Shown: positions 1 through 64,000 of the stretch, piece by piece | How positions within the stretch are numbered: the stretch's first letter is position 1 | Layout of the letters: each line of letters opens with the position of its first letter | DNA from: Segatella copri | Lineage (GTDB): Bacteria; Bacteroidota; Bacteroidia; Bacteroidales; Bacteroidaceae | Length of the DNA: 64,000 bases | Reading direction: 5' to 3' | Assembly (NCBI RefSeq): GCF_015074785.1 | Contig: NZ_CP042464.1 | Span: 1,550,001-1,614,000 of the forward strand | Notes under the pieces: model-generated | What the model was told of the DNA's origin: nothing | Databases searched by the model: none | What the model saw: the letters and a program-made list of their open reading frames with translations, nothing else | Made by a program: the position numbers and the translations under genes

Positions 1-1
1 C

Positions 2-478
2 GGTCTCTTCGCTATCGGCGACCAGTGTATCCAGACCACAGACCCAGTTTATCCTGGCGGTCATCCACAGTTGGCGCAGGTAGCCATTCAGCAGGCAGCA
101 CTCCTGGCTAAGAATATCCAGAAGATTGCCGAGGGAGCCACTGATTCCCAGCTCAAGCCTTTCCGCTACAAGAACCTGGGTTCTATGGCTACCATCGGAA
201 GAAACAAGGCAGTGGTAGAACTTGGCAAGTTCCACAGCCAGGGCTTCTTTGCCTGGGTATTGTGGCTGGTAGTTCACCTCCGTTCTATCCTTGGCGTAAA
301 GAACAAGATGATGGTAATGCTCAACTGGCTCTGGAAGTACGTAAGCTATAACGATTCTATCCGAATGATTACCTACGCCACCAAGCCTAAGGAGGTGCGC
401 GATCGATTGAAGCGTGAACAGACCACTCATCTCGGCACCGACTTGCTGGAGAATGAAGAAGAGGAAGAGGAAGCTTAG
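2..478 (+). CDS. ndh: Type II NADH:quinone oxidoreductase (NDH-2), 3' part
   Basis: The gene enters from the left edge, so only about 158 C-terminal residues are present and the start is outside the window. The frame opens with GLFAIGDQC, the second FAD-binding motif of the NDH-2 family, followed by GGHPQLAQVAIQQ, which in this family contacts the flavin and quinone. The C-terminal part holds a hydrophobic stretch (FFAWVLWLVVHL) of the kind that anchors NDH-2 to the inner face of the membrane, and ends in a run of glutamates. NDH-2 passes electrons from NADH to quinone without pumping protons. The family call is firm; the exact electron acceptor is inferred. Confidence 0.85.
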   Translation, partial: GLFAIGDQCIQTTDPVYPGGHPQLAQVAIQQAALLAKNIQKIAEGATDSQLKPFRYKNLGSMATIGRNKAVVELGKFHSQGFFAWVLWLVVHLRSILGVKNKMMVMLNWLWKYVSYNDSIRMITYATKPKEVRDRLKREQTTHLGTDLLENEEEEEEA

Positions 479-523
479 GATAAGGAGACAGATTAAGTTT
501 AAATGCTTAAGATAACGAGATAG

Positions 524-571
524 GAAACGGGTGTATCATTCAATAATATAGATGATACACCCGTTTCTTTT
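524..571. terminator. Bidirectional intrinsic terminator
   Basis: A perfect 16-bp stem (GAAACGGGTGTATCAT at 524-539 pairing with 552-567) with a 12-nt loop is followed by TTTT on the plus strand. It sits between the convergent NADH dehydrogenase and LacI genes and probably ends transcription from both sides. Confidence 0.85.
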
Positions 572-599
572 ATGCAGATTCCAGAAGTCGATACCTTTA

Positions 600-1607
600 T
601 TAAGTAGATTCCCTTATCACGGTTTCACCTCTCAATGCTATTTCCTCTATCCTTCTATAACCATCGGCAATATGCTCCAGCAGCAGTCGGCAACTTTCCT
701 GCGCCATTTTCTCAATAGGCTGCTCCACTACCGTCAACTGAGGATGAACCAAGGTAGCCAAGGCTGTACCCGACATGCAGCAGAGCGCCACATCCTCCGG
801 AATGCGCAAGCCACGCTTCTGGATAGCACTCTTGGCTCCCAACACAGCAGTCTCCGTAAAGCCAAAGACCGCATCAAAGGGCACATTCTTCTCCAAGAAA
901 CGATCCATCACCCAACTACCCTCTTCAGCCGACAAGGCTGGCGACAAGACATCTTGCGCCTGATACTCTATGTGAAACTTTTCCAGCGCATCCCGATAGC
1001 CCCTCAATCGTTCATAGCTGTTTCGGATATAAGCAGGTCCCGGAATATGAATAATATGCTTATACCCCTTGCGCAACAAAGCCTCCACCATGAAAAACGA
1101 CATGATATAATCGTCCATGTGCACCTGTGAAGCCTTTACCTTCTCCACCGTTCTATCGAAAAACACGATGGGAATGCCCCTTTCTATCACCTTATTATAT
1201 AGGTCCACATTATGCTCCTTATCGCATGCACTCATCAGGATGCCATCCACACGCAGTTGCTCCATCATCAGAATATTCTCTCTCTCCTGCTCAGGATTCT
1301 CGTTAGAGATGGCAATCATCACCTTATATCCCTGCTTGCGCAGGATGGCTTGAGCATCATTGATAAAGGTCATATAGAACGTTGTAACGATTTCGGGGAT
1401 GATGATGCCGATGTTGTGAGTACTCTGCTGGCGAAAGTTCACAGCCAGTTCGTTGCGATGATAGCCCATCCGCTCGGCAGTCGCCAATATCTTCTGCAAG
1501 GTTTCCGCCTTCACATTACCCGTATCTCCCGAAAGAGCACGGGAAACGGTGGACTTGGAAATCCCCAGTTCCCTTGCAATATCCATAATGGTTACATATT
1601 TTGCCAT
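600..1607 (-). CDS. LacI-family transcriptional regulator
   Basis: This 335-residue protein starts with a LacI-type helix-turn-helix (VTIMDIARELGISKSTVSRAL, about residues 5-26, with the hinge region following) and continues into a periplasmic-binding-protein-like effector domain (GIIIPEIVTTFYMTFINDAQ onward). I chose the ATG at 1607 rather than the upstream one at 1658, because homologues begin directly before the helix-turn-helix and the upstream extension covers the promoter. It is divergent from the transporter, dehydrogenase and fructokinase genes and is the obvious candidate for their regulator, responding to a sugar or sugar alcohol. The three operator-like boxes lie in the shared intergenic region. 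The effector is not known from sequence. Confidence 0.9.
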   Translation of the reverse strand: MAKYVTIMDIARELGISKSTVSRALSGDTGNVKAETLQKILATAERMGYHRNELAVNFRQQSTHNIGIIIPEIVTTFYMTFINDAQAILRKQGYKVMIAISNENPEQERENILMMEQLRVDGILMSACDKEHNVDLYNKVIERGIPIVFFDRTVEKVKASQVHMDDYIMSFFMVEALLRKGYKHIIHIPGPAYIRNSYERLRGYRDALEKFHIEYQAQDVLSPALSAEEGSWVMDRFLEKNVPFDAVFGFTETAVLGAKSAIQKRGLRIPEDVALCCMSGTALATLVHPQLTVVEQPIEKMAQESCRLLLEHIADGYRRIEEIALRGETVIREST

Positions 1608-1638
1608 ATCTCTTTTTCTTTCTTGTTGAATGTGCCTG

Positions 1639-1669
1639 CAAAGATACTTATTTTCCATGAAAGCAACAA
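1639..1669 (-). promoter_or_regulatory. Promoter of the LacI-type regulator gene
   Basis: Read on the minus strand, TTG (1669-1667), 20 nt, then TATCTTTG (1646-1639) matches the Bacteroidota sigma-ABfr consensus. Predicted transcription start is about 25-30 nt before the ATG at 1607. Confidence 0.6.
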
Positions 1670-1691
1670 CAAAAAACAGAGAAATCTTTTT

Positions 1692-1735
1692 GGGAACGGT
1701 TGCGAAAAATGGGAACGGTTGCGGGAACGGTTGCG
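1692..1735 (+). promoter_or_regulatory. Three LacI-type operator boxes upstream of the transporter promoter
   Basis: GGGAACGGTTGCG occurs three times, at 1692-1704, 1711-1723 and 1723-1735. The AACG cores start at 1695, 1714 and 1726, so the spacings are 19 and 12 bp. The core resembles the right half of the classical LacI/PurR-type palindrome (CGTTTGC). The boxes lie upstream of the -33 element rather than over the promoter. A matching trio with the same spacing precedes the fructokinase gene at 4421-4462. Binding by the neighbouring LacI protein is inferred. Confidence 0.7.
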
Positions 1736-1756
1736 AAAAAAGAGTCGTTTTTTTTC

Positions 1757-1788
1757 TTGATTTTCCAGCAAAATCGTTCTATCTTTGC
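1757..1788 (+). promoter_or_regulatory. Promoter of the transporter-dehydrogenase genes
   Basis: TTG at 1757-1759, a 20-nt spacer, then TATCTTTG at 1780-1787 match the Bacteroidota promoter consensus. The predicted leader to the ATG at 1889 is about 95 nt. Confidence 0.7.
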
Positions 1789-1888
1789 AGCGTGAAAAGG
1801 AAAAACGATTTTTCTAATCGCTCCATTCCTTCGCAAAACAAAGAATAAACAACATTAAGTATCACAATCAAACCTAAGAAAAAAGAAT

Positions 1889-3283
1889 ATGGAACAAGAT
1901 TCTAAATTTCAAGCGAACAATTCGCTAGAGAACAATTCGCAGGGAAAGGTTCCCTTCATCAGTAAGCTCGCCTATGGCATGGGCGATGTGGGCTGCAACT
2001 TCAGTTGGATGTTCGTGGGCAACTTCCTTATGATATTCTATACCGATGTGTTCGGAATCAGCATGAGTGCCGTAGCAACCCTGATGCTTGTTTCCCGATT
2101 CTGGGATGCCATCAACGACCCCATCATCGGCACACTTACCGATAAGACCCACACCCGATGGGGACGATTCCGCCCATGGCTGCTCTTCGGAGCTCCTATC
2201 ACGGCACTGGTACTGATACTCACTTTCTGGGCCCATCCGGAATGGAGCCAGACCGCCAAGATTATCTATATGGCAGTAACCTACTGCATCCTGGTGTTGG
2301 GATATACCTGCGTGAACCTGCCTTACGGCACACTCTGCGGAGCCATGACACAAGACATTGATGAGAGAGCCAAGCTCAACACCAGCCGTTCGGTGAGCGC
2401 CATGATGGCCATCGGAGTAATCAACATCGTAACCGTTCCGCTCATCAGCTGGTTTGGCGCAGGCGATACCAAATATGGTTATCTGGCTGTGGCTGTACTC
2501 TACGGCATCATCTTCGCTGCCTGCCATCTGTTCTGCTTCCACAAGACCAAGGAAGTGGTAGAAGTTCCTGTGGGACAGAAGCTCCCTCTAAAGGTGCAGC
2601 TTCGCTCCGTGATGAAGAACAAGCCCTATCTGCTCGCCCTCTTAGGACAGTTGCTCTTCGGTTTCATCCATTACGGACGCAACGCCGACATGCTCTACTA
2701 TTTTACTTATGTAGAAGGTTCGGCAACGCTCTTCTCCTACTATTCCATGGCTATCATCGTGCCAAGCATCATAGGTGCAGCCTGCTTCCCTCTGGTATTC
2801 AGAAAAACGGGCAACAAGGGTTTCACGGCAGCCATCTTCGCTTTCCTCACCGGTATTACGATGATAGGTCTGTACTTCTTCAGCCCTAACGGCAGCGCCA
2901 TCATGTTCTATCTGTTCTCAGCTTTGTCGTGGTTCTTCTTCTCAGGCTTCAATACAGCCATCTATGCCATCATCCCCGACTGTGTGGAGTATGGCGAGTG
3001 GAAGACGGGCATCAGAAACGACGGATTCCAATACGCCTTCATCTCGCTGGGCAACAAGATAGGAATGGCACTCGGCACATCGCTTCTCGCCATTGCTCTG
3101 GGCAATGCAGGATACGTAAGCAACGCCATGCAGAATCCAGAAGTATTAAGCATCATGCACCACGCCTTCAGCACCATTCCTGGAGTATTGTGGATTATCA
3201 CCGCAGGATGCCTCTGCTTCTACAAGCTCAACAAGAAGCAATACAAGCAGATTATGGAAGATTTGGAAAACAAAAAGAAATAA
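1889..3283 (+). CDS. GPH-family sugar (or polyol):cation symporter
   Basis: The 464-residue protein has about 12 hydrophobic segments and the two marks of the glycoside-pentoside-hexuronide (MelB-like) family: DAINDPIIGTLTDKT followed by RWGRFRPW after the second helix, and PDCVEYGEWKTG near residue 360. Such carriers import sugars with Na+ or H+ across the inner membrane. It is the first gene after the divergent LacI regulator, with the dehydrogenase gene 62 bp downstream, so it probably imports the substrate oxidised there. A sugar alcohol such as sorbitol or mannitol would fit the neighbours, but sucrose or another fructose-yielding sugar is not excluded by the sequence. Confidence 0.88.
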   Translation: MEQDSKFQANNSLENNSQGKVPFISKLAYGMGDVGCNFSWMFVGNFLMIFYTDVFGISMSAVATLMLVSRFWDAINDPIIGTLTDKTHTRWGRFRPWLLFGAPITALVLILTFWAHPEWSQTAKIIYMAVTYCILVLGYTCVNLPYGTLCGAMTQDIDERAKLNTSRSVSAMMAIGVINIVTVPLISWFGAGDTKYGYLAVAVLYGIIFAACHLFCFHKTKEVVEVPVGQKLPLKVQLRSVMKNKPYLLALLGQLLFGFIHYGRNADMLYYFTYVEGSATLFSYYSMAIIVPSIIGAACFPLVFRKTGNKGFTAAIFAFLTGITMIGLYFFSPNGSAIMFYLFSALSWFFFSGFNTAIYAIIPDCVEYGEWKTGIRNDGFQYAFISLGNKIGMALGTSLLAIALGNAGYVSNAMQNPEVLSIMHHAFSTIPGVLWIITAGCLCFYKLNKKQYKQIMEDLENKKK

Positions 3284-3344
3284 AGATAAACCGGGATCTT
3301 TTATCCCACCAACATAACAATAACAATTTCAAAACATTATAATT

Positions 3345-4394
3345 ATGAGACAGGCAATATTGGTAGAACCAAAGCATATCGAATTCAAGGAAGTAGCAGA
3401 ACCAAAGGCAGCAGACTTAACTGCTCATCAGGTTCTCGTCAACATCAAGCGCATCGGCATCTGCGGTAGCGAGATTCACTCTTACCACGGTCTTCACCCA
3501 GCCACCTTCTACCCAGTGGTTCAGGGACATGAGTACTCAGGAGTGGTTATGGCTGTAGGCAGCGAAGTTACCGTCTGCAAGCCTGGCGACCATATCACCG
3601 CTCGCCCACAGTTGGTTTGCGGCAAGTGCAACCCTTGCAAGCGCGGACAGTATAATGTTTGTGAGCACCTGCGTGTTCAGGCTTTCCAGGCAGACGGTGC
3701 TGCACAGGATTTCTTTGTTGTAGATGACGACCGCGTGGCTAAGTTGCCGGAAGGCATGAGCCTTGACTATGGTGCCATGATTGAGCCTTCAGCCGTTGGT
3801 GCCCATGCCAGCAACCGCACCGACGTAAAGGGTAAGAATGTAGTAGTGAGCGGTGCAGGAACCATCGGCAACCTCATAGCCCAGTTCTGCATTGCCCGTG
3901 GCGCCAAGAATGTACTCATTACCGATGTAAGCGACCTTCGCCTGGCTAAGGCTCGCGAATGCGGCATCAAGCACACCCTCAACATCACCAAGAAGACCTT
4001 GAAGGAGGCAGCCCAGGAACTCTTCGGTGAGGAAGGCTATCAGGTAGGTTTCGAGGTAGCAGGTGTAGAAGTTTCCATCCGTTCGCTGATGGAGACCATC
4101 GAGAAAGGTAGCGACATCGTGGTTGTGGCAGTCTTTGCCAAGGACCCAGCCCTCAGCATGTTCTATCTGGGCGAACATGAGTTGAGACTCATCGGTTCAA
4201 TGATGTATCGCCACGAAGATTATCTCACAGCCATCGATTACGTAAGCAAGGGCATCGTCAACCTCAAGCCACTCGTAAGCAACCGTTTTGCCTTCGAAGA
4301 ATACGATGATGCCTACAAGTTTATCGACGCTCATCGCGAAACAAGCATGAAGGTTCTCATCGATTTCGAACAGAAACCTGGAGAGAAGAAGTAA
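3345..4394 (+). CDS. Zinc-dependent medium-chain polyol/alcohol dehydrogenase
   Basis: This 349-residue protein is a medium-chain dehydrogenase/reductase. Catalytic zinc ligands are visible in GICGSEIHSYHG and GHEYSG, the structural zinc lobe in CGKCNPCKRGQYNVC, and the NAD-binding Rossmann turn in VSGAGTIGNLIAQ. The family includes L-iditol/sorbitol 2-dehydrogenase, threonine dehydrogenase and galactitol dehydrogenase. It lies between a GPH symporter and a fructokinase, so oxidation of a hexitol to fructose is the simplest reading: polyol in, ketose made, ketose phosphorylated. The substrate is inference. It is likely cotranscribed with the symporter gene. Confidence 0.85.
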   Translation: MRQAILVEPKHIEFKEVAEPKAADLTAHQVLVNIKRIGICGSEIHSYHGLHPATFYPVVQGHEYSGVVMAVGSEVTVCKPGDHITARPQLVCGKCNPCKRGQYNVCEHLRVQAFQADGAAQDFFVVDDDRVAKLPEGMSLDYGAMIEPSAVGAHASNRTDVKGKNVVVSGAGTIGNLIAQFCIARGAKNVLITDVSDLRLAKARECGIKHTLNITKKTLKEAAQELFGEEGYQVGFEVAGVEVSIRSLMETIEKGSDIVVVAVFAKDPALSMFYLGEHELRLIGSMMYRHEDYLTAIDYVSKGIVNLKPLVSNRFAFEEYDDAYKFIDAHRETSMKVLIDFEQKPGEKK

Positions 4395-4420
4395 AGAGAT
4401 AGAAGAGAAGAAATATACTG

Positions 4421-4462
4421 CAAACGATTGCAGAAATTGGAAACGATTGCGGGAACGTTTGC
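4421..4462 (+). promoter_or_regulatory. Three LacI-type operator boxes upstream of the fructokinase promoter
   Basis: Boxes AAACGATTGC (4422-4431), AAACGATTGC (4441-4450) and GGGAACGTTTGC (4451-4462) have AACG cores starting at 4423, 4442 and 4454. The spacings of 19 and 12 bp are identical to those at 1692-1735. The last core is 31 bp from the -33 TTG in both places. This supports one regulator acting on both promoters. Confidence 0.7.
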
Positions 4463-4484
4463 AGAAAGTTTAGATGATTTTTCT

Positions 4485-4515
4485 TTGCGAAGGTAGCTGA
4501 AAAATGCTACCTTTG
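4485..4515 (+). promoter_or_regulatory. Promoter of the fructokinase gene
   Basis: TTG at 4485-4487, 20 nt, then TACCTTTG at 4508-4515. The kinase therefore has its own promoter, although it follows the dehydrogenase gene by only about 160 bp. Confidence 0.7.
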
Positions 4516-4557
4516 CAACAGAAATCAAGTAACATCTCTAACATTCTTAAAGTAAAA

Positions 4558-5448
4558 ATGACAATGGAAAAGAAACAATCAGTAATAGGTATCGGTGAGG
4601 CACTCTTCGATGTGCTTCCAGAAGGAAAGAAGCTAGGTGGTGCTCCAGCCAACTTTGCTTACCACGTTTCGCAGTTCGGACTCGAGAGCTGTGCAGTTAG
4701 TGCAATGGGCGATGATGAGCTGGGCAAGGAGCTGGAGAAGGAACTCAACGATCACCATCTCAACTATCAGATAGACAAGGTAGCCTACCCTACAGGCACC
4801 GTTCAGGTTTCGCTCGATGCCAACGGCATTCCTTGTTACGACATCAAAGAGGGAGCAGCCTGGGACAACATCCCCTACACGTCAGCCCTGGAGAAGTTGG
4901 CAAAGAATTGCACCGCAGCCTGCTTCGGTTCGCTAGCTCAACGCAACGAGGTTTCCCGTAACACCATCTACCGCTTCCTCGATAACATGCCAAAGGAAGA
5001 AGGAATCCTCAAAATCTTCGACATCAATCTCCGTCAGGGATTCTATAATAAGGAAATTATCACCGAGAGCATCAAGCGATGCAACATCCTCAAGATCAAT
5101 GATGAGGAATTGATTACCGTAAGCCGCATCTTCGGCTATCCGGGCATCGACCTGGAGAACAAATGCTGGCTCCTCTTGGGCAAGTACAATCTGAAGATGC
5201 TCATCCTTACCTGCGGTGTAAACGGCAGCTACGTATTCACCCCTGGCGAAGTTTCGTTTATAGAGACACCGAAGGTAGAAGTGGCAGACACAGTGGGTGC
5301 CGGTGATTCATTCACAGGCGCATTCGTGGCAAGCATCTTGAAGGGTAAGAGCGTAAAGGAAGCTCATGAATTGGCAGTAAAGGTTTCGGCATTCGTCTGT
5401 ACACAGAACGGAGCCATGCCGATCTTGCCAAAGGAATTTACAAGATAA
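4558..5448 (+). CDS. Fructokinase, PfkB/ribokinase family
   Basis: This protein of about 296 residues has both PfkB-family signatures: GGAPANFAYH near the N-terminus (sugar binding) and DTVGAGDSFTGAFVA near residue 242 (ATP/anion hole with the catalytic Asp). It resembles ScrK-type fructokinases, which convert fructose to fructose 6-phosphate in the cytoplasm. I start it at 4558 (Met-Thr-Met-Glu); 4564 is equally possible. A longer reading from 4504 is unlikely because it would begin within the -7 promoter box. It completes the import, oxidation and phosphorylation sequence of this locus. Confidence 0.87.
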   Translation: MTMEKKQSVIGIGEALFDVLPEGKKLGGAPANFAYHVSQFGLESCAVSAMGDDELGKELEKELNDHHLNYQIDKVAYPTGTVQVSLDANGIPCYDIKEGAAWDNIPYTSALEKLAKNCTAACFGSLAQRNEVSRNTIYRFLDNMPKEEGILKIFDINLRQGFYNKEIITESIKRCNILKINDEELITVSRIFGYPGIDLENKCWLLLGKYNLKMLILTCGVNGSYVFTPGEVSFIETPKVEVADTVGAGDSFTGAFVASILKGKSVKEAHELAVKVSAFVCTQNGAMPILPKEFTR

Positions 5449-5570
5449 GCCCTTATTTGCCCAAATTATATGCAAATTATAATTATCAGTAATATATGGT
5501 TTAAGTAATTAGTTAACGTTTATAAGGTTCATAGTTAATTAGGTTTATTAGTTTATTTTGTAGTAAAACC

Positions 5571-6305
5571 ATGAAAAGAATTGTAGTTATTGTTTTGATG
5601 ATGGCTGCTTGCCTGGGAAACGCCCAGGCACAGCTCCATCTGAAAGCCAACGTGCAGAACAATCATCTGTGGCGTGGCATGGAAGTTTCCGACGGCATCG
5701 TCCTCCTCACCGACCTGAGCTATACGATGGTCAACGACCACGTTACCGTGGGACTTTGGGGAGGCTGCAACTCGGAAGGCTCCTACAAGGAGTTTAACCA
5801 TTATCTGAATCTGAAGGCTGGCGGTTGGGGATTCGCCCTGTGGGACACCTACAACTTCTCCCCTGGTGCCACCTATAATAATAAGGAATACTGGAACTAT
5901 TCTGCCCATACCACCGGCCGATTCCTCGATGCTACATTGAGTTACCGGTTCCAGGACGAGAAGTTTCCACTGCTCCTAAGCTGGTCAACGGTAGTATTCG
6001 GACGCGACCGCAACAGCGACAATACCGAGCAGAAATATTCCACCTTCGCCTATGCGGAATACCCTATCTACCAGAAGGATGGCTGGAAGGTTGATGCAGG
6101 AGTAGGTGGAGCCTTCGCCCTGAACAGAGCTGGCGAGGATGCCCACTTCTTCGGAACCACGGCAGGCATCGTTCACGTATCGCTGCAAGCCACCCACGAC
6201 CTCAAGCTCGGCAACTACACCATTCCGGTTTACGCCAAGGGCATGTGGAATCCGCAGAGCAACCAGAGTTATTTCCAGATTGGAGCAGAAATCATCCGCT
6301 TCTAA
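5571..6305 (+). CDS. TorF-like outer-membrane porin family protein
   Basis: The 244-residue product begins with a clear signal peptide (MKRIVVIVLMMAACLGNAQA, cleaved near residue 20). NHLWRGMEVSDG resembles the YxFRGxSxSDG motif typical of the TorF/Gcw_chp family of small beta-barrels. Alternating aromatic and polar residues and a C-terminal phenylalanine (GAEIIRF) suit an outer-membrane barrel. It follows the fructokinase gene by 122 bp and may let the substrate of this locus through the outer membrane; that role is inferred. It could instead be a secreted protein of unknown function. Confidence 0.65.
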   Translation: MKRIVVIVLMMAACLGNAQAQLHLKANVQNNHLWRGMEVSDGIVLLTDLSYTMVNDHVTVGLWGGCNSEGSYKEFNHYLNLKAGGWGFALWDTYNFSPGATYNNKEYWNYSAHTTGRFLDATLSYRFQDEKFPLLLSWSTVVFGRDRNSDNTEQKYSTFAYAEYPIYQKDGWKVDAGVGGAFALNRAGEDAHFFGTTAGIVHVSLQATHDLKLGNYTIPVYAKGMWNPQSNQSYFQIGAEIIRF

Positions 6306-6361
6306 ATCTTCAAAAAACACAGAAAGTTTTATCATAACAATCATCTAAACACAAATTCATT

Positions 6362-6751
6362 ATGAAGATTAAAGATTTTACAACAGGCGTGCAGCACATC
6401 GGCATTCCTACCAACGACATCAACAAGACCATTGAGTTTTATCATGCCCTGGGCTTCGAGACTGCCCTCCGCACAGTAAACGGCACCGAGGAAGTAGCCT
6501 TCCTCCAGCTCCACAATCTCATCATCGAGACCTATCAGAACCATCAGGCTAAGATGGAATATGGAGCCGTTGACCACATCGCCATCGATGTAAAGAACAT
6601 AGACGATCTCTTCCAGGTTGTGAAGGAAGCCGGAACATTCAAAATGTTGGATCAGCAGGTAAATGGTCTTCCTTTCTGGGAGAATGGTGTAAAGTTCTTC
6701 ACCATCGAGGGTCCTAACAAGGAGAAAATCGAGTTCTGCGAGAAACTCTAA
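6362..6751 (+). CDS. VOC (glyoxalase/bleomycin-resistance fold) protein
   Basis: This single-domain protein of 129 residues has the two beta-alpha-beta-beta-beta modules of the vicinal oxygen chelate fold. VQHIGIPTNDINKTIEFYHALGF opens the first (metal-ligand His), VDHIAIDVKNIDDLF opens the second, and EGPNKEKIEFCE supplies the final Glu. Members include isomerases, glyoxalases and dioxygenases; the substrate cannot be read from sequence. It lies 56 bp after the porin gene in the same direction and probably belongs to the sugar-alcohol locus, perhaps as a sugar epimerase or isomerase. Confidence 0.8.
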   Translation: MKIKDFTTGVQHIGIPTNDINKTIEFYHALGFETALRTVNGTEEVAFLQLHNLIIETYQNHQAKMEYGAVDHIAIDVKNIDDLFQVVKEAGTFKMLDQQVNGLPFWENGVKFFTIEGPNKEKIEFCEKL

Positions 6752-6817
6752 TCCGCAGCTGACTTTTAGATAAACACAGATTAGCATAGCAATACAAGAG
6801 AAAGAGATAAAAATGAC

Positions 6818-6872
6818 GAAAGTCCAGCTTGGAGCCTTTCAGAGAGAGACATCCGAGTTGGACTTTCTTTTT
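6818..6872. terminator. Terminator between convergent VOC and cupin genes
   Basis: GAAAGTCCAGCTT (6818-6830) pairs, with one mismatch and one G-U, with the sequence ending GGACTTTC at 6867, followed by TTTTT. It closes the plus-strand sugar locus before the minus-strand cupin gene. Confidence 0.75.
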
Positions 6873-6924
6873 ACATTTTCCTCAGGAGGAATATGATATG
6901 GTTTTCCCTGATACTTCAGGGATA

Positions 6925-7257
6925 TTAATGATGCTCAGGCACAATGGCGAGATACACCAGATCATGGTCGGTGAGGTTCTCCATATAATGAGCATGGTTC
7001 ATAGGGCAATAATGCACCTGTCCCTGTCGAACCTCCTCCACGGTATCATCATAATGGAAAGTAGCAGTGCCGCTTACCACATAGATAATCTCGCAGTTGC
7101 CCTCGTGAGTATGAAGACCAGTTGATGCACCCGGACGCAAGGTAGAATACATAATCTTCACCTTGTCATCCACATAGTTACGGGTGTCGAGTTTACCCTG
7201 TCCACCCTTGAAGCCCTCCAAATGAGCCTCAGCAATCTTTTCGAAATCTATTACCAT
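6925..7257 (-). CDS. Small cupin-domain protein
   Basis: The 110-residue protein is one cupin barrel. Metal-binding motif 1 is seen in GLHTHEGNCEIIYVVSG (two His and a Glu) and motif 2 in CPMNHAHYMENLT. Such proteins bind a metal and may be isomerases, dioxygenases or sensors of small molecules; nothing in the sequence fixes the role. It is followed on the same strand by nothing closer than the convergent VOC gene, and a NUDIX gene lies 85 bp upstream. Confidence 0.82.
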   Translation of the reverse strand: MVIDFEKIAEAHLEGFKGGQGKLDTRNYVDDKVKIMYSTLRPGASTGLHTHEGNCEIIYVVSGTATFHYDDTVEEVRQGQVHYCPMNHAHYMENLTDHDLVYLAIVPEHH

Positions 7258-7342
7258 CTTTATAATGTTTATTGTTTAATATCTATTGCTTACAGTCTAT
7301 TGTCTGCTGTTTACTTGGCTTTTATGAATGAAGCCCTGCAGC

Positions 7343-7891
7343 TTACTTTGCTTTCGCAAAATACTTCCATAGCGGAGCCGCCATCAGGCTTTGCCAGATT
7401 TCTCCCTTCTCCAGCATTTCCATCACTTCTTCTCTTGAGAAGAGGCGAATCTCGATATCCTCAGCCTGGTCTAGATGCTGAACATCCATGCGCTCCACAT
7501 CCGTAGCCAGATAGCAATGGGTAAGATTGGTATGAGTGCTCGGATTAGCCGAAATCGTCATCCACTTCTGCCAGTTTCCGCCTCCGAATCCAGTCTCTTC
7601 CATCAGCTCTCGCTTGGCAGCCGCCATCGGGTCCTCGCCCTTCTCTATCACTCCTGCGCAGAGTTCATTCACCGTCTTACCTATCGCATAGCGATACTGG
7701 CGCACAAATACGAACATTCCGTCCTTCGTGATGGCAATGGTGTTCACCCAATCGGGATATTCCAGCACGTAATATTCATCGATAATGGCTCCCGTAGGCA
7801 ATTCCACCTTATCCACTCGTGCCGTGAGCCAAGGCTTCTCTATCAGATACTTCTGCGAGAGCGTCTTCCATTTCATATCTTTATCAGCCAT
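7343..7891 (-). CDS. NUDIX hydrolase, ADP-ribose pyrophosphatase-like
   Basis: The 182-residue protein carries a perfect NUDIX box around residues 79-101 (G, five residues, E, seven residues, then RELMEETGF). The surrounding sequence (VRQYRYAIGKTVNELCAG) is characteristic of the ADP-sugar pyrophosphatase branch, which splits ADP-ribose and related nucleotide sugars. The second-substrate loop and the C-terminal EIRLFSREEVMEML helix fit that branch. On the minus strand a possible -7 box (TACTTTTG, 7949-7942) lies about 50 nt upstream of the start, without a clear -33 partner. Confidence 0.85.
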   Translation of the reverse strand: MADKDMKWKTLSQKYLIEKPWLTARVDKVELPTGAIIDEYYVLEYPDWVNTIAITKDGMFVFVRQYRYAIGKTVNELCAGVIEKGEDPMAAAKRELMEETGFGGGNWQKWMTISANPSTHTNLTHCYLATDVERMDVQHLDQAEDIEIRLFSREEVMEMLEKGEIWQSLMAAPLWKYFAKAK

Positions 7892-8009
7892 TTTCTTACT
7901 TCATTTAAAAAACTGGATTTTCTTTATTTTAATTGATGGTGCAAAAGTACGAAAAAAGATTGAAAGGATAGAAATATTTCTATGAAAATGACAGTTTTTC
8001 ATTTTTTTT

Positions 8010-8099
8010 GCCGTACTGGATATTGACAGCGAACACCTCAGCACCTTCGATGATATTGATAAGAATTGGCTGGAGAAGGTAGCAGAACTGTTCACCTGA
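8010..8099 (+). pseudogene. 3' remnant of a GAF-domain free-methionine-(R)-sulfoxide reductase gene
   Basis: The plus strand encodes 29 residues ending in a stop: AVLDIDSEHLSTFDDIDKNW, then LEKVAELFT. This is the characteristic C-terminus of fRMsr/GAF proteins, where GVLDIDS precedes the last helix. Nothing upstream continues the frame: at 8010 it runs into a T-rich tract and no start codon or further GAF sequence is visible. It is therefore a decayed leftover of a gene whose remainder was deleted. The neighbouring esterase gene ends only 4 bp away on the other strand. Confidence 0.75.
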
Positions 8100-8103
8100 T
8101 TCC

Positions 8104-8943
8104 TTAATATTCATTTCCCTCTTGCTTGATCACACTCGGACCATCGATGAGTTCAGGCTGAGGGGCATTTCTGTTCACATCACCATATGCTCTGCCCAGA
8201 TCACTCATCGTAATACTTATGTTGCGGTTCACGGGTCTGTCCTTATCTGAAAGGCTGTGAGAGAAGAGCCACTGATAGGTTTTCTTCAGATAAAACACGC
8301 GGGCAGGGGTACCGTGATTGGCACCCTTCCACCAGTCGTATATCAATCGGGTATCCTTGCCATCCTTCACAAGTTTATCAACCACAACCTTCGATTGCTT
8401 GACCGGTACTGCCCTATCTGCTGTGCCATGGATAATCCAGAAAGGCAAATTGCCCAATCCACTCACATCCTTATACGAACAGCCGCCACACAGCGCCATG
8501 CCGGCAGCTATCCTATCGGGATAAGTAGCACAGACATCCATGGTGCCATAACCGCCCAAACTCATACCCAAGACATAAACCCTATTAGAATCGCATGGGT
8601 AATTCTTTTTCACCCAGTCGAGCATATCCATGATTTTCTTCGGATTCCAGGCTCCTCCCGGATTCTGCGGAACGATGGTCAGCGCATCGATATCGCGCCC
8701 CTTGACGATGGCATCAAGCGGTCCGTATCTTCTCACCTTATTCAGATTCTTGCCGCAAAGACTGGCACCATGCAGAAAGATGATGACCGGTGTCTGTTCT
8801 TGCGAATAAAAATAATCTACCGGCGTATAAACCCAGAAGTTGTAACCTCCCGGAATCTCATCTTTCACAGCTCGCAGAAAGTCGTAAGCCGACATGCTGC
8901 ATACGGAAAGACAGAATAATATAAACAAAAATATCTTCTTCAT
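8104..8943 (-). CDS. Secreted alpha/beta-hydrolase (esterase)
   Basis: The 279-residue protein has an N-terminal signal peptide (MKKIFLFILFCLSVCSMSA). The alpha/beta-hydrolase triad is visible: nucleophile Ser in VLGMSLGGYGTMD, Asp in HGTADRAVP and His in GANHGTP; the oxyanion region is FLHGASLCGKN. It resembles carbohydrate-esterase-like or phospholipase/carboxylesterase-type enzymes of Bacteroidota that act in the periplasm or at the surface. A feruloyl or acetyl esterase activity is plausible but not shown. A 45-residue C-terminal extension after the domain has no recognised motif. Confidence 0.8.
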   Translation of the reverse strand: MKKIFLFILFCLSVCSMSAYDFLRAVKDEIPGGYNFWVYTPVDYFYSQEQTPVIIFLHGASLCGKNLNKVRRYGPLDAIVKGRDIDALTIVPQNPGGAWNPKKIMDMLDWVKKNYPCDSNRVYVLGMSLGGYGTMDVCATYPDRIAAGMALCGGCSYKDVSGLGNLPFWIIHGTADRAVPVKQSKVVVDKLVKDGKDTRLIYDWWKGANHGTPARVFYLKKTYQWLFSHSLSDKDRPVNRNISITMSDLGRAYGDVNRNAPQPELIDGPSVIKQEGNEY

Positions 8944-9165
8944 TTTCTTCCTTTTTTACCTGTTTAGTATCACGCTCCCTGTTTCATACCATGAACGTTC
9001 ATCACACAAAAGTAAGTAAATATCAGCATATTACCAAATATCCTCCCTATATTTTTCTTTTTTTTATCCAAAAGAAAGATTCGTTTAAACTTCCAGGTAG
9101 AAAGATAAACAACGATTATTTGTGTTAAAAATCATAAGAATCACATCGGTTCGCATTATTTTTAT

Positions 9166-9173
9166 TATCTTTG
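9166..9173 (+). promoter_or_regulatory. -7 promoter box of the peroxiredoxin gene
   Basis: TATCTTTG at 9166-9173 followed by C matches the -7 element; no good -33 TTG is found at the usual distance. The leader would be about 32 nt. Confidence 0.45.
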
Positions 9174-9210
9174 CATCATAACAAGACGTATAATAAATAA
9201 ATATAGAATT

Positions 9211-9672
9211 ATGAATGTAGGAGATAAAATACCAGAGATTCTTGGCATTGACCAGGACGGACGTGAGATAAAGGCAAGCGACTACCGTGGTCGCAAGATT
9301 GTGCTCTACAGTTATCCGAAGGCTAACACCAGCGGATGCACTGCCGAAGCCTGCTCCCTGCAGGCACATAAGGAGGAACTGGCAGCAGCCGGTTATGAGA
9401 TTATCGGCGTGAGCAAGGACAAGCAGGCGCTGCAGAAGAAGTTTGCCGAAACCAAGGGTTTGCAGTTCCCTCTTATTGCCGATACCGAGACCACCCTTTT
9501 GCAGGAACTCGGCTGCTGGGGCGAGAAGGTAACCTGCGGCAGAAAGTCCATCGGCATCCTCCGCACCACCTATCTTGTCAACGAAGAAGGCGTCATTGAG
9601 AAGATCTTCACTCCTAAAGAGATTAAGACCAAGATTCATGCAGAGCAGATTCTGGATTATATTCATCAATAA
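9211..9672 (+). CDS. bcp: Thioredoxin-dependent thiol peroxidase, Bcp/PrxQ type
   Basis: This 153-residue protein has the BCP-type peroxiredoxin layout. The peroxidatic Cys is in KANTSGCTAEACSLQ and a second Cys five residues later acts as resolving Cys, as in the alpha-helical PrxQ type. The usual Thr-Pro before Gly-Cys is Thr-Ser here, which is slightly unusual. The conserved Arg is in GILRTTYLV. It reduces hydrogen and organic peroxides with thioredoxin in the cytoplasm. It heads a short plus-strand run with a membrane protein and an HD hydrolase. Confidence 0.9.
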   Translation: MNVGDKIPEILGIDQDGREIKASDYRGRKIVLYSYPKANTSGCTAEACSLQAHKEELAAAGYEIIGVSKDKQALQKKFAETKGLQFPLIADTETTLLQELGCWGEKVTCGRKSIGILRTTYLVNEEGVIEKIFTPKEIKTKIHAEQILDYIHQ

Positions 9673-9703
9673 AGAACAAAACGAACGAAGTGGGAAAAAG
9701 AGT

Positions 9704-9967
9704 ATGTTAGAACACATTGCAGATTTCACAGCGTGGCCAATCCTTACTGGAATTTTCATTGGCTATATTGCCAACCGCATCATGAGCGGCGAAGGCAAAG
9801 GATGTTGTATGAACCTATTCATAGGTATTGTGGGCAGTTATGCCGGCGCCATCATCAGCAATCTGCTGAACATAGAATTGTTTGGCAAGGGTTATCTTAC
9901 CAACTTCGTCTTCTGCGTCATTGGCGCCATAGCGGTATTGTGGATTTGGAAGAAACTCTTCGATTAA
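9704..9967 (+). CDS. GlsB/YeaQ/YmgE-family small membrane protein
   Basis: Eighty-seven residues with three hydrophobic segments (WPILTGIFIGYIANRIM, NLFIGIVGSYAGAII, FVFCVIGAIAVLWIW) and the glycine-rich turn SGEGKGCCMN, as in the transglycosylase-associated/GlsB stress-response family. I chose the ATG at 9704; a longer reading from 9575 would overlap the peroxiredoxin gene by 98 bp. The molecular function of this family is poorly defined. Confidence 0.8.
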   Translation: MLEHIADFTAWPILTGIFIGYIANRIMSGEGKGCCMNLFIGIVGSYAGAIISNLLNIELFGKGYLTNFVFCVIGAIAVLWIWKKLFD

Positions 9968-10008
9968 CATCTTAAGCAGATATAAATATTGATTAAAAAA
10001 AACATAAA

Positions 10009-10518
10009 ATGATGACAAACAAGGAATTGATACTCGCCCAACTGATGAGGGCGATGATTAAGTACGATGGTGGCGATGCGCCTCGCATCCAGCATTTCGT
10101 AAAGGTACACGACTTTGCCCGTATGATTGCGATAGCAGAGGGAATGACCGGAGAAGACCTCTTCGTGCTCGAAGCAGCAGCCATTCTTCACGATGTAGGC
10201 ATTCACGTTTCAGAAGCCAGATACGGCAACTGCGATGGCAAGCACCAGGAAGAACTGGGTCCTGACGAGGCAAGAAAAGTACTATCAGAAGTAGATGGAT
10301 TCACAGCCGCACAGATAGAAAGAATCTGCTGGCTCATTGCCCATCATCATACTTATCAAGATGTTACCAGCCTCGACCACCGCATTCTGCTCGAAGCTGA
10401 TTTCCTGGTGAATTCCTTCGAAGCCCACCTTGCTCCCGAAGGCATCATCACCTTCCGCGACCATGTATTCCGCTCGGAATCAGCTATCAGTATGCTGAAT
10501 GATATGTGGGGGCTGTAA
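10009..10518 (+). CDS. HD-domain phosphohydrolase
   Basis: This 169-residue protein has the HD-domain metal ligands: His in IQHFVKVHDFARMIA, the HD pair in AAILHDVGIH, and downstream His residues in LIAHHHTYQD and the Asp in LLEADFLVN. HD proteins of this small stand-alone kind hydrolyse nucleotides or other phosphate esters. The substrate is unknown. It begins 41 bp after the GlsB-like gene. Confidence 0.82.
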   Translation: MMTNKELILAQLMRAMIKYDGGDAPRIQHFVKVHDFARMIAIAEGMTGEDLFVLEAAAILHDVGIHVSEARYGNCDGKHQEELGPDEARKVLSEVDGFTAAQIERICWLIAHHHTYQDVTSLDHRILLEADFLVNSFEAHLAPEGIITFRDHVFRSESAISMLNDMWGL

Positions 10519-10611
10519 CGAAAGTTACTTTCTTGGAAAGAGCATCATAGAGGGAAGGTGAAAGTACAACAAACTGCTGTTATGTGTTTTAATTAAAATA
10601 ATACCTTTATT

Positions 10612-11157
10612 CTATTTCACTTCTGTCAGTTTGCCCGTCTGTGAGTCAATGATATAACCATGAAGATTGACGTCTTTTGGTACGAGAGGGTGTGTACGGA
10701 TCGTATTGATGGTATTCCTTACAGAATCCTCTGTGTCGTGGAATCCCTCCAGCCAATGGTCGAGGTCGATGCCGCAAAGCCCGATGGTATCGATAACATT
10801 CTGATGGATGCCACGTTTGAGCATCAATTTCTTCATCTGCTGTCCGTTCATGTGGCATGCACCGCAGTTGGAGTGGGCGATGACCATGATTTCCTCTACA
10901 CCCAATTCGTAGATGGCTACAAGGAGACTACGCATGGCTGAGTCGAAAGGGCTGATAACCAGTCCACCGGCGTTCTTGATGAGCTTGGCATCTCCGTTCT
11001 TCAGGCCTAAAGCTGCTGGCAGAAGCTCAGTGAGGCGGGTGTCCATACAGGAAAGAATGGCAAGTTTCTTGTCTGGATATTTACTCGTAAGATACTTTTC
11101 GTAAGCCTTACTGGCTACGAAGTTTTCATTATACTTGATGATTTCTTCTATAATCAT
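10612..11157 (-). CDS. Beta-class carbonic anhydrase
   Basis: The 181-residue protein shows the beta-carbonic anhydrase zinc site: ILSCMDTRL (Cys plus the Asp-Arg dyad) and HSNCGACHM (His and Cys ligands), with KNAGGLVI between. It interconverts CO2 and bicarbonate and could supply bicarbonate for carboxylations. It lies 34 bp downstream of the PHP hydrolase gene on the same strand, so the two may be cotranscribed. Confidence 0.93.
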   Translation of the reverse strand: MIIEEIIKYNENFVASKAYEKYLTSKYPDKKLAILSCMDTRLTELLPAALGLKNGDAKLIKNAGGLVISPFDSAMRSLLVAIYELGVEEIMVIAHSNCGACHMNGQQMKKLMLKRGIHQNVIDTIGLCGIDLDHWLEGFHDTEDSVRNTINTIRTHPLVPKDVNLHGYIIDSQTGKLTEVK

Positions 11158-11191
11158 AGTCGTGTAAATTGAAATGTGAAACTAAATTTTC

Positions 11192-11914
11192 CTATTTTTC
11201 AGGGGTTGGCTTGAGGTAAGCCATGAATTTCTCTGGCTGATAGTTGAGAACCAGCTCATCCGGGAACTCTGCTTTTTCTACCAGTGGCATAATGTTGCTG
11301 TAGTCGGCAATCATCGCAGAGAAGTGGGCATCACTTCCGAAGATGACTGGAGTTTCATACTTCTTGGCAAGTTCCAGCAGTTCCAGATTATTGGGAGCAG
11401 CCACAGTCTTGTGGCGGATGGGAGCCATGGAATGGTTGTTGATTTCAAGCAAGGTATGCGTCTCCCTGGAAACTTTCATGAGTTCCTCGAAATCCAGTTC
11501 TGCCGTACCATCGCCGGGATGAGAGATAATCTGCACGAAGGGATTGCGCATGGCATTGATGACACCCTGCGTATTCTCCTCCTTACTTCCTCCCTGCCAG
11601 CAAAGGCTATGGATGCCTGCTATTCGGATATCCAGCATACGCCAGTAATCCTCGTCGAGATCGATATCTCCCTTCGTATTGAGGATGTTGAGTTCTGCTC
11701 CAAGCATCAGTTTGATTCCATAGAGCTGGCGTGGAACACAATGAAGGTTTCTGAAATAGATAGGATCACAGGTACCCGGGATATTGGGACCGTGCTCTGT
11801 GATTCCCAAGATATCCAACCCTTTCTCCTTTGCTGTCAAGGTCATTTCCTGCAAACTGCTGAAGGCATGACCTGATGCTATTGTATGTGTATGAACGTCT
11901 AATAATGTTTTCAT
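11192..11914 (-). CDS. PHP-domain phosphatase, YcdX-like
   Basis: The 240-residue protein begins DVHTHTIASGHA and contains ITEHGPN, GAELNIL, GIHSLCW, IISHPGD, LEINNHS and GSDAH: the ordered set of His, Asp and Glu metal ligands of the PHP superfamily, close to the trinuclear-zinc YcdX branch. Proteins of this branch are phosphatases with little-known substrates. The start is well defined, followed immediately by the first metal motif. Confidence 0.87.
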   Translation of the reverse strand: MKTLLDVHTHTIASGHAFSSLQEMTLTAKEKGLDILGITEHGPNIPGTCDPIYFRNLHCVPRQLYGIKLMLGAELNILNTKGDIDLDEDYWRMLDIRIAGIHSLCWQGGSKEENTQGVINAMRNPFVQIISHPGDGTAELDFEELMKVSRETHTLLEINNHSMAPIRHKTVAAPNNLELLELAKKYETPVIFGSDAHFSAMIADYSNIMPLVEKAEFPDELVLNYQPEKFMAYLKPTPEK

Positions 11915-12026
11915 GGTGCAAAGGTAATGATATTTACTAAGAATGTAAGAGAAACAACTATTAATTAATCAAAATTTGTTTTTACGGATATTTAAATTAA
12001 TAATAAATCACCATTTTATGTTGGTT

Positions 12027-12557
12027 TTATTCAGCTTCAAGCTCCAATAGCTTTCTCTTTGCGTCCAATCCTCCGGCAAAACCTGTAAGGGAATGATTGC
12101 TTCCGATAACTCGATGGCAGGGAACGAAAATGCTGATGCCATTAGCTCCGATGGCACTTGCCACGGCTCTGATGCCGTTAGGTTTGCCTATACTTATAGC
12201 TATTTCCTTATAGCTTCTTGTCTCTCCATAGGGTATTTCGAGCAATGCATGCCATACTTTTTTCTGAAAATCAGTTCCTACAGGATGCAACGGAATATCA
12301 AATATCTTGCGGTTACCGGCAAAATATTCATCCAATTGCTTTTTGGTCTGATCCAGGATTGGGGATGTTTCTATCTTGAAATCAGCCTTCATATACCGCA
12401 AAAGCCGATGCTTATTGCGCTCTGCACATGGCATTTCATTCCAATCACAAAGGCACAGTTCGTCACCCATCGATGCCAAGATGATTTCTCCGCAAGGCGA
12501 ATTGTAATATTGAATGTTTACTTGCTTCATTGTCTTAAACTGATATTTTTTGTTCAT
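12027..12557 (-). CDS. ogt: Methylated-DNA-protein-cysteine methyltransferase
   Basis: The 176-residue protein contains the alkyl-acceptor motif PCHRVIGSN and the preceding IPYGETRSYKEIA and NPxAxRAV-like segment (NGIRAVASAIGANG), diagnostic for Ogt/AGT. It removes methyl groups from O6-methylguanine in DNA in a suicidal reaction. The start could be 12557 or the internal Met at 12530 (MKQVNIQYY), which is nearer the usual N-terminus. It has no operon partner. Confidence 0.92.
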   Translation of the reverse strand: MNKKYQFKTMKQVNIQYYNSPCGEIILASMGDELCLCDWNEMPCAERNKHRLLRYMKADFKIETSPILDQTKKQLDEYFAGNRKIFDIPLHPVGTDFQKKVWHALLEIPYGETRSYKEIAISIGKPNGIRAVASAIGANGISIFVPCHRVIGSNHSLTGFAGGLDAKRKLLELEAE

Positions 12558-12772
12558 AAATCATACAGGTAAAAGAGGTATGAGAAAACTGTTTGACGAA
12601 TCTCATATTTAACCGCCATACTAAGTAGTGTATTATATTGTTCTTTTCACGCAAAGGTAACAAATATTTATAGATTACACAAGAAAAAGTACTATATAAT
12701 GCTCGTTTTATAAAAAATTTTAATTTTATGGGATTTTTCTTGGCTATTTAGCATTGTATATTGATTTTTTCT

Positions 12773-12780
12773 TATCTTTG
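12773..12780 (+). promoter_or_regulatory. -7 promoter box of the yaaA gene
   Basis: TATCTTTG followed by C, 27 bp before the chosen ATG at 12808. No well-spaced -33 element is present. Its position argues against the longer reading from 12754. Confidence 0.5.
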
Positions 12781-12807
12781 CAAGTACAATTCAAAAGATT
12801 GATTATT

Positions 12808-13560
12808 ATGCAGATATTATTGGCAAATGCCAAAATCATGTTTGAGAAGGCAGACAGGAAGCCTATCTCCGTGCCACTATTCCAATCAGTTGCCAATGAC
12901 TTGGCCAAAGAAATGGCAATGATGAATGTAGAGGAATTGGCTAAGCAACTTGATTGCAGCAGCAAGATTGCTATGACGAACTGGAAGCGATATCATGATT
13001 TTATGGCTGCAGAGAAGATGCCTGCTATCCTGGCTTACAATGGTCAGGCATACAAACATTTGCGTGCCAGTTCTTTGAGCGAGGAGTCGTTAGAGTATGC
13101 CCAGAAACATCTCTGGATTACCTGCTTCCTTTATGGATTGCTTCGACCGTTGGATGGCATTGTACCTTATCGTATGGAGCATTGCGTATCGCTCGAAGCA
13201 ACAAACGACAAGCCTATCAATCAGTTCTGGAAAGACAAACTGACAGATGTTCTCATCGATAGTGTGAAAGCTGACGATGGTATACTCATCCATCTTTCTA
13301 CAGAGGAATATGAACATCTGTTTGATTGGAAGAGAGTATGTAAAGAGATAAAGGTCATTCAGCCACTCTTTTATGTCCGCCAGAAAGACGGCAGATTGAA
13401 GATGCAGGCTGTATGGGCTAAATCTTGCCGTGGAGCCATGGTGAGATATATCTTGAATAATCAGCTTCTTACTCCAGAGGAACTGGCAGGCTTCAGTTAC
13501 GAAGGTTTTGAATATGAGCCAGAATTAGGAGAAGCTGCTTTTCCTCATTTCGTTTGTTGA
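12808..13560 (+). CDS. yaaA: Peroxide stress protein YaaA (DUF328)
   Basis: The 250-residue protein starts MQILLANAKIM, has YNGQAYKHLRASSLSEESLEYAQKHL and ILSGLYGLLRP-like CFLYGLLRPLDGIVPYRMEH, and ends in the family hallmark GAMVRYILNN and FSYEGFEYEPE. YaaA proteins reduce iron-dependent oxidative DNA damage under peroxide stress; in this clade they are DNA-binding. The start at 12808 gives the canonical N-terminus. A repeat-rich non-coding region follows. Confidence 0.9.
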   Translation: MQILLANAKIMFEKADRKPISVPLFQSVANDLAKEMAMMNVEELAKQLDCSSKIAMTNWKRYHDFMAAEKMPAILAYNGQAYKHLRASSLSEESLEYAQKHLWITCFLYGLLRPLDGIVPYRMEHCVSLEATNDKPINQFWKDKLTDVLIDSVKADDGILIHLSTEEYEHLFDWKRVCKEIKVIQPLFYVRQKDGRLKMQAVWAKSCRGAMVRYILNNQLLTPEELAGFSYEGFEYEPELGEAAFPHFVC

Positions 13561-13662
13561 AATAGAACAAAAGCAAACGAACGTTATAAAAGGAAGATGC
13601 TGTATGTTTGGATTGAATGAGAGCACCCAATATATCTCATAGAAGTATCATCATTTTACGAT

Positions 13663-13776
13663 TGTACAACTAAAGAGGTTATTGCTGTACGACTAAAGAG
13701 GTTATAGTTGTACGACTAAAGGGTATACTGTTGTACAACTAAACAGGTTATAGCTGTACGACTAAAAAGTGTTGTC
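13663..13776. repeat. Tandem array, 23-bp period, about five units
   Basis: GTAC recurs at 13664, 13687, 13710, 13733 and 13756, exactly 23 bp apart. The unit reads TGTACRACTAAAGAGGTTAT plus three variable bases; the fifth unit decays after 15 bases. It is non-coding in all frames of any plausible length. It is the first of three arrays in a row between yaaA and the HU-like gene. Confidence 0.85.
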
Positions 13777-13864
13777 ACTAGGCTCAGCAGAGGTGCTGAC
13801 TGCAGTCAGCAGACCTGCTGACTAGGCTCGGCAGAGCTACTGAGCCTAGTGGCAATGTCTGAGA
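13777..13864. repeat. Tandem array, 22-bp period, with nested palindromes
   Basis: Three units start ACTAGGCTCAGCAG (13777), ACTGCAGTCAGCAG (13799) and ACTAGGCTCGGCAG (13821), each ending in CTG, followed by a diverged fourth. The same stretch forms perfect inverted repeats: CACTAGGCTCAG at 13776-13787 with 13840-13851, and the 16-bp palindrome GCTGACTGCAGTCAGC at 13795-13810. It could fold as a cruciform or a structured RNA. Confidence 0.8.
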
Positions 13865-13888
13865 AGGTATATGCTTGTACTCTAAAAG

Positions 13889-14054
13889 ACGCTTGTTCTG
13901 ACTCCTGGAAACGCTTCTTTTAACTCTCGGATACGCATCCTTCAACGAGAAGAGACGCTTCATTCAAGTTAAGGAAACGATTAATTCAACGAGAAGAGAC
14001 ACTTCATTCAAGTTAAGGAACCGATTCCGTCAACCTAAAGAGCCGTTTCAACAA
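13889..14054. repeat. Tandem array, 22-bp period, about seven and a half units
   Basis: Units begin ACGCTT or a variant at 13889, 13911, 13933, 13955, 13977, 13999, 14021 and 14043, exactly 22 bp apart. Typical unit content is ACGCTTCATTCAA followed alternately by CGAGAAGAG or GTTAAGGAA. Middle units are best conserved and the edges decay. The array stops 12 bp before the end of the HU-like gene. Confidence 0.85.
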
Positions 14055-14065
14055 CTACGTCTTAG

Positions 14066-14728
14066 TTACTCCTTCTTCCACAAACGATAGAGCGTTATTG
14101 GACCTTCCTTGGTAGCATACATTCTGGCAGCCGGTTCCTCACAGAGGTCATTCAACACCTTATTGGCGTGATAGCGGGTGACACCGAATTCACGAATCAT
14201 ATCCTTCACCGTGATATAACCCTGCTGCTGACAAATCTCTACAATATCAGCAAACTCCTTATCCGCCTCTTTTGGAGTAGATTTCACACTCCAATACTGT
14301 CGGCTGCAACCATTAGAGTGGCGCTTCAGCCTCTCCAGAAACTCCTTCGTGGGCTGAATTTCCAAGCCGCAGATATCCACCTCATTGGCTGGAATCAGAT
14401 CCCCCTCATGATAGGTCCTTTTCCATTCGATTCCATTCTTGTCCTTATGCTTCACCATCCCCAGCTTAGGCTTGACGATAAACATATCGCCTACCCTCAC
14501 CTCGTTGCCATCCGCCAGGGCATAAAGCGTCTCATCCTCCAGCGTTTCCAATGCGGAGATAAAGGACGAAACGTTCATCGCACAATGATCGCGAACACGC
14601 TTCTCCATCTTCTCCCTGTCAACGACATCCTGTTTCACGAACATCGGATGTATCTGATACTTACCGCTTTCGTCCTTCAAGGGCGTGCGATGCTCCAAAT
14701 AATTGATTGAACCTGTTGCTCTAGCCAT
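14066..14728 (-). CDS. HU-like (HU-HIG) DNA-binding protein with C-terminal winged-helix region
   Basis: From the ATG at 14728 (MARATGSINYLEHR) the protein has 220 residues; a longer reading from 14794 lacks support. Residues 1-125 match the HU/IHF-like HU-HIG family of Bacteroidota (YQIHPMFVKQDVVD, then VSSFISALETLEDETLYALADGNEVRVGDMFIVKPKLG). The C-terminal part (FADIVEICQQQGYITVKDMI, then REFGVTRYHANKVLNDL) looks like a winged helix-turn-helix. It probably bends or bridges DNA. It lies right next to the tandem arrays at 13663-14054, so binding there is a testable idea, not a conclusion. Confidence 0.7.
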   Translation of the reverse strand: MARATGSINYLEHRTPLKDESGKYQIHPMFVKQDVVDREKMEKRVRDHCAMNVSSFISALETLEDETLYALADGNEVRVGDMFIVKPKLGMVKHKDKNGIEWKRTYHEGDLIPANEVDICGLEIQPTKEFLERLKRHSNGCSRQYWSVKSTPKEADKEFADIVEICQQQGYITVKDMIREFGVTRYHANKVLNDLCEEPAARMYATKEGPITLYRLWKKE

Positions 14729-14815
14729 ATTCTTAGTTTTTTGATCCTTTAAAAGATTATGCGCAAAAATACTGATTATTAGCGAGATAAGCAATTATTT
14801 TGTGTTAACTTTGTT

Positions 14816-14910
14816 AAAAGATAGAGATATAAATGGGTGTTTTGTGATAAAAGATAGAGTTATAAATGGGCATTTTATGATAAAAGATAGAGTTATAAAC
14901 CCTATCTTTT
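14816..14910. repeat. Three 33-bp direct repeats and a terminal hairpin
   Basis: AGATAGAG recurs at 14819, 14852 and 14885, exactly 33 bp apart, within units AAAAGATAGAGTTATAAATG followed by GGCATTTTATGAT-like sequence. The third copy forms a stem with CTATCTTTTA at 14902-14911, overlapping the stop codon of the AAA-ATPase gene, and may act as its terminator. Confidence 0.8.
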
Positions 14911-16684
14911 ACTCTATTTCCTCTATCCTTGCCAACTCCCAGCCCTTGAACTGCATGATAATCTTATGAAGCGTTGTGCCCTGGCGAAGAGACTCAACCC
15001 TCGGAGCATCGGCATATCGCCTAATCTGTTCCACAGCATCCAACCATTGCTTCTCCGACTTCTTCATAGGGCAACCATCTTCCTTCAAGACATCCTTCAA
15101 CTCTTCATCAAACTCTTTTCTGGAGAGAACCTTGAGTTCGAGGATATAGCTGTGCTGACTGGCATAATGGGTATGATCAGGCAACAGGAAGAAATCACAA
15201 TAGCCATGATTCAGCTCCAATTCGGGAGCCGTGATGTAATAATCGTTGAGGTTCAAGTATGCCATAAAGAAACCTTGCAGATTTCGCTCCGATTCTATTC
15301 CGTCACGCACAGAAGAAACCTTAGCGTAGGCATCAGCCATGAAACGCAGTCCTTCCTCCCATACTCCTTCATAAGCCATGTCGTAATAGTAATCCGTCAA
15401 TCTGTTGGTATCCACATACGACTTTGCCTGATACTCTTCTTCCAAATATCCGTAATACTGCTTGCGAACATTATTATTAGGAATGCCCAAAATCAACTTA
15501 GAACCACGTGTACCCTTGATAGTCAACATACCATAATAAAAAAGCAAACTTGGGAAGATTTCAGCCTTCGGTATCTGATAGGCCGAGAACTGTTCCTCCA
15601 GCTGGGCAACAATCTGTCCCTCTTCCGCAATTTTACGGATGATACCCTTGCGCTCGCCATCCAACTTATCGAATTGCAAGAGTTTCTTCATCTTGCCATA
15701 ATCGGTCTTGGTATTCGGGTCTATCATCTGCCGAGGAGAGCGTCCGTAATCCATATAATTGCGAAGATAGTAGAGCACCATATCGCAATTAAACATTCTG
15801 ACACTCTTATTCAATGCTTCTTCTGCAAAGCAATAGTTGTCGTACCAAGGCTTCATATCGTTGACGATGGCTTCCACATCGCTATCTGCAGGAATGCTTC
15901 CCATCTCCTTATAATAAGTGAACATCTCGACTACATCCTTGGTAGAGAAGCCCAGCATCTCGTCGAACTCTGGCTTTACAGAGATATTCCATCCCACATT
16001 ATACCCACTTGTCACATCATCCAGGGTTACAGGACTGACACCCATCATGAAGATGCGCTCGAAGTTTCCCTTGAACTTCTTGAAGACATCACGATAGAAA
16101 CCATCGGCATGAGTAATGGCATGATACACTTTCTCACCATGTTCATTGAGCACTACATTAGTAAAATTATCATACTCGTCGATGATAAGATAAAGCTGAA
16201 AATGATTTGCCTTGGCTGCATCAAAGATTATCTGCATCTTATCAGCATACTGTGTCTTTGTTTTGATTTCCTGAACCTTCTTATCACCATAATATGCAGC
16301 ATACTGCTCTGCAAAACTATCCAACTTGATACAGAGATAGGCGTTGAATCTTTCCTCCAAAACTTCTATCTTACCTGTAATTTGAGAAAAATCCAGGAAC
16401 AGTACCTGGTAAATTCCTTGCAGGGATGTAGGATGCTGGCCTATCCACAAATTACCGAAGAGTTTTTCGAAACTCTCCTTCTGGTTACAGTCATAGTAAG
16501 AGTAGAGCATACTAAGAAATATGCTCTTTCCAAAACGCCGGGGACGGATGAAGAAGAGATTGCGAGGCTGCTTCTCCAGCTCTGGCAAAAACATCGTCTT
16601 ATCGACATAATATAGATTCTGACTCATCACCGTGGCGAAATCAGACACTCCGTATGGTACTTGTTTTACTTGCTGTTTCATCAT
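14909..16684 (-). CDS. AAA-ATPase-like / PD-(D/E)XK nuclease fusion protein
   Basis: The 591-residue protein starts with VPYGVSDFATVMSQNLYYVDKT and the Walker A motif RPRRFGKSIF (near residue 50), with Walker B in LYLIIDEYDNF. The C-terminus has the PD-(D/E)XK nuclease signature: an Asp in GYCDFFLLPD and ILELK. This is the AAA-ATPase_like plus DUF1703-type nuclease family, present in many divergent copies in Bacteroidota genomes; its biological role is not settled. A second, distant paralogue lies at 34448-36010. Repeats lie on its 3' side. Confidence 0.85.
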   Translation of the reverse strand: MMKQQVKQVPYGVSDFATVMSQNLYYVDKTMFLPELEKQPRNLFFIRPRRFGKSIFLSMLYSYYDCNQKESFEKLFGNLWIGQHPTSLQGIYQVLFLDFSQITGKIEVLEERFNAYLCIKLDSFAEQYAAYYGDKKVQEIKTKTQYADKMQIIFDAAKANHFQLYLIIDEYDNFTNVVLNEHGEKVYHAITHADGFYRDVFKKFKGNFERIFMMGVSPVTLDDVTSGYNVGWNISVKPEFDEMLGFSTKDVVEMFTYYKEMGSIPADSDVEAIVNDMKPWYDNYCFAEEALNKSVRMFNCDMVLYYLRNYMDYGRSPRQMIDPNTKTDYGKMKKLLQFDKLDGERKGIIRKIAEEGQIVAQLEEQFSAYQIPKAEIFPSLLFYYGMLTIKGTRGSKLILGIPNNNVRKQYYGYLEEEYQAKSYVDTNRLTDYYYDMAYEGVWEEGLRFMADAYAKVSSVRDGIESERNLQGFFMAYLNLNDYYITAPELELNHGYCDFFLLPDHTHYASQHSYILELKVLSRKEFDEELKDVLKEDGCPMKKSEKQWLDAVEQIRRYADAPRVESLRQGTTLHKIIMQFKGWELARIEEIE

Positions 16685-16772
16685 GCTATGAAATTTAACC
16701 AGTTTACATATGCAAAGTTACGGCTTTATTTTGAAACAACCAAAGTTTTCACTGCTTTTTTGTTCAAATAAG

Positions 16773-16812
16773 AAATCCCTGCCATAGGAAGCCTTTCCTA
16801 CAGCAGGGATTT
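16773..16812. terminator. Intrinsic terminator after carB
   Basis: AAATCCCTGC (16773-16782) pairs with GCAGGGATTT (16803-16812), with the GGAAGCCTTTCC inner stem. T or A runs lie on both sides. It separates the carB end from the start of the AAA-ATPase gene. Confidence 0.8.
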
Positions 16813-16881
16813 TTCTATTTGGGAATCATCAAGAATGACTTAACTGTCAATTCTTAATCACTAATAAATAATCACTAAACA

Positions 16882-19800
16882 TTATTTATACTCTCCCCAA
16901 GCCTTGATATCGATATCCTCGAGCTTGGTGGTGCAGAATGCATAGATGAACGCACTCGCCAGACGGCTGTTGGTAATCAATGGCACGTTCAGGTCGATGG
17001 CTGCACGGCGAATCTTATAACCATTGCTCAACTCACTGCTGGTCAAGTTCTTTGGAATATTCACTACCATATCAATCTCGTGATTGTGGAGCATCTCCAA
17101 AGCCTTTGGTGCACCGCCTTCTGCCTCCTCTGATGGCCAGAGCACACGGGTGTTCTCGATGCCATTCTCGGTGAGGAACTTGCTACTACCACCGGTTGCA
17201 TACAGCTTGTAACCATGCTTAACCAGCATCTGGGCTGCATCGAGCAAATCTACCTTCTGCTTAGCAGAACCTGTAGAAAGCAGGATGTTCTTGGCTGGAA
17301 TGCGATGACCCACAGAAAGCATACTCTTCAGAAGTGCGGTAGATGTATCGTCGCCCAAGCAACCTACCTCACCCGTACTGCTCATATCCACACCCAATAC
17401 TGGGTCTGCCTTCTGCAAACGGTTGAAGCTGAACTGAGATGCCTTGATACCTACATAGTCGAGATCGAAGAGGTTCTTGTGTGGCTTCTCTACTGGCAAA
17501 CCGAGCATTACGCGGGTAGCCAACTCGATGAGGTTGATCTTCAATACCTTGCTTACGAATGGGAACGAACGGCTGGCACGCAAGTTACACTCGATAACGA
17601 GAATATCATTGTCACGAGCCATGAACTGGATGTTGAACGGACCGTTGATGTGCAACTCCTTGGCAATCTGACGACCTACTCGCTTCACACGACGAACTGT
17701 CTCAACATACAACTTCTGAGGAGGGAACTGAATGGTAGCATCGCCTGAGTGAACACCGGCAAACTCGATGTGCTCAGAAATCGCATAGGCAATCACCTCG
17801 CCATTCTTTGCCACAGCATCCATCTCAATCTCCTTGGCATGTTCGATAAACTTACTTACTACCACTGGGTGATCCTCACTCACGTTGGCAGCCAACTGCA
17901 GGAATCGCTTCAGCTCTTCCTCGTTAGAACATACGTTCATCGCAGCACCAGAAAGAACGTAACTTGGACGAACCAATACAGGGAAGCCTACACGCTCGAT
18001 GAAGTTGTCGATGTCCTCCATAGAGGTCAGGGCGCTCCACTCTGGCTGGTTGATGCCGTTGTTGGTCAACATCTGAGAGAACTTGGCACGGTCCTCAGCG
18101 TTATCGATGTCCTTGGCAGCAGTACCCAGGATTGGCACGTTCTGTGCATCCAGGTGCATAGCCAGGTTGTTTGGAATCTGACCACCGGTAGATACGATGA
18201 CGCCATGAGGCTGCTCCATCTCGATGATATCCATCACACGCTCGAAGGTCAACTCGTCGAAGTAGAGACGGTCGCACATATCGTAGTCGGTAGATACGGT
18301 CTCTGGGTTGTAGTTGATCATCACTGAGCGCCAGCCTTCCTTGCGGATGGTGTTCAATGCCTGAACGCCACACCAGTCGAACTCTACGGAAGAACCGATG
18401 CGGTAAGCACCCGAACCGAGTACGATGATAGAACGGTGGTCGTTCTCGAAGGTGATGTCGCTCTTCACACCTGCATAAGTTACATAGAGGTAGTTGGTCT
18501 GGGCAGGATACTCTGCTGCCAGGGTATCAATCTGCTTTACTACAGGCAGGATGCCATAGCTCTTGCGCTTGTTGCGAACCAGCAGGGCTGCCTTGTGCAT
18601 GTTGCCCAACTCCTGCTCCAAGCCCACGGCACGAGCAACCTGGAAGTCGGTGAAACCGTAAACCTTAGCAGAACGGAGCAGAGCCTGACCGATGGTATTG
18701 ATGTTGCACTTCTTCATCGCCTCGTCGATGTCGATGATGTGCTTCAACTTCTCAAGGAACCACTTGTCAATCTTGGTCAAGTCGTGAATCTGATCTACGG
18801 TATAACCCTTGTGCATTGCCTTTGAAATCACGAACACACGCTTATCTGTTGGCTCGCGCAAAGCTGCATCGATATCATCGATTTCAAGCTCCTTGTTCTC
18901 TACGAAACCGTGCATGCCCTGACCAATCATACGAAGACCCTTCTGGATGGCCTCCTCGAAGTTGCGGCCGATGGCCATTACCTCACCTACTGACTTCATA
19001 GATGAACCCAACTCCTTATCTACGCCACGGAACTTAGACAAGTCCCAACGAGGAATCTTACAAACTACGTAGTCCAATGCTGGCTCGAAGAAGGCAGATG
19101 TGGTCTTGGTTACTGAGTTCTTCAACTCGAACAGACCGTAGCCCATACCGAGCTTGGCTGCAACGAAGGCAAGAGGATAACCAGTAGCCTTAGATGCCAA
19201 GGCTGATGAACGGCTCAAACGGGCATTCACCTCGATTACACGATAATCCTCGCTCTTAGGGTCGAAGGCATACTGCACGTTACACTCACCCACGATTCCG
19301 ATGTGACGGATAATCTTGATGGCGAGGGCACGGAGCTTATGATACTCAGCATTGCTCAGGGTCTGAGATGGAGCGATGACGATACTCTCACCAGTATGGA
19401 TTCCCAGTGGGTCGAAGTTCTCCATGTTACAAACTGTGATACAGTTGTCGTAACGGTCGCGAACCACCTCATACTCAATCTCTTTCCAGCCCTTCAAACT
19501 CTTCTCTACCAATACCTGTGGAGAGAAAGAGAAAGCCTTCTCAGCGAGTTTGTTCAGCTCCTCCTCGTTGTCTGCGAAACCGGAACCGAGACCACCCAAG
19601 GCGTAAGCAGCACGGATGATGACAGGATAACCGAGCTCAGCAGCAGCCTTGCGGGTCTGCTCGATGTTCTCGCAAGCCTCACTCTTGATGGTCTTCACGT
19701 TGATTTCATCCAGCTTCTCTACGAAGAGCTCACGGTCCTCAGTATCCATGATAGCCTGTACTGGAGTACCCAATACCTTGACATTATATTTCTCCAGGAT

Positions 19801-20115
19801 GCCCTGGCGATAGAGTTCCACACCACAGTTGAGGGCTGTCTGACCACCGAAGCTGAGGAGGATTCCGTCTGGCTTCTCCTTCTGGATGACACGCTCTACG
19901 AAGTATGGCTGCACTGGCAGGAAGTAAATCTGGTCGGCAACACCTTCTGATGTCTGTACGGTTGCGATATTCGGGTTGATGAGCACAGTCTCGATACCTT
20001 CCTCGCGCAATGCCTTCAGGGCCTGCGAACCTGAGTAGTCGAACTCACCTGCTTCACCGATCTTCAAGGCTCCAGAACCTAAGAGGAGCACCTTCTTTAT
20101 ATTTTCGTCTTTCAT
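16882..20115 (-). CDS. carB: Carbamoyl-phosphate synthase large subunit
   Basis: The 1077-residue length and the internal duplication are typical: two ATP-grasp halves open with VLLLGSGALKIGEAGEFDYSGS (about residue 9) and IIVLGSGAYRIGSSVEFDWCG (about 567), and the C-terminal allosteric MGS-like domain includes LYATGGSSKFLTENG. It makes carbamoyl phosphate from bicarbonate, ammonia (channelled from CarA) and 2 ATP for pyrimidine and arginine synthesis. carA ends 12 bp upstream, so the two are cotranscribed. Confidence 0.98.
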   Translation of the reverse strand: MKDENIKKVLLLGSGALKIGEAGEFDYSGSQALKALREEGIETVLINPNIATVQTSEGVADQIYFLPVQPYFVERVIQKEKPDGILLSFGGQTALNCGVELYRQGILEKYNVKVLGTPVQAIMDTEDRELFVEKLDEINVKTIKSEACENIEQTRKAAAELGYPVIIRAAYALGGLGSGFADNEEELNKLAEKAFSFSPQVLVEKSLKGWKEIEYEVVRDRYDNCITVCNMENFDPLGIHTGESIVIAPSQTLSNAEYHKLRALAIKIIRHIGIVGECNVQYAFDPKSEDYRVIEVNARLSRSSALASKATGYPLAFVAAKLGMGYGLFELKNSVTKTTSAFFEPALDYVVCKIPRWDLSKFRGVDKELGSSMKSVGEVMAIGRNFEEAIQKGLRMIGQGMHGFVENKELEIDDIDAALREPTDKRVFVISKAMHKGYTVDQIHDLTKIDKWFLEKLKHIIDIDEAMKKCNINTIGQALLRSAKVYGFTDFQVARAVGLEQELGNMHKAALLVRNKRKSYGILPVVKQIDTLAAEYPAQTNYLYVTYAGVKSDITFENDHRSIIVLGSGAYRIGSSVEFDWCGVQALNTIRKEGWRSVMINYNPETVSTDYDMCDRLYFDELTFERVMDIIEMEQPHGVIVSTGGQIPNNLAMHLDAQNVPILGTAAKDIDNAEDRAKFSQMLTNNGINQPEWSALTSMEDIDNFIERVGFPVLVRPSYVLSGAAMNVCSNEEELKRFLQLAANVSEDHPVVVSKFIEHAKEIEMDAVAKNGEVIAYAISEHIEFAGVHSGDATIQFPPQKLYVETVRRVKRVGRQIAKELHINGPFNIQFMARDNDILVIECNLRASRSFPFVSKVLKINLIELATRVMLGLPVEKPHKNLFDLDYVGIKASQFSFNRLQKADPVLGVDMSSTGEVGCLGDDTSTALLKSMLSVGHRIPAKNILLSTGSAKQKVDLLDAAQMLVKHGYKLYATGGSSKFLTENGIENTRVLWPSEEAEGGAPKALEMLHNHEIDMVVNIPKNLTSSELSNGYKIRRAAIDLNVPLITNSRLASAFIYAFCTTKLEDIDIKAWGEYK

Positions 20116-20127
20116 CTTTATTCCTAA

Positions 20128-21213
20128 TTATTTAAGTGTTTCTACAAACTTATCAAACATGAACTCTGTATCCACAGGACCTGAGCAAGCCTCTGGGTGG
20201 AACTGGCTTGAGAACCAAGGGTTCACCTTGTGGCGGATACCCTCGTTAGAGCCATCATTCATATTTACAAAAAGCTCCTCCCAGTCGTTGCCCAATGTCT
20301 TGGCATCAACGGCATAACCGTGGTTCTGAGAGGTGATGTAGCAATTGTTGGTTCCTACCATGCGCACAGGCTGGTTGTGTGAACGGTGACCATACTTCAA
20401 CTTGTAGATAGTAGCACCGGCTGCCTTAGAAAGCAACTGGTTACCCATACAGATACCGCAGATAGGCTTGCGGCTCTGACTGATCTGCTTGCGAATAATG
20501 TTTACTGCATCCTCACACATATCCGGGTCACCAGGACCATTTGCCAGGAACAGGCCGTCGAAGTCCATATCGGTGTAATCGTAATTCCATGGCACACGGA
20601 TCACCTCTACGCCTCTGTTGATGAGGCAACGGATGATGTTTGCCTTCACACCGCAGTCAACGAGAACCACCTTCTTGCCGGCACCCTCGTTGTAACGGAT
20701 AATCTCCTTGCAGCTCACCTGGTCAACGAAGTTTACACCCTCGTAGTTTGCCTCAGGGATGTTGTCTGGTTCATCATCAAAGAGAATCTTACCCATCATC
20801 ACACCATGCTCACGAAGCACCTTAGTCAACTCACGGGTGTCGATGCCTGTGATTCCTGGCACCTTTTCGCGCTTCAACCAGTCGGCAAGACTCTCCACTG
20901 CATTCCAGTGGCTGTACTGCTCGCTGTAATCATTCACGATGATGGCAGAAGCATAAATCTTGTCACTCTCCATGAAGGTTGGCAAACCATTCTCCTCAAA
21001 AGTAAATGGTGGCACACCATAGTTGCCCACGAGAGGGAATGTAAGTGTCATCAACTGACCGGCGTAAGAAGGGTCGGTCAAACTCTCTGGATATCCCATC
21101 ATGGCTGTGTTGAACACAACCTCGCCCGCTACAGGAGCGTCATATCCAAAAGATTTGCCATGGAACTTGGTTCCATCGCTCAAAACTAAGGTTACTTTTT
21201 TCATATCTGACAT
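20128..21213 (-). CDS. carA: Carbamoyl-phosphate synthase small (glutaminase) subunit
   Basis: This 361-residue class I glutamine amidotransferase has the catalytic Cys in CGICMGNQLL and the His/Glu pair in SQFHPEACSGP. The N-terminal CPSase domain includes VVFNTAMMGYPESLTDPSY. It frees ammonia from glutamine and passes it to CarB. It lies 66 bp after the purF-type gene and 12 bp before carB in a run of glutamine-using enzymes. Confidence 0.97.
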   Translation of the reverse strand: MSDMKKVTLVLSDGTKFHGKSFGYDAPVAGEVVFNTAMMGYPESLTDPSYAGQLMTLTFPLVGNYGVPPFTFEENGLPTFMESDKIYASAIIVNDYSEQYSHWNAVESLADWLKREKVPGITGIDTRELTKVLREHGVMMGKILFDDEPDNIPEANYEGVNFVDQVSCKEIIRYNEGAGKKVVLVDCGVKANIIRCLINRGVEVIRVPWNYDYTDMDFDGLFLANGPGDPDMCEDAVNIIRKQISQSRKPICGICMGNQLLSKAAGATIYKLKYGHRSHNQPVRMVGTNNCYITSQNHGYAVDAKTLGNDWEELFVNMNDGSNEGIRHKVNPWFSSQFHPEACSGPVDTEFMFDKFVETLK

Positions 21214-21279
21214 TTGATTCTTTTATTTCATACTTATAAGAGCAAATGAATTCTTCACTCTTCGCTCTTCTCTATTCAC

Positions 21280-23163
21280 TTATTTATGATAAACGTTTTC
21301 GATGTAGTTTACAAACGACTGGTTGCAGAGCTTCGTGCCGCCTGGGGTTGGATAATGACCGGTGAAATACCAGTCGCCCTTGTGGTTTGGAATCGCCTCG
21401 CGCAAGCCCTCGATGCTTTGGAATACGAGTTGGATAGGAGTAGTCATGCCCTCTGGGCGAAGCATCTCTACTATCTTCTCGTTGATTTCCTCGGTGCTGA
21501 ATGGCTTATAGATGGAGCGTACCGGATTGATCTGCTCCTCCTTTGGCTTTGCCAGTTCTGCCTTGCAAGCCTCATAGGTCTGCTCGATAAGGTCTTCCAT
21601 CTTGCGCTCTTTCAAAAGCTGGATGGCAGCACGGAACACGCAGAACTCTTCCAGTCTTGCCATATCGATACCGTAATAATCCGGATAACGGATCTGAGGG
21701 GCACTGGAAACCACTACGATCTTTTTAGGATGCAGACGGTCGAGGATGCGGAGAATACTCTCCTTCAGGGTTGTACCGCGCACGATACTATCATCGATAA
21801 TGACAAGATTATCCACATTCGGCTCAATGCTTCCATAGGTTACATCATACACATGGCTCGCCAGGTCGTTACGACTGTTGCCCTCAGTGATAAAGGTACG
21901 GAGTTTGATATCCTTCCATGCTATCTTTTCTGAGCGGACGAAGTCGCCGAGGATTTCGTATAATTCTTCTTTTGAAGGAACATGGTCGAGGTTGGCAATC
22001 TGCTCAATCTTGGTCTCATTAAGATACTTCTTGAAACCGCTCAACATGCCATAGTAAGCCACCTCGGCAGTGTTCGGGATATAGCTGAACACGGTGTGGT
22101 CTACATCATAATCCACAGCCTTCAGGATAGGCTGGGTCAACTGCTCCCCCAACTGCTTACGCTCCTTATAGATATCCTTGTCGGAACCACGACTGAAGTA
22201 GATGCGCTCGAATGAGCAGGCTGAATCGCCCTTCTGCTCCATGATGCGCTCGATGCTGCACTCTCCGTTCTTCTTCACGAGAAGCGCCGTGCCCGGCATC
22301 AGTTCCTGCACTTCCTCTGCCTCCAGGTCGAAGGTGGTCTGGAGTACAGGGCGCTCGCTGGCTACTACCACGATTTCATCGTTCTTGTAATAGAACGCAG
22401 GACGGATGCCCCAAGGGTCGCGCATAGAGAACATTTCACCCGAACCGGTGATACCGCAAACCACATAACCGCCATCAAAGTTCTTCATCGTGGTCTTGAG
22501 TACATTGCTCATCTTCACGTGGTCTTCTATATAGTTGGTGATATCGGTATTCTGCATCTCCATCGCCTTTGCAGCTACGAAGTTGCGCTCCACCTCTCTG
22601 TCCAGACGGTGCCCCATCAGTTCAAGCATGATGTAGGTGTCGCTGTAGATGCGAGGACTCTGGCCCTGCTTGGTCAGTTCCTCGAAGATTTCATCTACGT
22701 TGGTCATGTTGAAGTTACCACAAAGGCAGAGGTTCTTCGCCTTCCAGTTGTTACGTCGCAGGAATGGGTGCACATACTGAATACCACTCTTTCCGGTGGT
22801 ACTGTAGCGCAGGTGTCCCATATAAAGTTCGCCTGCAAAAGGCAGTTCCTCTTTAGCGAACTTTGCATCAGCAAGCTGCTCGGGAGTCAGGCTCTTGAAG
22901 TTGGCATTCGCCTTGCCGAAGATTTCGGTCACGGCATTCTTGCCCTCTGCACGCTCACGGAACATATACTCATGACCAGGCTTACCGCCCAGTTTGACAC
23001 AAGCCATACCAGCACCCTCCTGGCCACGGTTGTGCTGCTTCTCCATCATCAGATAGAGTTTGTTGAGTGCGTACATCCAAGTACCATACTTCTGCTGGTA
23101 ATACTCCAGTGGCTTGAGCAATCTGATCATTGCTACACCACACTCATGTTTCAATGGTTCCAT
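21280..23163 (-). CDS. purF: Amidophosphoribosyltransferase (PurF family), long form
   Basis: The protein has 627 residues, against roughly 470-510 for classical PurF. The class II glutaminase nucleophile is the Cys in LKHECGVAMI, so seven residues must be removed to expose it. The PRPP-binding loop is DNLVIIDDSIVRGTT near residue 440. The extra length includes insertions around residues 75-110 and 345-400 and a C-terminal tail. It should make 5-phosphoribosylamine from PRPP and glutamine, the first step of purine synthesis. Whether a second, shorter PurF exists in this genome cannot be seen here. It sits between glmS and carA. Confidence 0.88.
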   Translation of the reverse strand: MEPLKHECGVAMIRLLKPLEYYQQKYGTWMYALNKLYLMMEKQHNRGQEGAGMACVKLGGKPGHEYMFRERAEGKNAVTEIFGKANANFKSLTPEQLADAKFAKEELPFAGELYMGHLRYSTTGKSGIQYVHPFLRRNNWKAKNLCLCGNFNMTNVDEIFEELTKQGQSPRIYSDTYIMLELMGHRLDREVERNFVAAKAMEMQNTDITNYIEDHVKMSNVLKTTMKNFDGGYVVCGITGSGEMFSMRDPWGIRPAFYYKNDEIVVVASERPVLQTTFDLEAEEVQELMPGTALLVKKNGECSIERIMEQKGDSACSFERIYFSRGSDKDIYKERKQLGEQLTQPILKAVDYDVDHTVFSYIPNTAEVAYYGMLSGFKKYLNETKIEQIANLDHVPSKEELYEILGDFVRSEKIAWKDIKLRTFITEGNSRNDLASHVYDVTYGSIEPNVDNLVIIDDSIVRGTTLKESILRILDRLHPKKIVVVSSAPQIRYPDYYGIDMARLEEFCVFRAAIQLLKERKMEDLIEQTYEACKAELAKPKEEQINPVRSIYKPFSTEEINEKIVEMLRPEGMTTPIQLVFQSIEGLREAIPNHKGDWYFTGHYPTPGGTKLCNQSFVNYIENVYHK

Positions 23164-23268
23164 CTCTCTATTATCCTTATCTTATTTAGTTAAATTTGAA
23201 TATACCTATCCGAGGGATTCCCCTCCAAAAAAAGGGAAACGTCAAGAAATGACGAATCCCTTTATATA

Positions 23269-25173
23269 TTATTCTACAGTAACTGACTTGGCCAAGTTTC
23301 TAGGTTGGTCAACGTCCTTGCCCTTACATACAGCTACATGGTAAGCCAAGAGCTGCAAAGGAATGGTAGCCAATAATGGCTCCAAGCACTCCAAGGTCTC
23401 AGGGAGTTCAATCACTTCGTCGGCAATCTTGGAAATGATTTCATCGCCATTGCTGACAATAGCAATAACACGACCCTGACGGGCTTTAATCTCCTGAATA
23501 TTAGACAAGACCTTCTCGTACATGAAGTTGTGGGTAGCAATAACTACCACTGGCATATCGCTGTCAATCAATGCGATAGGACCATGCTTCATCTCCGCTG
23601 CAGGATAACCCTCAGCGTGGATGTAGCTAATCTCCTTCAACTTCAATGCACCCTCAAGGGCCACAGGATACTGGAATCCACGGCCCAGATAGATGAAATT
23701 GCGAGCGTATGTAAACGTACGGCTCAAGTCAGCTATCTTATTGTTGAGCTTCAACACTTCCTTCATCTTGGCAGGAATGTTCCAAAGCTGTTCTGTAATC
23801 TTCTGATATTCATTTTCGCTGATGGTTCCCCTCTCCTTACCGATGGCAAGTGCCAGAAGGATAAGGACGGTAACCTGACCAGTGAACGCCTTGGTAGAGG
23901 CAACACCAATCTCCGGACCTACGTGAATATAGGTACCTGTATCTGTTTCTCGGGCAATGGAAGAACCTATCGAGTTACAGATACCATAGATAAACGCACC
24001 GCTCTCCTTGGCAAGCTTGATGGCAGCCAGGGTATCAGCGGTTTCACCACTCTGGGAAATGGCGATGACGACATCGTCCTTCGTTACCACAGGATTACGG
24101 TAACGGAATTCAGATGCATATTCCACTTCTACAGGGATGCGGCAATAGTTCTCTATCATCTGCTTGCCGATAAGTCCGGCATGCCATGATGTACCACAAG
24201 CCACGATGATGATTCGCTTGGCATTGAGAAGCTGCTGGCGATGGTCGGTAATGGAGCTGAGCACGACACCCATCTCTGTCTCCTTCTTGCTGGTTGTATC
24301 GTCGCCATCAGTCATTACGCGAGTTTCCACTGTGCGGCTAACTACACGGCCACGCATACAGTTACGAAGGCACTCTGGCTGCTCAAAAATTTCCTTCAAC
24401 ATAAAGTGAGGGAAACCACCCTTCTCTATCTGACCGAGATCAATGTCTACGGTCTGTACTTCAGGGTTGAGTTTAACGTTCTGGATGTTCACCACCTGCA
24501 ATTCCTCACCGAGGCGCATCACAGCGATGTTACCATCCTCCAGATAAACCACCTTATCTGTATATTCGATGATAGGACTGGCATCAGAACCGAGATAAAA
24601 CTCACCATCCTTTCCGATACCTACAACCAACGGACTCTGCTTACGGGCAGCAATGATCTGATTAGGGTTACGCTTATCAAGAATAGCGATAGCGTAGGCT
24701 CCGATTACCTGACGGAGAGCCACCTGAACGGCAGTCAGCAAGTCGAGATTTTTCTTTATCTGAATATATTCAATCAGCTGAACGAGAACCTCAGTATCCG
24801 TCTCGCTCTTAAACTCTACTCCCTTAGCAATGAGATTCTTCTTGATATCGGCATAGTTTTCTATGATTCCATTATGAATCATGGCAAGGTTCTTGCTAGA
24901 GGAATAATGCGGGTGAGCATTTACAGCTGAAGGCTCTCCATGGGTAGCCCAACGAGTATGAGCAATACCCACATGTCCCGAAATATCCTTATCAGAGCAG
25001 AACGCTTCAAGATCTGCCACCTTACCCTTTGCTTTGTAAACGTTCAAAGCACCATCATTACTGATAAGAGCCACGCCTGCACTATCATATCCACGATATT
25101 CCAGACGCTTTAAACCTTTGATAAGAGCAGGATAAGCCTCACCCTTACCTAAATATCCTACAATGCCACACAT
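23269..25173 (-). CDS. glmS: Glutamine-fructose-6-phosphate aminotransferase
   Basis: The 634-residue protein starts with the class II glutaminase nucleophile (MCGIVGYLG) and has two SIS isomerase domains (ACGTSWHAGLIG, SQSGETADTLAA) with the C-terminal DQPRNLAKSVTVE motif. It makes glucosamine 6-phosphate for peptidoglycan, LPS and capsule. It is about 25 residues longer than usual because of a linker insertion near residues 285-300 (MTDGDDTTSKKETEMG). It lies 50 bp after the export lipoprotein gene and heads the glmS-purF-carA-carB run. Confidence 0.97.
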   Translation of the reverse strand: MCGIVGYLGKGEAYPALIKGLKRLEYRGYDSAGVALISNDGALNVYKAKGKVADLEAFCSDKDISGHVGIAHTRWATHGEPSAVNAHPHYSSSKNLAMIHNGIIENYADIKKNLIAKGVEFKSETDTEVLVQLIEYIQIKKNLDLLTAVQVALRQVIGAYAIAILDKRNPNQIIAARKQSPLVVGIGKDGEFYLGSDASPIIEYTDKVVYLEDGNIAVMRLGEELQVVNIQNVKLNPEVQTVDIDLGQIEKGGFPHFMLKEIFEQPECLRNCMRGRVVSRTVETRVMTDGDDTTSKKETEMGVVLSSITDHRQQLLNAKRIIIVACGTSWHAGLIGKQMIENYCRIPVEVEYASEFRYRNPVVTKDDVVIAISQSGETADTLAAIKLAKESGAFIYGICNSIGSSIARETDTGTYIHVGPEIGVASTKAFTGQVTVLILLALAIGKERGTISENEYQKITEQLWNIPAKMKEVLKLNNKIADLSRTFTYARNFIYLGRGFQYPVALEGALKLKEISYIHAEGYPAAEMKHGPIALIDSDMPVVVIATHNFMYEKVLSNIQEIKARQGRVIAIVSNGDEIISKIADEVIELPETLECLEPLLATIPLQLLAYHVAVCKGKDVDQPRNLAKSVTVE

Positions 25174-25223
25174 ATATATTATTATTTTTGTAGTATCCTG
25201 ATTTTACTCCCACCTATTACCTG

Positions 25224-26024
25224 CTATCGCAAGATATTGACAATCAATGATGCAATAGAAATCAATGTTCCAACGGCAGAGAACCACAATGTAGTAGATG
25301 AACCGATAGATGAGTTTTGAGCTTTCACCTTATTTGGTTCTACATAGATAATATCATTCTGCTGCAGATAATAGAATGGTGAATTAATAATATTTGCATC
25401 ATTCAAGTTCATACGATAAGTATGCTTCTCTCCTGCTGCATCCTGACGAATCAATAATACATTGTCACGCTTACCATAGATGGTTAAGTCGCCACACTGT
25501 GCCAAAGCTTCAAGAATACTCATCTTCTCCTGTGGAGCATAAATAATTCCTGGCTTTTCTACTTCACCTAATACAGATACATGGTAACTGCCCATGCGAA
25601 CCGTAACAATAGGATTTTCTTTTTCTGCCAGATAAGGCTTCACCTTATTCTTGATGAGATCTTCAGCCTGCTTCTTGGTCAAACCACCGACATGCAAGGT
25701 TCCAACAACAGGAAACTCAATATTACCATCATTATCAACCAGATATCCTTGCAGGGAACCACTACCATAACTCAGCTGTCCGCCTGTACCCAATGTTTGA
25801 GAGACAGAGAGGTTGAAAGGCATGGCAGCCTTTGGATCTGTTGTAATTACTGTAATTGTAAGTTCGTCCTTAGGCATAATCTTGGCTTCATAAAGCATTC
25901 TTGAAGCAGCCAAGCTGATAGAATCTGCATTTTGGAAATAAGCTACATTCTTAGTACTTCCACAACTGCCAAGTACTAAGAGTATAGTCAAAGCGACTAA
26001 AACTGAACTAACGAGTTTTTTCAT
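25224..26024 (-). CDS. Wza-like polysaccharide export lipoprotein
   Basis: The 266-residue protein has a lipoprotein signal (LLVLGSCGSTKN, lipidation Cys near residue 21), a Poly_export domain (MPKDELTITVITTDPKAA, then YLVDNDGNIEFPVVGTLHVGG) and SLBB-type segments (VSVLGEVEKPGIIYAP). The C-terminal hydrophobic helix (TTLWFSAVGTLISIASLIV) fits the outer-membrane helix of Wza homologues. It would export capsule or exopolysaccharide. No Wzc-type kinase, flippase or glycosyltransferase lies nearby, so it is separated from a polysaccharide locus and is instead linked to glmS, which supplies amino-sugar precursor. Confidence 0.85.
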   Translation of the reverse strand: MKKLVSSVLVALTILLVLGSCGSTKNVAYFQNADSISLAASRMLYEAKIMPKDELTITVITTDPKAAMPFNLSVSQTLGTGGQLSYGSGSLQGYLVDNDGNIEFPVVGTLHVGGLTKKQAEDLIKNKVKPYLAEKENPIVTVRMGSYHVSVLGEVEKPGIIYAPQEKMSILEALAQCGDLTIYGKRDNVLLIRQDAAGEKHTYRMNLNDANIINSPFYYLQQNDIIYVEPNKVKAQNSSIGSSTTLWFSAVGTLISIASLIVNILR

Positions 26025-26055
26025 TTTCTAAAATTTTCGTTTTAAAATATTGGTG

Positions 26056-26086
26056 CAAAATTACGGTATTTTTTTGAATACTGCAA
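26056..26086 (-). promoter_or_regulatory. Promoter of the export lipoprotein-glmS operon, inside an inverted repeat
   Basis: On the minus strand TTG (26086-26084), 20 nt, TAATTTTG (26063-26056). A perfect 12-bp inverted repeat, ATTGGTGCAAAA at 26049-26060 and TTTTGCACCAAT at 26089-26100, encloses it and overlaps the -7 box. A dimeric regulator site is possible. Confidence 0.65.
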
Positions 26087-26142
26087 ATTTTTGCACCAAT
26101 AATTCTATTTACGTCTATTTTTTTTTGAAATAATAGCCTTTT

Positions 26143-27597
26143 TTACTTATCTTCGATGCCATTTGATGGCAAATTAAAGCTATAACTGTTATCGAAAATC
26201 TTCTTCACTTTATTAATCTCAACGAAGGTTGTGCCTCCCCCCTCTCCAAAGCTACCGCTCAGATAAGCAATTTTATCCTCCTCACCTAAGTAGCCTTTCT
26301 GGCGAAGCATACGTACCGCTGCGGTAAACATAGCCTTGGTAGAAACCTGATCCTTCTGATGAATTGGAATAATACCATAGCTCAGATTCAACCAGCGCTG
26401 GAGTTTCTCCTTATAGCAGATTGCCAATACCGGATTTGGGCCACGGAAGGCTGCCAGGTCGCGTGCAGTCTGACCAGTCTCACCATCGGTAATAATACCG
26501 GCAACACCCAACTTCTTAGTAGCCTCAATGGCAGCATGAGCCAGGAAGAGCTTCTGGTCAATCTTACCATCTTCCATTGGGTCAATATCATTCAGTGGAG
26601 ACTTATCCTTCTCTGCCTGCTCAGCAATACGGGCCATGGTCTGCACAGCCTCTACAGGATACTTTCCGCTTGCTGTTTCACCAGAAAGCATCAGCGCATC
26701 GGTGCGATAGAAGATAGCATTGGCAATATCGGTTACCTCTGCACGGGTAGGACGTGGATTCTTAATCATGGTATGCAACATCTGTGTAGCAACGATTACC
26801 GGTTTCTGCGCCTTCACACACTTAGAGATGATGCGGCGCTGGATGCCTGGAATTCTCTCGATTGGCACCTCGATACCCAGGTCACCACGGGCAACCATGA
26901 TACCATAGCAGGCATCAATAATCTCGTCAATATTATCAACACCTTCCTGATTTTCTATCTTTGAGATAATCTTGATATCACTGTTGTGAGCGTCCAAGAT
27001 ATCCTGAACTGCCTTCACATCGGCTGCATTGCGCACAAAAGAGTGAGCGATGAAATCAATATCCAACTCGATAGCGAGTTCAATATTCCGGCGGTCTTTC
27101 TCTGTCAGTGCAGGCAGGTCGATATGCTCTCCCGGCACATTCACGCTCTTGTGAGCCCCGAGCACTCCCTCGTTCTGAACCTCGGCAACCAGCATAGGCC
27201 CCTGGCTGTCGATAATCTTCATATCGAGTTCACCATCATCGAAGAGCAAATCATCACCTACCTTAACATCGGCTGCGATGTCAGGATAGCTCACATTCAC
27301 AATATCATGAGAAGACTCCATTTCCGGACGTCCAAAGATTTTCACTACATCACCAACATTGTAGTGGATAGGTTCCTTCACATCTGTAGTTCGCACCTCA
27401 GGACCTTTGGTATCAATCATAATACCAATATGTGGAGACACGGCTCTTACATTCTTTACGATGGTGCGTATACCCTCTTCTGTGGCATGAGCAGTATTCA
27501 TACGAACAACGTTCATACCGGCGAAAAACAGTTTTCGGATAAAATTCTGATCACATCTACGATCACTGATGGAAGCGACAATCTTTGTTTGTTTCAT
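26143..27597 (-). CDS. pyk: Pyruvate kinase
   Basis: The 484-residue protein has the pyruvate kinase active-site motif IISKIENQEGVDNIDEI (catalytic Lys and metal-binding Glu), the substrate loop GDLGIEVP and the MLSGETASGKYP segment. The N-terminus (TKIVASISDRRCDQNFIRKL) is the usual start. It converts phosphoenolpyruvate and ADP to pyruvate and ATP. A -7-like box (TATCTTTG, 27672-27665 on the minus strand) lies about 70 nt upstream with no clear -33 element. It is monocistronic by spacing. Confidence 0.97.
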   Translation of the reverse strand: MKQTKIVASISDRRCDQNFIRKLFFAGMNVVRMNTAHATEEGIRTIVKNVRAVSPHIGIMIDTKGPEVRTTDVKEPIHYNVGDVVKIFGRPEMESSHDIVNVSYPDIAADVKVGDDLLFDDGELDMKIIDSQGPMLVAEVQNEGVLGAHKSVNVPGEHIDLPALTEKDRRNIELAIELDIDFIAHSFVRNAADVKAVQDILDAHNSDIKIISKIENQEGVDNIDEIIDACYGIMVARGDLGIEVPIERIPGIQRRIISKCVKAQKPVIVATQMLHTMIKNPRPTRAEVTDIANAIFYRTDALMLSGETASGKYPVEAVQTMARIAEQAEKDKSPLNDIDPMEDGKIDQKLFLAHAAIEATKKLGVAGIITDGETGQTARDLAAFRGPNPVLAICYKEKLQRWLNLSYGIIPIHQKDQVSTKAMFTAAVRMLRQKGYLGEEDKIAYLSGSFGEGGGTTFVEINKVKKIFDNSYSFNLPSNGIEDK

Positions 27598-27763
27598 ATT
27601 TGTAATTTACCTTATTGAAATTTCAATGTTTGCGGTATTTCTACCATATTTCTTAAATTGCGTGCAAAGATACAAAGAATTTCTGAAATAAAAAGCATCT
27701 GAAATACAAAATATATATAAAATATTAAGTTACTTTCAAATTGAAAGCGCATAAAACAGAAAA

Positions 27764-27801
27764 TCTAGCCAATGGGACACTTCTCGTTCCCATTGACTAG
27801 A
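27764..27801 (-). terminator. Terminator after the lemA gene
   Basis: CTAGCCAATGGGA and its partner TCCCATTGACTAG form a 13-bp stem with one mismatch. The hairpin lies about 55 bp beyond the lemA stop codon. Confidence 0.65.
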
Positions 27802-27855
27802 TAACAAATCTATTAATCCCGTTGAAAAACAGGATTTTTAATGATCAATTCTAAA

Positions 27856-28485
27856 TTAGATATCCAAGTCTGGCGCCTTCTCAGCTCCTGCAGCTGCCTC
27901 AAACTTAGGCATCACATTGAAATTGAAGAGGCCGGCGATAAGGGCACTAGGCATTTTCCTAACCGTCTGGTTATAGTTCTGGACGGCTTCGTTATATTTG
28001 CGACGTGCCTCACTGATGCGGTTTTCCGTACCCTCTTCCTGAACCTGAAGAGCCTTGAAGTTCTCGCTGGCTTTCAACTCAGGATATTTCTCGGCTACTA
28101 CCATCAGTTTGGAGAATGCATTCGCCAACTCGCCCTGTGCTGCAGCATACTTCTTCAGGCTAGCCTCAGTAAGATTATTGGCATCCAGCTTTACCTGACC
28201 AACAGCAGCACGAGCCTTGGTTACCTCGGCAAAGGTTTCTTTCTCATGCTTGGCATAAGCCTTTACGATCTTTGCCAACTGTGGCATCATGTCTGCACGA
28301 CGCTGATACTGAGTCTGAACATTAGCCAACTCTGTGGTAGCCAACTCCTGTTTCTCTACCAATCCGTTATAACCACTGAACATCCATAGTACCAGCACAA
28401 CTATGATGCCCAGGATAATCCAACTTTTCTTTATACCTCTTTTTGCCGGTTGCATGTTTGAATTCATTGTCTGTTCCATTGTCAT
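27856..28485 (-). CDS. LemA family membrane protein
   Basis: The 209-residue protein has one N-terminal membrane helix (WIILGIIVVLVLWMFSGYNGLV) followed by the long helical LemA domain (ELATTELANVQTQYQRRADM, then YPELKASENFKALQVQEEGTENRI and RRKYNEAVQNYN), which are family signatures. The N-terminus is inside and the coiled domain outside the cytoplasmic membrane. It lies 49 bp downstream of the TPM-domain gene; LemA and TPM proteins commonly occur as a pair, with unclear function. Confidence 0.92.
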   Translation of the reverse strand: MTMEQTMNSNMQPAKRGIKKSWIILGIIVVLVLWMFSGYNGLVEKQELATTELANVQTQYQRRADMMPQLAKIVKAYAKHEKETFAEVTKARAAVGQVKLDANNLTEASLKKYAAAQGELANAFSKLMVVAEKYPELKASENFKALQVQEEGTENRISEARRKYNEAVQNYNQTVRKMPSALIAGLFNFNVMPKFEAAAGAEKAPDLDI

Positions 28486-28534
28486 TATTATTAATTATTA
28501 ATTCTAAACTATAAACTATTAACTATCAAAGGCA

Positions 28535-29359
28535 TCACCATCCTCCGCCAGAGCCGCCTCCGCTAAAGGAGCCTCCGCCAAAAGAACCGCCCGAGAAACC
28601 GCCGCCGGAAGAACCGCCACCTCCCATAAAGAAAGGAGGTATCCAGTCATCGTCATTGTTTCTCCTACGAGACTGGTTTCTCTGATTGCTCTTCGGTCTT
28701 GGCTTCACAATGCCGAGCATCTCCAGAATATACCTGATAAACAGATAGATAGGAATACCGAAGAAGATAAGGAACAGGATAATGACCAGGAACCAGTCCT
28801 CTTCGTCATTAACCGAACCTTCATCAACATCCGCAATTCCCGTCCGTCCACTTTTCACCTTATTATATATAGCACGGCTCACAGATGCTACTGCCTCGCC
28901 CGGATTGCCTTCACGCATATACTTCACGATGCAAGCCCGGGCAATATCATCGCAGTCCACATCGGTCAACTCCCCCTCCAGTCCACTTCCTGGAGCAATA
29001 AAGTACTTATGGTCCTCCACCGCGATGACGATAACCAGTCCTCTCCGGCTCTTCTTGTAACCGATACCATATTGGTTGCCCACATCCTGCGCCATCCGGA
29101 AGGCATCCTGGTTGTCAACCTTTCCCACAATGATGAGCACATTCTGTACGCCACACTCCAACTTCAGTTTCTGAAGATAGAAATTGGCAGAATCCTTCTG
29201 AGCCTTATCAACATATCCATCCGGGTCGGAAACATATTGCGTAGAATCCCTGAGGAAAGGAATCGGTACATTTTTCGCCGTCCAGACCTCCCCAGCCGTC
29301 AACGCCAATGCATGAAAGGCAACCATCATCAAAGCCAAAAAATATCTCTTAAATCTCAT
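28535..29359 (-). CDS. TPM-domain (YgcG-like) exported protein
   Basis: The 274-residue product from the ATG at 29359 has a signal peptide (RYFLALMMVAFHALALTAG), a TPM/Psb32 domain (YVDKAQKDSANFYLQKLKLE, then VLIIVGKVDNQDAFRMAQDV and RGLVIVIAVEDHKYFIAPGSG), a membrane segment (WFLVIILFLIFFGIPIYLFI) and a glycine/serine-rich tail ending GGGW. It is paired with lemA. The domain is thought to act as a membrane-linked factor or weak phosphatase; the role here is unknown. Confidence 0.87.
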   Translation of the reverse strand: MRFKRYFLALMMVAFHALALTAGEVWTAKNVPIPFLRDSTQYVSDPDGYVDKAQKDSANFYLQKLKLECGVQNVLIIVGKVDNQDAFRMAQDVGNQYGIGYKKSRRGLVIVIAVEDHKYFIAPGSGLEGELTDVDCDDIARACIVKYMREGNPGEAVASVSRAIYNKVKSGRTGIADVDEGSVNDEEDWFLVIILFLIFFGIPIYLFIRYILEMLGIVKPRPKSNQRNQSRRRNNDDDWIPPFFMGGGGSSGGGFSGGSFGGGSFSGGGSGGGW

Positions 29360-29377
29360 AATTTCTCTATTTTGGTG

Positions 29378-29408
29378 CAAAAATACGCAATAAAAACCTT
29401 ATATGCAA
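29378..29408 (-). promoter_or_regulatory. Promoter of the TPM-lemA operon
   Basis: Minus strand TTG (29408-29406), 20 nt, TATTTTTG (29385-29378), about 15 nt before the expected start and close to the ATG at 29359. Confidence 0.65.
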
Positions 29409-29449
29409 ATACTTAGAGCATTATTTTTGCAAAAAAAGCCTTAAGTATT

Positions 29450-29479
29450 TTGTTATATCATAAAAAACTTGTATCTTTG
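29450..29479 (+). promoter_or_regulatory. Promoter of the HU gene
   Basis: TTG at 29450-29452, 19 nt, TATCTTTG at 29472-29479, then C. It gives a leader of about 42 nt to the ATG at 29527. Confidence 0.7.
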
Positions 29480-29526
29480 CACACCGAAATAAAGATTAAC
29501 AAGTAAAATTAGTAAAAAATAAAGAA

Positions 29527-29811
29527 ATGACCAAAGCAGATATCATTAATGAGGTAGCTATCGCTACTGGTATGCCTAAGAAAGAAGTAGGTACTGTAGT
29601 AGAGGCTTTTATGGAAGAGGTTAAGAAGTGCCTCATCGAAAAGAAGGACAATGTATACTTGCGTGGCTTCGGCAGCTTCAACATCAAGCATCGTGCTGCT
29701 AAGACTGCCCGTAACATCTCTAAGAATACAACCATCACCATTCCAGCTCACGACTTGCCAAGCTTCAAGCCATCAAAGAGCTTCATCGAGGAGATGCAGA
29801 ACGCTCAGTAA
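29527..29811 (+). CDS. hup: HU-family DNA-binding protein
   Basis: Ninety-four residues with the full HU/IHF fold: MTKADIINEVAIATGMPKKE, the dimerisation helix VVEAFMEEVKKCL, and the DNA arm beginning GFGSFNIKHRAAKTARN with IPAHDLPSFKPSKSF. It is a nucleoid-associated dimer. The conserved arm Pro is not seen in the usual RNP position; TTITIPAHD replaces it. It is followed 65 bp later by a tiny basic protein gene. Confidence 0.95.
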   Translation: MTKADIINEVAIATGMPKKEVGTVVEAFMEEVKKCLIEKKDNVYLRGFGSFNIKHRAAKTARNISKNTTITIPAHDLPSFKPSKSFIEEMQNAQ

Positions 29812-29876
29812 TACTGCTGGACAGGAAGAGAGAAATATCATTTTTTATAATAACAATATTTTAAAATTTTAAAATC

Positions 29877-29966
29877 ATGCCAAACGGAAAGAAAAAGAAG
29901 GGCCACAAGATGGCTACTCACAAGCGTAAAAAGAGATTACGTAAGAACAGACATAAGAGCAAGTAA
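29877..29966 (+). CDS. AURKAIP1/COX24 (mS38)-like 29-residue basic protein
   Basis: A 30-codon frame, ATG at 29877 to TAA at 29964-29966, encodes MPNGKKKKGHKMATHKRKKR followed by LRKNRHKSK. About 60% of residues are Lys, Arg or His. Tiny proteins of this composition, conserved in Bacteroidota, are annotated as AURKAIP1/COX24-domain proteins, related to mitochondrial ribosomal protein mS38, and are expected to sit on the small ribosomal subunit. It lies between hup and a strong terminator, so it is probably cotranscribed with hup. The frame is convincing by composition, start context and position. Confidence 0.75.
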   Translation: MPNGKKKKGHKMATHKRKKRLRKNRHKSK

Positions 29967-30017
29967 GCTAGCATTGTAGCTAGTCTACTATAGCTCTCGG
30001 TCAGTTCGTGACTGAGG

Positions 30018-30058
30018 GGGTGTGTCAGTTCAGATATGGAATGACATACCCTTTTTTT
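30018..30058 (+). terminator. Terminator after hup and the small basic protein gene
   Basis: GGGTGTGTCAGTT (30018-30030) pairs with AATGACATACCC (30040-30051), followed by seven T. A smaller upstream stem (CTCGGTCAG with CTGAGG) precedes it. Confidence 0.8.
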
Positions 30059-30091
30059 GTATTAATTTAAAGTAAAAAGATTATTGAAGAT

Positions 30092-31663
30092 ATGACAAGC
30101 GAAGTTGTAATTGATGTCCAACAGAAAGACATCTCTATCGCACTCATGGAGGACAAGCAGCTGGTGGAATACCAGAACGAACCTCGTGAAGCATCGTTCT
30201 CTGTGGGCAACATCTACATCGCAAAGGTAAAAAAACTGATGCCGGGTCTTAACGCCTGCTTCGTGGATGTAGGTTATGAACGCGACGCCTTTCTTCATTA
30301 TCTTGACCTAGGAAGTCATTTTAATTCCTACCAGAAGTACCTTAAACAAGTACAGAGCGACAGAAAGAAACTTTTCCCATTCTCTAAAGCCAGCAAAATG
30401 CCTGAATTGGAAAAGGACGGCAGCATACAGAATGTACTCAAAGCAGGACAGGAAGTGCTGGTACAAATCGTAAAGGAACCAATCTCTACCAAGGGACCTC
30501 GACTCACAGGCGAAATCTCATTCGCGGGCCGATACCTGGTACTCATGCCATTCGGTGATAAAGTTTCTGTCTCGTCGAAAATTAAAAGCGGTGAAGAACG
30601 CTCCCGACTCAAACAACTCATTCACAGCATCAAACCAAAGAATTGCGGCGTTATCGTCCGCACTGTGGCTGAGGGTAAGAAGGTCGCTGAGCTCGATGCT
30701 GAGCTGAAAGTCCTGGTGAAGCGATGGGAGGATGCTATCGCCAAGGTACAGAAGACCCAGCAGCGCCCGCAACTTGCATTCGAGGAGACCGGAAGAGCCG
30801 TTGCTCTCTTGCGTGACTTGTTTAACCCATCTTACGAGAACATCTACGTGAACAACGAAGATGTGATGAACGAGGTGAAGAACTATGTTTCTCTAATAGC
30901 CCCTGAAAAGGCGGGCATAGTTAAGCTCTACACCGGTAAGGTGCCTATCTTCGACAATTTCAGCATTACCAAGCAGATTAAAGCTGGCTTTGGTCGTGTT
31001 GTTAACTACAAGCATGGTGCTTATCTCATCATCGAGCACACCGAGGCCTTGCATGTTGTCGATGTAAACAGTGGTAACAGAACTCGTGAGAAAGGTCAGG
31101 AAGCAAATGCACTGGATGTTAACCTCGGTGCTGCTGATGAGTTGGCTAGACAATTGCGCCTCCGAGATATGGGAGGTATCATTGTTGTCGACTTCATCGA
31201 CATGAATCTTGCCGAAGACCGACAGTTGCTCTATGAGCGCATGTGTAAGAACATGCAGAAGGACCGTGCCAAGCACAACATCCTGCCATTGAGCAAGTTC
31301 GGGCTGATGCAGATTACACGCCAGCGTGTACGTCCGGCTATGGATGTGAATGTAGATGAAACCTGCCCTACCTGTTTCGGTACGGGCAAGATTAAGTCTA
31401 GCATCCTCTTTACCGACCAGTTGGAAAGAAAAATCGACCGCCTAGTCAACAAGATCGGCGTCAAGAAATTCACTTTGTATGTGAATCCTTACGTGGCTGC
31501 CTTCATCAACAAGGGCTTCATTTCCCTGAAGCGCAGATGGCAGTTTAAGTATGGTTTCGGCTTCAATGTGATTCCTTCCCAGAAACTGGCATTCCTCCAG
31601 TACGAATTCTACGACAAGGACAACCAGTATCTGGACATGCAGGAAGAACAGGAAACAAAGTAA
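30092..31663 (+). CDS. rng: Ribonuclease G (RNase E/G family)
   Basis: The 523-residue protein has an N-terminal S1 RNA-binding region (GNIYIAKVKKLMPGLNACFV, then DVGYERDAFLH), the catalytic RNase H-like part with metal ligands in VVDVNSGNR and IIVVDFIDM, and the zinc-link CPTCFGTG near residue 425. Length matches RNase G rather than RNase E, which has a long tail. It processes 16S rRNA and degrades mRNA in the cytoplasm. It is preceded by the terminator of the hup operon and followed by its own. Confidence 0.95.
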   Translation: MTSEVVIDVQQKDISIALMEDKQLVEYQNEPREASFSVGNIYIAKVKKLMPGLNACFVDVGYERDAFLHYLDLGSHFNSYQKYLKQVQSDRKKLFPFSKASKMPELEKDGSIQNVLKAGQEVLVQIVKEPISTKGPRLTGEISFAGRYLVLMPFGDKVSVSSKIKSGEERSRLKQLIHSIKPKNCGVIVRTVAEGKKVAELDAELKVLVKRWEDAIAKVQKTQQRPQLAFEETGRAVALLRDLFNPSYENIYVNNEDVMNEVKNYVSLIAPEKAGIVKLYTGKVPIFDNFSITKQIKAGFGRVVNYKHGAYLIIEHTEALHVVDVNSGNRTREKGQEANALDVNLGAADELARQLRLRDMGGIIVVDFIDMNLAEDRQLLYERMCKNMQKDRAKHNILPLSKFGLMQITRQRVRPAMDVNVDETCPTCFGTGKIKSSILFTDQLERKIDRLVNKIGVKKFTLYVNPYVAAFINKGFISLKRRWQFKYGFGFNVIPSQKLAFLQYEFYDKDNQYLDMQEEQETK

Positions 31664-31680
31664 GTTTTTAATTATCAGAA

Positions 31681-31720
31681 AAAAGCTCCATTCGTATCAG
31701 TTTGCGAATGGAGCTTTTTT
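31681..31720. terminator. Terminator between rng and the S9 peptidase gene
   Basis: AAAGCTCCATTCG pairs with CGAATGGAGCTTT, flanked by A run on the left and T run on the right, so it works in both directions for these convergent genes. Confidence 0.9.
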
Positions 31721-31732
31721 ATTTTGGTTTTC

Positions 31733-31751
31733 TACACCTTATTATATATAG
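31733..31751. repeat. 19-nt repeated motif, copy 1
   Basis: TACACCTTATTATATATAG is repeated exactly at 50294-50312, also between genes. Seventeen of its bases recur at 28856-28872 inside the TPM gene. Function unknown. Confidence 0.6.
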
Positions 31752-31757
31752 GGCATC

Positions 31758-33845
31758 TTAGTAATCTATCTCATTATTCACCATTTTCTCTGTGTCCCAA
31801 GGTGCAGAAGCACCGCCAAGATAACGATGGAACCAGTCGAGGTGCGCGTTGTAATAGAGCGGCATCGACTTCAGGTTGCTTGGCCAGTGACCATCATACT
31901 TCAAGACTATCAGTCGCGAAGGAATGTTCAGGGTCTGCAAAGCTGTGAAATATTGCAAACTCTGGGTATACGGTACACGATAGTCCAGCTCGCCCGTCAT
32001 CACGAGGGTTGGTGTTGAGAAGTTCTTGATGTATGAGGATGGCGACCACTTCTCGTAAAGATCGGAATTATAAGGCTGTCCCTCTAACTCAAAGTTAGGA
32101 AACCATACTTCCTCAGTACTGCCCCACATAGAGCGCAAGTCATATACACCCATCATGGAAGCCAGACACTTGAATCGCTTGGTATGTCCCTGCAGCCAGT
32201 TCATCATGTAACCGCCATACGACCATCCCATCGCTCCCATCCTCGTGGAGTCAACATATTCCAGAGTTGCCATCTTATCGGTAACCTTCATCACATCCTC
32301 AAATACCTTTCCGCCCCAATCACCGGAAATGGCACGGGTGAAAGCCTGACCATATCCCGTAGAACCGTGAGGATTAGGATAAGCCACCACATAACCGGCA
32401 GCAGGATAAACCTGCCAGTCGCCACGGAAGGAATTCATCCACTGCATCTGTGGTCCGCCATGCACATTGATGATAAGCGGATATTTCTTGCTGGCATCAA
32501 AGTTGTGTGGCTTCACGATGAATACCTGTACCTTGTCGCCACCAGCACCCTCTACCCAGATACTCTCAGATGGACGGATATCCACCTCATCCTCCAACTT
32601 CTGGTTGAGGAAGGTTATCTGCTGTTCCTTGCCGCTGGCTACAGGAGTTCCATTCCACTTCTTCATCTGCTGGCGATAGAGAGCCGATGGCTTGCCTGTC
32701 GTGCTATAGGTATAATATACCATACCCTTATTGTCGAAATCAAACTCAGAGATGGCCTTGCCCGTCAATACCGGCGAGATGGTCTTTCTGGCTATATCGA
32801 GCTTGTAGAGCGGCTCAGCGCCCTGTACCTGCCCGAGGAAGAAGATACTCTTGCTGTCGGGAGCCCATTTGTAATCATCTACCCAGTTGTCAAACTTCTC
32901 TGTCAGGATGGTAGACTTCTTTGCAGCCCGGTCGTAGATAGCAAGACGGAAGCGATCAGACTCATAACCAGGCACTTGCTGCAAGCGGTAAGCGATATAC
33001 TTGCCGTCAGGCGAATAGGCTGGAGTACCATCCCAAGCCTTGTTCTCCTTCGTGATGCAGACCGGTTCTCCCCCATTCACAGATACCGTCCACAGGTCGG
33101 CATTGGTGCTAGCCTCCTGATGCTCATCATGATTGGATACGAAACAGATTTCCTTGCTGTCAGGAGAGAATTGATAGGTGATTCCACCCCCAACCACGAA
33201 TATCAGCGAATAATTACCCGGAGTCAGATCCTTGTAAGTCTTCGTCTGTGTGTCGAAAAGGATAAGGTGATTGCATCTGCCATCATTATAGCTCGTCCAA
33301 TGACGGTAGAGCAACTTGTCGGCGATATGCGCCTGCACAGGTCCCTGCTCCTTTTTCTCCATCCGGGCCTTGTTAGCCTTGGCATCAGCTCCCAGGTCGG
33401 GATATACTTCTGCGGTAAAGGCAATGTATCGCTCATCCGGAGAGATGACAGGACTACCGATACCCAACTCATAATCTGTTATCTGTTCCGTCTCGCAGGT
33501 AGTCAGATCCATGCGAAAGATTTGAGCCGTCCCTTTCTCATAATTAGTAAAAAAGATACTCTTTCCATCCTTGCTCCATACGGCAGAACTGCTCTTTCCA
33601 TCCTCGGTAAGAGCCTTGGCGTGAGAGCCATCCGCATTCATGATGTAGATGTCGGAGCCAGACTTCTGGTTCTTCAGGTCAGAAGAACTGGCGGTATAGC
33701 AAACCGTCTTACCATCAGGCGAAAGGCTCACCGAAGATACGCCCTTCACCCTGTACAAATCCTCGATGGTAAACGCCCTTTTCTGAGCGTTTGCCGAAAG
33801 CAGCGCCATCACGAGTGCTGCCGAAAACATCAATCTCTTGTTCAT
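31758..33845 (-). CDS. S9-family (prolyl oligopeptidase/DPP) serine peptidase
   Basis: The 695-residue protein has a signal peptide (MFSAALVMALLSANAQ), an eight-bladed propeller-type region (repeated SPDGK and SPDER motifs), and a C-terminal alpha/beta-hydrolase with the nucleophile Ser in GWSYGGYMMNW, Asp in GELDYRVP and His in YDGHWPSN. It should release dipeptides or acyl-amino acids from peptides in the periplasm, similar to dipeptidyl-peptidase 5. The specific cleavage preference is not visible. Confidence 0.9.
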   Translation of the reverse strand: MNKRLMFSAALVMALLSANAQKRAFTIEDLYRVKGVSSVSLSPDGKTVCYTASSSDLKNQKSGSDIYIMNADGSHAKALTEDGKSSSAVWSKDGKSIFFTNYEKGTAQIFRMDLTTCETEQITDYELGIGSPVISPDERYIAFTAEVYPDLGADAKANKARMEKKEQGPVQAHIADKLLYRHWTSYNDGRCNHLILFDTQTKTYKDLTPGNYSLIFVVGGGITYQFSPDSKEICFVSNHDEHQEASTNADLWTVSVNGGEPVCITKENKAWDGTPAYSPDGKYIAYRLQQVPGYESDRFRLAIYDRAAKKSTILTEKFDNWVDDYKWAPDSKSIFFLGQVQGAEPLYKLDIARKTISPVLTGKAISEFDFDNKGMVYYTYSTTGKPSALYRQQMKKWNGTPVASGKEQQITFLNQKLEDEVDIRPSESIWVEGAGGDKVQVFIVKPHNFDASKKYPLIINVHGGPQMQWMNSFRGDWQVYPAAGYVVAYPNPHGSTGYGQAFTRAISGDWGGKVFEDVMKVTDKMATLEYVDSTRMGAMGWSYGGYMMNWLQGHTKRFKCLASMMGVYDLRSMWGSTEEVWFPNFELEGQPYNSDLYEKWSPSSYIKNFSTPTLVMTGELDYRVPYTQSLQYFTALQTLNIPSRLIVLKYDGHWPSNLKSMPLYYNAHLDWFHRYLGGASAPWDTEKMVNNEIDY

Positions 33846-33978
33846 ATAACCTATTAATATTTATATTTACGATGCAAAAATAGCAATTATTTTTGGATTT
33901 TCTGCAACCTTTTCACTACTTTTATCGTCTAAGCTATAAATAACATTGATAATAACATAAAAAAGAAAGGAAAAGATT

Positions 33979-34296
33979 ATGATTTTAAGTACAACTCCAA
34001 CCATAGAAGGCCACCCTATCCGTGAATACCGTGGCGTAGTGACCGGCGAAACCATCATCGGTACCAACTTTGTAAAGGATTTCTTTGCCAGTGTCCGTGA
34101 TGTAATCGGCGGCAGAAGCGGTTCTTACGAAAGCACCCTCCGCGAGGCTAAGGATACAGCCCTCAGAGAGATGGCCGACCGTGCCGCATCCCTGGGCTGC
34201 AACGCCATCGTGGGCATCGACCTGGATTACGAAACCGTGGGAAAGAGCGGCTCCATGCTGATGGTAACATGCAGCGGAACGGCGGTGATTATATAA
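33979..34296 (+). CDS. YbjQ/UPF0145 heavy-metal-binding-fold protein
   Basis: The 105-residue protein matches the YbjQ family from end to end: [19 protein letters not shown], then [33 protein letters not shown] and VTCSGTAV. The family forms oligomers; its role is unknown. A palindromic repeat (34317-34393) follows directly. Confidence 0.92.
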
Positions 34297-34316
34297 GTTC
34301 TGCTACTGTACAAAAG

Positions 34317-34393
34317 AACAAAACATGCTTGAATTGGGGTGGTAACTACCTAAAAAATCGAGTTACCGCCCCTGTTCAGATATATTTTTATCT
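34317..34393. repeat. 77-bp palindromic repeat, copy A
   Basis: This copy matches 36118-36194 at about 67 of 77 positions in the same orientation. It holds an inverted repeat (TGGTAAC with GTTACCGCC) around a central A run. The two copies flank the AAA-ATPase gene at 34448-36010. Confidence 0.85.
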
Positions 34394-34447
34394 ATATAGT
34401 GTGGTGACATACACCTGATGAAGGTCACCAACTTTCTTCTATTTCAT

Positions 34448-36010
34448 TTATTCTATCACCCAATCCTCTATACTTCGCTGGTTTTCCGAGAAGTTAATAC
34501 CCACTTTCACAACCTTTCGCTCATCATCGGCAAAAGCCTTGGCATAGTTCTTATCGCTGATTTGCGCCATGGCGATGTCGGCAGACTTCTTATATTTCAA
34601 CTCAAAGATAAAGATACTCTTATCCGTCTTGAGAACAAGGTCTATTCTTCCATCCGAAGTGGTATGCTCCACCTTTACATCTTCGCCAAGCATGGTGAAG
34701 ATGGTGAATATCACGGCTTGATAGTGACGCTCATTATTGTTGATAATCGTATATGGGAACTTATCATAGAATGCCTTCAAATGAGGCATAAAAGCTTCCA
34801 TGTCATCATTGATGAGCACATTCTTGGAATAAGCATACACGATGGCATCATATCTGTTCATGTCTTGCGCAGTATAATACCTGACGAGACTTTTCGAGAA
34901 GCCTTGTCTTACTTCTTGATTTGGGAAACAGAGATGATACAATTTTCCCCTTCGCTCATATCCTTTAATGGTAAGATAACCACTCTGGAAAAGAACAGGA
35001 ATCGGGTCTGTAAGTTTTTCAGTAGGGGTATCAAAACGATCGTCATTAACCCACAGATCATCCAGATTGAGCATATCCAAATTCTTCTGCTGCAACAACT
35101 CCACCAGGAACGTAGGCGTACCAGATGTAAACCAATAGCTATTAAACTCCTTATCATCCAAAGCATTGATAATGCTGTAAGGATTGAAGATATCCTCGCT
35201 ATTGATACTGAAGTGGTAGCCATCATAATGCTGCTTGAGTTGCTGCAAGGTCTCCTCATAAGTGAGTCCATTATGCTCAGCCATCTCCTCGATTCCCTCA
35301 CGGAAATACTGAGTCAATTCACTCTTGGTAATACCACAACAGCTACTGTATTCATCCTTCAACGTGAGAATCTTGAGATTGTTCAACTCGCTAAAGATGC
35401 TGAGCTGGCTAAACTTGGAGATGCCTGTGATGAATACAAAGCGGATGTTTCCCTCTTGCTGCTTCAAGGGGCTGAAGAAATCTCGCATGATATTGCGGAT
35501 GGTCTTCTGCAAGTCTTCGTCACTGACAGAATCATGCATTGGAGCATCATATTCGTCGATGAGAACAACAACTTGTTTACCTGTTTGAGCAGCTGCTGCA
35601 AGCAAGATGTTCTTAAGACGACCTCCAAAAGACTTCTCATCTATTGGATTAACTTTTAAACCATATTTTTTCTCTTCCACTTCTAGTATTCCGTTTAGAA
35701 TTGAATATGTATTCTCCAAACTATAATATTTACCACAGCTCAGATCCAGGTGGATGACAGGATATGCCGTCCATTCCTTCTCCATCTGTTCGATGGCAAG
35801 GCCCTTAAACAGTTCTTTCTTACCCTCGAAATAAGCCTGGAGGGTAGATACAAACAAGGATTTTCCGAATCGACGTGGGCGACTCAGAAAATGAAATTTG
35901 GCATAATGAGCCAACTGATAGACGATAGCCGTCTTGTCAGCATAGAAGTAATTCCCCTTCACGATTTCGGAGAACGTTTGTATTCCCAAAGGATATCTCT
36001 TTGAAGCCAT
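34448..36010 (-). CDS. AAA-ATPase-like / PD-(D/E)XK nuclease fusion protein
   Basis: The 520-residue protein starts RYPLGIQTFSEIVKGNYFYADKT with Walker A RPRRFGKSLF, Walker B VVLIDEYDAP, and a C-terminal nuclease motif (GRIDLVLKTDKSIFIFELKY: Asp and E-L-K). It belongs to the same multi-copy family as 14909-16684 but is only distantly similar. It is bracketed by two direct copies of a 77-bp palindrome, which suggests that the gene and repeats arrived or were duplicated together, or that the palindromes insulate it. Function not established. Confidence 0.87.
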   Translation of the reverse strand: MASKRYPLGIQTFSEIVKGNYFYADKTAIVYQLAHYAKFHFLSRPRRFGKSLFVSTLQAYFEGKKELFKGLAIEQMEKEWTAYPVIHLDLSCGKYYSLENTYSILNGILEVEEKKYGLKVNPIDEKSFGGRLKNILLAAAAQTGKQVVVLIDEYDAPMHDSVSDEDLQKTIRNIMRDFFSPLKQQEGNIRFVFITGISKFSQLSIFSELNNLKILTLKDEYSSCCGITKSELTQYFREGIEEMAEHNGLTYEETLQQLKQHYDGYHFSINSEDIFNPYSIINALDDKEFNSYWFTSGTPTFLVELLQQKNLDMLNLDDLWVNDDRFDTPTEKLTDPIPVLFQSGYLTIKGYERRGKLYHLCFPNQEVRQGFSKSLVRYYTAQDMNRYDAIVYAYSKNVLINDDMEAFMPHLKAFYDKFPYTIINNNERHYQAVIFTIFTMLGEDVKVEHTTSDGRIDLVLKTDKSIFIFELKYKKSADIAMAQISDKNYAKAFADDERKVVKVGINFSENQRSIEDWVIE

Positions 36011-36117
36011 AATCTTACTCTTAATAATTAATGTACAAAGATACAGATAATATTTCAGAAAACAAGCATTTTTCTGATTATTAACAATATATCACTGCAA
36101 AAATAGAACCGCAATTC

Positions 36118-36194
36118 AACAAAACATGCTTGAAACGGGGCGGTAACGGCCTTAAAAAACGAGTTACCGCCCCTGTTCAAGCATATTTTTATCT
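36118..36194. repeat. 77-bp palindromic repeat, copy B
   Basis: The better palindrome of the two copies: TGCTTGAA then GGGGCGGTAAC pairs with GTTACCGCCCC then TTCAAGCA around a loop of about 15 nt. Together with terminator 36305-36346 it accounts for most of the 340-bp gap 36011-36350; I see no gene in the rest. Confidence 0.85.
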
Positions 36195-36304
36195 AAAATC
36201 CTTTACGGTATTCAATATCTTTGTAGCCAATTATCAGAGCCTTAGGGCTAATTGTTATCATAAAATAAGACTTTACAGACTAGACTACCAGAGTCTATTT
36301 CAAG

Positions 36305-36346
36305 AAAATAGGGAACGTTATGAAATATCAACGCTCCCTATTTTTG
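36305..36346. terminator. Terminator after the SusD-like lipoprotein gene
   Basis: AAATAGGGAACGTT pairs, with one mismatch, with AACGCTCCCTATTT, flanked by A and T runs. Confidence 0.75.
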
Positions 36347-36350
36347 TATA

Positions 36351-38582
36351 TCAATACCCTGGGTTTTGAGTCAAATTTGGATTCATATCTATTCCATTTT
36401 GAGGAATAGGTAAAAGCAACTGATATTTTTCTAATCCGAGTTCTTTCATCGCCAAACCATTTCTTTTCAAGAAAGCAAAATAGTCTTGCAATTTAAGAGA
36501 CTTCCTCAGTTGTTTAATTCCTTCAACAGAAACACTTGTTCCGGAAATACCATTCACATTATCTACTTCTGAAATATATTTTGAAGACTTTGCATTGTTA
36601 CCCAAGTGAATTTCGCATTCAGCATATAAAAGCTTGACATCCGTAGTAGTCATAATAGGTACTACCTCTTCAGGACTTCCGTCTACATTTACCCTAGAGG
36701 CTCTTGACTCATTGCCAACCTTCAAAGCCAATATCAAATCTTTGCTTTCAGATGTATATTTTGTTGGAACTTTTTCCATAGAGTATATATTTTTGTCAAC
36801 AACTTGTTGGAGAAGATTACTAGCTGCAGCCCATTTTTGCTGATACATATATACTTTCGCCAAAAGAATACGAGCCACATCCTTCGATACAAACAAAGCA
36901 TCATTGGCGTTGGTTGCAAAAGCTACACATTTCTTTTCATCCAAATTTCTTATTGCTTCTACCAGTTCTTCTTCCAGCATTTGTAAAATACTAGATTCGG
37001 ATGTTCTTGGAACATAAGAATCTGCATAACCTTCAAAACCTGCATTAGGCATCACAACTACACCACCCCACCAAATCAACATTTGATAGTAGCACAAATC
37101 TCGATAAACATTCAGATAAGGAGAATATACTGCCCTATACATGGCATCTGCTCTATACAACCTTGCAATCATATTCAGCGCTTGGTATGAATCATTCCAA
37201 CACTTACGGATATTCGGTTCACTGCTACTAATAGGAGCAACAAAACGAAAATCATTTATTATCTTTGTATAACGATAATTCATCCCCGCCTCAAGGTTTA
37301 CAGCTTCAGACAAACTACTCATAAAATCAGAAACCAAACTGATACCAACACTTCCGAGGCGAGGTACTATGATTTCTGCATTAGGATTAGCTTGCTGAGT
37401 TAAGTTCAAGCAAGCTACTTCATTACCCATACCATCATATAAAGGAATTGAAACAGCTTGTTCCTTTCTAAAAGAGGCAGCCTTTACAACCACCTTTAAG
37501 ATATTATTATTCAATTCTTTAGAATAGTTGATACAAGGTTCACTTCCACTTCCGGTCTCATAAATTTTCATTCCCAAAACAGAAGTCGAATTATCGTATA
37601 TATCATCACCAGGAATACTTGGTCGCTCTAAGTAAACAGGTACAGTTGTATTTACCTTTACCTCATAGCTTCCACCTTCCATAGGTACATTGATATTATT
37701 TGTTTCCAAACTGACAGGATGATTTTCAGGCGCAATTTCATTTCCTGCAGTTCCATCTCCATCCCAATCGAAAAAATAGATAAGATTCTTAACGGCAACC
37801 TCTTTACCCATCTCTTGATAGCGTTTCTTGATATTCTCTGCTATTTGAGGCAATTTGCTTTCCAAAGAGAACATATCTTTACGAATTTGTAGTTTGGTAG
37901 TTTCTGAGAAATTACCATCCTCAGCAAACTCTTCTGAAAGTTGAGATAAATATTCAGTAATTTGTGCTTCAGAACGATTGTACAGAATTAAAGATGACAC
38001 GGCAATAAGAGCTGCTGCTTCATCAGTACCAGAAGTAATCGAGAAATGATTAACATCAGTCTTGGCATACTTTTCGAGACCAAAAGTCTTGAGAACTTCT
38101 TCTTGTGCCTGATTGTTTGCTTCCTTAAATGACTTACCATCCTTAGCTACCAAATCCATAACTCTCTGATACTTAAGATGTGAAAGAATATTCAAATTCA
38201 CATCAGCTGCATTTTGAAGATTAGCAACAGCATTTAAAGCCAAGGTTCCTTTAGAAAGTTCGCCAGTTACTTCATTAAAATAATATCCAGAAGCAGACAG
38301 TTTTACATAGGGAGACTTTAACAATTTAGATCCAAAAGTAAAAGTACCCTCATTATCTGTAATCGTAGAAGTAAAAGATTCACCTGTTTCATCTAGGTCA
38401 GCATCTAAAGGCTGCATTTGAATGGCTGTACCTCTAACAAAAGGACCTTTTTCTACTTTACCAGCTACATTAAAATTAGTAGGAGTGTAACCATCCAGGT
38501 CGTCATTACTAGAACAAGACTGTAGCATTGCCATCATTCCTATGGTAACAACCACAACGGCTTTCTTTAAAATTACTTTCAT
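36351..38582 (-). CDS. Chimeric lipoprotein with SusD/RagB-like C-terminal half
   Basis: The 743-residue protein has a lipoprotein signal (MMAMLQSCSSND, Cys at residue 23). An N-terminal region of about 110 residues looks like a carboxypeptidase-regulatory or Ig-like fold (GKVEKGPFVRGTAIQMQPLD). A helical region (residues about 110-280) and a BACON-like segment (LETNNINVPMEGGSYEVKVN) follow. The last 330 residues resemble SusD: TPR-like helices (SYQALNMIARLYRADAMYRA, then DVARILLAKVYMYQQKWAAA) and the classic ending PIPQNGIDMNPNLTQNPGY. SusD proteins bind glycans at the cell surface with a SusC porin, but no susC is adjacent. Both the architecture and the missing partner are unusual. Confidence 0.75.
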   Translation of the reverse strand: MKVILKKAVVVVTIGMMAMLQSCSSNDDLDGYTPTNFNVAGKVEKGPFVRGTAIQMQPLDADLDETGESFTSTITDNEGTFTFGSKLLKSPYVKLSASGYYFNEVTGELSKGTLALNAVANLQNAADVNLNILSHLKYQRVMDLVAKDGKSFKEANNQAQEEVLKTFGLEKYAKTDVNHFSITSGTDEAAALIAVSSLILYNRSEAQITEYLSQLSEEFAEDGNFSETTKLQIRKDMFSLESKLPQIAENIKKRYQEMGKEVAVKNLIYFFDWDGDGTAGNEIAPENHPVSLETNNINVPMEGGSYEVKVNTTVPVYLERPSIPGDDIYDNSTSVLGMKIYETGSGSEPCINYSKELNNNILKVVVKAASFRKEQAVSIPLYDGMGNEVACLNLTQQANPNAEIIVPRLGSVGISLVSDFMSSLSEAVNLEAGMNYRYTKIINDFRFVAPISSSEPNIRKCWNDSYQALNMIARLYRADAMYRAVYSPYLNVYRDLCYYQMLIWWGGVVVMPNAGFEGYADSYVPRTSESSILQMLEEELVEAIRNLDEKKCVAFATNANDALFVSKDVARILLAKVYMYQQKWAAASNLLQQVVDKNIYSMEKVPTKYTSESKDLILALKVGNESRASRVNVDGSPEEVVPIMTTTDVKLLYAECEIHLGNNAKSSKYISEVDNVNGISGTSVSVEGIKQLRKSLKLQDYFAFLKRNGLAMKELGLEKYQLLLPIPQNGIDMNPNLTQNPGY

Positions 38583-38644
38583 AATCTCATTATTTATTAG
38601 TTAAACTTTCATATACAAGAAGCGTGGTCTACATATACCACACC

Positions 38645-38769
38645 TAACTTTGGAGGTCCTGAGAAAACCCTGAGATACAGATATAGTAATAGTAGCCCAC
38701 GCTATGCGTGAGAACCACTATGCTACCATTGTATCTCTTTTTGAAAATTTCTCAGGTTTCCAAAGTTAC
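38645..38769 (-). promoter_or_regulatory. Long palindromic leader/promoter region of the SusD-like gene
   Basis: A 125-bp imperfect inverted repeat: TAACTTTGGAGGTCCTGAGA on the left matches TTTCTCAGGTTTCCAAAGTTA-like sequence on the right, with inner pairs GAGATACA/TGTATCTC, GTAGC/GCTAC and CACG/CGTG. Both ends hold TAACTTTG, a -7-like box, facing inward; the right one (38768-38761, minus strand) would drive the lipoprotein gene with the hairpin in its leader. A second stem (GTGTGGT/ACCACGC) lies nearer the gene. The remaining stretch 38770-39035 shows no gene. Confidence 0.55.
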
Positions 38770-39035
38770 AAGATAAGCATAACGCCTCTTTATATTCTAA
38801 TATGTCTTGGAGATGGCATACACCAAATCCGCTTCAAAATTACAAAACTTTCCCGACATAGCCACAAGTTTTGGGGGAAAATTTGCATATAAGCCTCACT
38901 TTTCTTTCCTTTTTTCTATTTTTAATCACTTTTCTTCTATCTTACCAGAAATTTCGCGACCAAATCTCTGAGCATCGACTCCGAAAGATTGGATACTGAG
39001 CGTTGATAGCCGACTCTATGGAACTGATCTATCTA

Positions 39036-39347
39036 TCATCGTTTTGTATGACGTATTCTCTGCGCTTTCTTCTCATCCTTTCTCATCAAATAAGGTGAAG
39101 GGGGTAGTTCTGGAAGCACATCATTTATAGCATCAATCTGCCCCACCACCTTCAGTAAGAGGAGAAAAGTGGCTAGCGAAAGATTGCCCGCAGTGCCATT
39201 CTCAAACTTATGGATGGTGGTCAAGCCAAGCCCAGTAAGCTCGGCTACCTCTTTCTGGGTGAGATTGCATCGCATTCTATATTCCTTGAATCTCATTCCC
39301 AGCAAGCGTACCAACTCAGGAGTAGAATATTCATATAAATCTGCCAT
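39036..39347 (-). CDS. HipB-like XRE-family transcriptional regulator
   Basis: The 103-residue protein carries a Cro/C1 helix-turn-helix (YRMRCNLTQKEVAELTGLGL, then TTIHKFENG) followed by a dimerisation helix and DVLPELPPSPYL, the form seen in HipB-like antitoxins of Bacteroidota. Such genes are normally followed by hipA. Here 450 bp of non-coding sequence and the SusD-like gene follow, and no HipA kinase is present, so it is an orphan. It may regulate itself or another gene. Confidence 0.75.
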   Translation of the reverse strand: MADLYEYSTPELVRLLGMRFKEYRMRCNLTQKEVAELTGLGLTTIHKFENGTAGNLSLATFLLLLKVVGQIDAINDVLPELPPSPYLMRKDEKKAQRIRHTKR

Positions 39348-39784
39348 AATCTTCTATTAGTTTATCTATCACTATAATGATATTTACCTATCATATCAGC
39401 CTTTATCTTCAACATACTGATATTTACGGATGCAAATATAACAAAAAGAAATGAGACAGACAGGCTTTCAAGAGATTATTTTCTAACTTACTATTATTTT
39501 TTAGGAAAATGACATGTTTTTCCCTTTTGTTTATTCTCACACATAAAAGTTTTTTCGCGAAAAAAGTCTCAAAGTCTCATTTTTCAGCTAATTTGCCACT
39601 TATATTACTGATATACAACACATTACAAGAATGATACTTTTCTGTTTATTTTACAAAGAAGTATCATCGAAGTATCATTATTTTTGTAGAAGTATCATTA
39701 AATCACCATGATGCATCATAAAAAACACGAAATTATAGTCAACTAAATATAGAAAAACTACAATTTGCTTGCTCAAAATAGTGC

Positions 39785-39916
39785 CCCAAAATTACCCCAT
39801 GAAATGGGCATTCAATGCCCGCAGTACGGGCAATGAGTACCCAACACTTGGTCTATCGATACCCGTCACTTGATCCCTTAGTGCCCGTGTGACGGGCACT
39901 AAGAGACCAACCTATG
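39785..39916. repeat. Degenerate tandem array, 22-bp period, about six units
   Basis: Units start at 39785, 39807, 39829, 39851, 39873 and 39895. Most have ACCC or GCCC about 11 bases in and end in ACTTG, GTACG or TGACG. Inside, TGCCCGCAGTACGGGCA and TAGTGCCCG/CGGGCACTA form small hairpins. The period equals that of two of the three arrays at 13.8-14.05 kb although sequences differ. Confidence 0.65.
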
Positions 39917-39995
39917 TGCTTATTCCTAACTACAGTTGTCCGTGTTTTCCATCTTATTCCTAGTTAATATTGGCATACTTTATAAACTAGAAAGG

Positions 39996-40075
39996 TAGAC
40001 ACTATCAATTTTATAAAACGGAAATAGTAGACATTATCAATTCTATAAAACTGAAATACTAGACATTTCTTAGTT
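39996..40075. repeat. 32-bp direct repeats, about two and a half units
   Basis: TAGAC recurs at 39996, 40028 and 40060, exactly 32 bp apart, within units TAGACATTATCAATTCTATA followed by AAACTGAAATAG-like sequence. They lie inside the inverted-repeat element. Confidence 0.75.
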
Positions 40076-40386
40076 TTTGTGCCTGTATTTCTAGACATAA
40101 ATCCTCAAAAAAGGCTTTTTTGCAAGCAACTTACCTGAATTTTATGATACTTCTATTGAATTTATGATACTTCTATGATACTTCTTTGTAAAATAAACAG
40201 AAAAGTCTCATTTTTATAAACCATTACATATCAATCATATACATCGGTTTTAGCCACAAATAATGAGACTTTGATACTTTTTTCGAGAAAAAACTTTTAT
40301 GTGCACGAAAGAAAAGGAAAGAAGAAAGCAGTAATTATAAAAGAAAAAAGCAGCAATGGCTACTACTCCATTGCTGCTTATTTTAT

Positions 40387-42579
40387 TTACTGAACAATCT
40401 TGAAGCGGATACGCAAAGAATGCGCATGCTCATCCCAATTGGTACCAAGCAATACGAACTTGCCAATCTGGGCTGTAGAACGGACATGCTTGCCGATACA
40501 TGGACAAACATCATAATCACCGATACGAACCAGACGCAAGGTCTCGCTCGCATCATCCGGCAGACGGTCTAACTTGACGTTAGCCGGAATATGGTCACGA
40601 TCCACAAACTCGTAAGTAACAGGCATATCAAGCTCTATCAGACGATTCATCTCCGTCTCAATCTCCTTCTCCTCCTGACGTGTAGGCTTGTGATCGACTA
40701 CGAAGGTCATCTTACTCTTCTTGCGCTCAATATGTGCATTGCGGCTGCGCTCACAGCCAAACAGGCGAACCATCAACTGATTGAGCAGATGCTCAGCCGT
40801 ATGAGCAGGAGGGAACTCCTCCTTATGATGCTCATTCAATATGATATCACTTTCCTCCATCTTGACATTGAATTTATAGATTCTTACTCCGTTAGCATCC
40901 ATTGATATCGGGAACACGCCATCCTTCTTCAACTCAACCTTCTTCTTACCACCCGAGAACAGTTCTGTTACCAGCACCTCCTCTTCAGCAATATGGAAGA
41001 AATCGAAAGCATGACCAGGGATGCAAACCTGCAACTGGCGCGCCTCCTGAGCAAAGTTAAGCACGATGAGCATGGCTTCATCATCCTTCTTGCGAAGGAA
41101 GGCGAAATTGGTACGGGGATCGAAATTCTCAGAACCCGGATTCACATACATCAAATCGAAGGTCTCACCCTCGCGGATGGCTTTCTCTTCATTGGCGAAG
41201 CGAAGAAGCTGGCGATAAGTGGCTGCCAGATACTTCTGCTCCTGACTCAATGCCGAGTCAGATGAATCCTGATAGGCATGCGCCAGAGTTTCCAGACTCC
41301 AATAGTCGAATATCGTGGTACGGCCATCCGTGCCGCTGAATCCTTCCTTATCCATTCCCTTCTCGCCGAATTCCTGACCGCTGTAAAGCATGAAAGGATT
41401 CTTCTGGAAGAAGAGACTCATGGCTGCAGCAGGAATCGCCTTCATAGCTGAGCCACAGAAGAAATCGCTGGCGATGCGCTGCTCATCATGATTCTCAAGG
41501 AAATAGAGCATGTGATCGCGGATATCATCCACTACCTGCCACTCGTGAGTGATACTGGCTGCCGGACGCTCACCACGAACCACGCCACGCAGGCAATCAT
41601 ACATTCCTACTTTGTCATAAAGATAATCGAAACCAGCCTTTACAAAGTTGCGGTACTGGTTAGGATCGTAAACCTCACCGATAACGACGATATGAGGATA
41701 CTTCGCCTTCAATATTCCTGTAGCGTATGCCCAGAAGGCCGTTGGCACCATTTCTGCCATATCACAGCGGAAGCCATCTACACCCTTGCTTGCCCAGAAG
41801 AGGAGGATACCTGTCATCTTACCCCATGTGTTTGGCACTGGTTCATAATGATAGCTTCTGCCTCCTGCATCACAGTAATCTACACCGTAATTGAGTTTCA
41901 CGGTCTCATACCAGTCGTTACAGCCAGGATGGTTATCAAACCGATCGTTTCCTGTAGCTTTGGCTGGACTCTCGGTATAGGGTTCATAAATCTTGGCATC
42001 TTTCGCAGAAAAAGCCTTGAACTCTGGTTTGGAACGACGGATTTCATTCAAATCCAAATCGCCCCATGCATAATAGAAATTATTCCTAGTAGAGAAGTGC
42101 ATGTTCGGATCATCATCTTCTCCCAAATCCCGTACACCTGTTGGTTTGCAAATGGAATGATACTCTCGGGCTACATGGTTCGGAACGAAATCCATGATTA
42201 CTTTCATACCAGCCTTGTGAGTACGCTCTATCAGCTGCTCCCACTCTTTCATTCTCATACTGACATTCACAGCCAAGTCTGGATCGATATCATAGTAGTC
42301 GGTAATAGCATATGGCGAACCTGCTTTTCCCTTCACTACCTCTGCATGCTGAGTAGGAATTCCATAAGAAGAGTAGTTTGTCTGAGTGGCATGACGAATC
42401 ACACCCGTATACCAAATATGTGTAAATCCCATATCGTGGATGCTAGCCAAAACTTTATCAGAGAAATTATTCAGCTTTCCACAACCATTCTCTTCGATGG
42501 TACCATTTTCCTTACAGGTTGTATTCTGATTTCCGAAGAGTCGTGGGAGAACCTGGTATATAATAACTTTTTCCTTCAC
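40387..42579 (-). CDS. GH13 alpha-amylase-family enzyme fused to an AlaX-type tRNA-editing domain
   Basis: The continuous 730-codon frame joins two unrelated enzymes. Residues 1 to about 573 are a GH13 hydrolase without signal peptide: region I DFVPNH, nucleophile GVDGFRCDMAE, acid VVIGEVYDP, FLENHDEQR, and a C-terminal beta domain ending VRIYKFNVK. Residues 574-730 (from an internal ATG at 40860) form an alanyl-tRNA-editing domain with zinc motifs HTAEH and CIGKH and the family sequence DASETLRLVRIGDYDVC. AlaX domains deacylate mischarged tRNA and are normally free-standing or part of AlaRS. No stop or frameshift separates the halves. The editing domain may also be made alone from the internal ATG. 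Confidence 0.85.
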   Translation of the reverse strand: MKEKVIIYQVLPRLFGNQNTTCKENGTIEENGCGKLNNFSDKVLASIHDMGFTHIWYTGVIRHATQTNYSSYGIPTQHAEVVKGKAGSPYAITDYYDIDPDLAVNVSMRMKEWEQLIERTHKAGMKVIMDFVPNHVAREYHSICKPTGVRDLGEDDDPNMHFSTRNNFYYAWGDLDLNEIRRSKPEFKAFSAKDAKIYEPYTESPAKATGNDRFDNHPGCNDWYETVKLNYGVDYCDAGGRSYHYEPVPNTWGKMTGILLFWASKGVDGFRCDMAEMVPTAFWAYATGILKAKYPHIVVIGEVYDPNQYRNFVKAGFDYLYDKVGMYDCLRGVVRGERPAASITHEWQVVDDIRDHMLYFLENHDEQRIASDFFCGSAMKAIPAAAMSLFFQKNPFMLYSGQEFGEKGMDKEGFSGTDGRTTIFDYWSLETLAHAYQDSSDSALSQEQKYLAATYRQLLRFANEEKAIREGETFDLMYVNPGSENFDPRTNFAFLRKKDDEAMLIVLNFAQEARQLQVCIPGHAFDFFHIAEEEVLVTELFSGGKKKVELKKDGVFPISMDANGVRIYKFNVKMEESDIILNEHHKEEFPPAHTAEHLLNQLMVRLFGCERSRNAHIERKKSKMTFVVDHKPTRQEEKEIETEMNRLIELDMPVTYEFVDRDHIPANVKLDRLPDDASETLRLVRIGDYDVCPCIGKHVRSTAQIGKFVLLGTNWDEHAHSLRIRFKIVQ

Positions 42580-42591
42580 TTAGCGGCTTTA

Positions 42592-42651
42592 CTAAAAAAA
42601 TGAAACGTTTTACCTTTCCAACAACGCCTTTGCTGAAAAGATAAAACGTTG
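42592..42651 (-). terminator. Terminator after fabD
   Basis: On the minus strand AACGTTTTAT (42650-42641) pairs with GTAAAACGTT (42613-42604), with inner CTTTTC/GGAAAG pairing, followed by a seven-T run near 42600-42592. It closes fabD just before the start of the GH13 gene. Confidence 0.75.
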
Positions 42652-42668
42652 AATAGTGTCATTGTTGA

Positions 42669-43556
42669 TTAAGCAATACCATGAGCGGCAACATTCTTGT
42701 CGATGCGGCCAATCATACCCTGCAATGCCTTGCCAGGGCCACACTCTGTGAAGTCATCAGCACCATCAGCAATCATAGCCTGTACAGATGAAGTCCAACG
42801 TACAGAGCTTGTAAGCTGTGCGATGAGGTTCTGCTGAATCTCAGCTGGATCAGTATGAGGCTTACCATCTACATTCTGGTAAACCGGGCACTTAGGAGCT
42901 GAGAATGTAGTCTTCTCGATGGCAGCCTGAAGTTCATCCTTAGCTGGCTGCATCAATGGAGAGTGGAAAGCACCACCAACCTTCAAAGGCAATGCACGCT
43001 TAGCACCAGCAGCCTTCAGCTTCTCGCAAGCAGCATTGATAGCATCTACGTTACCTGAGATAACGAGCTGACCAGGGCAGTTGTAGTTAGCAGCAACTAC
43101 CACGTTGCCTTCTGTGCTCACCTCAGCGCAGACTTCCTCAACCTTCTCATCTGGCAAACCGATGATGGCAGCCATGGTACCAGGGTTAGCCTCGCAAGCC
43201 TTCTGCATAGCATTGGCACGGGCAGCAACAAGTTTCAAACCATCCTCGAAAGCCATAGCACCGGCAGCAACCAATGCAGAGAACTCACCGAGAGAGTGAC
43301 CAGCAACCATAGCTGGCTTGAACTCCTCACCCAGGCAAAGAGCAGAGATAACAGAATGGAGGAATACAGCAGGCTGGGTAACCTTGGTTTCCTTCAACTG
43401 ATCGTCGGTACCGGCGAACATGATATCAGTAATCTTGAAGCCGAGAATCTCGTCGGCCTTATCAAAAAGTTCTTTTGCCAATGCGTTGTTATCGTAGAGA
43501 TCCTTACCCATACCTACGAACTGAGAACCCTGTCCAGGGAAAACAAATGCTTTCAT
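42669..43556 (-). CDS. fabD: Malonyl-CoA:ACP transacylase
   Basis: The 295-residue protein has the acyltransferase nucleophile in MVAGHSLGEFSAL, the Gln in FPGQGSQFVGMG and the catalytic His in GGAFHSPLM. It loads malonyl groups on acyl carrier protein for fatty acid synthesis. A -7-like box (TACCTTTG, 43632-43625 minus strand) lies about 70 nt upstream; -33 is unclear. Confidence 0.96.
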   Translation of the reverse strand: MKAFVFPGQGSQFVGMGKDLYDNNALAKELFDKADEILGFKITDIMFAGTDDQLKETKVTQPAVFLHSVISALCLGEEFKPAMVAGHSLGEFSALVAAGAMAFEDGLKLVAARANAMQKACEANPGTMAAIIGLPDEKVEEVCAEVSTEGNVVVAANYNCPGQLVISGNVDAINAACEKLKAAGAKRALPLKVGGAFHSPLMQPAKDELQAAIEKTTFSAPKCPVYQNVDGKPHTDPAEIQQNLIAQLTSSVRWTSSVQAMIADGADDFTECGPGKALQGMIGRIDKNVAAHGIA

Positions 43557-43737
43557 TTTATCCTTATATTTTTTAGTTTATAAATAATATTCTGTAATAA
43601 ATATGAATTCTCTGAATTCGACTGCAAAGGTACAATAAAATTCTGAGAATCAGCAGAGAATATTAAAAAATAAAGTTATATATTCTAAATTACTACAAGA
43701 ATGGTAAAAACTTTCCATTCTGAATGCGGAACAGGCA

Positions 43738-43775
43738 TAAAAAAATCCCTAATGCCTTGCGGCAAAAGGGATCTT
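43738..43775 (-). terminator. Terminator after the rpsF-rpsR-rplI operon
   Basis: On the minus strand ATCCCTTTTGCC pairs with GGCATTAGGGAT around GCAA, followed by seven T. Confidence 0.8.
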
Positions 43776-43836
43776 TATATTAATTTGCTTTACAGTGCGA
43801 AAAATATCGTACTTCATACAAATTGATTGAGCAGGA

Positions 43837-44367
43837 TTATTCAGCTGCTGGAGCCTCTTCCTCAGCTGCAGCCTCAGCAGGTGCCTCAACTGGAGCCTCC
43901 TCAGCAGCAGGAGCTGCAACAGGAGCGTTCTCAGCAACAACGTTAACTGGAACCTTAACCTCAACCTCCTTGTGGTAGTGTACAGTAGCCTCGTACTCAC
44001 CAACCTTCTTAGCATCCTTCATAGTGATGATCTTGCGATCAACCTCGATGCCCTTCTTAGCGAGTTCCTCAGCAACAGTTGCAGCGTTAACTGAGCCATA
44101 GAGCTGACCAGTAGCGCTCACCTTAGCAGCGATAGTAAGAACAATGCCCTCGAGAGCCTCGCCCTTCTTAACAGCCTCAGCCTTGATAGCCTCAAGCTTG
44201 TGAGCCTGCTGCTTCAAATCCTCAGCCAACTGCTTCTTAGCAGATGGAGATGCGATAACAGCCTTACCTGTAGGGATAAGGAAGTTACGACCATAACCAC
44301 TCTTTACATTTACGATATCGTTCTTATATCCAAGACCGATAATATCTTGCTTCAAAATAATTTCCAT
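43837..44367 (-). CDS. rplI: 50S ribosomal protein L9
   Basis: The first 148 residues are canonical L9 (MEIILKQDIIGLGYKNDIVN, then GYGRNFLIPTGKAVIAS and KVSATGQLYGSVNA). A further 28-residue tail made of Ala, Glu, Pro and Val repeats (AAEEAPVEAPAEAAAEEEAP) is not part of the standard protein. It follows rpsR by 20 bp. Confidence 0.97.
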   Translation of the reverse strand: MEIILKQDIIGLGYKNDIVNVKSGYGRNFLIPTGKAVIASPSAKKQLAEDLKQQAHKLEAIKAEAVKKGEALEGIVLTIAAKVSATGQLYGSVNAATVAEELAKKGIEVDRKIITMKDAKKVGEYEATVHYHKEVEVKVPVNVVAENAPVAAPAAEEAPVEAPAEAAAEEEAPAAE

Positions 44368-44387
44368 TCTTCTTTATCCTCCTTAAA

Positions 44388-44657
44388 TTACTTCATCAAA
44401 TCGGTTACGTAAGGAAGCAAAGCGATCTGGCGAGCACGCTTTACAGCCTGTGCTACACGGCGCTGATACTTCAAAGATGTACCTGTGATACGACGTGGAA
44501 GGATTTTACCCTGCTCGTTCAAGAACTTCTTCAAGAACTCTGGATCCTTGTAGTCGATGTACTTAATACCGCTCTTCTTGAAACGGCAATACTTCTTCTT
44601 CTTTGTGTCGATAGAAGGAGCAGTCAAATAACGGATTTCTGATTTCTGATCTGCCAT
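44388..44657 (-). CDS. rpsR: 30S ribosomal protein S18
   Basis: Eighty-nine residues with the S18 core [19 protein letters not shown], then [20 protein letters not shown] and [13 protein letters not shown]. It binds S6 on the platform of the small subunit. rpsF ends 2 bp upstream, so translation is probably coupled. Confidence 0.98.
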
Positions 44658-44659
44658 GA

Positions 44660-45004
44660 TTAAGCCTCCTCTTTTTTACCAAGCTTTGCACGACGCTTCT
44701 CTGCGTAAGCGGCAGCATACTTGTCAAGTTTAACAGTCATGTAACGAATTACTTTCTCGTCGCGGCGATAAGCTGTTTCGAGCTTAGCGATAACAGTTGG
44801 CTCAGCCTTGAACTCAACCAAGCTGTAGAAGCCTGATGTCTTCTTCTCGATGTTGTAAGCCAACTTCTTCAAACCCCAAGCCTCTTTGTTCAGAATCTCA
44901 GCACCATTATCGGTGAGTACCTTCTCGAACTTAGCGACCGTTTCCTTCATCTGTTCATCAGACAAAACGGGAGTCAAAATGAAAACGGTTTCGTATTGAT
45001 TCAT
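44660..45004 (-). CDS. rpsF: 30S ribosomal protein S6
   Basis: The 114-residue protein begins [20 protein letters not shown] and has [20 protein letters not shown] and [19 protein letters not shown], all S6 marks. It is first in the S6-S18-L9 operon. Confidence 0.97.
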
Positions 45005-45094
45005 ACTACTTTAAATGATTAAATATTAATATAAAAATTCTCATGCAAACCGGAAAATGTGTGCGAAAACACAGCCTTTTCACGAATTGCGGTG

Positions 45095-45125
45095 CAAAAT
45101 TACGACTTTTTCTTGAATTAACCAA
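45095..45125 (-). promoter_or_regulatory. Promoter of the rpsF-rpsR-rplI operon
   Basis: Minus strand TTG (45125-45123), 20 nt, TAATTTTG (45102-45095). Its -33 half interleaves with the divergent plus-strand promoter at 45113-45143. Confidence 0.75.
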
Positions 45126-45143
45126 ATATTTTTCGTACTTTTG
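45113..45143 (+). promoter_or_regulatory. Promoter of the small membrane protein gene
   Basis: TTG at 45113-45115, 20 nt, TACTTTTG at 45136-45143, then C. It overlaps the divergent ribosomal promoter by 13 bp. Confidence 0.7.
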
Positions 45144-45193
45144 CACAAAATAATTGTTAATAGTATAAAAACAACCTCTAAATTGTAAAGAAT

Positions 45194-45391
45194 ATGGCAA
45201 AAATGAATAAGAAACTGATTACTCTGCTCCATACCCTACCATCTATGGGCATGGCTTTCATCGTTTTAGGCGTCCTGCTGATGGTGGCCAGCTTTGCGTT
45301 TTCCATTCAGGGAAATAGCGTACTCTTCGCTGGCCTCTTTTTCATTCTGGCGGGAGTAGCCGGATTTGTATATTCATTAAAAAAAGGATAA
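45194..45391 (+). CDS. Small two-helix membrane protein, unknown function
   Basis: Sixty-five residues with two membrane helices (MAFIVLGVLLMVASFAF and VLFAGLFFILAGVAGFVYSL) and basic ends. I do not recognise the family. The frame has a good promoter and a terminator of its own, so I regard it as real. Confidence 0.75.
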   Translation: MAKMNKKLITLLHTLPSMGMAFIVLGVLLMVASFAFSIQGNSVLFAGLFFILAGVAGFVYSLKKG

Positions 45392-45417
45392 GCCGGTCAT
45401 CGACTTATCCTTTTTAT
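45379..45417 (+). terminator. Terminator after the small membrane protein gene
   Basis: AAAAAGGATAAG pairs with CTTATCCTTTTT around a 10-nt loop; it overlaps the last codons and stop of the gene. Confidence 0.85.
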
Positions 45418-45451
45418 ATCTTTGGGAATCTTTTCCCAATTACAGAATCAT

Positions 45452-46150
45452 TTAATCTTCGTTAGGAACTATCAGTTTGTATCCCTTACCATGGATATTG
45501 ATGATTTCAATCTGAGGATCGTCCTTCAAATGCTTACGGAGTTTGGTGATATAAACATCCATTGAGCGTGCATTGAAGTAATTGTCATCAATCCAGATGG
45601 TCTTCAAAGCAAAATCGCGCTGCAGAATTTCATTAGAGTGAGCACAGAGCAAAGCAAGAAGTTCATTCTCCTTGGTGGTAAGCTTGGTCTGCTTTTCACC
45701 AATGGTAAGAAGCTGCTTCTGTGTATCGAAGGTAAAGTCACCGATGTGATACATGGTAGACTCCTTGCTCTTCTTGCCACGTACGCGGCGGAGAATAGCC
45801 TCTACACGGAATACCAATTCTTCCATAGAGAATGGTTTGGTGATATAATCATCAGCACCAATCTTGAAACCTTCAAGGATATCTTCCTTCAATGTCTTGG
45901 CTGTAAGGAAGATGATAGGGAGGTCGGCATTGGTCTGACGAATTTCCTGTGCCAGGGTAAAGCCGTCCTTCTTTGGCATCATCACGTCGAGTACTGCAAT
46001 ATCAAACTTATTCTTATTGAATTCCTTATAACCTACCTCGCCATCAGGGCACAGAACTGTGGTAAATCCCTTTGCCTGCAAATATTCGCGAAGCAACATA
46101 CCTAAATTTTCATCGTCCTCGCAAAGCAAGATTTTAATTTTCTCTTCCAT
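45452..46150 (-). CDS. OmpR-family response regulator, RprY-like
   Basis: The 232-residue protein has a receiver domain (LLCEDDENLGMLLREYL, phospho-acceptor Asp in AVLDVMMPKKDGF, Lys in ITKPFSMEELV) and a winged-helix output domain ending YITKLRKHLKDD and GKGYKLIV. It resembles RprY of Bacteroides and lies 59 bp after its kinase gene. Confidence 0.9.
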   Translation of the reverse strand: MEEKIKILLCEDDENLGMLLREYLQAKGFTTVLCPDGEVGYKEFNKNKFDIAVLDVMMPKKDGFTLAQEIRQTNADLPIIFLTAKTLKEDILEGFKIGADDYITKPFSMEELVFRVEAILRRVRGKKSKESTMYHIGDFTFDTQKQLLTIGEKQTKLTTKENELLALLCAHSNEILQRDFALKTIWIDDNYFNARSMDVYITKLRKHLKDDPQIEIINIHGKGYKLIVPNED

Positions 46151-46209
46151 ATCTTTATTCTTTAAAATTATTAATATTCTTTTAATTCTTTATTCTGTTT
46201 CTTCAAGTC

Positions 46210-47703
46210 TTAACTGTGAATCACCGGCAACTTGATGGTAAAGGTTGTGCCCTTTCCCAATTCGCTATCTACCTTAATTTCACCATCATGAAGATCTACT
46301 ATCTTCTTGACATAAGCCAGTCCCAGTCCGAATCCCTTCACATCATGGACATTGCCCGTATGTACGCGGTAGAACTTGTCGAATATCTTCTTCAGATTCT
46401 CCTTCTTCATACCCAGACCGGTATCCGTAATCGAGAGATACAGATGTTCTTCATCATTCCAGGTCTTCATCGTAATGTTAAGCGGCTCGTCTGGCTTGCG
46501 GTATTTCACTGCATTGTCCATCAGATTGAAGATGACATTCTGGAAATGCACCTCGTCAACATAGAGTCCCGAATCGATGGCTTCGATATCGGTATAGACC
46601 TTACCACCTGTATGCTCAACGCGGAGCGAGAAGGAATTGGCAATATTCTCAACCATCTCGTTCAGATCGAGTTCTTTCTTCTTGAACACCGCCTTCTTGC
46701 GGTCGAACATACTCATCTGCAATACCTTTTCTACCAGGAAACGAAGACGCTTCGATTCATCGTTGATCACGTTACCCAAATGTTTCTGCATCTGTTCACT
46801 CTTTGCCACCGAAGTATCATTGAGCATCTGCGCTGCCAGACTGATACTGGCTATCGGCGTCTTCAGTTCGTGGGTCATATTATTGATGAAGTCGTTCTTT
46901 ATCTCAGTATATCTCTTTTGTCTGAAGATAACCACAATGGTAAAGATGAAGGTAATCAGCAGTACCAGCGTGAAGATGACACTAGGAATCATGAAGCGCA
47001 CACTGGAGAAGATATAGCTGTTCATATCCGGAAAATGTACCCTTACCACACCCATCTTCGACTGTGGGTCGTTGCGGAAGAGCACCTGTGAGTAGCTGTA
47101 TTCCTCACCCTCGTCCGTATAGTCTGGACAGCGGTAAACCTCTCGTCCATCCTGGGTAGTCACGGTGAAATGATAAGGTATGTTGATACCATTATTCATC
47201 ATCTCAGCCTTGAGGTCCTGATCGAGCTGCTTGAAGTTGATTCTCTCCTTCAGCGGCTTGTCTGATGCCGAATAAAGGATAGAATATACCACCTCATCCA
47301 GCAACGCTTTCTGATAGACATAGCGGTTCTTCACGATTTCCTGAAGCGACTTCTGTGTTTCTGTCAGCGAATTCTTATCGCTACGCAGTATCATCGCCTT
47401 CGGCATATTGCCAGGATGTGTGGCATTTGTCTTCAGCTCGAAAGTTGAATAAACTGCCGTTCCCTTGTTCTTATCTTTATTGGCCTTACGTTCTGTCTCG
47501 TTGACATTCTTTTCGAGATAGCGCAGAGTTTCATTAAGCTCCAAATTTCTTGAAGCTTGATACAGGGCTCTATTGACCGACTCGTCAAACTGTTCCTTCT
47601 TCATGTTTACCATCTCCTGGATGTAACTGAGCTGCAAGTACAGCAGCGCAAGGAACGAAAAGCCCATGATAATGGCTATGGTCCAAATCGTTTTCTTCTT
47701 CAT
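46210..47703 (-). CDS. Sensor histidine kinase, RprX-like
   Basis: The 497-residue protein has an N-terminal membrane helix (WTIAIIMGFSFLALLYLQLS), a periplasmic sensor of about 215 residues, a second helix (FMIPSVIFTLVLLITFIFTIVV), then HisKA (NNMTHELKTPIASIS, phospho-His) and HATPase_c boxes (LMDNAVKY, ITDTGLGMKKEN, GFGLGLAYVKKI). It pairs with the downstream response regulator. A -7 box lies immediately before the ATG. Confidence 0.92.
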   Translation of the reverse strand: MKKKTIWTIAIIMGFSFLALLYLQLSYIQEMVNMKKEQFDESVNRALYQASRNLELNETLRYLEKNVNETERKANKDKNKGTAVYSTFELKTNATHPGNMPKAMILRSDKNSLTETQKSLQEIVKNRYVYQKALLDEVVYSILYSASDKPLKERINFKQLDQDLKAEMMNNGINIPYHFTVTTQDGREVYRCPDYTDEGEEYSYSQVLFRNDPQSKMGVVRVHFPDMNSYIFSSVRFMIPSVIFTLVLLITFIFTIVVIFRQKRYTEIKNDFINNMTHELKTPIASISLAAQMLNDTSVAKSEQMQKHLGNVINDESKRLRFLVEKVLQMSMFDRKKAVFKKKELDLNEMVENIANSFSLRVEHTGGKVYTDIEAIDSGLYVDEVHFQNVIFNLMDNAVKYRKPDEPLNITMKTWNDEEHLYLSITDTGLGMKKENLKKIFDKFYRVHTGNVHDVKGFGLGLAYVKKIVDLHDGEIKVDSELGKGTTFTIKLPVIHS

Positions 47704-47831
47704 GGGGGCAAAGATAAGAAATTTCTTAATCAGTTAACTTAAAATCGTTAATTAATTATTCACTCTTTCTAGTTTTTAACATTTTTCGGTATTTTTAGTT
47801 TCGTATATAAAACTATATTTTCGTTTTCCAT

Positions 47832-47873
47832 AAAAAAAGAGAGGAAGTATACATATCACATGCACACTTCCCC
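47832..47873 (-). terminator. Terminator after fusA2
   Basis: On the minus strand GGAAGT pairs with ACTTCC across a loop with further internal pairing, followed by TCTCTTTTTTT. It lies about 70 bp beyond the fusA2 stop. Confidence 0.6.
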
Positions 47874-47939
47874 ATATTGGTCATATCAACATAAAATTTT
47901 AATTTATATAAGAGAGATTTTTCTCTAACCTAACAATTG

Positions 47940-50102
47940 CTATTCAGCATCCTTCTCCAATTCTGCCTCATGATCCGCAATCAGCTTACTCTGAATGTCG
48001 GAAGGAACCAACTCGTAGCTGGCAAACTTGGTAGTGAATGAAGCACGTCCACCTGTCAATGAACTCAGAGAGATGGAATAGCTGGCAAGTTCCTTCAGAG
48101 GAATCTTGGCACTCAACTTCTGGTAACCGGCCTCGCTGTCCATACCCATAATGAGAGCACGACGTCCCTGGAGATCACTCATCACATCACCCATGAAATC
48201 AGCAGGCACATAAACCTCAAGATCATAGATAGGCTCCAGAATCTTCGGACCAGCCTGTTTGAAGGCATCGCTGAACGCATGGCGGGCAGCAAGCATGAAC
48301 GAAAGTTCATTACTATCTACTGGGTGCATCTTACCATCATAAACGATGACACGTACATCACGTGCATAACTGCCCGTCAACGGACCATGTTCCATACAGT
48401 CCATAACACCCTTCAGAATAGCTGGCATGAAGCGGGCATCAATGGCACCACCAACCACAGAGTTGAGGAATACCAGCTTACCACCCCATGGCAAACTAAC
48501 CTCTTCACGGCTCTTGATATTCATCTTGAACTCCTGACCGTTGAAGGTAAATGACGTAGGATCAGGCATACCTTCTGCGTATGGTTCAACAATGAGATGC
48601 ACCTCACCAAACTGACCAGAGCCACCACTCTGTTTCTTATGGCGGTAGTCAGCACGAGCCTTCTTGGTAATAGTCTCACGATAAGGAATACGTGGCTCTT
48701 CGAAAGTCACATTGAGTTTTTCGTTGTTTTCCAGACGCCACTTCAGCGTGCGGAGATGGAACTCACCCTGTCCTCTTACGATTACCTGGCGCAATTCCTT
48801 GCTCTGATCAACAATCCAAGTAGGGTCTTCCTGGCGCATCTTCAGGAGTGCAGCCATCAGTTTCTCTGTATCCTGAACATTGGCAGCCTTGATAGCACGT
48901 GAATACTTAGGATTAGGATATTTAATGAAGTCGAAACGCCACTCAGCCCCCTTACCATTAAGGGTATTGCCGGTCTTCACGTCCTTCATCTTCACGGTAC
49001 AGCCAATATCACCGGCATTCAACTGTTCTACAGGCACACGGTTGGCACCCGCACAGGCATAAATCTGTCCGATACGCTCCTTGGAGCCACGATCTGCATT
49101 AGTCAGGTCGTCACCATTCTTGATAGAGCCGCTCATCACCTTGAAGTAGCTTACCTCACCGATATGAGGTTCCATACCAGTCTTGAAGAAATAAACACTC
49201 TCAGGACCATTGCTGTCTGGCGTAATTTCCTCACCACGTGTATTATGCAGTTTCGGCATCTCGCTTACGAAAGGAACCACATTGCCCAGGAATTCCATCA
49301 GGCGGTGAACGCCCATCGACTTACCTGCACAAACGCAGAACACAGGGAAGATGCTACGGCTAACCAATCCCTTGCGGATGCCCTCGCGAAGTTCATCTTC
49401 TGTCAGACTCTCGCTCTCGAAGAATTTCTCCATCAGTCCCTCATCGTTCTCGGCTGCAGCCTCAACAAGAGCCGTATGAAGTTCCATGGCTTTCTCCATT
49501 TCCTCTTCTGGAATATCTTCAATAATAGGAGCACCGCCCTCAGGCTTCCAAGAATATTTTTTCATCAATAAGACGTCAATGAGAGCATTGAAGCCTGAAC
49601 CGGTCTCGATAGGATATTGTATCTGCACACACTTAGAACCGTAAATGTCCTTCATGGTGGCTATGATATTATCAAAGTCGCACTTGTCTGAGTCGAGCTG
49701 GTTTACCAGAAAGATGACAGGTTTGCCCAACTTCTCTGTATAACGGAAGTTGTTCTGTGTACCTACTTCTGGACCATACTGACCATTGATAAGGATAACT
49801 GCCTGATCGGTAACATTGAGAGATGTAATGGCACCTCCCACGAAATCATCGCTACCTGGGCAATCTATAATGTTAAGCTTCTTGTTGTTCCACTCTACAT
49901 GAAAAACTGTAGGGAACACAGAGTAGCCGTATTCCAACTCAACTGGGAAGTAGTCGCTCACCGTATTTTTCGCTTCTACAGAGCCTTTACGCTTGATAAC
50001 GCCTGCTTCAAATAACATACTCTCGGCAAGTGTAGTCTTGCCGCTACCCGCACTGCCCAACAGCGCAATGTTTTTAATCTCATTTGTCTGATAAACTCTC
50101 AT
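47940..50102 (-). CDS. fusA2: EF-G paralogue EF-G2, lacking the catalytic His
   Basis: The 720-residue protein has the five-domain EF-G layout. The P-loop is GSAGSGKTTLAE, but the G3 motif reads DCPGSDD where EF-G has DTPGHVD, so the His that activates water for GTP hydrolysis is a Ser. The NKxD motif is NQLD. Domain IV contains GSGQFGEVHLIVEP and GSYARDVRVIVYDG. In Bacteroides an EF-G2 of this kind is known to support translation without GTP hydrolysis during carbon limitation; equivalence here is inferred from the same substitution. It is monocistronic. Confidence 0.87.
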   Translation of the reverse strand: MRVYQTNEIKNIALLGSAGSGKTTLAESMLFEAGVIKRKGSVEAKNTVSDYFPVELEYGYSVFPTVFHVEWNNKKLNIIDCPGSDDFVGGAITSLNVTDQAVILINGQYGPEVGTQNNFRYTEKLGKPVIFLVNQLDSDKCDFDNIIATMKDIYGSKCVQIQYPIETGSGFNALIDVLLMKKYSWKPEGGAPIIEDIPEEEMEKAMELHTALVEAAAENDEGLMEKFFESESLTEDELREGIRKGLVSRSIFPVFCVCAGKSMGVHRLMEFLGNVVPFVSEMPKLHNTRGEEITPDSNGPESVYFFKTGMEPHIGEVSYFKVMSGSIKNGDDLTNADRGSKERIGQIYACAGANRVPVEQLNAGDIGCTVKMKDVKTGNTLNGKGAEWRFDFIKYPNPKYSRAIKAANVQDTEKLMAALLKMRQEDPTWIVDQSKELRQVIVRGQGEFHLRTLKWRLENNEKLNVTFEEPRIPYRETITKKARADYRHKKQSGGSGQFGEVHLIVEPYAEGMPDPTSFTFNGQEFKMNIKSREEVSLPWGGKLVFLNSVVGGAIDARFMPAILKGVMDCMEHGPLTGSYARDVRVIVYDGKMHPVDSNELSFMLAARHAFSDAFKQAGPKILEPIYDLEVYVPADFMGDVMSDLQGRRALIMGMDSEAGYQKLSAKIPLKELASYSISLSSLTGGRASFTTKFASYELVPSDIQSKLIADHEAELEKDAE

Positions 50103-50293
50103 GACGCTTATAGATTTTTAAGGGTTATACTTAAATTTGCTAGTTGAAATCCACAGTCAAACCACCGGTTTTTCTGTTTCATGCTACTAAAGTACAAAAA
50201 AAATCGCACTTTGCCAAAAGTTTTGGGCAAAAAACTTCTGTTTTTTAAAACATATTAGTACTTTTGCACTTTGTTTAGACATGTTTTTGTCTT

Positions 50294-50312
50294 TACACCT
50301 TATTATATATAG
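50294..50312. repeat. 19-nt repeated motif, copy 2
   Basis: TACACCTTATTATATATAG, identical to 31733-31751; it lies 18 bp before the hemW start codon. Confidence 0.6.
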
Positions 50313-50330
50313 AAAAAGAAGTTCAGAAAT

Positions 50331-51467
50331 ATGGCAGGACTATACATACATATCCCCTTTTGTGAAAGCCGGTGCATCTACTGCGGTTTTTACAGTACCA
50401 CCTCCCTCAAGTTAAGGGATGATTACACTGATGCTCTCTGCCGGGAGATGCAGATGCGCCCGGCAAAAGCCGCTCTCGGAAGCAATGAAACTATCGAAAC
50501 CATCTATCTGGGCGGTGGAACCCCGAGTCAGCTCAACGGCTCCCAACTCAACCAGATTTTCTCTGCTATCAGAAAAAACTATACGCTGGCAGAGAATATG
50601 GAGATCACGATGGAATGCAATCCGGACGATGTAACCGGTGATTTCTGTGAAACGCTGAAGCAACTCCCCATCAACCGCATCAGCATGGGGGCACAGACCT
50701 TCTGTAACGAGCGTTTACGCTTTCTGCATCGCCGTCATAATGCCGGAGAGGTAGAAGAAGCCGTCACCCGACTCCGTAACATCGGCATCCGCAATATCAG
50801 TATCGACCTGATGTTCGGATTCCCCGAAGAATCTCTTTCCCAATGGATGAGCGATATCAGGCACGCCATACAGCTGGATGTGGAACACATATCTGCTTAC
50901 AGTCTGATGTACGAAGAGGGAACTCCCCTCTACCATATGCTGAAACAGGGAAAGATTAGCGAAATAGATGAAGAAACCAGTCGCAAGATGTATGAAGCCC
51001 TGATAGACCAGCTTACTGGAGCAGGCTACGAACATTATGAAATCAGCAATTTTGCCCGTCCGGGGTTCCGTTCACGCCACAACAGCAGTTACTGGCACGA
51101 GGTACCATATATCGGAATAGGAGCAGCCGCCCACTCCTACAATAGGAAGCAGCGCAGCTGGAATATCGAAAATATCCAGACTTATATTCGAAGCATCGGC
51201 GATGGCATTCTGCCTTCTGAGAGTGAACAGCTAGATATTTTCACCCGATACAACGATCTGATAACAACCGCCTTGCGAACAAGCGACGGAATAAACCTCA
51301 TGAAGATGGAGCAGGAATTCGGAAAAGAACTGGCAGACAGACTGCTCCAGGAAGCCCAGTCGCATATCAGCCGGGGGCTGATGAAAATAAAGAACGGCAG
51401 GCTCTCCCTCACTCGGGAAGGTCTTTACATATCGGATGATGTGATGAGTGATTTCATGATTATATAA
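50331..51467 (+). CDS. hemW: Radical SAM heme chaperone HemW
   Basis: The 378-residue protein starts GLYIHIPFCESRCIYCGFYS, containing the CxxxCxxC iron-sulfur motif with an extra Cys-free Phe-Tyr pair typical of HemW/HemN. TIYLGGGTPSQL binds SAM, and NRISMGAQTFCNERLRFLHR and HISAYSLMYEEGTPLY are family signatures. HemW delivers heme to respiratory proteins; it lacks the coproporphyrinogen oxidase-specific N-terminus. Confidence 0.93.
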   Translation: MAGLYIHIPFCESRCIYCGFYSTTSLKLRDDYTDALCREMQMRPAKAALGSNETIETIYLGGGTPSQLNGSQLNQIFSAIRKNYTLAENMEITMECNPDDVTGDFCETLKQLPINRISMGAQTFCNERLRFLHRRHNAGEVEEAVTRLRNIGIRNISIDLMFGFPEESLSQWMSDIRHAIQLDVEHISAYSLMYEEGTPLYHMLKQGKISEIDEETSRKMYEALIDQLTGAGYEHYEISNFARPGFRSRHNSSYWHEVPYIGIGAAAHSYNRKQRSWNIENIQTYIRSIGDGILPSESEQLDIFTRYNDLITTALRTSDGINLMKMEQEFGKELADRLLQEAQSHISRGLMKIKNGRLSLTREGLYISDDVMSDFMII

Positions 51468-51480
51468 TGGTTTCAACAAA

Positions 51481-51511
51481 CAAAAAAGCCTTGGAATCTA
51501 ATTCCAAGGCT
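51481..51511 (-). terminator. Terminator of the interrupted membrane-protein gene
   Basis: AGCCTTGGAAT and ATTCCAAGGCT form a perfect 11-bp stem around CTA, which is the stop codon of the minus-strand gene. On the minus strand it is followed by six T, so it ends that gene and converges on hemW. Confidence 0.85.
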
Positions 51512-51822
51512 CTAATTTCTTTAAACCATTTTTCTTGTATACTTCATAATAAAAAGCTTTAATGCTCTTGACCACTTGTATGGTAGATTTCTTTTTCTGC
51601 AACATAGGCTTAACCAGCTGCATCACAGCAAAACAAACTACCACAATAAGCAATACTACTGCCCAAGAGAGAATCTCACTCTGAATATTCAAAATTGGCT
51701 GGAGGCCAATGCCCAAAGCCACAGGCAGGATAAAACAGACCCAATCTATCGGGCTGTCAAGCTTGGTTGATTCGAAATATTCATCGCGTAATGCTTTTGG
51801 AGCATTCAAGATTACCTTAATT
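51498..51822 (-). pseudogene. Small membrane protein gene, 3' part, cut by IS insertion
   Basis: The frame reads (I)KVILNAPKALRDEYFEST, then two membrane helices (WVCFILPVALGIGLQPIL and WAVVLLIVVVCFAVMQLV) and a basic tail. It has no good start of its own; a TTG at 51809 is unlikely to serve. Its 5' part is at 53400-53458 on the other side of the IS element. Removing the element plus one ATT copy rejoins the frame as RLIPQIKVILNAPKAL. The family is a small two-helix membrane protein of unknown role. Confidence 0.8.
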
Positions 51823-53399
51823 CCGCAACACTATAGTTTAATATTATTTATAAGTGCCTGAGCAACAAAAAAGTTACCCAGGATTTTGCCATGTCAGAAT
51901 TTTCACTTACCTTAGTGTTGCGAAAAGAAGACAAGCAAAACTCTAATATGACATGGCAAAGATACAAATAAAATCTGAGAAACTCACTCCTTTTGGGGGA
52001 ATTTTTTCGATTATGGAGCAATTTGATGCTCTTTTAGCTCAAACCATAGATTCCACCTTGGGATTGAGATGCACTATGTTTGGTTATCAATATAGCGAGA
52101 TTCTACGCTCTCTGATGTGCGTATATCTTTGTGGTGGCTCATGCATTGAGGATGTTACAACTCACCTGATGAAACATTTGTCTCTTCATCCAACTCTTCG
52201 CACTTGCAGCGCAGACACCATATTACGTGCTATCGAAGAACTGACTTTTAAGAGCATCACCTATAAGTCTGCTTCTGGCAAATCCTATGATTTCAATACT
52301 GCAGACAAGATGAACTGCTTACTGGTCAATGCCCTGCTTGCTACTGGTCAATTGAAATCCGGTCAAGAGTATGATTTTGACTTTGACCATCAGTTCATTG
52401 AAACAGAGAAGTATGATGCAAAACCAACCTACAAGAAGTTCCTGGGCTATAGTCCAGGTGTGGCAGTCATTAACGACATGATTGTCGGTATTGAAAATAG
52501 AGACGGCAACACAAACGTGCGCTTCAACCAAAGAGAGACTTTGGAAAGAATCTTCAAGCGACTGGAGGCATCAGAAGTATATATATCCCGTGCCCGCATG
52601 GATTGCGGCTCATGCTCGGAGGAAATCGTAGATATGGTAGAGGCTCATTGCAGGCATTTTTATATTCGTGCCAACAGATGCTCTTCCTTCTACGATTCCA
52701 TGTTTGCCTTGACTGGATGGAAAACTGTTGAAATCAACGGTATTGAATTTGAGCTGAATTCCATCCTTGTTGAGAAATGGAAAGGAAAACCGTATCGTCT
52801 TGTCATACAGAGACAAAGGCGAATAGATGGAGACCTTGACATTTGGGAAGGCGAATATACCTACAGATGTATACTGACTAACGATTACAAGTCGAGTGCA
52901 AGAGACATCGTGGAATTCTACAATCTTCGTGGTGGCAAGGAACGCATCTTCGATGACATGAACAATGGCTTTGGCTGGAATCGATTGCCAAAATCGTTCA
53001 TGGCACAGAATACTGTATTCCTGCTTATGACAGCTCTCATCAGAAACTTCTACAAAGCTATTATGCAGAGATTGAAAACCCATGAATTTGGATTGCGTGC
53101 CACCAGCAGAATCAAGACCTTTGTTTTCAAGTTCATCTCTGTTCCTGCGAAATGGATTAAGACATCACGTAGGCATGTATTGAACATTTACTCAGACAAC
53201 AATGCTTATGCCAACCTGTTCAAGACAGACTTTGGTTAAAGACCATGCTTTTCTGGTTAAACCAGCGTATTACCTCAAGTCGCTTTATGGGGTAAGGGGA
53301 TTTTGTGTCTGCGACATTTCTGTTGTGCAAGAAATATGTACAATAAAATGAATTTTGTCGCTTTGCAAGCAAAATCCCACTAAACCCTATAGGTTGCGG
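51823..53399 (+). mobile_element. IS1380-family insertion sequence, 1577 bp
   Basis: Terminal inverted repeats CCGCAACACTATAGTTTA (51823-51840) and TAAACCCTATAGGTTGCGG (53381-53399) match at about 15 positions. A 3-bp direct repeat ATT (51820-51822, 53400-53402) flanks it. One transposase gene fills most of the element. Length and transposase suit the IS1380 family. Both ends and the reading frame are intact, so it may still be active. Confidence 0.88.
51953..53239 (+). CDS. IS1380-family transposase
   Basis: The 428-residue DDE transposase has DFDFDHQFIETEKYDAKPTY (first catalytic Asp region), VYISRARMDCGSCSEE (second) and EFYNLRGGKERIFDDMNNGF (third, with the E), followed by the typical C-terminal helices (NTVFLLMTALIRNFYKAIM). 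The order and sequences match IS1380-type transposases of Bacteroides and Prevotella. It is full length. Confidence 0.93.
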   Translation: MAKIQIKSEKLTPFGGIFSIMEQFDALLAQTIDSTLGLRCTMFGYQYSEILRSLMCVYLCGGSCIEDVTTHLMKHLSLHPTLRTCSADTILRAIEELTFKSITYKSASGKSYDFNTADKMNCLLVNALLATGQLKSGQEYDFDFDHQFIETEKYDAKPTYKKFLGYSPGVAVINDMIVGIENRDGNTNVRFNQRETLERIFKRLEASEVYISRARMDCGSCSEEIVDMVEAHCRHFYIRANRCSSFYDSMFALTGWKTVEINGIEFELNSILVEKWKGKPYRLVIQRQRRIDGDLDIWEGEYTYRCILTNDYKSSARDIVEFYNLRGGKERIFDDMNNGFGWNRLPKSFMAQNTVFLLMTALIRNFYKAIMQRLKTHEFGLRATSRIKTFVFKFISVPAKWIKTSRRHVLNIYSDNNAYANLFKTDFG

Positions 53400-53458
53400 A
53401 TTTGAGGGATTAATCTTTTCTGGTGCTTATTCCAGTAATCTTCAAATTCTTTTTCCAT
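53400..53458 (-). pseudogene. Small membrane protein gene, 5' part, cut by IS insertion
   Basis: From the ATG at 53458 the minus strand encodes MEKEFEDYWNKHQKRLIPQ before running into the IS end at 53400. An in-frame ATG at 53467 adds Met-Asp-Cys. A proper promoter precedes it at 53538-53568. With 51498-51822 it makes one gene of about 125 codons. Confidence 0.8.
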
Positions 53459-53537
53459 GCAATCCATTTACTGTTTTGTATTAAAACTAGACGGTTAAAA
53501 CTTCAATACTTATACTTTTCGTTATACTTTTCGGCTA

Positions 53538-53568
53538 CAAAGATAAGAATAATTATTCATTTCTCCAA
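53538..53568 (-). promoter_or_regulatory. Promoter of the interrupted membrane-protein gene
   Basis: Minus strand TTG (53568-53566), 20 nt, TATCTTTG (53545-53538); start codon about 80 bp downstream. The promoter now reads into the IS end. Confidence 0.65.
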
Positions 53569-53673
53569 AATTACAACATACTACTTTGAATATTTAACGT
53601 ATATTAGTTCTAATGGTCAAAACAAAAACTTCACTGCATCACTTGACAATAGCCTGCTTGTATATAGACTGGA

Positions 53674-53705
53674 AAAGGCAACACCCAACGACGGGCATTG
53701 CCTTT
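53674..53705 (-). terminator. Terminator after gltA
   Basis: AAAGGCAA-CA-CCC pairs with GGG-CA-TTGCCTTT around AACGAC; on the minus strand a T run follows. It lies 25 bp beyond the gltA stop. Confidence 0.75.
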
Positions 53706-53729
53706 CTTGTATAATAACAAAGAGGAATT

Positions 53730-55076
53730 TTATCTCTCATTCAGTGGCTTATATTCCAGTTCGCCAAGAATATTCTTATATGCAGGACGGATAATACGAC
53801 GGCCTTCGAAATTGAGTTCTTCAATACGATGGGCTGTCCAACCCACGATACGTGCCATGGCGAAAATAGGTGTATAGATTTCCTGTGGCAAACCAATCAT
53901 TTCATAGATAAAGCCACTGTAGAAATCAAGATTTGCACACGCTGGCTTGCTGCCTCCACGGTGTTCCTGCAGACATTTGATACCTTCCTGCTCTATCAGC
54001 TTCAGGAAATTATACTCGTCTTCTCTACCCTTTTCCTTGGCAAGTTCACCTGCCAGGCGCTTCAGTTCAACGGCACGTGGGTCACTCAAAGTATAGACCG
54101 CATGACCGATACCATAAATGAGACCTGTCTTGTCATAAGCCTCCTTGTTGAGCATTCGCTTAAGGTAAGTATCAAGTTCAGTTACATTACCCCAATCCTT
54201 GATAGCTTCTTTCAAGTGGTGGAACATATTGATAACCTTGATATTGGCACCACCATGCAAAGGACCCTTCAAACTACCGATACCAGCAGCAATAGAACTG
54301 TAAGTATCTGTACGGGTAGAAGATGTTACACGTACTGTAAAGGTTGAGTTGTTACCACCACCATGTTCTGCCTGGATAATCAGGAGAAGGTCGAGCATAC
54401 GGGCATCCAGTTCGGAATAGTTTTCATGCTTCATCATATAAAGAAAGTTCTCTGCAATAGAGAGATTCTCACGAGGATGACGAATATGTAGACTTCTACC
54501 CTGAACAGAGTGACGGTAGATATTGTATGCATAAGCAATGATGGTTGGGAACTTGGCAATCAATTCAATACTCTGGCGCATCAGATTGTCACGGCTGATG
54601 TCATCCGGATTCGGATCGAAGGTGTACATTTCGAGCACACAACGGGCCAGGATGTTCATGATGTTGCTGCCTTCCAGCTCGATGATATGGGTAATCGTAC
54701 GATGATCAAGCGGCATATTATCGTTCAGGAGTTCTCTGAAAGCATCCAATTCCTCCTTATCAGGCAACTGGCCCGAGAGCAGCAGGAAGGCTACTTCCTC
54801 GAATCCGAAACGCTTCTCCTTCAAGAGAGGAGTTACCAGATCATCAAGTTCATAACCACGATAATAAAGTTTACCTTCTGTAGGAGTCAACTTACCTTCT
54901 GCATCGCGCTCATAACCCACTACATTACCGATATTGGTCAGTCCGACCAACACACCAGAGCCATCCTCATTACGAAGTCCACGCTTCACATTGAACTTCT
55001 TGAATGCATCCTTATCAATCTTGCATGAGTTTTTTACCTCATCGCTTAATTTATATATTAAATATTCTTTATTCAT
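53730..55076 (-). CDS. gltA: Citrate synthase
   Basis: From MNKEYLIYKLSDEVKNSC (ATG at 55076) the protein has 448 residues. Catalytic motifs include AEHGGGNNSTF (His), PLHGGANIKVINMFHHL, GLIYGIGHAVYTLSDPRA (His) and the C-terminal DFYSGFIYEMIGLP (Asp). It makes citrate from oxaloacetate and acetyl-CoA. A longer reading from 55127 would overlap the aconitase gene by 17 bp. It lies 34 bp downstream of that gene. Confidence 0.95.
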   Translation of the reverse strand: MNKEYLIYKLSDEVKNSCKIDKDAFKKFNVKRGLRNEDGSGVLVGLTNIGNVVGYERDAEGKLTPTEGKLYYRGYELDDLVTPLLKEKRFGFEEVAFLLLSGQLPDKEELDAFRELLNDNMPLDHRTITHIIELEGSNIMNILARCVLEMYTFDPNPDDISRDNLMRQSIELIAKFPTIIAYAYNIYRHSVQGRSLHIRHPRENLSIAENFLYMMKHENYSELDARMLDLLLIIQAEHGGGNNSTFTVRVTSSTRTDTYSSIAAGIGSLKGPLHGGANIKVINMFHHLKEAIKDWGNVTELDTYLKRMLNKEAYDKTGLIYGIGHAVYTLSDPRAVELKRLAGELAKEKGREDEYNFLKLIEQEGIKCLQEHRGGSKPACANLDFYSGFIYEMIGLPQEIYTPIFAMARIVGWTAHRIEELNFEGRRIIRPAYKNILGELEYKPLNER

Positions 55077-55110
55077 AACTGTTACTATTTTAGCTGCATG
55101 GCTACAACTA

Positions 55111-57378
55111 TTATTTCTTTGCAGCAAAGTTCAATGCAGAACCAGCCTTAAACCATGCAATCTGTGTATCATTATAAGTATGCTCAACCTCGAAACTATC
55201 CTCAGAACCATCCTTGTGCTTCAGGGTGACGGTGAGTTTAGAACCTGGCGCAAACTCCTTCAAACCTGTCAAAGAGATGCGGTCGTCCTCCTGCACCTTA
55301 TTATAATCATCCTTGTTGCAGAATGTGAGGGCAAGCATACCCTGCTTCTTCAGGTTGGTTTCGTGGATGCGGGCGAAACTCTTGGCGAGAATCACCTTCA
55401 CGTTGAGGAAACGAGGCTCCATAGCTGCATGCTCACGGGAAGAACCTTCACCATAGTTATCCTCTGCCACCACGATGCTGCTGATGCCTTTTGCCTTGTA
55501 AGCCTTGGCAGCGGTAGAAACCTCGACATAAGCACCATCCAACTGGTTCTTCACCTTATTGCTCTCACCGTTAAAGACATTAACGGCACCCATTAAAAGG
55601 TTGTCGGAGATGTTCTGCAAATGTCCACGGAACTTCAGCCAAGGACCCGCCATAGAGATGTGGTCGGTGGTACATTTGCCCTCGGTTTTGATAAGAAGCG
55701 GCATATCTGTCAGGTCTTTTCCATCCCATGGAGCAAACGGAGCAAGTTTCTGGAGTCGGTTGCTGTCAGGCGCAATAACTACCTCTACATTGGCATTTTC
55801 TTCGCTTGGAGCAATGAATCCCTTATCCTCTACGGCAAAACCCTTAGGTGGGAAGGTGAAACCTGTAGGCGCATCGAGCATCACGCTGTTGCCCTCCTTA
55901 TCCAACAAGGTATCGGTAGCCGGATTGAAGTCGAGACGGCCCGCAATGGTGAGAGCCACGGTGAGCTCTGGACTGCCGATGAAGGCAAACGTATTAGGGT
56001 TGCCATCAGCACGGCGGCGGAAGTTTCGGTTGAAAGAAGTGACGATGGCATTCTTGCGCGTATTATCATCGGTATGACGCTTCCACTGTCCGATGCAAGG
56101 ACCGCAGGCATTGGTCATGATGAGGGCTCCAATCTTCTTGAAATCATCAAGGATGCCATCACGCTCGGCTGTATAGCGAATCTGCTCTGAACCCGGGTTG
56201 ATGATAAGCTGTCCCTTCACCTCAATACCTTTCTCATAAGCCTGACGGGCAATGCTGGCAGCACGGGCCAAGTCCTGATAAGAAGAGTTGGTACAGCTAC
56301 CTACCAATCCGACTTCTACTACCATCGGATAATCGTTGGCAGGACCTTTTGCCTTCATGTGAGAGATTGGTGTGGCTGCATCTGGAGTGAACGGACCGTT
56401 AAGATGAGGTTCAACCTTAGAAAGGTCGATTTCAACAATCTGGTCGTAGAAAGCAGACGGATCTGCCAACACCTCATCATCAGCACGGAGTTCGGCTGCA
56501 TTCATCTGTGCGAGAGATGCAATTTCTTCACGGCCTGTCTTGCGGAGATACTCGCTGGCATTCTGGTCGAATGGGAAGATAGAGCATGTGGCACCCAATT
56601 CGGCTCCCATGTTACAGATGGTAGCCTTGCCGGTAGTCGAGATACTGTCCAATCCCTCGCCGAAGTATTCGAGGATGGCGTTGGTTCCGCCCTTTACGGT
56701 AAGAATGCCGAGGATTTCGAGAATCACATCCTTAGGAGTGGCCCAGCCAGAGAGTTTACCTGTGAGATGCACACCAATGAGACGTGGCATCTTGAGTTCC
56801 CAAGGCTGACCGGTCAACACATCTACGGCATCAGCACCACCTACACCTACTGCCACCATGCCGAGACCGCCGGCATTAGGAGTATGAGAATCAGTACCCA
56901 CCATCATACCTCCAGGGAATGCATAGTTTTCGAGCACTACCTGATGGATGATTCCGGCACCAGGTCCCCAGAATCCGATATGATATTTCTGAGAAACAGA
57001 TTTCAGGAAGTCATATACCTCCTTATTGGTCTTGCAAGCCTCAGGAAGATCTTGTGTTGCGCCCACATCGGCACGAATCAAGTGATCACAATGTACGGAA
57101 GCAGGTACGGCCACCTTGTCCTTACCCGCATTCATGAACTGCAAGAGTGCCATTTGCGCAGTCGCATCCTGCATCGCCACGCGATTAGGACGGAAGTCAA
57201 CATATTCTATACCTCTTTTATATGGTCGCAACTGTGTAGGGTCGAAAAGATGCGCAAAGAGCACCTTCTCGGCATAAGTAAGAGGTCGTTTCACCGTAGC
57301 CTTAGCCTGGGCTACACTTTCCGAATACGAAGCGTAAAAGCTTCTCAGCATTTCAATGTCCAATATCATCTTGTTCAC
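55111..57378 (-). CDS. acn: Aconitate hydratase
   Basis: The 755-residue protein has the 4Fe-4S ligands in [11 protein letters not shown] and [31 protein letters not shown] and the swivelling C-terminal domain with [17 protein letters not shown]. Length suits the mitochondrial-type aconitase common in Bacteroidota. It isomerises citrate to isocitrate. It is followed by gltA; isocitrate dehydrogenase, which often completes this cluster in relatives, is absent from the window. Confidence 0.95.
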
Positions 57379-57660
57379 AATTTTAATTAATTATACACTC
57401 TTTCGAGCAATTCTGTTTGCAAAAATACAACTTTTTCTACAAATAGTAGCATGTTTTATCGAAAATTTATCATTTTGATATGATTTTTCTGTTTTTTGAT
57501 AATTTTGTTGCATATTTATACGTTAATCACTCTCTTTCTCCAGAAAAGCAGGATTATGATATGAAAAGACAAGAATGGCTACGGAAAGGCAGGAAAACAG
57601 AGAAAAAAGAAAGGAAAGTGAAGAAAAGAGAAGTAAAAATGAAAGAAAAAGCAAAAATTT

Positions 57661-57691
57661 TTGGTGCTCTCCGCATTATTTATTATTTTTG
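57661..57691 (+). promoter_or_regulatory. Promoter of trmD, almost touching the start codon
   Basis: TTG at 57661-57663, 20 nt, TATTTTTG at 57684-57691, then C. With the ATG at 57700 the expected leader is only a few nucleotides. The 100 bp before it (57557-57655) is a purine-rich tract with no gene. Confidence 0.65.
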
Positions 57692-57699
57692 CAGATGTT

Positions 57700-58374
57700 A
57701 TGAGAATAGACATTATTACAGTATTACCAGAGATGCTGGAGGGATTCTTCAATGAGTCCATTCTGGCACGTGCGCAGAAGAAGGGGCTAGCGGAGATTCA
57801 TCTGCACAACCTGCGTGACTACACATTAGATAAATGGAAACGTGTGGACGACTATCCATACGGCGGAAGTGCCGGCATGGTGATGCAATGTGAACCAATA
57901 GACCGCTGCATAGCTGCGCTGAAGGCAGAGCACGAGTATGATGACGTGATTTACGTTTCGCCAGATGGTGAAACTTTCAACCAGAAGATAGCCAACGAAA
58001 TGTCGATGCAGGGTAACCTCATCATCCTCTGCGGTCACTACAAGGGTATTGACCAGCGTGTGCGCGACCATCTCATTACCCGCGAAATCAGTGTAGGTGA
58101 TTATGTGCTGACGGGTGGCGAACTTGCTGCAGCCATCATCTCAGATGCCGTCATCCGACTGGTTCCGGGTGTTATCAGCGACGAACAGAGTGCACTTTCC
58201 GACTGTTTCCAGGACGACATTCTTGCTGCCCCTATCTACACCCGTCCTGCCGACTACAAGGGATGGAAGGTTCCGGAGATTCTGCTCAGTGGCAACGAAG
58301 CCAAGATTCGCCAGTGGGAATTCGACCAGGCCATGGAAAGAACAAAGCGCCTGCGCCCTGACCTGCTGAAATAA
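57700..58374 (+). CDS. trmD: tRNA (guanine-37-N1)-methyltransferase
   Basis: The 224-residue protein starts [17 protein letters not shown] and has the SPOUT trefoil-knot motifs [31 protein letters not shown] and [16 protein letters not shown], plus the C-terminal [20 protein letters not shown]. It methylates G37 next to the anticodon and prevents frameshifting. A longer reading from 57661 would start inside the -33 promoter box. Confidence 0.96.
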
Positions 58375-58405
58375 GAAGAAATCATTGCTGATTACTATCA
58401 TACCC

Positions 58406-58457
58406 AGAACGGTGATTTTTAGGCACGGTGTAATCCGTTCCTAAAAATCACCGTTCT
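58406..58457. terminator. Long perfect hairpin between trmD and the patatin gene
   Basis: AGAACGGTGATTTTTAGG (58406-58423) pairs perfectly with 58440-58457 around a 16-nt loop. There is no strong T run after it, so it may be a weak terminator or an RNA-stabilising stem for the convergent genes. Confidence 0.7.
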
Positions 58458-58519
58458 ACTCATTCTCAAGCCATATACTAAAACTCTACACCTTATTTAT
58501 CAACTACACCTTATTAATA

Positions 58520-59371
58520 TTATTCTTTTTCTACGCATTTTTCGCAGAAAGCCTCACCCAGCATGAAACCTTCTTCGTAGAGGCGTTCCAGTTTATCGGT
58601 ATCCTTCTCTATTCTGCCAACTTCCAACGGACGGATTGGACGGATACAGGTAATCTTACCCGCAGCCTCCAGATCATCTACAAGCTGGATCTGTTCGTTA
58701 TAAGCCCGATGACGGTGACTCAGAGCCACACGCAGGCGAGGATAGTTCTTATATAAATAAGGTATCTTATGGTCTTTGCCCATATCACGCCATCCTTTGT
58801 TGCGAGTCAGGACAACCACATTGTGTTGCCACCCCATGTCAATGGCGTGCTGTACCGGAATACTGTCCGCAATACCACCATCCAACATCGGAATGCCATC
58901 CACTTCCACAATCTTGCTCACATATGGCAAACTGCTGGAAGCACGCACAACATCCAGTGCACGCTGCCTGTCATGATTCTCGGAAAGATACATAGCCTTG
59001 CCCGTAAGACAATTGGTAGTAACCATCTCGAAACCATCGGCATACTTAAAATAGGTATCAAAATCGAAAGGCAAGAGCTGGTTCGGAAACTTATCGTAGA
59101 GCAATTTGCGGTCGAAGATACACCCCTGAGTCACCAGATGGCGAATACCGATATACTGGTATCGGGCCAGATAATCGATGTTAGAGATACGGGCACGCCG
59201 AGGTTGGCGGCTCATATACGACATGCCATTACATGCCCCAGCCGATACAGCCACCGTATAAGGGAAATGAACATCATGCTTCATGAAGGCATCCAGTACC
59301 CCACTGGTGAAGACCCCTCGCATGCCTCCTCCCTCAAGAACCAAACCTGTTGTTTTCAAATTCAATTTCAT
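58520..59371 (-). CDS. Patatin-like phospholipase
   Basis: From MKLNLKTTGLVLEGGG (ATG at 59371) the protein has 283 residues. The oxyanion loop is EGGGMRGVFTSG, the nucleophile Ser lies in AVSAGACNGM (the first Gly of GxSxG is replaced by Ala-Val), and the dyad Asp in MLDGGIADSIP. It probably hydrolyses acyl lipids; it has no signal peptide. A longer start at 59431 is possible but unusual for the family. Confidence 0.88.
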   Translation of the reverse strand: MKLNLKTTGLVLEGGGMRGVFTSGVLDAFMKHDVHFPYTVAVSAGACNGMSYMSRQPRRARISNIDYLARYQYIGIRHLVTQGCIFDRKLLYDKFPNQLLPFDFDTYFKYADGFEMVTTNCLTGKAMYLSENHDRQRALDVVRASSSLPYVSKIVEVDGIPMLDGGIADSIPVQHAIDMGWQHNVVVLTRNKGWRDMGKDHKIPYLYKNYPRLRVALSHRHRAYNEQIQLVDDLEAAGKITCIRPIRPLEVGRIEKDTDKLERLYEEGFMLGEAFCEKCVEKE

Positions 59372-59542
59372 AACACACTCTCTGCTTTTAAAATTCTGAA
59401 AATAATTATATTTTGCTCGCTGCATAGACAATTTTCTTACATTTTGTCTAGCAAAAAGCCGTTTTTATATTAATTATTTATAAATTTACGCGTTTTATTC
59501 AATTTTGCTTGCAAAGATACGTATTTTTTGGGAAATAATTGC

Positions 59543-59550
59543 TAACTTTG
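59543..59550 (+). promoter_or_regulatory. -7 promoter box of the aminopeptidase P gene
   Basis: TAACTTTG followed by C, about 30 bp before the ATG at 59580; no clear -33 element at the usual spacing. Confidence 0.45.
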
Positions 59551-59579
59551 CAAGCAAAATAATGTAAAATACTAAAAAT

Positions 59580-60986
59580 ATGTTCAGCAAAGAGACTTAC
59601 ATCAGCCGCAGACAGGAGTTGAAGAAGCTTGTGAAAAGCGGCGTAATTATACTTTTCGGAAACAACAATTCACCATGTAATTTCCCTAATAACGGATATT
59701 ACCCTTTCCGTCAGGACTCGACATTCCTCTATTATTTCGGATTGCAGCGAGACGGTCTGGTAGGTGTGATAGATATAGACAACGATATTGAAACCCTAAT
59801 TGGCGATGACATCGACCTCGTAGACATCGTATGGTACGGAAGCGTTGACAGTGTTCACGATCTTGCAGCGCAGGTAGGCGTTCACAACTCAGCACCTATG
59901 AAAACGCTCAAGACTATCTGCAACGACGCCATGTCGAAGAAGCGCAAGATTCATTTCCTGCCACCTTACCGCTACGACATCAAGCTGCAGGTATTCGACC
60001 TTCTGGGCATCCATCCTAACCAGCAGAAAGAAGAGGCCAGCATGGACCTCATCAAGGCTGTTGTGAAGATGCGTTCAACTAAGACCCAGGAAGAAATCGA
60101 GGAATTGGAGCGTGCTGCTGTCATCGGATACAAGATGCATACCACAGCGATGAAGCTCGTACGTCCGGGTGTGACAGAAAAATATGTTGCAGGTCAGGTA
60201 AGCGGCATTGCCCACTCTTACGGAGCCATGGTCAGTTTCCCAACCATCTTCAGTCAGCACGGTGAAATTCAGCATGGTTATCCATCTATGAATGTACTGG
60301 AAGAAGGCAGACTGGCACTCTGTGATGCAGGTGCAGAAACTATGAACAACTACTGTTCAGACAACACCCGCACCATGCCGGTAAGCGGAAAGTTCAGCCA
60401 GCGCCAGTTGGAAATCTACTCTATTGTAGAAGAATGCCACGACCATGCACTGGATGTAGCCAAGCCAGGCGTAAAATGGGCTGACGTACACTTCTCTGTT
60501 TGCCGCCTGCTCTTCGACCGCATGAAGGAACTCGGACTTGCAAAGGGTGATACAGAAGAGGCTGTAAAGGCTGGAGCACACGCCATGTTCCTGCCTCATG
60601 GTTTGGGCCACATGATGGGAATGGATGTTCACGACATGGAAAACCTCGACCAGATTAACGTTGGTTTCGACGAAGAGGTACGCCCTAATCTGGAGCAATT
60701 CGGTACCAACTGCCTGCGTATGGGTCGCCGTCTGCAGGAAGGTTTCGTGGTAACCGACGAGCCGGGAGTTTACTTCATCCCTGCCCTCATCGACGACTGG
60801 AAGGCATCCGGTCACTGTGCAGAATTCCTCAACTTCGACAAGATTGAGACCTATAAAGATTTCGGTGGTATCCGAATTGAGGACGATGTACTCATCACCA
60901 AAGATGGTTGCAGATTCCTGGGCAAAGACCGCATACCTTATCATCCAAAAGATGTTGAGGAGTTCATGGCAGCCAACAAGGAATAA
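59580..60986 (+). CDS. Xaa-Pro aminopeptidase (aminopeptidase P family)
   Basis: The 468-residue M24B enzyme has an N-terminal creatinase-like domain (NGYYPFRQDSTFLYYFGLQ) and the pita-bread catalytic domain with metal ligands CDAGAETMNNYCSDNTRT (two Asp), LPHGLGHMMGMDVHD (His), TDEPGVYF (Glu) and IRIEDDVL (Glu). It removes N-terminal residues before proline, in the cytoplasm. It is followed 83 bp later by a secreted cysteine peptidase. Confidence 0.94.
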   Translation: MFSKETYISRRQELKKLVKSGVIILFGNNNSPCNFPNNGYYPFRQDSTFLYYFGLQRDGLVGVIDIDNDIETLIGDDIDLVDIVWYGSVDSVHDLAAQVGVHNSAPMKTLKTICNDAMSKKRKIHFLPPYRYDIKLQVFDLLGIHPNQQKEEASMDLIKAVVKMRSTKTQEEIEELERAAVIGYKMHTTAMKLVRPGVTEKYVAGQVSGIAHSYGAMVSFPTIFSQHGEIQHGYPSMNVLEEGRLALCDAGAETMNNYCSDNTRTMPVSGKFSQRQLEIYSIVEECHDHALDVAKPGVKWADVHFSVCRLLFDRMKELGLAKGDTEEAVKAGAHAMFLPHGLGHMMGMDVHDMENLDQINVGFDEEVRPNLEQFGTNCLRMGRRLQEGFVVTDEPGVYFIPALIDDWKASGHCAEFLNFDKIETYKDFGGIRIEDDVLITKDGCRFLGKDRIPYHPKDVEEFMAANKE

Positions 60987-61069
60987 AATTCCTGAAAGAG
61001 AAATCATTTCAGAAAAAGGAATCAGAGAGAAGATATAACAAGAACATTAATATAAAGAGAAAAGAATTC

Positions 61070-62281
61070 ATGAAGAAAACTATGATTGTTGCAGCCTTGA
61101 TGGCTTTGGTAGCCACAGGAGCAAATGCGAAGAAAGCTGCAGACTCTGCAGAAGTAGCAAAGAACAAACCTGTATTTACTGTAGTAAAGCAGAATCCTAT
61201 CACTAGCATCAAGGACCAGAACCGCAGTGGTACGTGCTGGGCTTACTCTACCCTCAGCTACTTCGAGAGCGAAATCTTGAAGAAGACAGGTAAGACCTAC
61301 GACCTCAGCGAAATGTTCGTAGCCAACAAGACTTATATGGACCGCGCCACAGTGGCAGTAAGAATGCACGGCGACGTGAGCTTCTCTGAGGGTGGTAGCG
61401 CCTACGATGTACTCTATGCTTTGCAGCACTATGGTATTGTACCTGAGTCTGCCATGCCTGCACCAGGTTCATTGACAGGTGACTCTTTGGCTAACTTCGG
61501 TGAGTTCTTCAACGTAATGACTCCATACGTAGAGGCAGTAGCAAAGAGCACAGCTAAGAAGCTTTCTCCAGCCTGGAAGAGCGGTCTTCAGGGCATCATC
61601 GACTCTTACATCGGTAAGGCTCCTGAGAAGTTTACATACGAGGGCAAGCAGTATACTCCACAGAGTTTCTGCCAGAGCCTCGGTTTGAATCTTGATGATT
61701 ATGTAACCATTACCAGCTACACCCACCACCCAATGTGGAGCAAGTTTGCTGTTGAGGTACAGGATAACTGGCGCTGGCCTTTGAGTTACAACGTTCCTAT
61801 GGAAGACATCTGCAAGATCATCGACAACGCTGTAAACAACGGTTACACAGTAGCTTGGGGTGGTGACGTAACAGAAGACGGTTTCACTCGCAAGGGTCTC
61901 GGTATCGCTTACGACGTAAAGAAGGTTCGCTCTATGGCCGGTACAGATGCTGACCATTGGTTCAAGCTCTCTAAGGACGAGAAGAAGGAGAAGTTTGATT
62001 CTCTCGGCGTAAATGCTCCTGAGATTGTTCCTACACAGGCTATGCGTCAGGAAGCATTCGACAATTGGGAGACAACTGATGACCACGGTATGCACATCTA
62101 CGGTATCGCTAAGGATCAGAACGGCAAGGAGTACTACATGGTTAAGAACTCTTGGGGCGAGTATGGTGACTACAAGGGAACCTGGTACATGACCAAGGCT
62201 TTCGTAGCCTACAAGACTATGGACTTCATGGTTAACAAGAACGCCCTTCCTAAGGACATCCGCAAGAAGCTCGGAATCTAG
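61070..62281 (+). CDS. Exported C1B-type (bleomycin hydrolase-like) cysteine peptidase
   Basis: The 403-residue protein has a signal peptide (MIVAALMALVATGANAK) and the papain-type triad: Cys in DQNRSGTCWAYS, His in DDHGMHIYGIA and Asn in MVKNSWGEYGDYKGTWYM. Order and length suit the C1B/PepC-bleomycin hydrolase group, whose members act as aminopeptidases in a hexameric barrel, although classic ones are cytoplasmic and this one is exported. It probably degrades peptides in the periplasm. Confidence 0.9.
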   Translation: MKKTMIVAALMALVATGANAKKAADSAEVAKNKPVFTVVKQNPITSIKDQNRSGTCWAYSTLSYFESEILKKTGKTYDLSEMFVANKTYMDRATVAVRMHGDVSFSEGGSAYDVLYALQHYGIVPESAMPAPGSLTGDSLANFGEFFNVMTPYVEAVAKSTAKKLSPAWKSGLQGIIDSYIGKAPEKFTYEGKQYTPQSFCQSLGLNLDDYVTITSYTHHPMWSKFAVEVQDNWRWPLSYNVPMEDICKIIDNAVNNGYTVAWGGDVTEDGFTRKGLGIAYDVKKVRSMAGTDADHWFKLSKDEKKEKFDSLGVNAPEIVPTQAMRQEAFDNWETTDDHGMHIYGIAKDQNGKEYYMVKNSWGEYGDYKGTWYMTKAFVAYKTMDFMVNKNALPKDIRKKLGI

Positions 62282-62361
62282 GAGAGTTTTAATAGTTAAA
62301 AGTTATAGTTAACAGTCTATAGGTTTTCTATGGACATTCTCCTAAACAAAAATATTCAAGG

Positions 62362-62395
62362 GGCAGCAAACCGATGAGTTTGCTGCCTTTTTTGT
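62362..62395 (+). terminator. Terminator after the C1B peptidase gene
   Basis: GGCAGCAAAC pairs with GTTTGCTGCC around six bases, followed by six T. Confidence 0.88.
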
Positions 62396-62513
62396 TGCCA
62401 AGAAAATCTCTTATTCACTTATTTTGGGTTGCCAACAAGTCTTATTTTTACTTATTTCTAGGTAATTTAATAAAATTCCTCCCTAAACATTTCCTTTTGT
62501 CATTTTATTTTCG

Positions 62514-62521
62514 TAACTTTG
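62514..62521 (+). promoter_or_regulatory. -7 promoter box of recJ
   Basis: TAACTTTG 26 bp before the ATG at 62547; the nearest TTG is only 14 nt upstream, so -33 is doubtful. Confidence 0.45.
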
Positions 62522-62546
62522 GGGGCAGAAATAAAAAATAATTAAA

Positions 62547-64000
62547 ATGCATTTTAAATGGAATTACGAATCACCAACACCTGAACAGCAAAAAGCAGCT
62601 GAAGAATTAGGCGCCAAGCTAAATATGAGCCCAGTTCTTGCCCATTTGCTCATCAAGCGCGAGATTACGACAGAGTCTGCAGCCAAACGGTTCTTCCGTC
62701 CACAACTCTCAGATCTCATCAATCCATTCCTGATGAAAGACATGGATATTGCCGTAGACCGCCTGAACGATGCTATGGGTAGAAAGGAACGTATCCTTGT
62801 TTACGGAGACTATGACGTAGACGGATGCACCGCCGTTGCCCTGGTGTACAAATTCTTGCAGCAATTCTATTCAAACATCGACTACTACATTCCCGACCGC
62901 TACGACGAAGGTTACGGAGTGAGTAAGAAAGGAATAGATTTTGCTCATCAGACTGGTGTAAAACTGATTATTATTCTAGACTGCGGAATCAAGGCTATTC
63001 AGGAGATAGAATATGCCAAGAGTCTGGGAATAGACTTCATCATCTGCGACCATCACGTTCCTGACGATGTGATGCCACCTGCTGTGGCCATACTCAATCC
63101 GAAGCGTCCTGACGATCCATTCCCATTCAAGCATCTCTGCGGATGCGGTGTAGGATTCAAGTTTATGCAGGCTTTTGCCAAGAACAACAACATTCCGTTC
63201 TCCAGGCTCATTCCTCTGCTCGACTTCTGCGCCGTGAGTATTGCTGCCGACATTGTGCCGGTGGTAGATGAGAACAGAATACTCGCCTTCCATGGCCTTA
63301 AGTTGCTGAATACCAACCCAAGTATCGGTCTGAAATCCATCATCGACATCTGCGGACTGAACGGACGCGAACTCTCTATGAGCGATATTGTGTTCAAGAT
63401 TGGTCCCCGCATCAATGCTTCAGGCAGAATGGAGAACGGCAAGCTGAGCGTAGATCTGCTGGTAGAAAGAGACTATTCCTCAGCCCTGCGCATGGCCAGA
63501 CACATCAATGAGTACAATGAGCAGCGCAAAGACATAGACAAGCAGATGACTGAAGAAGCCAACGGCATCGTATCGCGTCTGGAAAGCATGAAACACAATT
63601 CCAGCATAGTGCTCTATGATGAAGGCTGGAAAAAGGGAGTCATTGGCATTGTTGCTTCCCGACTCACCGAAATCTACTTCCGCCCTACCATTGTTCTGAC
63701 CCGGGATGGTGATATGGCTACAGGTTCAGCACGTAGCGTAACGGGATTTGACATCTACTCAGCCATCAAGAGTTGCCGCGACCTCCTGCTCAATTTCGGT
63801 GGTCATACCTATGCTGCCGGACTTACCTTGAAGTGGGATAAGGTTAGAGAGTTCAGAGACAGGTTCCAGCATTATGTAGAAGAGCATATTTCGCCTCAAC
63901 AGACAGAACCGGTGCTCAACATAGATGCTGAAATAGACTTTAAAGACATTACCAAGCATCTGCAGGCCGACTTGAAGCGCTTCTCTCCTTTCGGTCCATG
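62547..64000 (+). CDS. recJ: Single-stranded-DNA exonuclease RecJ, 5' part
   Basis: The gene runs off the right edge; about 484 residues are present. It starts MHFKWNYESPTPEQQKAAEE and carries the DHH phosphoesterase motifs VYGDYDVDGCTAVAL, ILDCGI, ICDHHVPDD (DHH) and SIAADIVPVVDENR, then the DHHA1 part with GKLSVDLLVERD and GGHTYAAGLTLKWD. RecJ degrades single-stranded DNA 5' to 3' in recombination and mismatch repair. The frame has no stop within the window. Confidence 0.95.
   Translation, partial: MHFKWNYESPTPEQQKAAEELGAKLNMSPVLAHLLIKREITTESAAKRFFRPQLSDLINPFLMKDMDIAVDRLNDAMGRKERILVYGDYDVDGCTAVALVYKFLQQFYSNIDYYIPDRYDEGYGVSKKGIDFAHQTGVKLIIILDCGIKAIQEIEYAKSLGIDFIICDHHVPDDVMPPAVAILNPKRPDDPFPFKHLCGCGVGFKFMQAFAKNNNIPFSRLIPLLDFCAVSIAADIVPVVDENRILAFHGLKLLNTNPSIGLKSIIDICGLNGRELSMSDIVFKIGPRINASGRMENGKLSVDLLVERDYSSALRMARHINEYNEQRKDIDKQMTEEANGIVSRLESMKHNSSIVLYDEGWKKGVIGIVASRLTEIYFRPTIVLTRDGDMATGSARSVTGFDIYSAIKSCRDLLLNFGGHTYAAGLTLKWDKVREFRDRFQHYVEEHISPQQTEPVLNIDAEIDFKDITKHLQADLKRFSPFGP

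Follow-up and report, generated by a model that had tools for sequence, protein, structure and literature searches.

A single gene of Segatella copri joins a GH13 amylase to an AlaX-type tRNA-editing domain in one reading frame (40387..42579, minus strand, in the 64,000-nucleotide stretch analysed here, hereafter the window). We consider it probable that this gene gives two products, an 84-kDa fusion and a free 18-kDa AlaX made from a conserved inner start. The reading rests on comparison of sequences among relatives, in which every fused frame kept a start codon at the join, with an initiation-like context before it, and in which the fused state appears to have been gained and lost more than once.

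The fused frame, its two domains and its surroundings

The gene formed a single open frame of 730 codons (42579-40387, minus strand) with a GTG start, a TAA stop and no inner stop, and predicted masses were 83.9 kDa for the whole protein and 18.4 kDa for the AlaX part. Pfam placed both domains in this one frame, PF00128 at residues 9-412 and PF07973 at residues 681-715. The first-pass annotation had described GH13 catalytic motifs followed by a complete AlaX domain, and both held up: the motifs were present, both Pfam matches were found, and D130, N134, H135, R271, D273, E302, H364, D365, H593, H597, C694, and H698 were invariant in all 44 fused frames compared. The join read YKFNVK then MEESD, with the ATG at 40860-40858, as that annotation gave it. 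The nearest genome compared had this frame too, 98% identical and free of stops.

The amylase part covered residues 1-573 (40861..42579, minus strand). Its PF00128 (Alpha-amylase) score of 83.2 bits was above the gathering score (cut-off 22). The GH13 motifs, all on the minus strand, were DFVPNH at residues 130-135 (42175..42192; D130, N134, and H135 invariant in 44/44), GFRCDMAE with the predicted nucleophile D273 (41752..41775), GEVYDP with the predicted acid/base E302 (41662..41679), and ENHDEQR with H364 and D365 (41476..41496), the named residues of the last three likewise invariant in the fused frames. The roles of D273 and E302 are predicted by analogy with other GH13 enzymes. The catalytic Asp-Glu-Asp and His residues (D273, E302, D365, H135, and H364) were present in 44/44 fused rows. 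A Foldseek search with the AlphaFold model placed solved amylases on top, with E values down to 1.9e-24. The amylase part has catalytic residues and fold in common with GH13 alpha-amylases and maltogenic amylases (PDB 4gkl, 1jf6), but was only 16–19% identical to them in fold alignments. It is a predicted starch- or glycogen-cutting enzyme. By eye, no signal peptide was noticed in it.

The AlaX part covered residues 574-730 (157 aa; 40387..40860, minus strand) and scored 37.1 bits with PF07973 (tRNA_SAD; cut-off 24). Its residues 19-156 aligned with residues 8-151 of Pyrococcus horikoshii AlaX-S (PDB 1v4p; E 3.9e-7), and the zinc motifs HTAEH (H593, H597; 40789..40803, minus strand) and CIGKH (C694, H698; 40486..40500, minus strand) paired with H9/H13/C116/H120 of that structure. 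The zinc ligands of the P. horikoshii protein are named in PMC3680381. Both HxxxH and CxxxH were invariant in 44/44 fused rows. The part is minimal in size, 157 residues from Met574 with PF07973 as the sole domain found there. Against the AlaX-M profile (NCBIfam NF040865) it reached 66.4 bits, over profile positions 97-221 of 234 only, and because 66 bits is far under the curated cut-off of 300 we file it as a putative AlaX-S type. It has its 157 aa, the HxxxH/CxxxH ligands and PF07973 alone in common with AlaX-S (type I) trans-editing proteins, such as those of P. horikoshii (PDB 1v4p, 1v7o/1wnu); unlike them, it is the 3' part of an amylase gene, and its editing is predicted. AlaX has been described as a second checkpoint for Ser-tRNA(Ala) (PMC3158927). 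Full-length AlaRS was found in 5/5 genomes tested, and editing by AlaX would back it up. In one unfused AlaX (L018, genome G011), HxxxH reads HTTEY, without its second His, and the protein appears truncated, a possible case of AlaX decay in one lineage.

The AlphaFold model of the whole fusion, built with 39 aligned rows, had a mean pLDDT of 79.7. In the model, the final amylase strand spans residues 565-571, pLDDT falls below 50 at residues 575-580, and the first AlaX helix begins at residue 591. The join is a low-confidence hinge in this predicted model, and we make no claim on the relative placing of the two domains.

A fabD-like acyl transferase (42669..43556) lies upstream on the same strand, and fabD held this place in 69/69 named loci in which more than 600 bases of sequence precede an amylase. 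Between fabD and the fusion gene (42604..42650, minus strand), a consensus scan detected a terminator-like hairpin, and it detected another directly 3' of the AlaX stop (40348..40379, minus strand; 12 pairs and a T tail), which is also terminator-like on the plus strand. Just upstream of fabD and the fusion gene, 43837-45004 (minus strand) holds ribosomal protein L9 (Pfam) and two S18-/S6-like frames (by eye); these S6/S18/L9 surroundings are a translation neighbourhood. Elsewhere in the window, 34448-36010 (minus strand) encodes a protein with an AAA-ATPase-like domain (PF09820) and a PD-(D/E)XK nuclease (PF08011), and 36351-38582 (minus strand) a 743-aa protein whose SusD_RagB match is restricted to its last 24 residues. 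A 371-codon open frame antisense to the amylase (41488-42603, plus strand) is probably a codon-usage by-product.

Spread and history of the fusion

The named loci comprised the best 80 of 424 relatives; of these, 24 were fused, 47 had a separate same-strand amylase upstream and nine had no amylase upstream; one of these nine (L126) has hardly any upstream sequence to read. All 47 separate amylases were within 50 nt of AlaX except in L111. In this set the loci nearest to the window gene were from Segatella copri strains. Fused named species include S. copri, S. maculosa, S. buccae, Hallella multisaccharivorax, Prevotella dentasini, P. veroralis, P. vespertina, and Leyella stercorea, and the unfused include S. 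albensis, P. disiens, and Xylanibacter rarus. The check proposed in the first-pass annotation, whether both domains share one frame in several species, was thus answered in the affirmative, and its opposite, that close relatives would always have two separate genes, is contradicted by the fused frame in many of them.

AlaX was detected in 237/299 genomes of the genus. The fusion was present in at least 30 of the 150 rows listed, a lower bound as rows with shorter frames were not all read; the 30 were checked on DNA or reported without stops. G129, with a frame given as 664 aa, was considered as a 31st fused row and rejected, as on DNA its AlaX is a separate 161-aa frame. G038, with a frame given as 911 aa, was likewise rejected as a second AlaX fusion with another partner, its AlaX being a separate 163-aa frame. 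Such a spread, and the probable age of the fusion, do not support the picture of a lone accident.

Both Pfam domains were found in 117 of the 120 best long homologues, and K573-M574 was kept in 119/119 of those readable at the join. This search admits only proteins of 0.55–1.75 times the query length and cannot return a free AlaX, so it was not used for prevalence. For the comparison of fused and unfused genes, 178 loci with AlaX were reduced to 135 by removing identical AlaX stretches, giving 44 fused rows, 78 unfused rows with an amylase upstream and 13 without. As 20 loci had been chosen for looking fused, this set is enriched for fused rows, and prevalence was taken from the named loci and the genus rows instead.

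The first-pass annotation had taken loss of a stop codon between two adjacent genes as the simplest origin of the fusion. The unfused relatives agree with this: they have the two genes side by side, in 72/78 no more than 50 nt from the position that aligns with Met574, with gaps of about −13 to +44 nt, and unfused neighbours occur in all three relative frames. Clear AlaX matches also occurred in five genomes from other families (G038, G047, G054, G059, and G060); in none of them was the listed match beside an amylase match, so the amylase–AlaX pairing looks special to the genus-level group. In one of these genomes (G038; L198, 571-3306, minus strand), AlaX is followed after 27 bases by a 738-aa alpha-galactosidase-like frame (by eye), and here again AlaX stands beside a likely glycoside hydrolase. 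Among the papers searched, none treated AlaX, amylase and fusion together, and the matches listed for Prevotella copri, alpha-amylase, glycogen and alanyl-tRNA editing held nothing on this gene.

The history of the fusion was read from a tree of the 135 amylases, rooted on eight sequences of other families, which was built by a quick method and is weak at several of its inner branches. A single clade of 70 rows (SH-aLRT 100) held 42 of the 44 fused rows, and fused lineages stood at the base of this clade. Equal-cost parsimony on the fused state gave five gains and seven losses. In one of these losses (L195), and in the rows L187 and L016 of a second, AlaX is simply not adjacent to the amylase. 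Doubling the cost of gains gave three gains and 10 losses, and doubling the cost of losses gave 15 gains and one loss, so the count of fusions varies with the costs chosen. Under a two-state likelihood model, P(fused) was 0.99 at the base of the 70-row clade, in a sample enriched for fused rows. The rooted tree favours one old fusion at the base of this clade, followed by splits and a few further fusions.

Most fused rows have a Lys codon directly after the amylase end, and in the shared join the amylase C-terminus KF(N/S)x is followed by this Lys and the AlaX Met. In the window gene this codon is Lys573 (AAG; 40861..40863, minus strand), and in the unfused L170 the same place holds the stop (TAA). 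The shared join fits one old stop loss. Different joins were observed in L133, L153, and some others (L066, L113, and L152). Other splits took different forms. In S. albensis (L064), the amylase ends in another frame and overlaps AlaX, and the AlaX ATG is kept. In L176 (genome G170), an in-frame TAG lies two codons past position 573, where its fused closest relative L154 (G156) has AAG. The L176 AlaX frame is intact and has no ATG start, GTG or TTG being its only possible starts. L176 thus offers a naturally occurring test of initiation at GTG (or TTG).

The start codon at the join and its sequence context

The internal ATG (Met574; 40858..40860, minus strand) is the predicted start of a free AlaX of 157 aa and 18.4 kDa. 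A start codon stood at the join in 44/44 fused frames, ATG in 42 and GTG in two (L149, L154). In the 42, the in-frame ATG lies 5–10 codons before the invariant Asn582; L149 and L154 have their GTG there. Met574 itself was kept in 34/44 rows, and in eight of the 10 rows that lost it an ATG occurred within three codons, for which the chance expectation was 17% per row (p 2e-5, with rows not fully independent). The best nine-column window had an ATG in 41/44 rows. Among 66 windows that were about as variable or more, some of which overlap the join, those away from the join had an ATG in at most 18/44 rows.

The linker after Met574 is among the most variable stretches of the protein, with an entropy of 2.6–3.1 bits at residues 575-578, compared with 1.37 bits at Met574 and a protein mean of 1.01 bits. 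Within all-fused subtrees, Met574 changed three times, residues 575-578 six to nine times each, and the average column of the whole protein 3.0 times. Met574 is therefore exceptional only against its linker, not against the protein mean. In 11 hand-chosen pairs, Met574 was the same in eight, and each of residues 575-580 was the same in one to six. The start codon at the domain border is thus kept beyond its surroundings, as in a gene within a gene. A relic Met would be expected to drift like the linker, so a start codon in 44/44 rows counts against a relic. As far as sequence can show, start codons at the join appear to turn over under selection.

Bacteroidetes ribosomes rely on upstream A residues and weak structure rather than on Shine-Dalgarno pairing (PMC3155529, PMC6847099). 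Prevotella start sites lack Shine-Dalgarno sequences and have weaker upstream structure than inner Met codons (PMC3155529), and initiation in Flavobacterium johnsoniae is stronger when A stands at −3, at −6, and in the region of about −14 to −11 (PMC6847099). The 30 bases before the internal start of the window gene, which are the 3' end of the amylase coding part (40861..40890, minus strand), are AT-rich and little structured, with A at −3, −13, and −14 and G at −6.

Context statistics were computed on 34 of the 44 fused rows, with near-copies left out. The MFE of the upstream 30 bases averaged −0.98 at the join, compared with −4.53 at the 719 remaining in-frame Met codons of these rows, and it was weaker at the join than the row's own median in 34/34 rows. 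Upstream GC was 0.31 at the join and 0.52 at the other Met codons. A was more frequent at the join than at the other Met codons at −3 (79% vs 24%), −6 (65% vs 18%), −13 (79% vs 11%), and −14 (76% vs 43%), and showed no enrichment at −12 and −11 in these 34 rows. Compared with other Met codons, the join carries an initiation-like context in its A residues, low GC and weak structure.

How much of this context goes beyond the encoded protein was judged from synonymous codons. Lys569 was encoded by AAA in 23/33 rows (11.3 expected, p 5e-5; rows share ancestry, which makes this and the other p values too small); among 21 conserved Lys columns, no other had so strong an AAA excess. The second-strongest was at Lys4, beside the amylase's own start. 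For Lys573 there was no clear synonymous bias (AAG in 19/22, 15.4 expected, p 0.06). The upstream codons as a whole were more AT-rich than synonymous shuffles (GC mean z −1.08, p 2e-7). The MFE of the leader did not differ significantly from the shuffles (mean z 0.06, p 0.71), and the weak structure of the leader therefore follows from the amino acids. Much of the initiation-like context stems from the amino acids, and codon choice adds to it.

The amylase end was more AT-rich where AlaX is adjacent (mean z −1.56, 72 rows) than where no AlaX is close by (−0.57 in 13 rows and −0.84 in six), though some AT-richness was seen there too. At 73 unfused AlaX starts, the mean MFE was −1.39 and GC 0.33, similar to the fused join, but A at −3 occurred in only 30/73, and part of the A at −3 in the fused rows may be just the inherited Lys573. 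The first-pass annotation had listed internal initiation at 40860 as one of three options; it is supported by the start codon, by the sequence around it and, in part, by synonymous codon usage.

Products of the gene and alternative readings

Before fusion, the tandem genes very likely had the AlaX start in or beside the amylase end. Since Bacteroidetes ribosomes do not rely on Shine-Dalgarno pairing, the leader of AlaX can lie inside the 3' coding end of the upstream gene and would function whether or not that gene still has its stop. Were the stop codon lost, the amylase would gain a C-terminal AlaX while free AlaX would still be made, which would explain both why the fused state flips and why the start codon stays. 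Ribosomes starting at the amylase would run on into the 84-kDa fusion, and other ribosomes would start at the conserved ATG and give the free 18-kDa AlaX. We infer that ribosomes do start there, that most editing of mischarged tRNA(Ala) falls to the free form, and that the internal start is the reason the stop codon could be lost and regained. The long form would be an expected by-product, with a role of its own possible.

The fused frame as a sequencing or assembly error can be set aside, as many independent isolates and assemblies carry the same frame, most of the listed homologues hold both Pfam domains (in a search that admits only long proteins), and no point was found in favour of an error. 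Quite unlikely, in our judgement, is a gene whose sole product is the 84-kDa bifunctional protein, with the internal Met a relic and AlaX working only while tethered to the amylase. The open frame is probably old (P 0.99 for a fused ancestor of the 70-row clade), which means that the joined protein has long been tolerated, and both active sites are invariant in 44/44 rows; against this, every fused row has a start codon at the join, moved by up to three codons where Met574 was lost, and splits leave AlaX intact. We consider it very unlikely that the AlaX part no longer edits mischarged tRNA(Ala) and instead serves the amylase as an RNA-binding or structural appendix. A precedent exists in the malaria tryptophanyl-tRNA synthetase fusion, which carries an AlaX-like appendix without zinc ligands (PMC3680381), and the full-length AlaRS in 5/5 genomes tested means that editing may be redundant. 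In the malaria case, however, an AlaX-like domain that has lost its ligands is joined through a 72-residue linker to a partner that is itself a tRNA enzyme, whereas the Segatella fusion keeps all four ligands in 44/44 rows, has an amylase as partner and a short linker.

A neutral toggle, in which the amylase and the free AlaX matter, the long form is functionless and the stop comes and goes without effect, is a tentative reading to which we would give somewhat less than an even chance. It shares the internal start with the two-product reading and denies the long form a role, so that confidence in the two overlaps. The five gains and seven losses under equal-cost parsimony speak for it, as do the unfused neighbours in all three frames with their short gaps and overlaps in 72/78. 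Against it stands the S. copri–S. maculosa clade, where 14/15 rows are fused despite divergence of up to 1.3 substitutions per fourfold site between pairs within fused clades. This persistence may reflect selection on the fused frame, selection on the A at −3, or a small target for splitting. Unlikely as a whole, in our view, is the joint proposal that the stop between the tandem genes is dispensable without Shine-Dalgarno use, with repeated fusing and splitting while both products persist, and that the bifunctional enzyme of glucan breakdown and tRNA proofreading is also kept for a role of its own.

The two-product reading has parallels in Cas11b inside cas8b (PMC11899642) and RpnS inside rpn (PMC10327210), where one frame gives a full-length and a C-terminal product from an internal start and these products either cooperate or counteract one another. 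The amylase–AlaX gene differs in that its domains belong to unrelated pathways, it consists of tandem genes with a lost stop that can split again, and its short product is predicted. The unfused relatives resemble translationally coupled tandem genes, which overlap or lie a few bases apart (PMC10666635, PMC12548453). The fused state has no termination at the join, so coupling by termination-reinitiation would be unavailable to it.

Across dozens of related species, one gene pair is found fused, overlapping and separate. This natural series lets one ask what purpose a stop codon serves between tandem genes in Bacteroidetes. Under the two-product reading, a common gut bacterium would make a second protein so far hidden within this gene, a caution against taking a fused frame as proof of a fused function. 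Should the long form prove useful, carbohydrate metabolism and translation fidelity would be physically linked in an unexpected way.
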